This document shows positions 1 to 32,110 of a stretch of DNA of 32,110 bases, piece by piece. The notes under the pieces are model-generated. The model saw nothing but the letters and a program-made list of their open reading frames with translations. It was not told where the DNA came from and made no database searches. The position numbers were made by a program, and so were the translations under genes. Origin of the DNA: Blastopirellula marina (lineage in GTDB: Bacteria > Planctomycetota > Phycisphaerae > Sedimentisphaerales > UBA12454); NCBI GenBank assembly GCA_020721975.1, contig DYLR01000006.1, positions 1 to 32,110 on the forward strand. The letters run 5' to 3'. Numbering within the stretch: position 1 is the stretch's first letter; each line of letters begins with the position of its first letter.

Positions 1-60
1 TGTGAACCTGATGTAAAGGTTCTGGCATAACGAAAAGGACACGGATTTTTTTATATGGCA

Positions 61-85
61 TAGTTAGCCCCGCGATTTATTCGCG
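61..85. repeat. Dispersed palindrome-derived repeat, copy 1
   Basis: These 25 bases are identical to 21904-21928 downstream of pgk. In the second copy the sequence continues into a perfect hairpin (AGCCCCGCGA, loop TTTAT, TCGCGGGGCT). Here the right arm decays after TCGCG, so only part of the stem can form. It lies upstream of the gltX promoter. A dispersed repeat is seen directly; its function is unknown. Confidence 0.75.
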
Positions 86-111
86 AGATTTTGTTTTCAA
101 ACTTGCCGTTC

Positions 112-155
112 TTGACAAAAATCGCACGACAGTTTATCCTTCAGTTTTGTATAAT
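112..155 (+). promoter_or_regulatory. Putative promoter(s) of gltX
   Basis: TTGACA at 112-117 is followed after 17 bases by TATCCT (135-140), a sigma-70-like pair. A consensus TATAAT lies at 150-155 with a poor -35 element. Either could start transcription 20-45 bases before the gltX start codon. This is motif inspection only. Confidence 0.45.
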
Positions 156-187
156 TTCGTTATTATTCCTCAATTTAAGAGGCCTAA

Positions 188-1813
188 ATGGTTGTAACTC
201 GCTTTGCTCCTTCTCCTACCGGATATTTGCATATCGGCGGTGCAAGAACTGCTTTATTTTGTCTGCTTTGGGCCCGCAAGACCGGCGGCAAATTTATCCT
301 TCGCATCGAAGATACCGACCAGAACCGCAATACTCCCACGGCAATGCAGCAGGTTCTCGACGATCTGTGCTGGCTGGGTCTGAACTGGGATGAAGGTCCC
401 CAGGTCGGCGGGCCAAACGGCCCTTATCTTCAGTCCCAGCGGCTGGCCATTTACCAAAAATATGTTGACAAACTGCTTGACAGCGGACTGGCCTATTACT
501 GCTTTGATACCCCTGAAGAATTACGGGCTATGCGCGAAAAGGCTGCCGCGGCTAAACAGAATTTTACCTATCCGCGTCCAGCCAAGTTCCCGACCTTGCA
601 GGACGTAAAACAGGCACGCGAACAGGGCAAGCCTGTAGTAGTTCGATTCTGTATGACTAATAACGAGATTGTCGTGAATGACCTGATTCGCGGCCAGGTA
701 CGGTTCAATGGCAGGGAACTGGGGGACTTTATTATCCTCAAAAGTGACGGTTTTCCGACATATCACTTTGCATGTGTTGTGGATGACGAACTGATGGGTA
801 TAACTCACGTGCTTCGCGGGCAGGAACATCTTATGAATACGCCCTGCCATATTGCCCTGCAAAAGGCGCTGGATTTCAGGACGCCGCAGTATGCCCATAT
901 TACGCTTACGGTCAATCAGGGCGGCGGCAAACTTTCCAAACGCGACCGGGCAAAAGCGCTGCGGGAGCATATTCTTGCGCATAAGGAAATCGACATAAAC
1001 AGGCTGATTCAGGTTGGCGGGTTGGGCGAAAATGAAATGAAGGAATTTCTTGAAGCACGGTCTGTGCCGGATAATCCGCAGGTTGACGCAATGGCCGAGT
1101 ATCTTGGCATTCATCTGCCGGAAATCAATGTAATAGATTTTCGCCGAAGCGGATATTTGCCTGAAGCGATAGTTAATTTTATCGCCTTGCTGGGCTGGAA
1201 TCCCGGCGGCGACAGGGAGATAATGACCTTTGAGCAGCTTATAGAGGCATTTGACCCGTCGCGGTTCAGCAGCGCCAACAGCCTGTTTGACCGCAGCAAA
1301 TTGATAGCCTTTAATACCGAACATATAAAAATGCTCGACCCGGAAAAATTGCTGATGCATTTTAAGGAATACCTTAATGCCAATAAATTGCCGATGGCAG
1401 GAGCGGATGATGCCGTACTTGGCAGGCTTTTGCAAATCTGCCACGGGGCAAGGACGCTGGAAGAAGTGAAGAATAAAAGCGAATTTTTATTTATGGAAAA
1501 TGATAAAATAAGGTATGATAGCGACGCGGTTGACAAGATACTGCTGAAGGGCGAAAAGCAGGGTCTTGAGATGCTGTGGCTGCTGCGGGATAAGCTGGCG
1601 CAGTTAAGCCCTGTGAATGCCCGGACGCTCGAGGCGATGCTTCGAGGATTAGCCGAGGAAAAGGCCGTCGGGCTTGGCAAGGTTGCCCAGCCTTTGCGGG
1701 TTGCGATTACCGGCACAACTGTCAGCCCGCCGATTTTTGACTCGATTGACATGCTGGGTATGGACAACACGCTGGCAAGAATCGATAATACGCTAAAGAG
1801 ATTTGAGGTTTGA
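188..1813 (+). CDS. gltX: Glutamyl-tRNA synthetase (glutamate--tRNA ligase)
   Basis: Charges tRNA-Glu with glutamate in the cytoplasm, using ATP. It is a class I synthetase: the HIGH-type motif is HIGGAR at residues 15-20 and the KMSKS-type loop is KLSKRD at 248-253. The Rossmann-fold signature RFAPSPTGYLHIGG opens the protein. The ATG at 188 has AAGAGG at 177-182 as ribosome binding site. At 541 residues it is longer than the usual 470-500. The excess is mainly an insert of about 60 residues directly after KLSKRD (about 254-315), before the conserved FRRSGYLPEAIVNFIALLGW segment resumes. The C-terminal region should be the anticodon-binding domain. The gene appears monocistronic; the restriction-modification genes that follow have their own promoter-like element. 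Whether it discriminates tRNA-Glu from tRNA-Gln cannot be read from the sequence. Confidence 0.97.
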   Translation: MVVTRFAPSPTGYLHIGGARTALFCLLWARKTGGKFILRIEDTDQNRNTPTAMQQVLDDLCWLGLNWDEGPQVGGPNGPYLQSQRLAIYQKYVDKLLDSGLAYYCFDTPEELRAMREKAAAAKQNFTYPRPAKFPTLQDVKQAREQGKPVVVRFCMTNNEIVVNDLIRGQVRFNGRELGDFIILKSDGFPTYHFACVVDDELMGITHVLRGQEHLMNTPCHIALQKALDFRTPQYAHITLTVNQGGGKLSKRDRAKALREHILAHKEIDINRLIQVGGLGENEMKEFLEARSVPDNPQVDAMAEYLGIHLPEINVIDFRRSGYLPEAIVNFIALLGWNPGGDREIMTFEQLIEAFDPSRFSSANSLFDRSKLIAFNTEHIKMLDPEKLLMHFKEYLNANKLPMAGADDAVLGRLLQICHGARTLEEVKNKSEFLFMENDKIRYDSDAVDKILLKGEKQGLEMLWLLRDKLAQLSPVNARTLEAMLRGLAEEKAVGLGKVAQPLRVAITGTTVSPPIFDSIDMLGMDNTLARIDNTLKRFEV

Positions 1814-1835
1814 AACTTTAATAATAATTCTGAAG

Positions 1836-1844
1836 TGGTATAAT
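1836..1844 (+). promoter_or_regulatory. Extended -10 element before the methyltransferase
   Basis: TGG followed by TATAAT forms an extended -10 motif. No good -35 is present at the right spacing, which is acceptable for extended -10 promoters. Transcription would start near 1851. That would leave almost no leader for the ATG at 1853 and about 44 bases for the ATG at 1895. Confidence 0.4.
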
Positions 1845-1852
1845 AGGTAAAA

Positions 1853-2737
1853 ATGCTTAATGCTGTCTCACAACAGACTGTAAGTATTATAAAAATGAAA
1901 GTCCCGCAAAATACTATAATCTGTGGCGATTGTGAAGATATTCTGCGGGGATTTCCTGACAATTGCATAGATTTGATAGTAACCTCGCCGCCTTATGCCG
2001 AAGCTCGTAAAAATGTTTATGGCGGCGTAAGCCCAGGTAAATATGTGGAGTGGTTTTTACCCAAAGCTAATCAATTTTTGAGAGTACTGAAACCCGATGG
2101 GACTTTTATCCTGAATATAAAAGAAAAGGTTGTAGGATGCCAGCGTCACACTTACGTAATTGAACTTATACTTGAGATGAAAAAACAGGGCTGGTTGTGG
2201 ACGGAGGAGTTTGTCTGGCACAAAAAAAACTGTTATCCCGGCAAATGGCCGAATCGTTTCAGAGATGCATGGGAGAGGTGTCTGCAATTTAACAAAACCA
2301 AAGACTTTAAAATGTTTCAGGATGAAGTAATGGTACCTGTTGGCGATTGGGCAAAAACAAGGCTTCGAAATTTAAGCGATACAGATAAAATCAGGGACGA
2401 ATCCAGGGTAAAAAGCGGTTTCGGCAAAAATATTTCAAATTGGCTCGGCAGAGACAAGGCTTATCCAACAAACGTACTTCATCTTGCGACAGAATGCGCT
2501 AACAGAAACCATAGCGCCACTTTTCCAATATCTTTACCTGAATGGTTTATCAAACTATTTACGGAAAAACACGACATAGTGCTTGATCCATTTATGGGTT
2601 CCGGGACAACGGCTCTTGCCGCAAAATTGCTGGAAAGAGCTTATATAGGCGTCGAGATAAATAAGGAATACTGCGAAATAGCAAGGAATAAACTTGGGGA
2701 GATTGCGGCACAAAGGAGCTTTAAATGGAAAAACTGA
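1853..2737 (+). CDS. Type II DNA methyltransferase (beta-type, N4-cytosine or N6-adenine)
   Basis: Methylates DNA from S-adenosylmethionine, protecting sites from the partner endonuclease encoded next. The catalytic motif IV is TSPPY at residues 44-48. The SAM-binding motif I, DPFMGSGTT, lies near the C-terminus at about 245-253. This IV-before-I order defines the beta class. SPPY is most common in N4-cytosine enzymes but also occurs in some adenine enzymes, so the methylated base is open. The start is uncertain. ATG 1853 has a weak AGGT before it. ATG 1895 (MKVPQNTIICGDC) lies closer to the conserved core and fits the extended -10 element better. The gene overlaps the endonuclease by 13 bases. 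The module is visibly more A/T-rich than gltX or pfkB, consistent with horizontal transfer. Confidence 0.9.
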   Translation: MLNAVSQQTVSIIKMKVPQNTIICGDCEDILRGFPDNCIDLIVTSPPYAEARKNVYGGVSPGKYVEWFLPKANQFLRVLKPDGTFILNIKEKVVGCQRHTYVIELILEMKKQGWLWTEEFVWHKKNCYPGKWPNRFRDAWERCLQFNKTKDFKMFQDEVMVPVGDWAKTRLRNLSDTDKIRDESRVKSGFGKNISNWLGRDKAYPTNVLHLATECANRNHSATFPISLPEWFIKLFTEKHDIVLDPFMGSGTTALAAKLLERAYIGVEINKEYCEIARNKLGEIAAQRSFKWKN

Positions 2738-3474
2738 AACTCAATGACATTAAAGAGTTTGTGAGTAAAAATATCTGCCTGTTTCACCAGAGCAAACTCA
2801 AAACACTTGAGAAAATAAAACTTAAAGAAATATTGAAAAAGAAAAATCCATACCTATTCAGAGCAAAAGATATAACTATTGCGAGCGATTTAATAAGTAA
2901 TATCCTTGATGCTTTTTTATCTTCTTCAGAGGAAGAACTTTTCGGGAGTTTTCTCGAAGAACTTGCGGTTTTTATTGCCGGCAAAACCTGCAAGGGGCGA
3001 AAATCTGCCGCTACCGGTATAGATATTGAATTTACAAATAAAGAAGTCCTGTATTTGGTTTCAATAAAATCCGGTCCAAACTGGGGAAATAATGCCCAGC
3101 AAAACAAACAACAGCAGGATTTTCAAACGGCTGTTCGTGTTTTAAAGCAGGCTAAACATAAGTTGAATGTGCAACCGGTACTTGGTATCTGTTATGGCAA
3201 AACCAAAACAACGTTTTTAAGGGGTTACATGAAAGTGGTTGGTCAGAATTTCTGGTATCTTATAAGCGAAAACGAAAACCTATATACGGATATCATAGAG
3301 CCTCTCGGCTACAGGGCAAAGCAGCATAATGATGCTTTTGTCAAACAAAAAGGAAAGGTTGTAAATTCATTTACGCAGGAGTTTATATCGGAGTTTTGTA
3401 ACGACGGTATAATCAACTGGGAAAAACTTGTAAAATTTAACAGTGGTAATCTGGATTTGAATCAAACAGCATGA
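2725..3474 (+). CDS. Type II restriction endonuclease, PmeII-like family
   Basis: Probable cleaving partner of the preceding methyltransferase. The protein has 249 residues and a clear PD-(D/E)xK-type core: a helix with acidic residues (FGSFLEELAVF, about 73-83), D100 in TGIDIEF and the SIKSG lysine K115, followed by PNWGNN. From memory, the arrangement GRKSAATGID...SIKSGPNWGN together with an N-terminal LKLKEILKKKNPYLFRAKD segment is typical of PmeII-family enzymes. The start is firm: AAAGGAG lies 6-12 bases before ATG 2725, inside the methyltransferase tail. The 13-base overlap implies translational coupling, so methylase is made first. The family assignment was recalled, not searched, and the recognition site cannot be predicted from it. 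Confidence 0.82.
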   Translation: MEKLKLNDIKEFVSKNICLFHQSKLKTLEKIKLKEILKKKNPYLFRAKDITIASDLISNILDAFLSSSEEELFGSFLEELAVFIAGKTCKGRKSAATGIDIEFTNKEVLYLVSIKSGPNWGNNAQQNKQQQDFQTAVRVLKQAKHKLNVQPVLGICYGKTKTTFLRGYMKVVGQNFWYLISENENLYTDIIEPLGYRAKQHNDAFVKQKGKVVNSFTQEFISEFCNDGIINWEKLVKFNSGNLDLNQTA

Positions 3475-3568
3475 TCGCGGTCTTTTATTAAATGGATTAA
3501 TGAAAATAAATGCAATTTATACGTCAGCATAGATATTGTCATTAGCGGTTTTCGAAAGGACAGTAAAA

Positions 3569-3748
3569 GTGTTTTCACTGTGTATTTCTGATGGCAGTAA
3601 GAAAAAGTTTGCTACTAAAACAGAATTGGAAAACTATATTGAAATTGGGCACGCTGAAAAGGGTGGTTTTGATTGGATTTGTGAAATTAAAGACGATAAA
3701 GGAAACTGTTACGGATGCAGCTGGAAATTAGAAGTTGAAATGATATAA
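3569..3748 (+). CDS. Small hypothetical protein in the restriction-modification module
   Basis: A 59-residue product that I do not recognise. GTG 3569 is preferred because AAAGGA at 3555-3560 precedes it by 8 bases; a TTG at 3536 would extend it by 11 residues without a ribosome binding site. The protein has two Cys near the C-terminal half (ICEIKDDKGNCYGCSW gives three in total), many Lys/Glu residues and no membrane segment. It has no helix-turn-helix pattern that would mark a controller protein. It lies 94 bases after the endonuclease and shares the A/T-rich composition of that module, so it may have travelled with it. Confidence 0.5.
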   Translation: MFSLCISDGSKKKFATKTELENYIEIGHAEKGGFDWICEIKDDKGNCYGCSWKLEVEMI

Positions 3749-3798
3749 ATAATATGCTAAAGAATTTGCGAATGTTTGTTAAATCAGGAAAGTGATAT

Positions 3799-4704
3799 AT
3801 GTCAGTACTTGTAACCGGTTCGATAGGAATAGATACGGTCAATACGCCGTTGGGCAAGAGCGAGAACTGTATCGGCGGCTCGGCGGTTTATTTCTCAATG
3901 GCAGCCAGCTTCTTTGACGAGGTTCGCTTCGTCGGCGTTGTCGGGCAGGACTGCCCGTTCGACCTGGCCAAGGTCTTTTCGGGCAGAAACGTGGATTTGC
4001 GCGGGCTTGAAAGACGGTCCGGCAGCCGCACCTTCCGCTGGCAGGGAACTTATATGGGCGATATGAGCCAGGCCATTACCGACCACGTCGAGTTCAATGT
4101 TTTAGCTGAAAGGCCGCCCATTGTGCCGGAAGCCTTCCGCGACAGCAGATATGTCTTTCTTGCCAATACCAACCCTGCCCTGCAGATACAGCTTCTTGAC
4201 CAGATGCACAATCCCGTATTTGTCGCCGCCGATACGATGAACTGCTGGATATCCAATCACGGCGAGGAACTCAAAAAGCTTATGCAAAGAATCAACGCTT
4301 TTATCTGCAACGACGGCGAGGCACGGCAAATCACACACAGGGAAAACCTGGCTGCCGCGGGTAAAGAGCTTCTTAATCTCGGCCCTCGTGTTGTGATTAT
4401 CAAACGCGGCGAACACGGCTCGACAATGTTCAGCAAAGACGGTGATATTTTTATGCTGCCGGCTTATCCAACCGATGAGGTCAAAGACCCTACCGGTGCC
4501 GGCGATGCCTTTGCTGGTGCGGTACTGGGTTATCTGTCAAGCGTCGATAAAAATACGGGAATGTCTTTGCGTACGGCGATGGCTTACGGCACAGTAGCGG
4601 CGTCTTTTGCGATAGAAGGTTTTTCGCTTTCCGGCGTCAGTAAAATCGGTCGCGGCGATATCGACGCCAGATTTGAACACTTGCGCAGATATACACAATT
4701 TTAA
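3799..4704 (+). CDS. PfkB-family (ribokinase-type) sugar or nucleoside kinase
   Basis: Transfers phosphate from ATP to a sugar, nucleoside or similar alcohol. The family signature DPTGAGDAFAG sits at residues 230-240, with D236 as catalytic base. The N-terminal substrate region has GSIGIDTVNTP and the GG pair (CIGGSAVYFS, 24-33) that closes the sugar pocket. IKRGEHGS (201-208) is the nucleotide-side strand. Length 301 is normal for the family. AGGAAAG just upstream of ATG 3799 is a good ribosome binding site. The substrate cannot be assigned: adenosine-kinase-like, ribokinase-like and fructokinase-like members share these motifs. It stands alone between the restriction-modification genes and thpR. 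Confidence 0.9.
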   Translation: MSVLVTGSIGIDTVNTPLGKSENCIGGSAVYFSMAASFFDEVRFVGVVGQDCPFDLAKVFSGRNVDLRGLERRSGSRTFRWQGTYMGDMSQAITDHVEFNVLAERPPIVPEAFRDSRYVFLANTNPALQIQLLDQMHNPVFVAADTMNCWISNHGEELKKLMQRINAFICNDGEARQITHRENLAAAGKELLNLGPRVVIIKRGEHGSTMFSKDGDIFMLPAYPTDEVKDPTGAGDAFAGAVLGYLSSVDKNTGMSLRTAMAYGTVAASFAIEGFSLSGVSKIGRGDIDARFEHLRRYTQF

Positions 4705-4715
4705 TACTAACGCGC

Positions 4716-4740
4716 AATTAGGGTATAGAGTATAGGGTTT
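4716..4740. repeat. GGGTATAG-type short repeat cluster, copy 1
   Basis: The spacer after the kinase gene reads AGGGTATAGAGTATAGGG followed by TTTAG. Near-identical runs occur at 21884-21905 and, on the other strand, 25936-25957. Each lies within about 40 bases of a stop codon. Their role is unknown. Confidence 0.55.
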
Positions 4741-4770
4741 AGTTATTTACTATCTCCTGTCTGCTAATTG

Positions 4771-4820
4771 ATTTTAGATTTTGGATTTGTTTCGGATTTC
4801 GGATTTCGTGCTTCGGATTT
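4771..4820. repeat. Heptad A/T repeat, half-copy of the 25996-26152 element
   Basis: A run of GATTTTA/GGATTTC-like units ending in CGTGCTTCGGATTT. The reverse complement of 4781-4820 matches 25996-26035 at about 38 of 40 positions, so this is one arm of the longer near-palindrome found there. It occupies the spacer before thpR. Confidence 0.75.
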
Positions 4821-4865
4821 ATATTAGTTGTGTTTTTCAAAAATTATTTGCGCTGTAGAGTACCT

Positions 4866-5429
4866 GTGCGTTGTTTTGTTGCCATTGATATTGATGAGCA
4901 TATCCGCCGACGGATATGTAAATTGCAGGACGAATTGCGAGGAAGAATCGGCGTGCAGAAAAGCCGGATTAAATGGGTGCAGCCGGAGCAGATACATTTA
5001 ACGCTGAAATTTCTCGGCGAGGTCCCGGATGCGGCAATTGCTGAAGTCTGCCGTACCGTGGAAAAGGCTGTGAAAATCCACAGCAGTTTTGAAATAAATA
5101 TCACCGGCGTCGGCACATTTGGCCGGCCTGCAGGCGTGCTTTGGGTTGGTGCGGAGGAGAATGCTTCTATTTTGGCTCTTGCGGCAGATGTTGAAAAAGC
5201 ATGTGCAGCGATGGGGTTTGAGCCTGAAAAACGCAAATTTAGTGCGCATTTGACAATAGCGCGAATAAAAGACCCCGCAGCAGGGCAGCTGGTAGTCGGG
5301 GAGATTGATTCGGTAAAGAATTTTTCCCCGGGAAGCATGATGATTGATTTAGTGAAGATTTACAAAAGCGATTTGACTTCTGCCGGCCCGCAATATACTG
5401 TATTGCATAAAATTACGTTGCCGACATGA
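4866..5429 (+). CDS. thpR: RNA 2',3'-cyclic phosphodiesterase (2'-5' RNA ligase family)
   Basis: Member of the 2H phosphoesterase superfamily, which opens 2',3'-cyclic phosphates at RNA ends. Both catalytic tetrads are visible: HLTL at residues 44-47 and HLTI at 128-131, counted from GTG 4866. This start gives MRCFVAIDID, the family's usual opening. GTG 4830 would add 12 residues that do not look conserved. The ribosome binding site is weak (GTAGAG). At 187 residues it is a normal length. It lies 63 bases before recA, a neighbourhood seen in several phyla. Confidence 0.88.
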   Translation: MRCFVAIDIDEHIRRRICKLQDELRGRIGVQKSRIKWVQPEQIHLTLKFLGEVPDAAIAEVCRTVEKAVKIHSSFEINITGVGTFGRPAGVLWVGAEENASILALAADVEKACAAMGFEPEKRKFSAHLTIARIKDPAAGQLVVGEIDSVKNFSPGSMMIDLVKIYKSDLTSAGPQYTVLHKITLPT

Positions 5430-5492
5430 TAAATTATGTTTGATGTTCGATATTTTTATTAAAATTCAATTATAAGGAAACGGAGGTTCTGA

Positions 5493-6587
5493 ATGCCCAA
5501 AACAGCAGCAATTAAAAAACCGGTGAAACAGACGGAAAATCTGGCGAAGGTAACGGCAGCCAAACCGGTTGCCGGCAGTGAAAAAACACACGCTGAAAAA
5601 TTGCCTGTCAAATCCGCCGCACTTGAACGGGCGATAGCCCAGATTGAAAAACAGTACGGCAACGGCTCAATTATGCAGATGGACGAGCATAAATACGCCA
5701 AAATTGAGAGTATCAGCACAGGCGCTTTGTCACTCGACATTGCCCTGGGCGGAAGCGGTGTACCGAGAGGAAGAATAATAGAGTTTTTTGGCCCTGAATC
5801 GTCGGGCAAAACGACACTTGCTTTACATGTAATTGCAAATGCCCAGAAATCCGGCGGCGTTGCGGCATTCATAGATGCAGAACACGCCATTGACACAACA
5901 TGGGCAAAAAAGCTCGGCGTTGATGTAAGCTCTCTGCTGGTAAGCCAGCCGGATACGGGGGAACAGGCTCTTGATATTGCCGAGATGCTGGTGCGTTCCA
6001 ATTCGGTTGACGTGATAGTAATAGATTCCGTTGCGGCTTTGCTTCCGGCTGCCGAGCTTGAAGGCGAAATGGGCGCCCAGCACGTCGGTCTCCAGGCAAG
6101 ACTAATGAGCCAGGCTATGCGAAAACTTACCGGGGCAATATGCAAAAGCAAAACATGTTTGATTTTTATCAATCAAATACGAATGAAAATAGGCGTGATG
6201 TTCGGCAACCCCGAAACGACGGCAGGCGGACAGGCCCTGAAATTTTACAGCTCGGTGCGAGTCGATATTCGCAGGGTTAATACCATCAAGGAAGGCGATA
6301 ACGCCGTAGGCAATCACGTGCGGGCAAAAGTCGTCAAAAATAAAATTGCGCCGCCGTTCCGCGAGGCCGAATTTGATATTATGTTCGACAGCGGTATAAG
6401 TTATGAAGGCGATTTGATTGACCAGGGTGTGGCCTGTGATGTGGTTGAAAAGAGCGGCGCATGGCTGCAGCTGGGGTCGGTAAAGCTTGGTCAGGGCAGG
6501 GAAAACGCACGCAGGTTCCTGAAGGAAAATCCGGAAATTGCGGCAGAAATCAGGCAAAAAATACTTGTGAAGAAAGGACTTGTTTAA
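5493..6587 (+). CDS. recA: Recombinase RecA
   Basis: ATP-dependent strand-exchange protein for homologous recombination, and co-protease for the SOS response. Walker A is GPESSGKTT from residue 100. The Walker B region is [14 protein letters not shown]. Loop L2 is [21 protein letters not shown]. The 364-residue protein carries an N-terminal Lys/Ala-rich tail of about 35-40 residues beyond the usual start. The usual AEHALDP reads AEHAIDTTW. Ribosome binding site GGAGG (5482-5486) precedes ATG 5493. I see no recognisable LexA box in the 63-base spacer. The stop codon lies exactly at the edge of the inverted repeat that bounds the four-helix-bundle gene. Confidence 0.98.
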
Positions 6588-6921
6588 TATCAAAAATCAA
6601 ATACCAAAAACCAAAAACAAAGATGGGTGAAGCAAAATTAAGAGATGAGTTAAAAAAACGATTATACACGCTGGTTTTGTGCACAATTGATTTTCTTGAT
6701 GAGTTGCCTAAGGAACTTGTATCGAAAAGAATTGCAGACCAGCTTTTAAGAAGTTCTACGAGTGTATTGGCAAATTTTGTTGAAGCAAGGGCTGCATCAA
6801 CTACGAAAGATTTTACTAAAATTTCCAAAATTTTTGCCGCAAGTGTTCTGACCTTAAAAAGCGGTAAGAAATAAAGATTTTTGCCTCTTATCTTTGATAT
6901 TTGGTTTTTGATATTTGATAT
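6587..6921. mobile_element. Inverted-repeat element carrying a four-helix-bundle gene
   Basis: The left arm (6587-6624) and the reverse complement of the right arm (6890-6921) begin with ATATCAAA, end with CAAAGAT and share internal ATCAAA and ACCAAA units. They are imperfect heptad-type inverted repeats of 38 and 32 bases. Between them lies a gene of the 23S rRNA intervening-sequence protein type. The unit fits exactly between the recA stop and the alaS start. No transposase is present. Calling it mobile is inference from the arms and from the related hairpin at 25996-26152. Confidence 0.5.
6623..6874 (+). pseudogene. Truncated four-helix-bundle protein (23S rRNA intervening-sequence type)
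   Basis: The start MGEAKLRDELKKRLY and the core RIADQLLRSSTSVLANFVEA match the four-helix-bundle family first known from 23S rRNA intervening sequences. Related to it is the accessory protein (Avd) of diversity-generating retroelements. Family members are usually about 115-125 residues and continue after KDF with a helix ending near KEAxExxYWL. Here the sequence becomes unrelated after KDFTKISKIF and stops at 83 residues, so the last helix is missing, probably through a frameshift. The ATG at 6623 is preferred over upstream in-frame codons lying inside recA. There is no evident ribosome binding site. The biochemical role of the family is unknown. Confidence 0.7.
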
Positions 6922-6937
6922 GATAAAGGGATTATTT

Positions 6938-9637
6938 GTGTTTTCAGCCGGACAGATACGACAGCAGTTTATAGATTTCTTTGTAAATCAGGGCCATAAG
7001 TTTGTGCCGAGTTCGCCGACCGTGCCGCCGGACGACCCGACGCTGCTTTTTGCAAATGCCGGGATGAACCAGTTCAAGGATATTTTCCTCGGCACAGGCT
7101 CTCGCGATTATAAACGCGCGGTCAACAGCCAAAAATGCATCCGTGCCGGCGGCAAACACAACGACCTCGAGGATGTCGGCACAGACACCTATCACCACAC
7201 GTTTTTTGAAATGCTCGGCAACTGGTCTTTCGGCGATTATTTCAAGACCGAGGCGATTGAATGGGCGTGGAAACTGCTTGTTGAGGTTTGGAAACTCGAC
7301 CCGGGGCGGCTGCATGCCACATATTTCGAGGGCGACAGAGAAGAAAATCTCCAGCCGGATTTTGAGTCTCGGCAGATTTGGATGAAATATCTGCCGGTCG
7401 AGCATATTCATCCGGGCAGCAAAAAGGACAACTTCTGGGAAATGGGCGAAACCGGTCCGTGCGGACCATGCTCGGAAATACATTACGACGGTACGGACGA
7501 TTTTTCCGGCTCATCGCTTGTCAATACAGGTTCGCCGAAGGTGATTGAAATCTGGAATCTTGTTTTTATTCAGTTTAATCGCAACGGAGAAGGAAAACTA
7601 TCGCCGCTGCCGGCAAAACATGTCGATACGGGGATGGGGCTTGAGCGCATTGTGCGAATACTTCAGGGCAAAGATTCCAATTATGATACCGATTTGTTTG
7701 CGCCGATTATCGCGGCAATTGAAAAAATCAGCGGCAAAAAATATAACGGCACATTAAACGAGAAAAAAGATGCTGCATTTCGCGTTATTGCAGACCATAT
7801 CCGCACTTTAACCTTTGCAATAACCGACGGCGGCGTGCCGAGCAATGAAGGCCGGGGATATGTAATTCGCAGAATATTACGGCGGGCCTGCCGCTTCGGC
7901 AGAGTGCTTGATATGCACCAGCCGTTTATGGCAAAACTTGTGCCGGTGGTTATAGAGCAAATGGGCGAGGCATTTGGCGAAATCAAAAAGAGCAGGGATT
8001 TTCTATGCGCAGCGCTTACCGCCGAGGAAGAATCGTTTAACCGTACGCTCGACCGAGGAATTGAAATTTTCAACAGCGCCGCCGAAAAGGCGACCGGCAA
8101 AACTATTTTCGGCGACGACGCCTTCGCACTTTACGACACTTACGGTTTTCCGCTCGATTTGACGCAGCTTATGGCGCGAGAACGCGGGATGAGCGTTGAT
8201 GTTAAAAAATTTGAGCAGCTCATGGAAGCCCAGCGCAGCCGGGCTCGCGGCGCAAAAAAGGAACTCTCGCTTGCTGCGCTTATTTCGGGCGTAACACCCC
8301 CGGCCACCGATGACGGTCAAAAATATCTGACGGATTCATCTGCGGCAAAGGTGATAGGTTTTGTTGACAGGCAGGGCTATAAAGACAAAGGAACGCTCAC
8401 AGAGAAAAACGAACAGGCCGCAATAATACTCGACAAGACCTGTTTCTACGCCGAATCCGGCGGCCAAACAGGCGATTGCGGTATAATTGAAGGCAAGGCC
8501 GGTACGTTCAGCGTGGAAAATACCGAAAAGGCAGGCAACTGCATTTTACACTGCGGAAAAATTGTTTCGGGAACAATATCGGTTGGTGATGATGTATGTG
8601 CTAAAGTTGACTCTGGCCGACAGTCGAGCAGGAAGAATCACACGGCTACGCATCTTTTACAGTGGGCGTTGATAGAAACGCTCGGCAATTCAGTGCGTCA
8701 GCAGGGGTCACTTGTCTGCCCGGATTATCTGCGGTTTGATTTTACCTGCCCCCGTGCGTTAACTCCGCAGGAAGTCAAACGTGTTGAACATCTTGTCAAT
8801 GAAAAGATACATGCGAATCTGCCGGTGGCCTGGGCGGTAATGCCGATTGACAAGGCTCGAAAGCTCGCAGCGCATGCGCTGTTCAATGAAAAATATGGCG
8901 ATGTAGTTCGCGTGATTGCAATAGGCGCTGAAAGTGAGGAAAAGCTGCACGAGGCCTTCAGCAGGGAATTCTGCGGCGGTACGCACGTTGAAAATACCGG
9001 CCAAATCGGCGGATTTAAGATAATTAAAGAGGAAAGCATTTCATCAGGCGTGCGAAGAATAACTGCGATTACCGGATATGCTCTGCAGGCCTGGTTTGCT
9101 CAGCGCAGCGAAATTATTGACGATATTTGCGAACAGCTCAAGACAAGGCCGGAGGAAATTTCTGTACGAATCGGCAAGCTCATCGAGGAAAATAAAAAAC
9201 TTGCCAAAGATATAAAGTCGGTCAAAAAAGGCGGCGGCACAGATGCTGTTTCTCAGGCGGCAGAACTTCTGGCAAAGTCTGAAAAAATTGGGTCAACCGC
9301 AATAATCATCGGCAGACTTAATAATGCTTCGGATGAAGATGTGCGCGGTGCGATAGATATGCTCCGCAAAAAAGCGACATCTGCGGCAATTGTACTCGGC
9401 ACGGCAGCGGGCGACGACAAGGTGATGCTCTTTGCCGGAATGACGGACGATTTGGTTAAGAAGGGTTTAAGTGCGGGAGAAATTGTAAAGCAGATTGCAC
9501 CGGTTGTCGGCGGAGGCGGAGGCGGCAGGCCCAATATGGCTCAGGCCGGCGGCAAAAACGCAGCCAAACTTGACGAATCGCTGAGAAAAGCCGGCGAAAT
9601 TATTAAAGGCAAGTTAAAAGAATCTCCGGCAAAATGA
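6938..9637 (+). CDS. alaS: Alanyl-tRNA synthetase
   Basis: Class II synthetase that charges tRNA-Ala and edits Ser/Gly mischarging. It opens with FSAGQIRQQFIDFF, the usual start. It shows the class II core (NAGMNQFKDIFLG, RAVNSQKCIRAGGKHNDLEDVG) and the editing/zinc site (HTATH and CGGTHVENTG). The Gly-rich C-terminal motif GGGGGGRPNMAQAGG is also present. GTG 6938 with AAAGGG seven bases before it is the preferred start, giving 899 residues. A TTG at 6881 or ATG at 6920 would add residues translated from the repeat arm (MPLIFDIWFLIFD), which are not part of the family. The gene follows recA, with an inserted repeat element between them. Confidence 0.97.
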   Translation: MFSAGQIRQQFIDFFVNQGHKFVPSSPTVPPDDPTLLFANAGMNQFKDIFLGTGSRDYKRAVNSQKCIRAGGKHNDLEDVGTDTYHHTFFEMLGNWSFGDYFKTEAIEWAWKLLVEVWKLDPGRLHATYFEGDREENLQPDFESRQIWMKYLPVEHIHPGSKKDNFWEMGETGPCGPCSEIHYDGTDDFSGSSLVNTGSPKVIEIWNLVFIQFNRNGEGKLSPLPAKHVDTGMGLERIVRILQGKDSNYDTDLFAPIIAAIEKISGKKYNGTLNEKKDAAFRVIADHIRTLTFAITDGGVPSNEGRGYVIRRILRRACRFGRVLDMHQPFMAKLVPVVIEQMGEAFGEIKKSRDFLCAALTAEEESFNRTLDRGIEIFNSAAEKATGKTIFGDDAFALYDTYGFPLDLTQLMARERGMSVDVKKFEQLMEAQRSRARGAKKELSLAALISGVTPPATDDGQKYLTDSSAAKVIGFVDRQGYKDKGTLTEKNEQAAIILDKTCFYAESGGQTGDCGIIEGKAGTFSVENTEKAGNCILHCGKIVSGTISVGDDVCAKVDSGRQSSRKNHTATHLLQWALIETLGNSVRQQGSLVCPDYLRFDFTCPRALTPQEVKRVEHLVNEKIHANLPVAWAVMPIDKARKLAAHALFNEKYGDVVRVIAIGAESEEKLHEAFSREFCGGTHVENTGQIGGFKIIKEESISSGVRRITAITGYALQAWFAQRSEIIDDICEQLKTRPEEISVRIGKLIEENKKLAKDIKSVKKGGGTDAVSQAAELLAKSEKIGSTAIIIGRLNNASDEDVRGAIDMLRKKATSAAIVLGTAAGDDKVMLFAGMTDDLVKKGLSAGEIVKQIAPVVGGGGGGRPNMAQAGGKNAAKLDESLRKAGEIIKGKLKESPAK

Positions 9638-9827
9638 AATAATGATTTGATTTTGGCTTTCCTGTAAAGACAGAATTCCAAAATACCTGCCAAAATAACC
9701 GCTCAAAACTTGGTCTGCAATTTCATCTTGCATACAGCTTTCCAAAGTTTATTCGCGCTGTAATATGAGTTAGATATATAATATCCGGTGTGGCACAGGT
9801 ACTGTTATACGAGATGGCATTGTAGAG

Positions 9828-10820
9828 TTAGAACTGTCTGAGGAATCGCAGGTCGTTTTCAAACAGCATACGAATATCGGGTATGCTGTATTTTCGCATT
9901 GCAAGCCGTTCTATGCCGAAACCGAACGCCCAGCCGGTATATTTTTCACTGTCAATGCCGACCGCATTAAATACATTCGGGTCAACCATTCCGCAGCCGC
10001 CTATTTCCATCCACCCGTCCGATTCGTCCCTGTCTTGCCAAAGAATATCGACTTCCGCGCTTGGTTCGGTGAACGGGAAAAAGCTCGGCCTGAAACGCCA
10101 TTTTGTATCCGGGCCGAAAAAGGCATGCATAAACTGGTCGATGCTTGTGCGCAAATCAACCATGCTTACGCCTTCATCGACAACAAGCGCTTCAATCTGG
10201 TGAAACATAAACATGTGTCTGGCGTCAACGGTATCGGGGCGATAAACACGTCCCGGCGCAACGACGCGAATCGGCGGTTTACGGCTTTCCATTACGCGAA
10301 TCTGAATTGTCGAGGTCTGGCTGCGAAGCAGGGTTTTTTCATCGATATAAAAATTATCGGCAGGGTCGCGAGCGGGATGTTCCGGCGGTATATTTAAGGC
10401 CACAAAATTGTGCCATTCGTCTTCGACCTCCGGGCCGTAAGCTATCGAAAAACCCATACGCGCGAATATTTCTATCAGTTCATTTATAGTTTTTGTAATA
10501 ATATGATGCGCACCAATATCGATTGGCTCGCCCGGCAGGGTAACATCAACCAAATTTTGGATTTTGGATTTTGGATTTTGGATTGAAGACTGTGCTTGTT
10601 CAAACGCCTCGGTTATCTGCTGCTTTATGGAGTTGGCAAGCCGGCCGGCATCCTTGCGCTGCTCCGGAGGAGCCGAGCCGACCATGCCGAGCATCTGTGT
10701 GATACTGCCTTTGCGGGACAGGTACTTTATGCGGAATTCCTCGAGCTGCCGGGCATCCCGCACATCTTTAAGCTCTTTGAGAGCCTGTTCGCCAATCTGT
10801 TGAAACTGATTGATATCCAT
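9828..10820 (-). CDS. pheS: Phenylalanyl-tRNA synthetase alpha subunit
   Basis: Catalytic subunit of the alpha2-beta2 enzyme that charges tRNA-Phe. The N-terminal coiled coil (about 1-80) precedes the class II core, with DVTLPGEP at about 92-99, the FHQIEAL segment and the C-terminal motif FGFGIERLAMRKY. At 330 residues the length is standard. Residues 80-90 (IQNPKSKIQNL), in the linker between the two domains, are encoded by a heptad repeat tract (10554-10588). It lies 11 bases after rplT on the same strand. pheT is not next to it: the downstream 188 bases toward alaS are non-coding and I see nothing distinctive in them. No clear ribosome binding site precedes ATG 10820, suggesting coupling to rplT. 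Confidence 0.96.
   Translation of the reverse strand: MDINQFQQIGEQALKELKDVRDARQLEEFRIKYLSRKGSITQMLGMVGSAPPEQRKDAGRLANSIKQQITEAFEQAQSSIQNPKSKIQNLVDVTLPGEPIDIGAHHIITKTINELIEIFARMGFSIAYGPEVEDEWHNFVALNIPPEHPARDPADNFYIDEKTLLRSQTSTIQIRVMESRKPPIRVVAPGRVYRPDTVDARHMFMFHQIEALVVDEGVSMVDLRTSIDQFMHAFFGPDTKWRFRPSFFPFTEPSAEVDILWQDRDESDGWMEIGGCGMVDPNVFNAVGIDSEKYTGWAFGFGIERLAMRKYSIPDIRMLFENDLRFLRQF
10554..10588. repeat. Heptad repeat tract inside pheS
   Basis: About four and a half units of ATTTTGG in tandem, within the coding sequence. The period of 7 is not a multiple of 3, so successive units are read in different frames and give IQNPKSKIQNL. The same units occur in non-coding spacers at 11316-11376 and 31496-31527. 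Confidence 0.85.
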
Positions 10821-10831
10821 ATAAACAGGCG

Positions 10832-11191
10832 TTATATTTTCATCGCTTGTTTTACCCTGTCAATAATCAGGTCAAACGCAGCAGCATCGGCAATGGCTAT
10901 TTCACTAAGCATCTTGCGGTTAAGAAGTATATTGGCCTTTTTCAATCCGTTGATAAGCCGGCTGTAATTGAGACCTCTTTCCCTGCATGCAGCGCTGAGA
11001 CGAACAATCCACATTGCACGGAATTGACGCTTCTTGCGTTTTCTGCCGATACGCGAATAGACAAGTCCGCTGGTTACGGCCTCTTTGGCCTGTCTGTAAT
11101 TTCTGCTTGCCGAACCCCTGCGGCCGCGGGCGTTTTTAAGTACCTTTTTGTGGGATTGACGTGTAGCTGAACCTTTTCTGACTCTTGGCAT
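10832..11191 (-). CDS. rplT: 50S ribosomal protein L20 (bL20)
   Basis: Binds 23S rRNA early in assembly of the large subunit. The 119-residue sequence is canonical: MPRVRKGSATRQSHKKVLK, then FRAMWIVRLSAACRERGLNYSRLI, a typical bL20 centre. The ribosome binding site GAAAGGAAAG (minus strand) precedes the ATG. It is second in rpmI-rplT-pheS. In several bacteria L20 represses its own operon by binding a leader structure; a hairpin in the 183-base gap upstream of this gene is a possible site. Confidence 0.98.
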   Translation of the reverse strand: MPRVRKGSATRQSHKKVLKNARGRRGSASRNYRQAKEAVTSGLVYSRIGRKRKKRQFRAMWIVRLSAACRERGLNYSRLINGLKKANILLNRKMLSEIAIADAAAFDLIIDRVKQAMKI

Positions 11192-11254
11192 TGAGCTTTC
11201 CTTTCTATGATTTAAGTTATAGTTTGTAAAATTCGCCGATATGAAACCGGCGAT

Positions 11255-11273
11255 GGGTCGAACTTTTCAACCC
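11255..11273 (-). promoter_or_regulatory. Hairpin in the rpmI-rplT spacer
   Basis: Read on the minus strand, GGGTTGAA, a three-base loop AAG and TTCGACCC form an 8-bp stem with one G-U pair. It lies in the transcribed gap between the two ribosomal protein genes, about 65 bases before rplT. It has no following T-run, so it is not a simple terminator. A role as L20 target or processing site is conjecture. Confidence 0.35.
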
Positions 11274-11315
11274 GTCAGGTCCGCTGCGGCAGCTCATAAG
11301 CCGGCGAACACTCTC

Positions 11316-11376
11316 GATTTTGGATTTTAGATTTTGGATTACAGATTACGGATTACGGATTTTAGATTACAGATTT
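11316..11376. repeat. Heptad repeat tract abutting the rpmI stop codon
   Basis: About eight degenerate 7-base units (GATTTTG, GATTTTA, GATTACA, GATTACG) fill the spacer and run into the stop codon of rpmI. The sequence would be transcribed as part of the rpmI-rplT message. Confidence 0.8.
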
Positions 11377-11569
11377 ACTCGCCGAGCAGTTCCCTTGTAC
11401 GCTTGAGAAAAACATTATCAACAAGGGCCGGATTTGTAAGGCGACGGCGATGCTTGGCGCTCTTGCCGCTCATCAAATGACCTGTGCCGGCACAATGACG
11501 CACGACCTTGCCGGTCGCTGTAACTTTAACACGTTTTTTTAGGCCCTTATGGGTCTTCTGCTTGGGCAT
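11375..11569 (-). CDS. rpmI: 50S ribosomal protein L35 (bL35)
   Basis: A 64-residue basic protein of the large ribosomal subunit. MPKQKTHKGLKKRVKVTATGKV and SAKHRRRL are family hallmarks. AAAGGA lies just before the ATG on the minus strand. It heads the rpmI-rplT-pheS unit. The usual upstream partner infC is absent, and a strong promoter lies 55-83 bases upstream instead. The stop codon lies at the edge of a heptad repeat tract. Confidence 0.97.
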   Translation of the reverse strand: MPKQKTHKGLKKRVKVTATGKVVRHCAGTGHLMSGKSAKHRRRLTNPALVDNVFLKRTRELLGE

Positions 11570-11623
11570 AATTTATCCTTTTCTTTAAGACCTTTGCTGT
11601 CGTCAATTAAAATAGGATTTAGC

Positions 11624-11652
11624 ATTATACTGCCCTGACATATCCGAGTCAA
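11624..11652 (-). promoter_or_regulatory. Strong sigma-70-type promoter of rpmI-rplT-pheS
   Basis: On the minus strand TTGACT (11652-11647) and a perfect TATAAT (11629-11624) are separated by exactly 17 bases. Transcription would begin near 11617, leaving a leader of about 48 bases before rpmI. Confidence 0.7.
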
Positions 11653-11699
11653 TAGCGGCTGCAAAATTCGTCTGCCTGTACGGCAATCCTGTAAAAAAA

Positions 11700-12359
11700 T
11701 TGACAGCTTTGTTATCGACTTTGCCGCAGGCGTTGATTATAATGCTGATTGGAAATATACGCAACTGGATTGGCGTGGAGGGGCTCAGTTATCTTTATAT
11801 TGACGATGAGGCGCTGTTTGATGAAATTATAGGGGTCAATGCCGACCTGTCTGTTCAATGTGTCAGGACGGCGCTTGAAAGCGGCGCAAAATTTGATTTC
11901 GCTCATTTCTGGGAGGATATTTGTTACAAAAACGGCCCGCTCGTATCGCCATCGGTGTTTGAACGGAAGATAGTACCGCACTACAAACGCATCACCGATA
12001 TTGTGCGAAGCTACGGAATAAATATCGTTTCGCTTGACTGCGACGGAATGATAGATTCACTTATAGGCACGTGGGTTAATAACGGAGTGAACACGATGTT
12101 CCCCATCGAGGTCGGCACATGGAACGCCGAGATACGCCCGTGGCGGGAAAAGTACGGCAGGGAATTGCGGGGCGTCGGCGGTATGAACAAGACGGTTTTT
12201 GCGAGGGACAAATCTGCTGTCGATGCTGAGATTGACAAGCTGTGCCCCCTGGTTGAGCTGGGCGGATATATTCCATGCCCGGATCATCGAATTGCGCCGG
12301 ATGCCGAATGGGATAACGTGAAATATTACTGCGACCGGATGCGAAAGGTTTTCGGTTAA
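11700..12359 (+). pseudogene. 5'-truncated uroporphyrinogen decarboxylase-like (MtaA/CmuA-type) protein
   Basis: The 219-residue frame matches only the C-terminal part of the uroporphyrinogen-decarboxylase superfamily in its methyltransferase-like branch: RNWIGVEGLSYLYIDDEALFDEI, FDFAHFWEDICYKNGPLVSP, LDCDGMIDSLIGTWVNNGVNTMFPIEVG and GGYIPCPDHRIAPD. Full members have about 340-400 residues, so the N-terminal half of the barrel is missing. The frame upstream of about residue 15 shows no family resemblance, no ribosome binding site is present, and the start region overlaps the rpmI promoter. It ends convergently with the symporter gene, the two stop codons sharing TTAA. A shortened functional protein is unlikely but not excluded. 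Confidence 0.7.
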
Positions 12360-14419
12360 TTTTCTTCGGGCTGCTGCAGCGTATTGCTCCCGTTACTTCC
12401 GGCTCGCACGGCAAGATAAAAACACCATACAAGCCCTGCGATTATCAACAATGATACACCGCCGAGCATAATATATGAAACGCCTTTGAGAGTCTGTTCA
12501 ACTTCGCTTACAGCCGGTATTTTTGCTTTGCCTGTCAACTGCACAAGCATTACTGCAATAATGGTGCTTAAAACCATTATCGACAATACACCGCTCCATC
12601 GGGCGATGCTGCTTGGAATGGCATTTGCCGCATAAGCGCGGTCCATCGCAAAATTACCCGCAATTATGCCTGCAGTGACTGCCAAAACTGATGCGACAAT
12701 CATTGCCCATTTAACCTGTGCATGCACGGCCATAGACGGCAGATTCAATGCGGCAGCAAACAGCAGAACGCTCAATATTGCCATTGCCAAAGACGCTATG
12801 CCTACCAGCCTTTCGGTTTTTCGCTGCACAGATTTCCGGGTTGTCTTATCTTCCGGCTGCAGATAAGGACTGCGATGTGCACTTGTTAGAACCGCAAGAA
12901 TCGGACATATCGCCATAATAGCCATTCCCACACAGTGCGGCAGATTCACAGAACCGTCTTTCTGAATAAAAAAGCCCAGTATCCCGCCGCCTGAAACAAA
13001 GAAATCGTCGATAATATTCCACACAAAAAGCGAACCAAGCACCACGGGAATGAAAATTCTAACAGCATAGTTCCACCATTTTCCCAGCCGCCAGTCGCTG
13101 CGGTTATTGGCGTGCAGCCGCAGGGTATCAATATTATATGCCCAGCTCAGCACGACCGCCTCAAGCAGTCCCATGAAAGTAATGCCCCATGTGCCGTTGA
13201 CAAAAGTATCAACGGTGCCGAGCCAGTTCAGTCCGCCGCGAGTTATAAACAACATACCGCTGAATATCCCTATGGCGGTCATTGCCGGCAGAACTATCGA
13301 GCGTTTCCAGCCGGTCTTGTCGATAATGGCGGCAAGGCACGACTCGGTTATGGAAAAGGCAGAATCAATGCCAAGCGTAACCAGCGCAATGAAGAATACC
13401 AAGCTGAACCAGTGAGCGTAAGGCAATTGCGCCAGGGCGTAAGGAAAGGCCACAAAAGCCAGCCCCGGCCCGCCCAGTGAAACTTTGGAAACCGGCACCG
13501 GCGAGCCTGCGGTCTGCGTAACGTGAGCCATAGCGCCAAGCGTTGCAAAAACCACTATGCCGCAAACCATACTCGTGGCAAAGTCGGACAAACATACGAT
13601 GACAGCATTGTTGTTGATGTCGCTTTTGCTGTGCAGAAAACTTGCGTATGTTATCATTACGCCGAATGCCAAACTAAGCGAAAAGAACACCTGTCCGAAG
13701 GCGACTCTCCATATAGCCGGACTTGCCAGTTGCGACCAGTCCGGGTTGAGAAAAAACGCAAGTCCCTGTGTGCTTCCCTTGAACGTAAGACCTCTAACCG
13801 CAAGAAGCAGCAGCATAAGCCACGGCAGCGGCACGGTAATCCAGACTATCCAGCCGACGAGTTTTACGCCGCGACAGATGCAAAGGTACATTGCAAGCCA
13901 TGTAATAACCAGCGGCCAGAACAGTTTCCAGTTTATCCCCCCAAGAGTATGGCTGCCGTTATACTGTAAATATTCCTTATAGAAGAAATCGCCTGCTCTG
14001 CCCACCCCTTCGATACCATGGCCGGACCATGGCAAAGCCGAGCCGGTAACAATGGCTTTTATGCTTATCCACAGAAAACTGAAGCACCACGCCAGCACTA
14101 CCGGATAGTACATAATAATCACAAATGAAAGCAGAATACCCCACCAGCCGACAAATTCCCATTTTTTGCCGACACGTCCGAATGCGTCGGGTGCGGCTTT
14201 CTGCGTGAAATGCCCGAGGCTGAATTCCAAAATCATCAGCGGTATGCCGACGACAAACATCGCCGCAATATATGGAATCAGGAACGCCGCTCCGCCGTAG
14301 TTATAAACCTTGAACGGAAAAGCCCACAAATTGCCCAGTCCGATTGCCGAGCCTATCGCAGCAAGCACAAAAGCCGCTCTGCCGCCCCAGTTCTCTCGCT
14401 GTTCCTCAAGTATTTCCAT
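12356..14419 (-). CDS. Sodium-dependent transporter, SNF/NSS family
   Basis: Sodium:neurotransmitter-symporter-type (LeuT-fold) permease of the inner membrane, importing an amino acid or amine with Na+. The opening GRAAFVLAAIGSAIGLGNLWAFPF is the classic TM1 with its unwound substrate/Na+ site. GVMITYASFL and GIDSAFSITES fit TM6-TM8 regions. At 687 residues it exceeds the usual 440-510. After TM12 a linker rich in charged residues (PEDKTTRKSVQRKTER) leads into about 150 further residues with four more hydrophobic segments. The start codon lies inside the last 14 bases of the amidohydrolase-like gene, so the two are translationally coupled and probably act on the same substrate, which cannot be named. 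Confidence 0.92.
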   Translation of the reverse strand: MEILEEQRENWGGRAAFVLAAIGSAIGLGNLWAFPFKVYNYGGAAFLIPYIAAMFVVGIPLMILEFSLGHFTQKAAPDAFGRVGKKWEFVGWWGILLSFVIIMYYPVVLAWCFSFLWISIKAIVTGSALPWSGHGIEGVGRAGDFFYKEYLQYNGSHTLGGINWKLFWPLVITWLAMYLCICRGVKLVGWIVWITVPLPWLMLLLLAVRGLTFKGSTQGLAFFLNPDWSQLASPAIWRVAFGQVFFSLSLAFGVMITYASFLHSKSDINNNAVIVCLSDFATSMVCGIVVFATLGAMAHVTQTAGSPVPVSKVSLGGPGLAFVAFPYALAQLPYAHWFSLVFFIALVTLGIDSAFSITESCLAAIIDKTGWKRSIVLPAMTAIGIFSGMLFITRGGLNWLGTVDTFVNGTWGITFMGLLEAVVLSWAYNIDTLRLHANNRSDWRLGKWWNYAVRIFIPVVLGSLFVWNIIDDFFVSGGGILGFFIQKDGSVNLPHCVGMAIMAICPILAVLTSAHRSPYLQPEDKTTRKSVQRKTERLVGIASLAMAILSVLLFAAALNLPSMAVHAQVKWAMIVASVLAVTAGIIAGNFAMDRAYAANAIPSSIARWSGVLSIMVLSTIIAVMLVQLTGKAKIPAVSEVEQTLKGVSYIMLGGVSLLIIAGLVWCFYLAVRAGSNGSNTLQQPEEN

Positions 14420-15194
14420 TTATTTTTTGCAGGTCAAACAACTTAATAACATCCCGTTCGATAAAAGACCGAATCTTTTCGCGAGGCGCCATAGGCAGAT
14501 TTGTATCAGCCATTATTTTGCCCAGGCCAAGCAGCGTTTCAATGCATACCTGAGCCTCTGCGTTCGGCCAGTCCGAACCGAACAGCAGTTTGTCCATAAC
14601 CCCGGCCTCATAAGCCGACATTAACGTTGTATAAGCCTGCCACAGCTTGTCCGGGTGAATTGTTAAAACGGAATAAACATTGGGCTGCTTGGCAAGCAGG
14701 CCGATGGTTTCGTCGATATAAGGCCGGCCCATCGAGCCGATAATTATTTTCAAATTCGGGAACGTTCGGGCGATTTCATAAAGCAGATAAGGTCTGCCGA
14801 ATTCAAAAGCGCCCTGTGCCGACAACTGCTGGGTCAGAGAAAAAAACACCGGAAATTTCAAAGACTCGGCAATCTGATAAAACTGCATTGCCCTGCTGTG
14901 AGCGGGATGAAAATTATCTATGCAGCAGTAAAGCACAAAACCGCTGAAACTGAATTTTTCTCGCATCTGCTCAACGGCCTGCTGCGAAATGTCGTCGCAG
15001 GTCGGATTGACGGCGCCAAAACCGAACATTTTGCCGTTCTGAGAACGGATATAATCGGAAAGCGTTTTATTGGCGTTTTTTTGACCCTGACAGGCAAGAA
15101 CAAAACAGCCGTCAACCGGCTCGGCGGCCACAAAATGATCAGTATTCACGCCGTTAATATCAGGGTTCAAACGTGTCTGACAATCAATAATCAT
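14406..15194 (-). CDS. Amidohydrolase-2-type TIM-barrel protein, metal ligands altered
   Basis: The 262-residue protein resembles amidohydrolase-related (ACMSD-like) enzymes. IIDCQTRLN stands where the first strand should be. A barrel strand FPNLKIIIGSMGRP and the final LLFGSDWPNAE, whose Asp is catalytic in the family, follow. The usual HxH of strand 1 is replaced (CQT) and the His of the HxG strand is Ser (GSMG), so metal binding in the normal way looks impossible. It may have a changed function or be a binding or regulatory protein. The N-terminus is also shorter than the usual 280-320-residue form. It overlaps the SNF symporter gene and lies 63 bases after the Ca2+ ATPase. Confidence 0.75.
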   Translation of the reverse strand: MIIDCQTRLNPDINGVNTDHFVAAEPVDGCFVLACQGQKNANKTLSDYIRSQNGKMFGFGAVNPTCDDISQQAVEQMREKFSFSGFVLYCCIDNFHPAHSRAMQFYQIAESLKFPVFFSLTQQLSAQGAFEFGRPYLLYEIARTFPNLKIIIGSMGRPYIDETIGLLAKQPNVYSVLTIHPDKLWQAYTTLMSAYEAGVMDKLLFGSDWPNAEAQVCIETLLGLGKIMADTNLPMAPREKIRSFIERDVIKLFDLQKINGNT

Positions 15195-15257
15195 TCAGCA
15201 ATTTATCCACAAACAGGTTATATAACTTTTTAAATCGTTAATTACGCTGTAGTAATG

Positions 15258-17981
15258 TCATTCTATAATTTTTCTGTCTGATGTCAACCATTTACACAAT
15301 TTGATTAACTCCATTGCCCAAAGCGTGAGTGAAGAAAGGGTTATCGCTATAATCCAATCGAGAATTCCTAAAGGCTGTGTCTTGAATATGACCTGGAAAA
15401 ACGGCACATAGACTACGGCCATTTGCAGCAGAAACGAAACGCAAACGGCCGCCAGCAGTTTTGTGTTTGTAAATATTCCGATTTTGAAGATTGACTGTTC
15501 CCTGCTTCTGCAATTGAACGAGTGGAAAAGCTGGCTGCACGCCAGGACTATAAAAGCCGCTGTTCTTGCCCTTTCTATACCTTCATCTTCAATAAAAAGA
15601 ACGGTACAAAACGCAGCCAGACTGCATAACGCAATAAAAGCGCCCTGAATCAGCATTGCAGATGCATTTTTGACGTTTATTACCGATTCGTTCGTCGGCC
15701 TCGGCGGCCGTTTCATTATATTCGCATCAACAGGGTCAACGCCAAGTGCAAGGGCGGGCAGGCCGTCGGTTACTAAATTCACCCAGAGAATGTGAATCGG
15801 CAAAAGCGGCACAGGCAGACCTATAAGCGAAGAGACAAACATCACGAGAATTTCGCCGGCATTGCATGACAAAAGATAATGCACGAATTTTTTGATGTTG
15901 TCGTAAATGCCTCTGCCTTCTTCCACCGCCGCCACAATCGACGCAAAATTGTCGTCGGTAACCACCATATCCGATACTTCCTTTGTTACATCCGTGCCGG
16001 TAATGCCCATCGCAACGCCTATATCGGCTTCCTTTACCGCAGGAGCGTCGTTTATGCCGTCGCCTGTCATCGCCACGATATTACCGCAGCTTCGCCATGT
16101 GCGAACCACGCGCAGCTTGTGTTCCGGCGAAACACGGGCATATACGCAGACCTTTTCCACCTTTTGTGCCAATTGCTCCTGCGGCATTTTATCAAGCTCC
16201 TCGCCGGTGAGTGCAAGAGAGTCCTCGTGGAAAAAGCCCAGCTGCCGGGCTATCGCCACAGCAGTATTTCTGTGGTCGCCGGTTATCATTACAGTTTTAA
16301 TGCCTGCCGTGAAGCACTGTGCCATTGCTTTTTTAACCTCTTCACGGGGCGGGTCAATCATGGCAATCAATCCGGCAAACGTAAGCTCGCGTTCAAGCGT
16401 TTCAGCGGTATAATTTTCGGGCATCTGTGACATACTGCGGTATGCAACGGCCAACACCCGCATCGCACGGTCGGCAAGCGAGTCATTCATTTTGAGTATA
16501 TCTGCCCTGTCCTTTTCTGTAATGCTGCGTTCAATGCCGTTTTGGATTATGCAGGTACAGTCTCCAAGCAAAACATCCGGCGCGCCTTTGACGAAGATTG
16601 CATATTCCCGACCGCTTCTGCGGATAACGGTCATTTTTTTACGTTCGGAATCGAACGGAATCTCATCGACAAACGAATATTCTTTTTCCCTGTCGGCTTT
16701 GATAATATCCGCTTTGGCGGCAGCAGTTAAAATTGCCCCTTCGGTCGGGTCGCCGGTAATTTTATAAGAGCCTGTATCGGTACGAACAAGCGACGCCCCG
16801 TTGCACAGTACGCCTGCCTGCAGCACGAACATCAGGTCGGAATAATCTGCGGCCTGTACTTTTTGACCTTTAAGCAAGAATTCGCCTTTGGGTTCATAGC
16901 CGATACCGCTTATATCAAACAGATTGCCTCCCGCCCATACGGCTTGAACGGTCATTTCATTTTTGGTCAGTGTGCCTGTCTTGTCTGAGCATATTACGGT
17001 CGCACAGCCGAGGGTCTCAACCGACGGCAGCCTGCGAATCAGGGCATTCCGCTTAATCATCCGCTGAACGCCTAATGCAAGGGAAATAGTAACCGCTGCG
17101 GGAAGTCCTTCGGGAATAGCCGCCACTGCCAGACTTACTGCCGTCAGGAATACCTCCATTATTTTCCCGCCCCTGAGAAGTTCCAGCACAAACAGCAGGC
17201 CGACCAGCACAAAACACAGATAAACAATCCATTTGCCGAATTCTTCGAGCTTTTTTTGAAGAGGCGTGGACTGATGCTCTATTTCCTGAATCATACCGGC
17301 TATTTTGCCAAGCTCGGTACGCATAGCTGTTTCCACGACCAAAACTTTTGCCTTGCCGCCGGCTATGGACGTACCCATATAGACCATATTTGCCCTGTCG
17401 GCCAAAGGCACATCTTTTTCCTGCAGCGCAACGGCGGTTTTTAATACGGGTGTTGACTCGCCCGTGAGGCTGGCCTCCTGTACGCAGAAATTGGAAGTCC
17501 CCCGCAGTACTCTGCTGTCTGCCGGGACGTTGTCGCCGGCTTCAAGCTCGACAATATCGCCGGGCACAAGTTCGCTGGATGGTATTGTAATCATCCGGCC
17601 TTGTCGCAATACCCGCGTTGTGGGACTGGCCAGCTTTTTCAGTGCTGCCAGCGATTTTTCCGCACGAAATTCCTGAATAAAACCCAAAACGGCATTGAGA
17701 ATAACTATCGCTACAATCGCACAGGAGTCAATCCATTCGCCCAATACTCCGGAAACAACGCTTGCAGCAACAAGAATCCAGACAATAAAATCTTTGAACT
17801 GGTCTAAAAATATCCGAAATGGCCCCCGTCCGGGCTTTTCCTTCAACTGATTTGGTCCGTATTGTTGCAGTCTGGCAATAGCCTGTTCGTCGGTAAGGCC
17901 TGTCGAAGAATCGGTTTGTAAAATAGAAATGACCTCTTCAGTGTTAAGCTGCCACCAGTTGTTGTGAACTTCCGTGCTCAT
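15258..17981 (-). CDS. P-type Ca2+-transporting ATPase (SERCA/PMR1-like)
   Basis: ATP-driven cation pump of the cytoplasmic membrane, type P2A. It has 907 residues. The N-terminal cation-ATPase domain (1-70) is followed by the actuator with TGES at 173-176, then M4 PEGLP at 290-294 (calcium site). The phosphorylation motif is SDKTGTLT with D333, and the hinge is [22 protein letters not shown]6 reads CNAGEI ahead of [15 protein letters not shown]. These residues match calcium pumps better than Na+/K+ or H+ pumps. The C-terminal cation-ATPase domain carries four more membrane segments. The gene heads a minus-strand run, with a promoter-like pair upstream and only a weak ribosome binding site (GAAAG). 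Confidence 0.93.
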
Positions 17982-18010
17982 TATTGTTATTCTTTCAGTA
18001 ATTTTTTTTG

Positions 18011-18039
18011 ATTATGAATAAAATTATTTGATTTTGCAA
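18011..18039 (-). promoter_or_regulatory. Putative promoter of the Ca2+ ATPase gene
   Basis: On the minus strand TTGCAA (18039-18034) and CATAAT (18016-18011) are 17 bases apart. The region is A/T-rich and separates two divergent genes. The match is moderate. Confidence 0.4.
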
Positions 18040-18169
18040 CAATAACCGAAAAAAAATTAACTGCCGCGTTATTTTATTCTTTACCAAAAATGATTGCCGG
18101 CACATCTCATTGCCGATAATATACCTATATAGAATTGAATTTCACTATTTTTGATATAACGGAGCTTAT

Positions 18170-18997
18170 ATGGACGAAAATAAAAAACAGGAACAGCTCG
18201 TCGAGACCACCGATTATCTTGAGGCCATTGACGCAATGCGAAGTATGAAAAATCTGATGTTTTTTGCAGCGGTTATTGGTTTGCTGCTGCTTCAGTGTGC
18301 GTTTTGGCTGGTTCATTTGGGGCATGTTGAAATGCCCGGAGCAAATGGCGATAACCTTTGTGCTGACAGCAGGTTGAACGTATCTGCGAACATTGCCGGT
18401 CTTCCATTTATTCAGCTTTCGGTACCCGCCCCGGCGATAGATGAAACCAACACGCCCACCCTGAAAGAGAAGATAGCTCAGATAGCCGGCAAAATCACAG
18501 GCGAGCCGAACGTGCCATCCGAACCCAATAAGGCCGATGTTAAAACAGATGTAAACAAGCCGCTGATACCCGTTAAGACTATTAAAATAAAATATCAGCA
18601 TATTGTAATTGCCGTAAAAATCCTCAATTTTGTGGTACTGCTTTGCACAGTGACATATACGGCAATATTGGGAATGATATTGAAGATATCTCTTGTGAGC
18701 AGACTGGGCGGCATAAGCCATATTACCCGTGCGGTTTTTTGGGGGTTGCTGGCAGTGATATTGATTCTTCCCTGGCAGGCTGCGTTTAACGGCGTGATAG
18801 CCGGTGCAATATGGCTGCCCGGCGAACTGCTGGCCAGCGTCAGGGCGGTTGATACAAATGAAACAGCCGCACGGATAATGGTTTATCTGCGTTTCACGGG
18901 ATACAGTCTTTTCGTATTGCTGGCGCTGGTATTTTCGCAGTTGCGGGCGTCAAGGTGGTCGGCGGCTTCACTGCGAAGACTGGGAATTGCGGAATGA
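18170..18997 (+). CDS. Hypothetical membrane protein with four predicted segments
   Basis: Not recognised. The 275-residue protein has hydrophobic segments at about 29-49, 145-175, 187-214 and 236-257. A long loop (50-143) is rich in Pro, Asn, Asp and Lys (EPNVPSEPNKADVKTDVNK), presumably on the outer face. An N-terminal acidic/polar cytoplasmic stretch precedes it. ATG 18170 has GGAG 5-8 bases upstream. Its stop overlaps the next gene's start in ATGA, so the two are translationally coupled. The topology suggests a DUF-type integral protein, not a transporter of a known class. Confidence 0.75.
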   Translation: MDENKKQEQLVETTDYLEAIDAMRSMKNLMFFAAVIGLLLLQCAFWLVHLGHVEMPGANGDNLCADSRLNVSANIAGLPFIQLSVPAPAIDETNTPTLKEKIAQIAGKITGEPNVPSEPNKADVKTDVNKPLIPVKTIKIKYQHIVIAVKILNFVVLLCTVTYTAILGMILKISLVSRLGGISHITRAVFWGLLAVILILPWQAAFNGVIAGAIWLPGELLASVRAVDTNETAARIMVYLRFTGYSLFVLLALVFSQLRASRWSAASLRRLGIAE

Positions 18998-19902
18998 CCC
19001 GGCAAATCGGTTTCATCGGTCTGGGCATAATGGGCGGGCCTATGGCGATGAATCTGCTTAAAGCGGGTTATCGTCTTGTCGTCAACAGCAGAACAAAAAT
19101 CAAGGCGCAGGCTGTGCTTGACGCAGGCGCCGTATGGGCGGACAGTGCTGCACAGGTTGCGGAAAATAATCAGATAATTCTCATCTGTGTGCCGGATACG
19201 CCGGATGTGGAAAAAGTTCTGCTCGGCAGCAAAGGCGTTATAACAACAGCCCGCCCCGGCACAATCTGCGTTGACCATTCCACCATTTCGCCAAAACAAA
19301 CACAAATTATGGCCCGGCAGCTTGAACAAAAGCAAATCACATTGCTCGATGCTCCGATTAGCGGCGGACAAATCGGAGCAATAGAAGCAAAGCTGTCGAT
19401 TATGGTCGGCGGACCGGCAGATGCTCTCGAAAAAGTCAGGCCGGTATTGCAGACTATCGGCAGAAATATTGTGCATTGCGGTTCCAGCGGCAGCGGCCAG
19501 ATGACCAAATTAGCCAATCAAATTATGGTTATACATACTGTTATGAGCATTGCCGAGGGGCTGGCATTTGCGGAAAAAGCAGGGCTGAATCTGCAAACTA
19601 CCTTTGACGCAACTTCGTCTGGTGCGGCATCGAGTGCATCGCTTAAAAATCTTGGACCGAAAATTATTGCCGGCGATATGAAACCCGCCTTTATGGTCGA
19701 TTTGCAGTTAAAGGATTTACGGCTTGTGCTGGAATGTGCCGAGGAGATGAAGCAGCCTTTGCCGGGTGTGGCTTTGGCAAAACAGCTTTTGACAGTATTA
19801 CAGGCGCAGGGTCGCGGCGGCGACGGAACTCAGGCAATGATTGACGTTATTCGCGGCCTGGGCAGAAAAAGCACGTTTCATTTTAACAGTGGCTTATTTT
19901 AG
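18994..19902 (+). CDS. NAD(P)-dependent 3-hydroxyisobutyrate dehydrogenase-family enzyme
   Basis: Beta-hydroxyacid dehydrogenase, either 3-hydroxyisobutyrate dehydrogenase or tartronate semialdehyde (2-hydroxy-3-oxopropionate) reductase type. The dinucleotide motif GFIGLGIMGGPMA is at residues 6-18. The substrate motif DAPISGG is at 119-125. The catalytic lysine is K172 in GSGQMTKLANQ. Length 302 is typical. ATG 18994 overlaps the preceding stop (ATGA); an upstream GTG at 18955 would only add residues from the overlapping frame. The substrate is unresolved: glyoxylate/succinic semialdehyde reductases share these motifs. Confidence 0.9.
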   Translation: MTRQIGFIGLGIMGGPMAMNLLKAGYRLVVNSRTKIKAQAVLDAGAVWADSAAQVAENNQIILICVPDTPDVEKVLLGSKGVITTARPGTICVDHSTISPKQTQIMARQLEQKQITLLDAPISGGQIGAIEAKLSIMVGGPADALEKVRPVLQTIGRNIVHCGSSGSGQMTKLANQIMVIHTVMSIAEGLAFAEKAGLNLQTTFDATSSGAASSASLKNLGPKIIAGDMKPAFMVDLQLKDLRLVLECAEEMKQPLPGVALAKQLLTVLQAQGRGGDGTQAMIDVIRGLGRKSTFHFNSGLF

Positions 19903-19915
19903 AGCCTATCCGAAT

Positions 19916-19938
19916 AACCGGCTTTATTGCGGCCGGTT
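19916..19938 (+). promoter_or_regulatory. Hairpin after the dehydrogenase gene
   Basis: AACCGGC and GCCGGTT form a 7-bp stem around a 9-base loop, 14 bases after the stop codon. There is no T-run, so it is at best a weak terminator or an RNA-stabilising structure. Confidence 0.35.
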
Positions 19939-20056
19939 GCAATAGTCCGATGCCTGCGTTGTCGGCCAAAAATGTCATCTTAATTTACCAGTCTTTTAAC
20001 GCCAAAGCAGGACTATCATTGCAATATTTAGCGATGTCAATAGCCGGCATTTTGCC

Positions 20057-20563
20057 GTGATTGCGGTAACTATTCTTTTTGTTCTTAAAAGACCCTTTGC
20101 GGCGGTGTCAGCAATCTTCTGTGCGATAGTCGTGTTCATGGGTTATTCTCTGATGGTTTTTGAAGACAAAGCCTACAGGCAGCGAGCAGCCATGAAGGAT
20201 TTTTGTCTTGCCGCTTTACAGATAATTGGTTCCGACAGTAAATTGTTTTCTTATCACGACAATTCTGAAGTCTGCATTTTTTATTTTGGAAGAGTGGTGC
20301 CGCGATGCATAAACGACAGGCGGGCAATGAAGGAATACTATGCCGGCAACTGGATATTTACCAGCGACAGGCATATTGATGAATTGAGAAATCTTGGCAT
20401 GCGGATTATTTACAGTCAGACAAGGCCCGTCGACGATAAGGGTAAAACGCTCACTCGCGCCATATTTCACAAGACTGCGCCGGGAAGGGAAGCTTTTATA
20501 TGCCATTGCGATGATTGTTTAGGACAGTCTTGCGCAGGTTGTGTGAAAAATAACAAAAATTAA
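20057..20563 (+). pseudogene. C-terminal remnant of an ArnT/PMT-type membrane glycosyltransferase
   Basis: The 168-residue frame begins with one or two membrane segments (VIAVTILFVLKRPF; AAVSAIFCAIVVFMGYSLMV). It continues with a soluble part of the kind that ends glycosyltransferase-39/ArnT-like proteins: KDFCLAALQIIGSDSKLFSYHDNSEVCIFYFGRVVP, then NWIFTSDRHIDELRNLG. Those proteins have about 500-600 residues with ten or more membrane segments, so most of the catalytic domain is missing. No ribosome binding site precedes the GTG at 20057, and the frame extends upstream only to a stop at 19997. A Cys-rich tail (CHCDDCLGQSCAGC) closes it. Family resemblance is judged by eye. Confidence 0.55.
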
Positions 20564-20640
20564 ACTGGATTTTTAATATGTCAGGTGGTACGATAAAAGC
20601 CGATTGAAATCGGAGCAGATTTTTAACATAGGAGATTTTT

Positions 20641-21879
20641 ATGGCGAAAAAAACAGTAGCGGACATAGACGTAAAAGGCAAAAAAGTACTGATGCGGGTT
20701 GATTTTAACGTGCCGCTGGATGAAAACTGCAATATTACCAGCGATACAAGAATCGTCGCGGCTCTGCCGACTATTCAGTCCATTCTCGACAGGGGCGGGT
20801 CGGTGATACTGATGAGCCATCTTGGCAGGCCGGACGGCGAAAAAGTGGCAAGATATTCGCTTGCTCCTGTCGCAAAAAGACTCGGCGAGCTTTTAAAGAA
20901 AAACGTAATATTTGTGAATGACTGCATCGGACCGCAGGTAAAGGCAAAAGCTGCCGCCCTGAAACCCGGCGACGTTATGCTGATGGAAAATGTCAGATTT
21001 TACAAGGAAGAGGAAATCAAGGATAAAAACGCAAAGGATAATCCGGCTTTGCGAAAAGCAAAGGATAATTTTGCAAAACAAATGGCCGAGCTGGGCGACG
21101 TGTATGTAGATGATGCCTTTGGTACTGCTCACCGCGACAACGCATCGATGCTCACTGTGCCGCAGCTTATGGGCAATAAACCAAAGGTGGTCGGTTTTCT
21201 GGTTGAAAAAGAATTGAAATTTCTCGGCGATACGATAAATAATCCGGTGCGTCCGTTTGTGGCGATTTTAGGCGGCGCGAAGGTTTCCGATAAGCTGGCC
21301 GTGATTGAAAATCTGCTCACCAAAGTCAACAGAATCCTTATCGGCGGCGCTATGGCTTATACGTTCTTCAAGGCACAGGGCAGAAAAATCGGCAAGAGTC
21401 TGTGTGAAGATGATTTTATTGAAAAGGCAAAAGAACTTTTCAGCAAGGCTAAAGCGGCAAAATGCGAACTGATACTGCCGGTGGATGATGTAATAGCCCG
21501 CGAAATTAAAGAGAACACCGAGAACAAGGTTGTAACCGGCAACATTCCCGACGGCTGGCTTGGGGTGGATATCGGGCCTGCGTCGCGAAAATTGTTTGCC
21601 GAAAAACTGGCAGATGCCAAAACGATAGTCTGGAACGGTCCGATGGGCGTATTTGAGACCAAACCATTTGACGAGGGTACAAAAGCCATCGCCCAGGCGG
21701 TTGCGGACGCCACAGACAAAGGCGCAAAGAGCATCATTGGCGGCGGCGACAGCGCAAGCGCTATTAAAAAGGCCGGTCTTTCAAAGCGTGTAACCCACGT
21801 TTCCACCGGCGGCGGCGCAAGCCTTGAATTTATGGAAGGTAAAAAGTTCAAATGCATTGAAATAATTGATGAGAAATAG
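20641..21879 (+). CDS. pgk: Phosphoglycerate kinase
   Basis: Glycolytic/gluconeogenic enzyme that transfers phosphate between 1,3-bisphosphoglycerate and ADP in the cytoplasm. The family signature KKVLMRVDFNVPLD, the LMSHLGRP motif, GGAKVSDKLAVIENL, WNGPMGVFE and the C-terminal nucleotide motif GGGDSASAIKKAGL are all present. At 412 residues it is slightly longer than the usual 390-400, with an added Lys-rich segment (EEEIKDKNAKDNPALRKAKDN) in the N-domain. AGGAG lies before ATG 20641. It stands alone, without gap or tpi next to it. Confidence 0.98.
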   Translation: MAKKTVADIDVKGKKVLMRVDFNVPLDENCNITSDTRIVAALPTIQSILDRGGSVILMSHLGRPDGEKVARYSLAPVAKRLGELLKKNVIFVNDCIGPQVKAKAAALKPGDVMLMENVRFYKEEEIKDKNAKDNPALRKAKDNFAKQMAELGDVYVDDAFGTAHRDNASMLTVPQLMGNKPKVVGFLVEKELKFLGDTINNPVRPFVAILGGAKVSDKLAVIENLLTKVNRILIGGAMAYTFFKAQGRKIGKSLCEDDFIEKAKELFSKAKAAKCELILPVDDVIAREIKENTENKVVTGNIPDGWLGVDIGPASRKLFAEKLADAKTIVWNGPMGVFETKPFDEGTKAIAQAVADATDKGAKSIIGGGDSASAIKKAGLSKRVTHVSTGGGASLEFMEGKKFKCIEIIDEK

Positions 21880-21883
21880 AGAT

Positions 21884-21905
21884 AGGGTATAGGGGATAGA
21901 ATATA
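21884..21905. repeat. GGGTATAG-type short repeat cluster, copy 2
   Basis: GATAGGGTATAGGGGATAG immediately after the pgk stop codon, related to the clusters at 4716-4740 and 25936-25957. It directly precedes the palindromic repeat. Confidence 0.5.
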
Positions 21906-21933
21906 GTTAGCCCCGCGATTTATTCGCGGGGCT
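21904..21933. repeat. Dispersed palindrome GCCCCGCGA/TCGCGGGGC, copy 2 (complete)
   Basis: AGCCCCGCGA (21909-21918), loop TTTAT and TCGCGGGGCT (21924-21933) make a perfect 10-bp stem. The first 25 bases of the repeat are identical to 61-85. It follows pgk by about 30 bases. It has no T-run, so it could be a REP-like element or a bidirectional RNA hairpin instead of a classical terminator. Confidence 0.8.
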
Positions 21934-21976
21934 GTGAAACGTATTTCATGAAGCGCGAAGCGGAATAGAAATACAA

Positions 21977-22783
21977 ATGAGCAAGGCATTTTTACGAACT
22001 GCACGGGCGTATTTGTCCGGGCCAATGGATTTCGTCGCATCAAGAGACGAAGAAAAGACAATGGGCTGGCGCGTTCGTGTGCGGCAATTTTTAAAATCAC
22101 TGGGTGTAACCGTCTTCGACCCGTGGTCAAAACCCCGCGTGCTGGGCAGACACGATTACGGCAGAGAAGATACCACTACTCAAAAAGTTCGCGAAAACTG
22201 GACGTTTGAATCCGGCCAGGATGCGGCAAAACGCCGGAAAGACTGCGCCGATGCTTTTCGTGAAACGCTGCACATAGATTTGCGTATGATAGACTCAAGC
22301 GATTTTGTGATGGCGTATTGCCCGACCAATATTTACAGCGTCGGTACGCCTCACGAAATAGTCGTGGCAACACAGCAGCATAAACCCGTGCTGGTAGTAA
22401 GTCCGCCGGTGGAATTCCCTGCGTTGAATCAGCTTCAGAATCATTTGGAATCGCGCGGCGACAAACAGGCTCTTAAACTGCTTGAGCAGCTTAAACGTGA
22501 AGTGCCGATAAAGCCCAATCAAAAGGCCGTACCGAGCCTGTGGTATATGCCGCTTGTGGGCAGTGAAAATTTCTTTGACGGTTTTGGTTTTGACGAGTTT
22601 CGCAATGAATTCAACTGGCCTTTCGAGGCCTGCGACCAGACTGAACGCCAACGCCCGCCGCAAAGGCCTATTTTGGGTTTCCTGAAAAAACTACATGATA
22701 CCGGTGAACTGCCGAAAAAATGGAGCAAATCGGCAGGGGCGTTTGTAATTGACGACGACTGGCTTTTGCTGGACTATGAATAA
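21977..22783 (+). CDS. Nucleoside 2-deoxyribosyltransferase-like protein
   Basis: The 268-residue protein has features of the nucleoside 2-deoxyribosyltransferase fold. ARAYLSGPMDF (10-19) forms the first strand and nucleotide loop. The helix-strand pair DLRMIDSSDFVMAY (101-114) leads to GTPHEIVVAT (123-132), whose Glu127 is in the position of the catalytic nucleophile. The family usually has about 150 residues. Here the second half (about 145-268) is extra and unrecognised, with LWYMPLVGSENFFDGFGFDEFR. The true reaction may be base exchange, N-glycoside hydrolysis or neither. Its stop overlaps the lipoprotein start by one base (TAATG), so it is probably co-translated with the importer. Confidence 0.65.
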   Translation: MSKAFLRTARAYLSGPMDFVASRDEEKTMGWRVRVRQFLKSLGVTVFDPWSKPRVLGRHDYGREDTTTQKVRENWTFESGQDAAKRRKDCADAFRETLHIDLRMIDSSDFVMAYCPTNIYSVGTPHEIVVATQQHKPVLVVSPPVEFPALNQLQNHLESRGDKQALKLLEQLKREVPIKPNQKAVPSLWYMPLVGSENFFDGFGFDEFRNEFNWPFEACDQTERQRPPQRPILGFLKKLHDTGELPKKWSKSAGAFVIDDDWLLLDYE

Positions 22784-24156
22784 TGAATTACAGATCTCAG
22801 ACTTCAGATTACAGATTTCAGATTTTGGTATTTTTGGCATTTGCAGCGATATTTGTTCCGGCCGGTTGTTCAAATAAGAATGCTGCCGCAGGCCGGACAA
22901 TTAAAAAACTTGTGATAATCAGTCCGCATAATGAGGATATTCAATACGAGTTTGAGACCGCATTTAAAAGTTATGCAAAACATAATTTTGAATGGGATGT
23001 TTCCTTTGAATGGCGCAATGTGGGCGGTGGAGCAAGCGCTATTCAGCAGTTTATAGAAAATTCATATCTGCAGTCGCAAAGCTGCGGAGTTGATGTATTT
23101 TTTGGCGGCGGCGAATATCCCTATCAGGCGCTTGCCGAGCAGGGTCTGCTGGAAAAACTGGAAATCGAGCCGCAGGCGCTTGCGCAAATTCCGCAGCAGT
23201 TCGGCGGTATGCCTTTTTATGACCCCGATATGCGCTGGATTGGCAGCACACTCGGCGGTTTTGGTTTTATTTACAACAGCAAACTTTTGCAGGAAATGGG
23301 CGTTTTGCCGCCTGAAAAATGGGAGGATATGGGCAGGGCAGAATTTTTTAATTTGATACTGCTTGCCGACCCGACGCAATCCGGCTCGGCGGCTGCGGCG
23401 TATGAAATGATTTTGCAGACCGAACCGAACTGGCCGAGCGGCTGGGCTAAACTGCTTTCTATATTGTCGAATGCAAAACGGTTTGCAAATAATGCCGGCG
23501 AGGCGGCAAGCGGACCTGCCGTTGGCGAGGCGGCAATTGCGGCGAGCATTGATTTTTATGGCATAATGCGCGCTGCCGAGGCGCCTGACAAGCTGGTTTA
23601 TATAAATCCCAGTGGTCAAACCGGCTACACGCCCGACCCAATAGCTATTTTGAAGAATCCGCCGAACAAAGACACGGCTGGAAAATTTGTGAACTTTGTT
23701 TTGTCGCCTGAAGGGCAGGCTTTGTGGGGGTTGCCGGCAGGGCATCCCGACGGCCCCAAAAGAAGCTCGCTTAATCGTCCGCCGATACGAAAGGATTTCT
23801 ATGATAAATATGAGGGACAAATGCTGAAGGGTCTTTCGAACCCTTATGTTGCGGCAGCAGGAATGAATATGAACGCGGAACTGCGACGGGTGCGATACGG
23901 CGTATTGAATCATCTGGTATATGCCGCGGCTATTGCGAATCTTGACTTGATGAAGCAGGCCAAACAGGCTCTGATTAAAAGCAATTTCGACGCGGCTAAA
24001 CTGGCGATATTTAATGAGCTGCCGCAGAACATACGTACAATCGATGATTTCAAGGCAGCGGCTGTAAAACTCAAAGAGCCTCGTGCGGCGGAGCTTTTGA
24101 CCAGCGGCTGGACGAGCTATTTTCGGGAAAAATACAGGAAAATCATCGGCAGTTGA
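22783..24156 (+). CDS. ABC transporter substrate-binding lipoprotein (family 1)
   Basis: Binding protein of an import system. A signal peptide ends in the lipobox VPAGC with Cys29, so it is anchored as a lipoprotein. The mature part has the family-1 solute-binding pattern: VDVFFGGGEYPYQALAEQGLLEKL, LGGFGFIYNSKLL, then GKFVNFVLSPEGQALWGLPAGHP. Such proteins bind iron(III), thiamine, polyamines or sugar phosphates; the ligand is not clear. The first 15 residues (MNYRSQTSDYRFQIL) are encoded by a heptad repeat tract, so the repeat has become the start of the signal peptide. It overlaps the preceding gene by one base and is followed by its permease. Confidence 0.87.
   Translation: MNYRSQTSDYRFQILVFLAFAAIFVPAGCSNKNAAAGRTIKKLVIISPHNEDIQYEFETAFKSYAKHNFEWDVSFEWRNVGGGASAIQQFIENSYLQSQSCGVDVFFGGGEYPYQALAEQGLLEKLEIEPQALAQIPQQFGGMPFYDPDMRWIGSTLGGFGFIYNSKLLQEMGVLPPEKWEDMGRAEFFNLILLADPTQSGSAAAAYEMILQTEPNWPSGWAKLLSILSNAKRFANNAGEAASGPAVGEAAIAASIDFYGIMRAAEAPDKLVYINPSGQTGYTPDPIAILKNPPNKDTAGKFVNFVLSPEGQALWGLPAGHPDGPKRSSLNRPPIRKDFYDKYEGQMLKGLSNPYVAAAGMNMNAELRRVRYGVLNHLVYAAAIANLDLMKQAKQALIKSNFDAAKLAIFNELPQNIRTIDDFKAAAVKLKEPRAAELLTSGWTSYFREKYRKIIGS
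22785..22825. repeat. Heptad repeat tract forming the lipoprotein N-terminus
   Basis: Degenerate 7-base units (ATTACAG, ATCTCAG, ACTTCAG, ATTACAG, ATTTCAG) run from the start codon of the lipoprotein into its hydrophobic core. They are related to the tract at 11316-11376. Confidence 0.75.
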
Positions 24157-24214
24157 TGCTGCAATTGTAAGGAATCTTTCGAAATACGCTTCACAAGATA
24201 CGCCTGGCGAATTT

Positions 24215-25936
24215 ATGGCTATCAAACTTAAAATATTTCGGCGCAGCATAACGGCGAATATCATCAGTGTGCTGATAATAGCGGTAATAGCCGTGCTGTT
24301 CCTTTATCCGCTTGCACTGGCGGTAAAGACGGGCGTAATTGAAAACAGCAGGATTTCGTTTTACTGGCTCGGCAGGGTGCTCGGCAGTGAAATTCTGCTC
24401 AGGCAGTTGTGCAACAGTTTTCTTTTGGCGATATGTACAACACTTGCGGCTGTGGCTATTTCGATACCGACGGCAATAACAGCTACGAATTTCCGGTTTC
24501 GCGGCAAAAGCGTGCTTGGGACGCTGATTCTGTTGCCGCTGATTCTGCCGCCTTTTGTGGGCGGATTGTCAATTAAGCGGCTGCTGGGACAATTCGGAGT
24601 TCTCAATATTCTGCTGGACAAGCTCGGCATTATTGACATCAGTGCCGGTCTGCCGCCGGACTGGCTGGGAAGCGGCTTTATTGGCGTGGTGATTTTGCAG
24701 ACGCTGCATTTGTTTCCAATTACATATCTTAATACGTGTGCGGCGCTGGCGAATCTTGACCCTGCGTATGTTCAGGCGGGACGAAATTTAGGCGCAGGGC
24801 CGATACGCAATTTTTTTGAGATAACACTGCCGCTGATAAGACCCGGAATTTTTGCGGGAGCATCAATTGTTTTTATCTGGTCATTCACAGATATCGGCAC
24901 CGCGGCAATAGTGGGCTATGACGATTTGGCAGCGATTACGATTTTCAAAGAGATTGCGAAGGCAGATGTATCGCCTTTGACGTACAGTCTGGTACTAATA
25001 CTTCTGGCGGCGTCTTGCGGTTTTTACTGTGCAGGCAGAATTATGGCAGGCGCAGGCGAATACTGCGGCTCGACGCGAGCGTCGGTGGCGTTTGAACCTG
25101 GAAAATTCGGAAAGGCTGCAACTGCGGCTGTGTGGCTGCTGTTCGGTACGGTGATATTTGCGGCGGTTTTGCCGCACATCGGCGTTGTAGTTACTGCCGT
25201 AAGCGATAAATGGGTAAGGACAATTCTGCCGGAAAAATATACGTTCAGACACCTGGCCTATGTATTCACAAAAGCTGAAATCCGCAGCAGCCTGATGAAC
25301 AGCCTCAAATATGCGTCGGTTTCAACGCTTATTGATTTGATAATCGGCTCGATAGTTGCCTGGCTGATAGTGCGAAGCAGACCTGTTGCGGGGCGGCTGC
25401 TGGACGGGCTGGTAATGCTGCCGCTGGCAGTGCCGGGAATTATCCTTGCGGCGGGATATGTTGTAATGACCGCACCAGGCACAAAATTTGAAACTATCGG
25501 GCCGCTGCGCAATCCTTTCGGCATACTGGTTATTGCTTACGCAATGAGGAGGATGCCTTTTTTTGTGCGGAGTATCTCGGCGGGACTTATGCAGCTGCCT
25601 GAATCGCTGGAAGAGGCGGCAAGAAATCTTGGCGCATCAAAATTTATGACTATAATGCGAATTACGACGCCGCTGCTTTTGGCTAATATTACGGCAGCGG
25701 CAGTTCTGACTTTTGCATTTGCTATGCTCGAAGTGAGCGATTCTCTCGTGCTTGCACAACTGCAGCAGGATTATCCGCTTACAAAGCAGATATATGTACA
25801 GGCCACCAGCGGCAATACTGATGCCTTGAATATCGCGTCGGCTTTGGGAGTTTACGGGATGGCGTTTCTGGGCGGTGCAATGGCAATTGCTTCGCTGATG
25901 CTGGGCAAAAAACTCGGTGCAATATTCAGAGCGTAA
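24215..25936 (+). CDS. ABC transporter permease, two fused domains (FbpB/ThiP type)
   Basis: Inner-membrane channel of the importer. The 573 residues consist of two homologous halves of about six membrane segments each. Each half carries an EAA loop that contacts the ATPase: AGRNLGAGPIRNFFEITLPLIRPGI in the first half and EEAARNLGASKFMTIMRITTPLLL in the second. This single-chain arrangement is typical of iron(III) and thiamine importers. The gene starts 58 bases after the lipoprotein gene, with no obvious ribosome binding site. The ATPase gene is displaced 385 bases downstream by repeats. Confidence 0.92.
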   Translation: MAIKLKIFRRSITANIISVLIIAVIAVLFLYPLALAVKTGVIENSRISFYWLGRVLGSEILLRQLCNSFLLAICTTLAAVAISIPTAITATNFRFRGKSVLGTLILLPLILPPFVGGLSIKRLLGQFGVLNILLDKLGIIDISAGLPPDWLGSGFIGVVILQTLHLFPITYLNTCAALANLDPAYVQAGRNLGAGPIRNFFEITLPLIRPGIFAGASIVFIWSFTDIGTAAIVGYDDLAAITIFKEIAKADVSPLTYSLVLILLAASCGFYCAGRIMAGAGEYCGSTRASVAFEPGKFGKAATAAVWLLFGTVIFAAVLPHIGVVVTAVSDKWVRTILPEKYTFRHLAYVFTKAEIRSSLMNSLKYASVSTLIDLIIGSIVAWLIVRSRPVAGRLLDGLVMLPLAVPGIILAAGYVVMTAPGTKFETIGPLRNPFGILVIAYAMRRMPFFVRSISAGLMQLPESLEEAARNLGASKFMTIMRITTPLLLANITAAAVLTFAFAMLEVSDSLVLAQLQQDYPLTKQIYVQATSGNTDALNIASALGVYGMAFLGGAMAIASLMLGKKLGAIFRA

Positions 25937-25957
25937 CTATACCCTATACCCTAATAC
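25936..25957. repeat. GGGTATAG-type short repeat cluster, copy 3 (minus orientation)
   Basis: CTATACCCTATACCCTAATA directly after the permease stop. Its reverse complement matches the clusters at 4716-4740 and 21884-21905. Confidence 0.5.
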
Positions 25958-25995
25958 TACAATGCTACTTGTAATATGGAAACGAAACAGACTAA

Positions 25996-26152
25996 AAATC
26001 CGAAGCACGAAATCCGAAATCCAAAACAAATTCAAAATTCCAAATCAAAATAACCAAAACAAAAACTCCATTGTTTTAGGTTTTTGTTTTGAACATTTTA
26101 GTTTTGAATATTCGATATTGTTTCGGATTTTGATATTCGGATTTCGGATTTA
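25996..26152. repeat. 155-bp near-palindromic heptad-repeat element
   Basis: The left arm (25996-26075, starting AAATCCGAAGCACGAAATCC) and the reverse complement of the right arm (26079-26152, starting AAATCCGAAATCCGAATATC) are closely similar over their whole lengths. Transcribed, the region would fold into one long A/T-rich hairpin with a small central loop. The outer left 40 bases match 4781-4820 in reverse orientation at about 38 positions. The arms resemble those flanking the four-helix-bundle gene. This looks like a coding-free (MITE-like) form of the same family. It lies between permease and ATPase genes. Confidence 0.75.
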
Positions 26153-26184
26153 AATCCTTATATTATAAGAAATTAGATTAGAGA

Positions 26185-26275
26185 CTCTAACAAAATGAAT
26201 TTGTCTTCTGTGGCACGGCCATCCTGGCCGTGATTCACGGGCGCCAAGCCCGTGCCACGATTCATTTTGTTAGAG
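26185..26275. repeat. 91-bp cloverleaf-type inverted-repeat element
   Basis: The outer arms, CTCTAACAAAATGAAT (26185-26200) and ATTCATTTTGTTAGAG (26260-26275), are perfect 16-bp inverted repeats. Inside are two adjacent hairpins, each with a 7-bp stem and a 5-base loop: CACGGCC/GGCCGTG (26214-26232) and CACGGGC/GCCCGTG (26236-26254). An alternative inner stem pairs GTGGCACGG (26210-26218) with CCGTGCCAC (26250-26258). No coding capacity. It lies 47 bases before the ATPase gene. Confidence 0.85.
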
Positions 26276-26321
26276 GCTTTTACAATAGCTAAAGGCAATA
26301 TAGCGTAGTAGAACTAACTAT

Positions 26322-27395
26322 ATGACTAAAGTCGAGGTAAAAAATATCAGCAAGGTATATGCCGGCAGGACAAGCGTCAAAGCCCTTGATAATGTCAATC
26401 TGGCCATCCGGCCGGGCGAGCTGTTTTTGCTGCTTGGGCCCAGCGGCTGCGGCAAAACCACCCTTTTGCGCATCATTGCAGGCCTTATAACGCCCACCAG
26501 CGGAACAGTGAGCTTTAACGGCAAAGATATTACCGATATGCCTGTCGAAAAACGCGATTGTGCAATGGTGTTTCAGAATTATGCACTCTGGCCGCACATG
26601 ACCGTAGATGCGAATGTTCGGTTCGGGCCGAAAATGAAGAAATTTAGTCGGCAGCGGCAGGATGCGATAGTCGGCAGGGTGCTTGAACTTGTGGGAATGA
26701 CAGGCCTTGCCAAAAGAAAACCAAACGAACTTTCCGGCGGCCAGCAGCAGCGGGTTGCTCTTGCCAGAGCGCTTGCGGCTGAACCGGCGTGCCTGCTTTT
26801 TGACGAGCCTTTGAGTAATCTTGACGCACAATTGAGAATACAGATGCGTATGGAACTTCGCAGGCTTGTCAAGGCGAATAATACCACGGCTATATATGTA
26901 ACTCACGACCAGAAAGAGGCTCTTTCAATGGCGGACCGAATAGCGGTGATGAATGCCGGCAGAATCTCGCAGGTTGCCGAACCTCAGGAAATTTATTACA
27001 GACCGGCAAACCGCTTTGTGGCCGATTTCATCGGACAGGCCAATCTCATAGACGGCATTGTAAAATATACGACCGGCGGAAATATAATTGAGACCGGTAT
27101 TTGTAATATTGTTCCGCAGAATTGTCTGCTGCCTGCGGGTACAAAAGCAACGTGCTGCATCAGGCCTGAAAGACTGAAAATTTCGCCGTTTGCGGCTGCG
27201 GGCGAAAAGTGTGGATTTGAAACTGCCGCCAGGATTGACAAAATCGAATTTCTTGGGGAAACCTGTCAGTATTATCTTTCAGCAAAGAATATTTCCCTGA
27301 TTGCCACAGATGTCGGATTTCAGCGAGGGCTTTGTCCCGGAATGGAAGTTAAAATATCGGCTCACAGCGATGATATAGTTGTTCTGGCGGAATAA
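26322..27395 (+). CDS. ABC transporter ATP-binding protein (FbpC/PotA type)
   Basis: Energises the importer encoded upstream. Walker A is GPSGCGKTT from residue 39. The Q-loop reads VFQNYALWPHM, the signature LSGGQQQRVALARAL starts at 137, Walker B LLFDEPLSNLDAQLR at 158, and the switch His is in YVTHDQ. The C-terminal third is a TOBE-type regulatory domain, including CCIRPERLKI. At 357 residues it is normal. The ATG at 26322 has no clear ribosome binding site. The gene is separated from its permease by repeats, so it may be transcribed separately. It ends one base from the convergent aminotransferase gene, leaving no room for a terminator. Confidence 0.94.
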   Translation: MTKVEVKNISKVYAGRTSVKALDNVNLAIRPGELFLLLGPSGCGKTTLLRIIAGLITPTSGTVSFNGKDITDMPVEKRDCAMVFQNYALWPHMTVDANVRFGPKMKKFSRQRQDAIVGRVLELVGMTGLAKRKPNELSGGQQQRVALARALAAEPACLLFDEPLSNLDAQLRIQMRMELRRLVKANNTTAIYVTHDQKEALSMADRIAVMNAGRISQVAEPQEIYYRPANRFVADFIGQANLIDGIVKYTTGGNIIETGICNIVPQNCLLPAGTKATCCIRPERLKISPFAAAGEKCGFETAARIDKIEFLGETCQYYLSAKNISLIATDVGFQRGLCPGMEVKISAHSDDIVVLAE

Positions 27396-27396
27396 T

Positions 27397-28308
27397 TCAT
27401 TTTATCAGAGCCTGCGGAACATTGAATTCGTTTTTGTTGCGGAACACCAGCTTCGGCCAGGGCAGGGTTGTTTTGCCGTTTATGAATTTTTCAAATTCAG
27501 CCATAATTTTCATCGTATATTCGCCGGGTCTGCCTGCGGCGATGATTTTATCGTCAAATTTTACGACCGGCAGCACATCGCGTGTGGAAGCCGAAATCAT
27601 CAGTTCGTCCGCATTGTAAGCCTCTTCCAGACTTACGGCTGTCTGGTCAACTTCAATGCCGATATGTTCGGCGATGTGCAGCACAAAACACCGCGTAATG
27701 GAAGGCAAAACATTGGTGGTAAGCGGGGCAGTTCGTAAAACGCCGTTTATAACGGCAAAAAACGCAGCAGATGCGCCTTCGGTAATGCAGCCGTTTTCGT
27801 CGACGAGTATAGGCTCTTCGCAATTTTTTTCCTTTGCCGCCTGGACAGCCAACACGTTTGGCAGCAGGTTCAGCGATTTAATATCGCATCGTTTCCAGCG
27901 AATATCCGGCAGGCTCATGACGTCAACGCCGTGCTGTTTTTTTTGCGAAGCGTCTTTCAGCGGGGTTATTTGCAGATAAAATCTCGGCCTTATGGAGTCG
28001 TTCCATGTATGGCTCCTGGGTCCGCAGCCGCGAGTGATGTGCCAGTAAATTACGGCGTCGGCAAGCGATGATTTTTTATATGCAGTTTTAACGCGGCTGT
28101 CAATTTCTTCAATATCTATGCCGTTTATCCGCAACTCGGCCAAACTATGGGCAAACCTTTGCATACGATATTCAAGGCCGAAGATTCTGCCCCCGGCTGT
28201 GCGAACCACTTCATAAACCCCGTCGCCGAAAAACGTGCCGCGGTCAAGATAGCCGATATCTACCGACTCTGCAGCGCTTATTTTGTCGTCAAGCATTATG
28301 ATGTTCAT
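27397..28308 (-). CDS. Class IV aminotransferase, D-amino-acid (D-alanine) type
   Basis: PLP enzyme of fold type IV. GYLDRGTFFGDGVYEVVR (19-36) is the usual N-terminal motif. The Schiff-base lysine is K144 in RCDIKSLNLLPNVLA, a context typical of D-alanine transaminases as opposed to branched-chain enzymes. The cofactor phosphate region ITEGASAAFFAV follows. Such enzymes supply D-glutamate or D-alanine for peptidoglycan. Length 303 is slightly above the usual 280-290. It follows the small Cys-containing protein by 6 bases on the same strand. A branched-chain or 4-amino-4-deoxychorismate-lyase role is less likely but possible. Confidence 0.88.
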   Translation of the reverse strand: MNIIMLDDKISAAESVDIGYLDRGTFFGDGVYEVVRTAGGRIFGLEYRMQRFAHSLAELRINGIDIEEIDSRVKTAYKKSSLADAVIYWHITRGCGPRSHTWNDSIRPRFYLQITPLKDASQKKQHGVDVMSLPDIRWKRCDIKSLNLLPNVLAVQAAKEKNCEEPILVDENGCITEGASAAFFAVINGVLRTAPLTTNVLPSITRCFVLHIAEHIGIEVDQTAVSLEEAYNADELMISASTRDVLPVVKFDDKIIAAGRPGEYTMKIMAEFEKFINGKTTLPWPKLVFRNKNEFNVPQALIK

Positions 28309-28314
28309 AAAAAG

Positions 28315-28620
28315 TTATTTATTAAAGTCCTCTTCAGAAGATTCGTTTTCGTCGTCTTCGTTGGTGTACTTCCATTTTTCTGTTTCGTCAATATCGTTGA
28401 TTTCTCTTTCCATATATTTGAAAATTTTGTCCTGCAGCGGGGCCATTTTCTGCTGCATCTGCTGCATTGCCCGATAAGCAGACACGAGCATATCCAGCCG
28501 AATAAGCTGCCATTTGAGCAGACATTCCGGCTCTTTGATATTGGTGAACGGATCGCAGGCAAATGCCCGCCCGCCATTAGGCTCCAGCCGGTAATATTCG
28601 CAGTCTTTACATTGAATCAT
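28315..28620 (-). CDS. Hypothetical protein with N-terminal Cys pairs
   Basis: A 101-residue product, not recognised. MIQCKDCEYYRLEPNGGRAFACDP...EPECLLKW places four Cys (C4, C7, C22, C33) that could bind zinc. A predicted helix with a Gln/Met-rich stretch (YRAMQQMQQKMAPLQDKIFKYMERE) follows, and the tail is very acidic (NEDDENESSEEDFNK). The start has GAGG about nine bases upstream. It is the first gene of a two-gene unit with the aminotransferase and is divergent from the 26-residue basic ORF. Confidence 0.7.
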   Translation of the reverse strand: MIQCKDCEYYRLEPNGGRAFACDPFTNIKEPECLLKWQLIRLDMLVSAYRAMQQMQQKMAPLQDKIFKYMEREINDIDETEKWKYTNEDDENESSEEDFNK

Positions 28621-28645
28621 ATCGGCAAACCTCGCAAATAAACTC

Positions 28646-28674
28646 TTGCCATAAAATATGATAACATATATACT
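28646..28674 (+). promoter_or_regulatory. Promoter of the 26-codon basic ORF
   Basis: TTGCCA (28646-28651) and TATACT (28669-28674) are exactly 17 bases apart, each matching five of six consensus bases. Transcription would start near 28682, about 47 bases before the small ORF. Confidence 0.6.
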
Positions 28675-28728
28675 ACCGCGTTCAAAATGATTTTAATAGT
28701 TAAAAAAATATAGCATTATGGAGTTAAT

Positions 28729-28809
28729 ATGGGTAAACCCAGACGCAGGCGCAAAATCGGCAGCAAGAAAAGACACGCAAAGTGGAAAGCCAGACACCAT
28801 AAGCAATAA
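28729..28809 (+). CDS. 26-residue very basic protein, candidate small ribosomal protein
   Basis: Short ORF beginning MGKPRRRRKIGSKKRH and ending KARHHKQ: 14 of 26 residues are Lys, Arg or His and none is acidic. GGAG (28720-28723) lies five bases before the ATG, a good promoter lies about 50 bases upstream, and an intrinsic terminator follows at 29008-29037. Size, charge and the MGK start recall the small ribosomal proteins bTHX (26-27 residues) and the bL37/COX24-like family, but no residue-level assignment is firm. It lies 490 bases before rpmF, consistent with a ribosomal role. Such genes are usually missed because of length. Confidence 0.6.
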   Translation: MGKPRRRRKIGSKKRHAKWKARHHKQ

Positions 28810-28888
28810 CCGGCAACCAGCAGAATTAGAGCAAGTGAAACCGGGTTAACACGGATTTTTTGAAATCTGTAATCTTTCTTTGTTTAGC

Positions 28889-28938
28889 CGCCGTCGGCAC
28901 GACGGCGTTCCCGTCAGCCCGCAGGCCCATCATGCGGG
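28889..28938 (+). repeat. Tandem pair of G/C-rich hairpins
   Basis: CGCCGTC, loop GGCAC and GACGGCG (28889-28907) form a 7-bp stem. Eleven bases later CCCGCA and TGCGGG (28918-28938) form a second stem. The layout, two neighbouring hairpins with a 7-bp stem and 5-base loop in the first, recalls the inner part of the 26185-26275 element. It is in the 3' region of the small basic ORF transcript. Confidence 0.6.
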
Positions 28939-29007
28939 TCATCAATATAATGCAATCACGACTTTGCATAGGTCCGACTCCTACGGCCGGCATTGTGGCT
29001 GACAATT

Positions 29008-29037
29008 CCCCGCGACAGGGTCTGCGGGGTTTCTTTT
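29008..29037 (+). terminator. Intrinsic terminator after the small basic ORF transcript
   Basis: CCCCGC (29008-29013), a ten-base loop and GCGGGG (29024-29029) are followed at once by TTTCTTTT. It would end a transcript of about 355 bases from the promoter at 28646-28674. The rest of 28810-29297 holds the hairpin pair, the rpmF promoter and the direct repeats, and no further gene that I can see. Confidence 0.7.
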
Positions 29038-29074
29038 AAAAAGACTCCTGCCGGATAAAAACCGGAGAATTGAC

Positions 29075-29103
29075 TTGACAAACTCTTTGCGGATTACTAT
29101 TTA
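29075..29103 (+). promoter_or_regulatory. Promoter of the rpmF-plsX-fabH-fabD operon
   Basis: A perfect TTGACA (29075-29080) and TATTTA (29098-29103) are 17 bases apart. The predicted start is near 29110, at the left edge of the first 37-bp direct repeat, giving a leader of about 190 bases before rpmF. Confidence 0.65.
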
Positions 29104-29107
29104 CATA

Positions 29108-29218
29108 TCCTTACAAATTATTAGTTGAACCCCTGGGTCGTAAGTGTCCGGTGTTGTCAGCCGGGAACTATTTGGTAACGCTCCTTACAAATTATTAGTT
29201 GAACCCCTGGGTCGTAAG
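29108..29218 (+). repeat. Two identical 37-bp direct repeats separated by 37 bp
   Basis: The sequence starting TCCTTACAAATTATTAGTTG and ending CCTGGGTCGTAAG occurs at 29108-29144 and again at 29182-29218 without a mismatch; flanking bases differ. The intervening 37 bases are unique. Each repeat has complementary ends (CTTAC/GTAAG), so it can close a stem-loop. The geometry is that of a minimal CRISPR (two repeats, one spacer), but no cas genes are in the window. The position in the rpmF leader, right after its promoter, suits a duplicated regulatory RNA element better. Confidence 0.85.
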
Positions 29219-29297
29219 GCTGGGGGTTAAAATCGTGCTTTTTTGCAGCCTTTTCAGAGGTTGCCTTAAATTTTTTTATCTGGAGAATGCACAGAGT

Positions 29298-29489
29298 ATG
29301 CTTCCGGCAAAAAAGACAAGTAAAAGCAGAACACGTACAAGACGGGCGCATCACAGCCTAAGTGCTTGTAATTACTCGGTTTGTCCCCAGTGCAGCGGCG
29401 TAAAACTGCCGCACGCGGCCTGCGACAACTGCGGATATGTCAACCCCAAAATAACTCTTAAACTTGGGAAACAAGAGGAAAACGAGTAA
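29298..29489 (+). CDS. rpmF: 50S ribosomal protein L32 (bL32)
   Basis: Large-subunit ribosomal protein, 63 residues. MLPAKKTSKSRTRTRRAHHSL is the family start. The zinc ribbon is intact, with CPQC and CDNC pairs around VKLPHAACDNCGY. The C-terminus is longer than usual by about ten charged residues (LKLGKQEENE). ATG 29298 is chosen because the family begins there; upstream in-frame codons would add a hydrophobic stretch foreign to it. It lies two bases before plsX, the conserved rpmF-plsX-fab order. Confidence 0.95.
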   Translation: MLPAKKTSKSRTRTRRAHHSLSACNYSVCPQCSGVKLPHAACDNCGYVNPKITLKLGKQEENE

Positions 29490-29491
29490 AA

Positions 29492-30511
29492 ATGCGAATC
29501 GCAATTGACGCCATGGGTGGCGATTATGCGCCTAAGGAGATAGTGGAGGGCGCAATTCTGGCTCTGGATGTAATTGAGCCTGCCGATGAACTGCTTCTGG
29601 TCGGACCGACGCAGTTGATTTTGGACTGCGCAAGTTCCAAAAAAATTCACAATCCGAAATTGCACATTATAGATGCTCCTGAAATTGTTGGTATGGACGA
29701 ATCACCGGTGGAGGCGCTTCGTAAGAAGCGCAACAGTTCCCTGCGGGTAATGACAAAAATAACTGCCGACGGACAGGCAGATGCGGTCATATCTGCCGGT
29801 AATACCGGGGCGTGTGTAGCGGCCTGTCAGATGAAAATGAGGTTGCTGCCTGGCGTAAAAAGGCCGGGCATTACGGCAGTTTTCCCCACATACAGCGGAC
29901 CGGTAACCGTCTGCGATGTCGGCGCAAATATAAGCTGCAAACCTATCAATCTTTACCAGTATGCCGTTATGGCTTCGCTGTATTCCGAACATGTGCTGGG
30001 CATCAGAAAGCCGAGGATTGGCATAATGAGCATCGGTGAAGAAGATTCCAAGGGCAATGAGGTTGTTAAAAAGGCTCGCGAACTTATAAAGGCCGACCCT
30101 AAACTGAATTTTATCGGCAATCTTGAAGGCAGAGATGTTTTTTCAGGCGTCTGCGATGTAGTGGTATGCGAAGGCTTTGTAGGCAATGTAGTTCTGAAAC
30201 TCACCGAAAGCCTTGTGAGTGTGCTGTTTAAGGTTATAAAACGCGAACTTTTAAGTACCTCAAAGCTGCTGGCCTGGAGCTTTGGCGGGGTAATGAAGAA
30301 AATATACCAGCGTTATGATTATCACGAATATGGCGGAGCCCCTCTGCTGGGCGTGAACGGCACTGCAATTATCTGTCACGGCACAAGCCGGGCAAGAACG
30401 ATTAAGAACGCCGTGCTGGCCGCCAAAAAATTCCATTCGCAGCAGATAAACAGACTGATCACCGAGCATATTTCCGCATCAAACATCGGAGACCCTGATG
30501 AAGAAGACTGA
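29492..30511 (+). CDS. plsX: Phosphate acyltransferase PlsX
   Basis: Makes acyl-phosphate from acyl-ACP for PlsY, the first step of phospholipid synthesis in most bacteria; peripheral membrane enzyme. MRIAIDAMGGDYAPKEIVEGA at the N-terminus, ISAGNTGACVAA and GVNGTAIICHGTS are characteristic. Length 339 is standard. AGGAAAA in the rpmF tail serves as ribosome binding site. It overlaps fabH by 14 bases, indicating coupled translation. Confidence 0.97.
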   Translation: MRIAIDAMGGDYAPKEIVEGAILALDVIEPADELLLVGPTQLILDCASSKKIHNPKLHIIDAPEIVGMDESPVEALRKKRNSSLRVMTKITADGQADAVISAGNTGACVAACQMKMRLLPGVKRPGITAVFPTYSGPVTVCDVGANISCKPINLYQYAVMASLYSEHVLGIRKPRIGIMSIGEEDSKGNEVVKKARELIKADPKLNFIGNLEGRDVFSGVCDVVVCEGFVGNVVLKLTESLVSVLFKVIKRELLSTSKLLAWSFGGVMKKIYQRYDYHEYGGAPLLGVNGTAIICHGTSRARTIKNAVLAAKKFHSQQINRLITEHISASNIGDPDEED

Positions 30512-31502
30512 ACATACCGACTTCAATGCCGTTATCACTGGAACAGGGTCTTTCGTGCCTGAAAAAATTCTCACCAATGAAGACCTTTCCAAAATGGTCG
30601 AGACTTCCGACGAATGGATAGTAAGCCGTACGGGCATTAAAACCAGGCGGATTGCCTCGAAAGACCAGACGACCGCAATACTGGCGGCACAGGCTGCCCG
30701 GCGGGCGCTTGAAAACGCCTGTGTATCGGCTGATAATATCGAACTGATAATCGTCGCAACGATTACGCCGGAAATGGTTTTTCCGTCAACGGCCTGTTTT
30801 GTTCAGCAAGCTATCGGCGCAAAAAATGCGTGGGCTTTCGATTTGTCCGCCGCGTGCAGCGGCTTTGTTTACGCCGTTTCAATTGCCAAACAGTTTCTCA
30901 TAAACGGCAAATACAAAAACGCTCTCGTAATCGGGGCCGAAACGCTCAGCAAAATCACCGATTACACCGACCGCAAAAGCTGTATCCTTTTTGGCGATGG
31001 AGCCGGAGCCGCCGTCATCGAGGCAAAAACTGCCGGTCCTCGCGGCATTTTGTACTGCAACTCAGCCGCCGACGGGTCCGGCTGGGAATCGCTTTACTGC
31101 CCCGCTTACGGCAGCAGATATCCTGTCGGCAAAACGCTGCCGGACGAACGGTTTATTTATATGCAGATTAACGGAAGAGAGGTTTATCAACTGGCAGTAC
31201 GCAGAATCGTTGAGCTTGTCAACGACTGTATGGAAAAGTGCTGCCTGAATCTCGACGATATCAGCCTGTTCATTCCACATCAGATGAACGCAAGGATTAT
31301 CGAATCGGTGGCAAAAAGGCTCGATTTGCCCGATGAAAAGGTCTTTATAAACATTGATAAATACGGCAACACCTCGGCGGCATCGATACCGATTGCGCTT
31401 GACGAATGCCGCAGAACTGGAAAAATTAAGCCGGGCGATATTGTTCTGCTGGTGGCTTTCGGCGGCGGACTTACCTGGGGCGCAAATGTAGTGGAATTTT
31501 AG
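30498..31502 (+). CDS. fabH: 3-oxoacyl-ACP synthase III
   Basis: Condenses acetyl-CoA with malonyl-ACP to start fatty acid synthesis. The catalytic triad is present: Cys120 in SAACSGF, His261 in IPHQMN and Asn291 in YGNTSAAS. TSDEWIVSRTGIKTRR is the usual N-terminal motif and FGGGLTWG the C-terminal one. At 334 residues it is normal. It starts inside plsX. The stop codon TAG is itself part of a heptad repeat tract. Confidence 0.97.
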   Translation: MKKTEHTDFNAVITGTGSFVPEKILTNEDLSKMVETSDEWIVSRTGIKTRRIASKDQTTAILAAQAARRALENACVSADNIELIIVATITPEMVFPSTACFVQQAIGAKNAWAFDLSAACSGFVYAVSIAKQFLINGKYKNALVIGAETLSKITDYTDRKSCILFGDGAGAAVIEAKTAGPRGILYCNSAADGSGWESLYCPAYGSRYPVGKTLPDERFIYMQINGREVYQLAVRRIVELVNDCMEKCCLNLDDISLFIPHQMNARIIESVAKRLDLPDEKVFINIDKYGNTSAASIPIALDECRRTGKIKPGDIVLLVAFGGGLTWGANVVEF

Positions 31503-31527
31503 ATTTTAGATTTTAGATTTTGGATTG
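31496..31527. repeat. Heptad repeat tract containing the fabH stop codon
   Basis: ATTTTAG units in tandem (three, then ATTTTGG). The first unit supplies the TAG stop of fabH. The following spacer also has CACGGATTACGCGGGTTTTT (31543-31562), related to CACGGATTT at 40-48 and 28852-28860. Confidence 0.75.
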
Positions 31528-31588
31528 AAGAAGAAATTTAATCACGGATTACGCGGGTTTTTCTTCGTTGTGATTTATATTTGATATT

Positions 31589-32110
31589 ATGAAAACGGCT
31601 TTAATATTTCCCGGCCAGGGCGCACAGACGGTTGGAATGGCAAAGGATTTTGCAGAAGCCTTTGCCGTTGCAAAAAGTCTGTTCAACAGCGCCTGCGATA
31701 TTGTCGGCTATGACCTTGCAAAACTGTGTTTTGAAGGTCCGCAGGAAAAGCTCGACACGACCGGGATTTCTCAGCCGGCAATCTTTACCGCCTCGGTGGC
31801 AATGCTTGAGGTTCTCAAGACCGAGGGACTTATTACCGAGCCTTATGCCGCAGCAGGATTAAGTCTCGGCGAATATACCGCCCTTTATGCGGCAGGCGTA
31901 TTTAGTTTTGAAGAAGGCCTGAAACTGGTCGATAAACGCGGCAGAGCAATGCAGGCCGCAGCGGATAAATCGAAAGGAGCGATGGTGAGCATCATCGGTC
32001 TTGACGAATCCAGGATTTCCGAGCTTTGCCAAAAGGCGTCGCAGGGTCAGATGCTTGTGCCTGCCAATTTTAATTGTCCCGGCCAGGTCGTCATTTCCGG
32101 GGCAGTCGAG
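31589..32110 (+). CDS. fabD: Malonyl-CoA:ACP transacylase (partial, runs off the window)
   Basis: Loads malonate onto acyl carrier protein. The first 174 codons are present and still open at the window edge; the full protein should be about 310 residues. FPGQGAQTVGMA is the N-terminal motif. The nucleophile is Ser92 in GLSLGEYTALYAAG, and KRGRAMQAAADKSKGAMVSIIG follows. No ribosome binding site is obvious before ATG 31589. The 86-base gap to fabH contains repeats, and the gene is presumably in the same operon. Confidence 0.95.
   Translation, partial: MKTALIFPGQGAQTVGMAKDFAEAFAVAKSLFNSACDIVGYDLAKLCFEGPQEKLDTTGISQPAIFTASVAMLEVLKTEGLITEPYAAAGLSLGEYTALYAAGVFSFEEGLKLVDKRGRAMQAAADKSKGAMVSIIGLDESRISELCQKASQGQMLVPANFNCPGQVVISGAVE

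Follow-up and report, generated by a model that had tools for sequence, protein, structure and literature searches.

Between two ABC transporter genes in the 32,110-nucleotide stretch of DNA that was analysed, here called the window, lies an element that on the evidence of its sequence is very probably a 99-bp MITE with IS5-type terminal inverted repeats (TIRs), GAGNCTCTAACAAAATGA, a 3-bp TWA target duplication and a REPIN in its interior. As the REPIN is found inside the MITE, one repeat appears to have spread by riding on the other. The features that identify the MITE are its ends, the target duplication, empty sites, the dispersal of the copies, and a matching autonomous element in a relative. 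In the initial annotation the element was proposed to be either of the REP/MITE type or a structured RNA. REP and MITE are both present, one nested in the other, while the structured RNA is unsupported, given the lack of an Rfam match, the dispersed insertions with duplicated targets, and the empty sites.

Structure and Setting of the Element

The outer arms CTCTAACAAAATGAAT (26185-26200) and ATTCATTTTGTTAGAG (26260-26275) are perfect complements of 16 bp each. They enclose two hairpins, CACGGCC-ATCCT-GGCCGTG and CACGGGC-GCCAA-GCCCGTG, both with a 7-bp stem and a 5-base loop, as had been described; the first can form one extra pair. Four basal GTGG/CCAC pairs (26210-26213 with 26255-26258), overlooked earlier, close the three-way junction that had been thought possible. 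The 91 bp originally given is right for the span of the inverted repeat, but the element itself extends from 26181 to 26279. Its left TIR, GAGACTCTAACAAAATGAAT (26181-26200, plus strand), is followed by a spacer, TTGTCTTC (26201-26208), and by the 52-bp REPIN core (26209-26260, plus strand). As read from the sequence, the core consists of REP 1, the GTGG-tagged hairpin GTGGCACGGCCATCCTGGCCGTG (26210-26232, plus strand), and REP 2, the GTGG-tagged hairpin GTGGCACGGGCTTGGCGCCCGTG (26236-26258, minus strand). Copy alignment and TIR comparison place the right TIR, which reads AAGCCTCTAACAAAATGAAT on the minus strand, at 26260-26279. The cloverleaf fold is thus the sum of two parts, the outer one being the TIR stem and the inner one the REP hairpins.

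The arms constitute the only exact 16-bp inverted repeat in the window with a spacer of at most 100 bp. No such repeat was found in 50 first-order Markov sequences, which rules out that the arms are a chance inverted repeat. The RNA fold of the element region has an energy of -53.1 kcal/mol (z -7.65), and none of 200 shuffled sequences was equally stable; the z-scores are -6.95 for the RNA of the opposite strand and -10.1 for the DNA fold of the 99-bp element. The symmetry is therefore beyond chance, as had been claimed. It was also correct that no gene lies inside, as no ORF of at least 80 amino acids overlaps the element. An intrinsic terminator was not found at the element on the sense strand, and an Rfam covariance-model scan of the window gave no match.

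The element is located where the initial annotation put it, between the genes encoding a two-domain ABC permease (24215-25936) and an ABC ATPase (26322-27395), the latter starting 42 bp past the element. The best models for both proteins are 2-aminoethylphosphonate/polyamine-type transporters, in both cases below the curated cut-offs, and the element probably lies inside a transporter operon. The immediate host is an older, dispersed AT-rich and roughly palindromic repeat (25955-26310, plus strand) with the ends TACTACAACGCTAT and ATAGCGTAGTA, which is interrupted by 26181-26282 and recurs many times in the genome, in full or in part. Since the MITE sits inside one copy of this older repeat, there are three nested levels, with the REPIN within the MITE and the MITE within the repeat. 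Elsewhere in the window, two exact 37-bp direct repeats (29108-29144 and 29182-29218) are separated by a 37-bp spacer, and no further degenerate copy was found within the window. This layout resembles a minimal two-repeat CRISPR-type array.

Copies and Empty Sites in the Genome

The genome (G000) is a MAG of 1.65 Mb in 120 contigs with a completeness of about 89%. The element is present five times without a single difference over the 91 bp, on contigs C8, C20 (the window copy), C35, C54, and C118, and C49 carries a diverged copy. A sixth locus (C47, 6039-6090) contains the central 52 bp alone at 100% identity, so that five of the six exact REPINs are carried in the MITE. The genome-wide search for the hairpin pair and the arms that had been suggested thus returned five identical composites, and both the REPIN and the arms were also found separately. 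Alignment of the five copies shows that the conservation spans from GAGACTC to GAGGCTT and is followed by a 3-bp word. The words are TAA, TTA, TTA, TAA, and TTA, and match on both sides at all five loci. Ten paralogous copies of the AT-rich host repeat lack the element, and each is continuous across a single TTA. This fixes the element as 26181-26279 and the duplicated TTA as 26178-26180 and 26280-26282. No stop-to-stop frame of at least 100 codons overlaps the element at three of the five loci, while an overlapping frame is present at C54 and C8. The genome therefore contains multiple dispersed copies without coding capacity, with a TWA target-site duplication and with empty sites, as expected of a MITE.

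The Arms Are Ends of an IS5-Family Element

Of 148 related genomes, 57 contain the arm pattern with TWA. It often forms inverted pairs with a spacing of about 40 to 200 bp and the same TWA word at both arms; the reversed control pattern gave almost no matches. In one of these genomes (G118:C299) a 906-bp autonomous element has the same ends, GAGCCTCTAACRAAATGA, and TTA on both sides. Its transposase is encoded by two overlapping frames and matches Pfam DDE_Tnp_1, DUF4096, and NCBIfam IS5_3. The common ends and the TWA duplication of this IS5_3 element identify the arms as IS5-family terminal inverted repeats, and the MITE thus has TIRs in common with an autonomous IS. Elements that are more distantly related have the ends GGCACTCTAACAAAAC, and two of these are flanked by TTA duplications. 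An IS5_3 transposase was not found in the MAG itself (about 89% complete), and the transposase partner is therefore inferred from the relative. A cognate transposase in the same genome is not strictly required of a MITE.

The TIRs also occur in other arrangements. An arm-only element of 38 bp flanked by TTA/TTA is found at G000:C50. Arms (TWAAAGCCTCTAACAAAATGA) that stand alone and lack a clear partner are seen on five contigs of the MAG (C82, C86, C101, C104, and C115) and on two of G026 (C46 and C86), several of them apparently directly after a stop codon. These may be decayed MITEs that had landed on TAA stop codons. In six genomes (G079, G066, G139, G128, G117, and G026; L153-L155 and L164-L169), long-palindrome MITEs of 160-200 bp are present in high copy number. 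Their TIRs are the same, but they enclose a different structured interior. They have an ACGATTC subterminal motif in common with the window element.

The Core Is a REPIN

The core is composed of two hairpins in opposite orientation, facing outward (tail to tail), each preceded by the conserved tetranucleotide GTGG. It exists as an independent repeat, as armless copies are found at C47 in the same MAG and in many related genomes, and several further genera of the order have them too. REPINs elsewhere are free-living repeats, and their movement is ascribed to RAYT (Y1) transposases acting on single-stranded DNA. By the definition of Bertels and Rainey (PMC3116915) the core is a REPIN, and the GTAG tag has been reported to vary to GTGG in Opitutus terrae (PMC3733652).

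Two Y1/RAYT-like transposase genes are present in the MAG, one of which matches a REP-associated model below the cut-off. The initial annotation had suggested a check for a REP-associated tyrosine transposase; candidate genes are there, but a REP of the window type was not found beside either of the two, and neither is linked to the core as a cognate RAYT would be. The Y1 gene at G000:C59 (L088:1592-2187) is flanked by hairpins of the CCCCCGGC/GTTAGCCCC type in a REPtron-like layout. A repeat of the same type as these flanking hairpins, GTTAGCCCCGCGATTTATTCG, occurs twice in the window (63-84 and 21906-21927).

Composites in Related Genomes

Composites of the same layout, 94-105 bp long with the duplications included, could be aligned from the families f1, f6, and f7, and a covariance-model search gave further copies, at least 24 of them in G069 alone. 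The combination of MITE and REPIN is thus old and common to at least three families of the order Sedimentisphaerales. In the set of 39 aligned composites, TWA is present on both sides of 26, and in 25 of these the two 3-mers are identical (binomial p ~4e-7, a value that is indicative, as the copies are related).

Covariation was analysed in the same 39 composites. The two REP stems are paired in 91% and 98% of the cells and display strong compensatory changes, such as UA 19 / GC 18 and GC 19 / AU 18. Two-sided changes in the TIR stem are sporadic, and the arms are conserved mainly in sequence. The signal was lost when the stem partners were slid against each other; the shuffle control gives no probability, because the aligned rows are related. 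The covariance analysis that had been proposed thus finds the compensatory changes concentrated in the two REP hairpins. Their presence between homologous composites, together with the five identical genome copies, also disposes of the outcome that had been named as speaking against a mobile or structured element, namely a single copy without compensatory changes. The pattern fits two constraints, which would be the sequence of the arms for transposase binding and the fold for the REP hairpins.

Mode of Spread and Alternative Explanations

An IS5-family DDE transposase acting in trans would cut and insert the MITE. The REPIN would have entered the interior of the MITE once, in the ancestor of this composite lineage, possibly through a RAYT reaction with a preference for hairpin DNA, and would since have been copied together with it. 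We infer this order of events, with the REPIN entering a MITE, rather than one where TIRs formed around a REPIN.

A 3-bp target duplication is unexpected for the single-strand mechanism of HUH/Y1 enzymes. This duplication and the IS ends rule out a RAYT as the mover of the whole composite, and the mobility that the sequence shows for the composite points to an IS5-type transposase acting on the arms. It is consequently most improbable that the element is a pure REP/BIME unit moved by a RAYT, where the arms would be part of the REPIN or a preferred target palindrome. Such a unit would account for the GTGG-tagged inverted REP pair with its REPIN layout (PMC3116915), for the Y1 transposases in the genome, and for the REP dimers seen inside palindromes (Di Nocera 2013, PMC3733652). 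However, the arms are found without the window-type REP, with other REP families, and bounding an IS with a DDE transposase, while the REPIN is found without the arms. The autonomous IS with the common arms and the empty sites contradict this explanation further. An integron attC site was also considered, prompted by the CTCTAAC/GTTAGAG sequences. The attC motif is GTTRRRY and its copies are expected in arrays; GTTAGAG deviates from the motif and the copies are dispersed, and this candidate was rejected.

The very stable RNA fold of both strands, the compensatory changes in the hairpins, and the ATPase start 42 bp downstream could all be taken to indicate a conserved riboswitch-like or attenuator RNA that controls the ATPase gene, with a fold selected for its RNA function. 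The genes next to the identical copies are unrelated to one another, and there are target duplications as well as empty sites; this speaks strongly against such a function, as do the absence of an Rfam family and of a terminator signature on the sense strand. Moreover, the arms are conserved mainly in sequence, as transposase sites are, and REP hairpins recognised as folded single-stranded DNA predict compensatory changes equally well. A regulatory RNA is accordingly very hard to reconcile with the data. Somewhat less remote, although still unlikely, is that an IS-derived MITE has become domesticated, so that the hairpins of the window copy now tune or stabilise the permease/ATPase mRNA. The copy sits inside a probable transporter operon, its RNA hairpin has an energy of about -49 kcal/mol, and it is known that both REPs and MITEs can influence how stable an mRNA is (PMC3733652). 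On the other hand, it looks recent, because it is identical to four copies elsewhere. Any effect on the neighbouring transporter mRNA would be secondary to the spread of the MITE with its REPIN, and is hypothetical.

Relation to Known Repeats

The element resembles IS5-family MITEs (IS5_3 type, TWA) in having the TIRs of an autonomous IS5-family element and a 3-bp TWA duplication, and in being noncoding and dispersed. It differs in that its interior is an inverted REP pair and not a deleted transposase gene. PIF/Harbinger transposons have a TWA preference and are akin to IS5. They comprise small TIR elements with a 3-bp duplication (PMC2213677), and these Tourist-like MITEs are eukaryotic; the likeness lies in the small size, the TIRs, and the 3-bp duplication. 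The core has the inverted GTGG-tagged doublet, the extragenic location, and the hairpin or clover folds of REPINs (Bertels and Rainey 2011, PMC3116915), but most of its copies in its own genome sit within a DDE-type MITE, and the surroundings of the two Y1 genes yielded no cognate RAYT. REP dimers in the middle of recurring palindromes have been described from A. variabilis, H. neapolitanus, and T. roseum (Di Nocera 2013, PMC3733652). The present element is similar in that a REP dimer is central in a longer recurrent palindrome. That study did not recognise the palindromes as the ends of transposons. In the present case, by contrast, they consist of IS5-type TIRs for which target duplications, empty sites, and an autonomous partner are seen, and which are found with several REP types. 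Some of the earlier, unexplained palindromes may therefore be MITE ends, which is a likely explanation for the REP dimers within them. No description of REPINs inside IS5-type MITEs was found in the open-access literature, and the MITE-REPIN chimera is a new variant on the known MITE and REPIN types.

It has long been asked how REPs spread, since a RAYT gene is as a rule present only once and the transposition of REPs has proved difficult to observe. In the element described here, a REP pair was multiplied as the interior of a MITE of the classical cut-and-paste kind, and the target duplications and the empty sites are clean. The case also calls for caution, as a nested transposon can mimic a structured RNA when judged by fold and covariation alone.

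Other Repeats in the Same TIR Frame

The TIR frame also carries other hairpin repeats. A repeat of the GTCATTCCCGCG type is found within it at G000:C38 and in G091 and G143, one of the GTAGGGGCAGG type in G112, and a GTCATTCTGAG-like one in G056. Longer palindromes are found within it in G079, G066, G139, and others, and some interiors (C52) are not REP-like. The GTCATTCCCGCG repeat is mostly free, with 176 copies in G091, and 3 of 30 copies sampled from G091, G112, and G143 lie inside TIR pairs. It is conceivable, though somewhat doubtful, that the IS5-type MITE frames of Sedimentisphaerales are a recurrent vehicle for REPs, and that the GTGGCACGG, GTCATTCCCGCG, GTAGGGGCAGG, and GTCATTCTGAG-like repeats entered them independently, perhaps via a RAYT preference for hairpin DNA, and were then amplified by the DDE transposase. 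If this is true, REPs would have a second, RAYT-independent route of spreading.

In several composites and in one free hairpin (L096:333-464, L096:3615-3746, L101:1358-1488, L102, and L107), the loop of a REP hairpin is interrupted by a unit of the form GCCTGCCCTGAGC(N5-7)CGAATGG, which suggests that hairpin loops are insertion targets.
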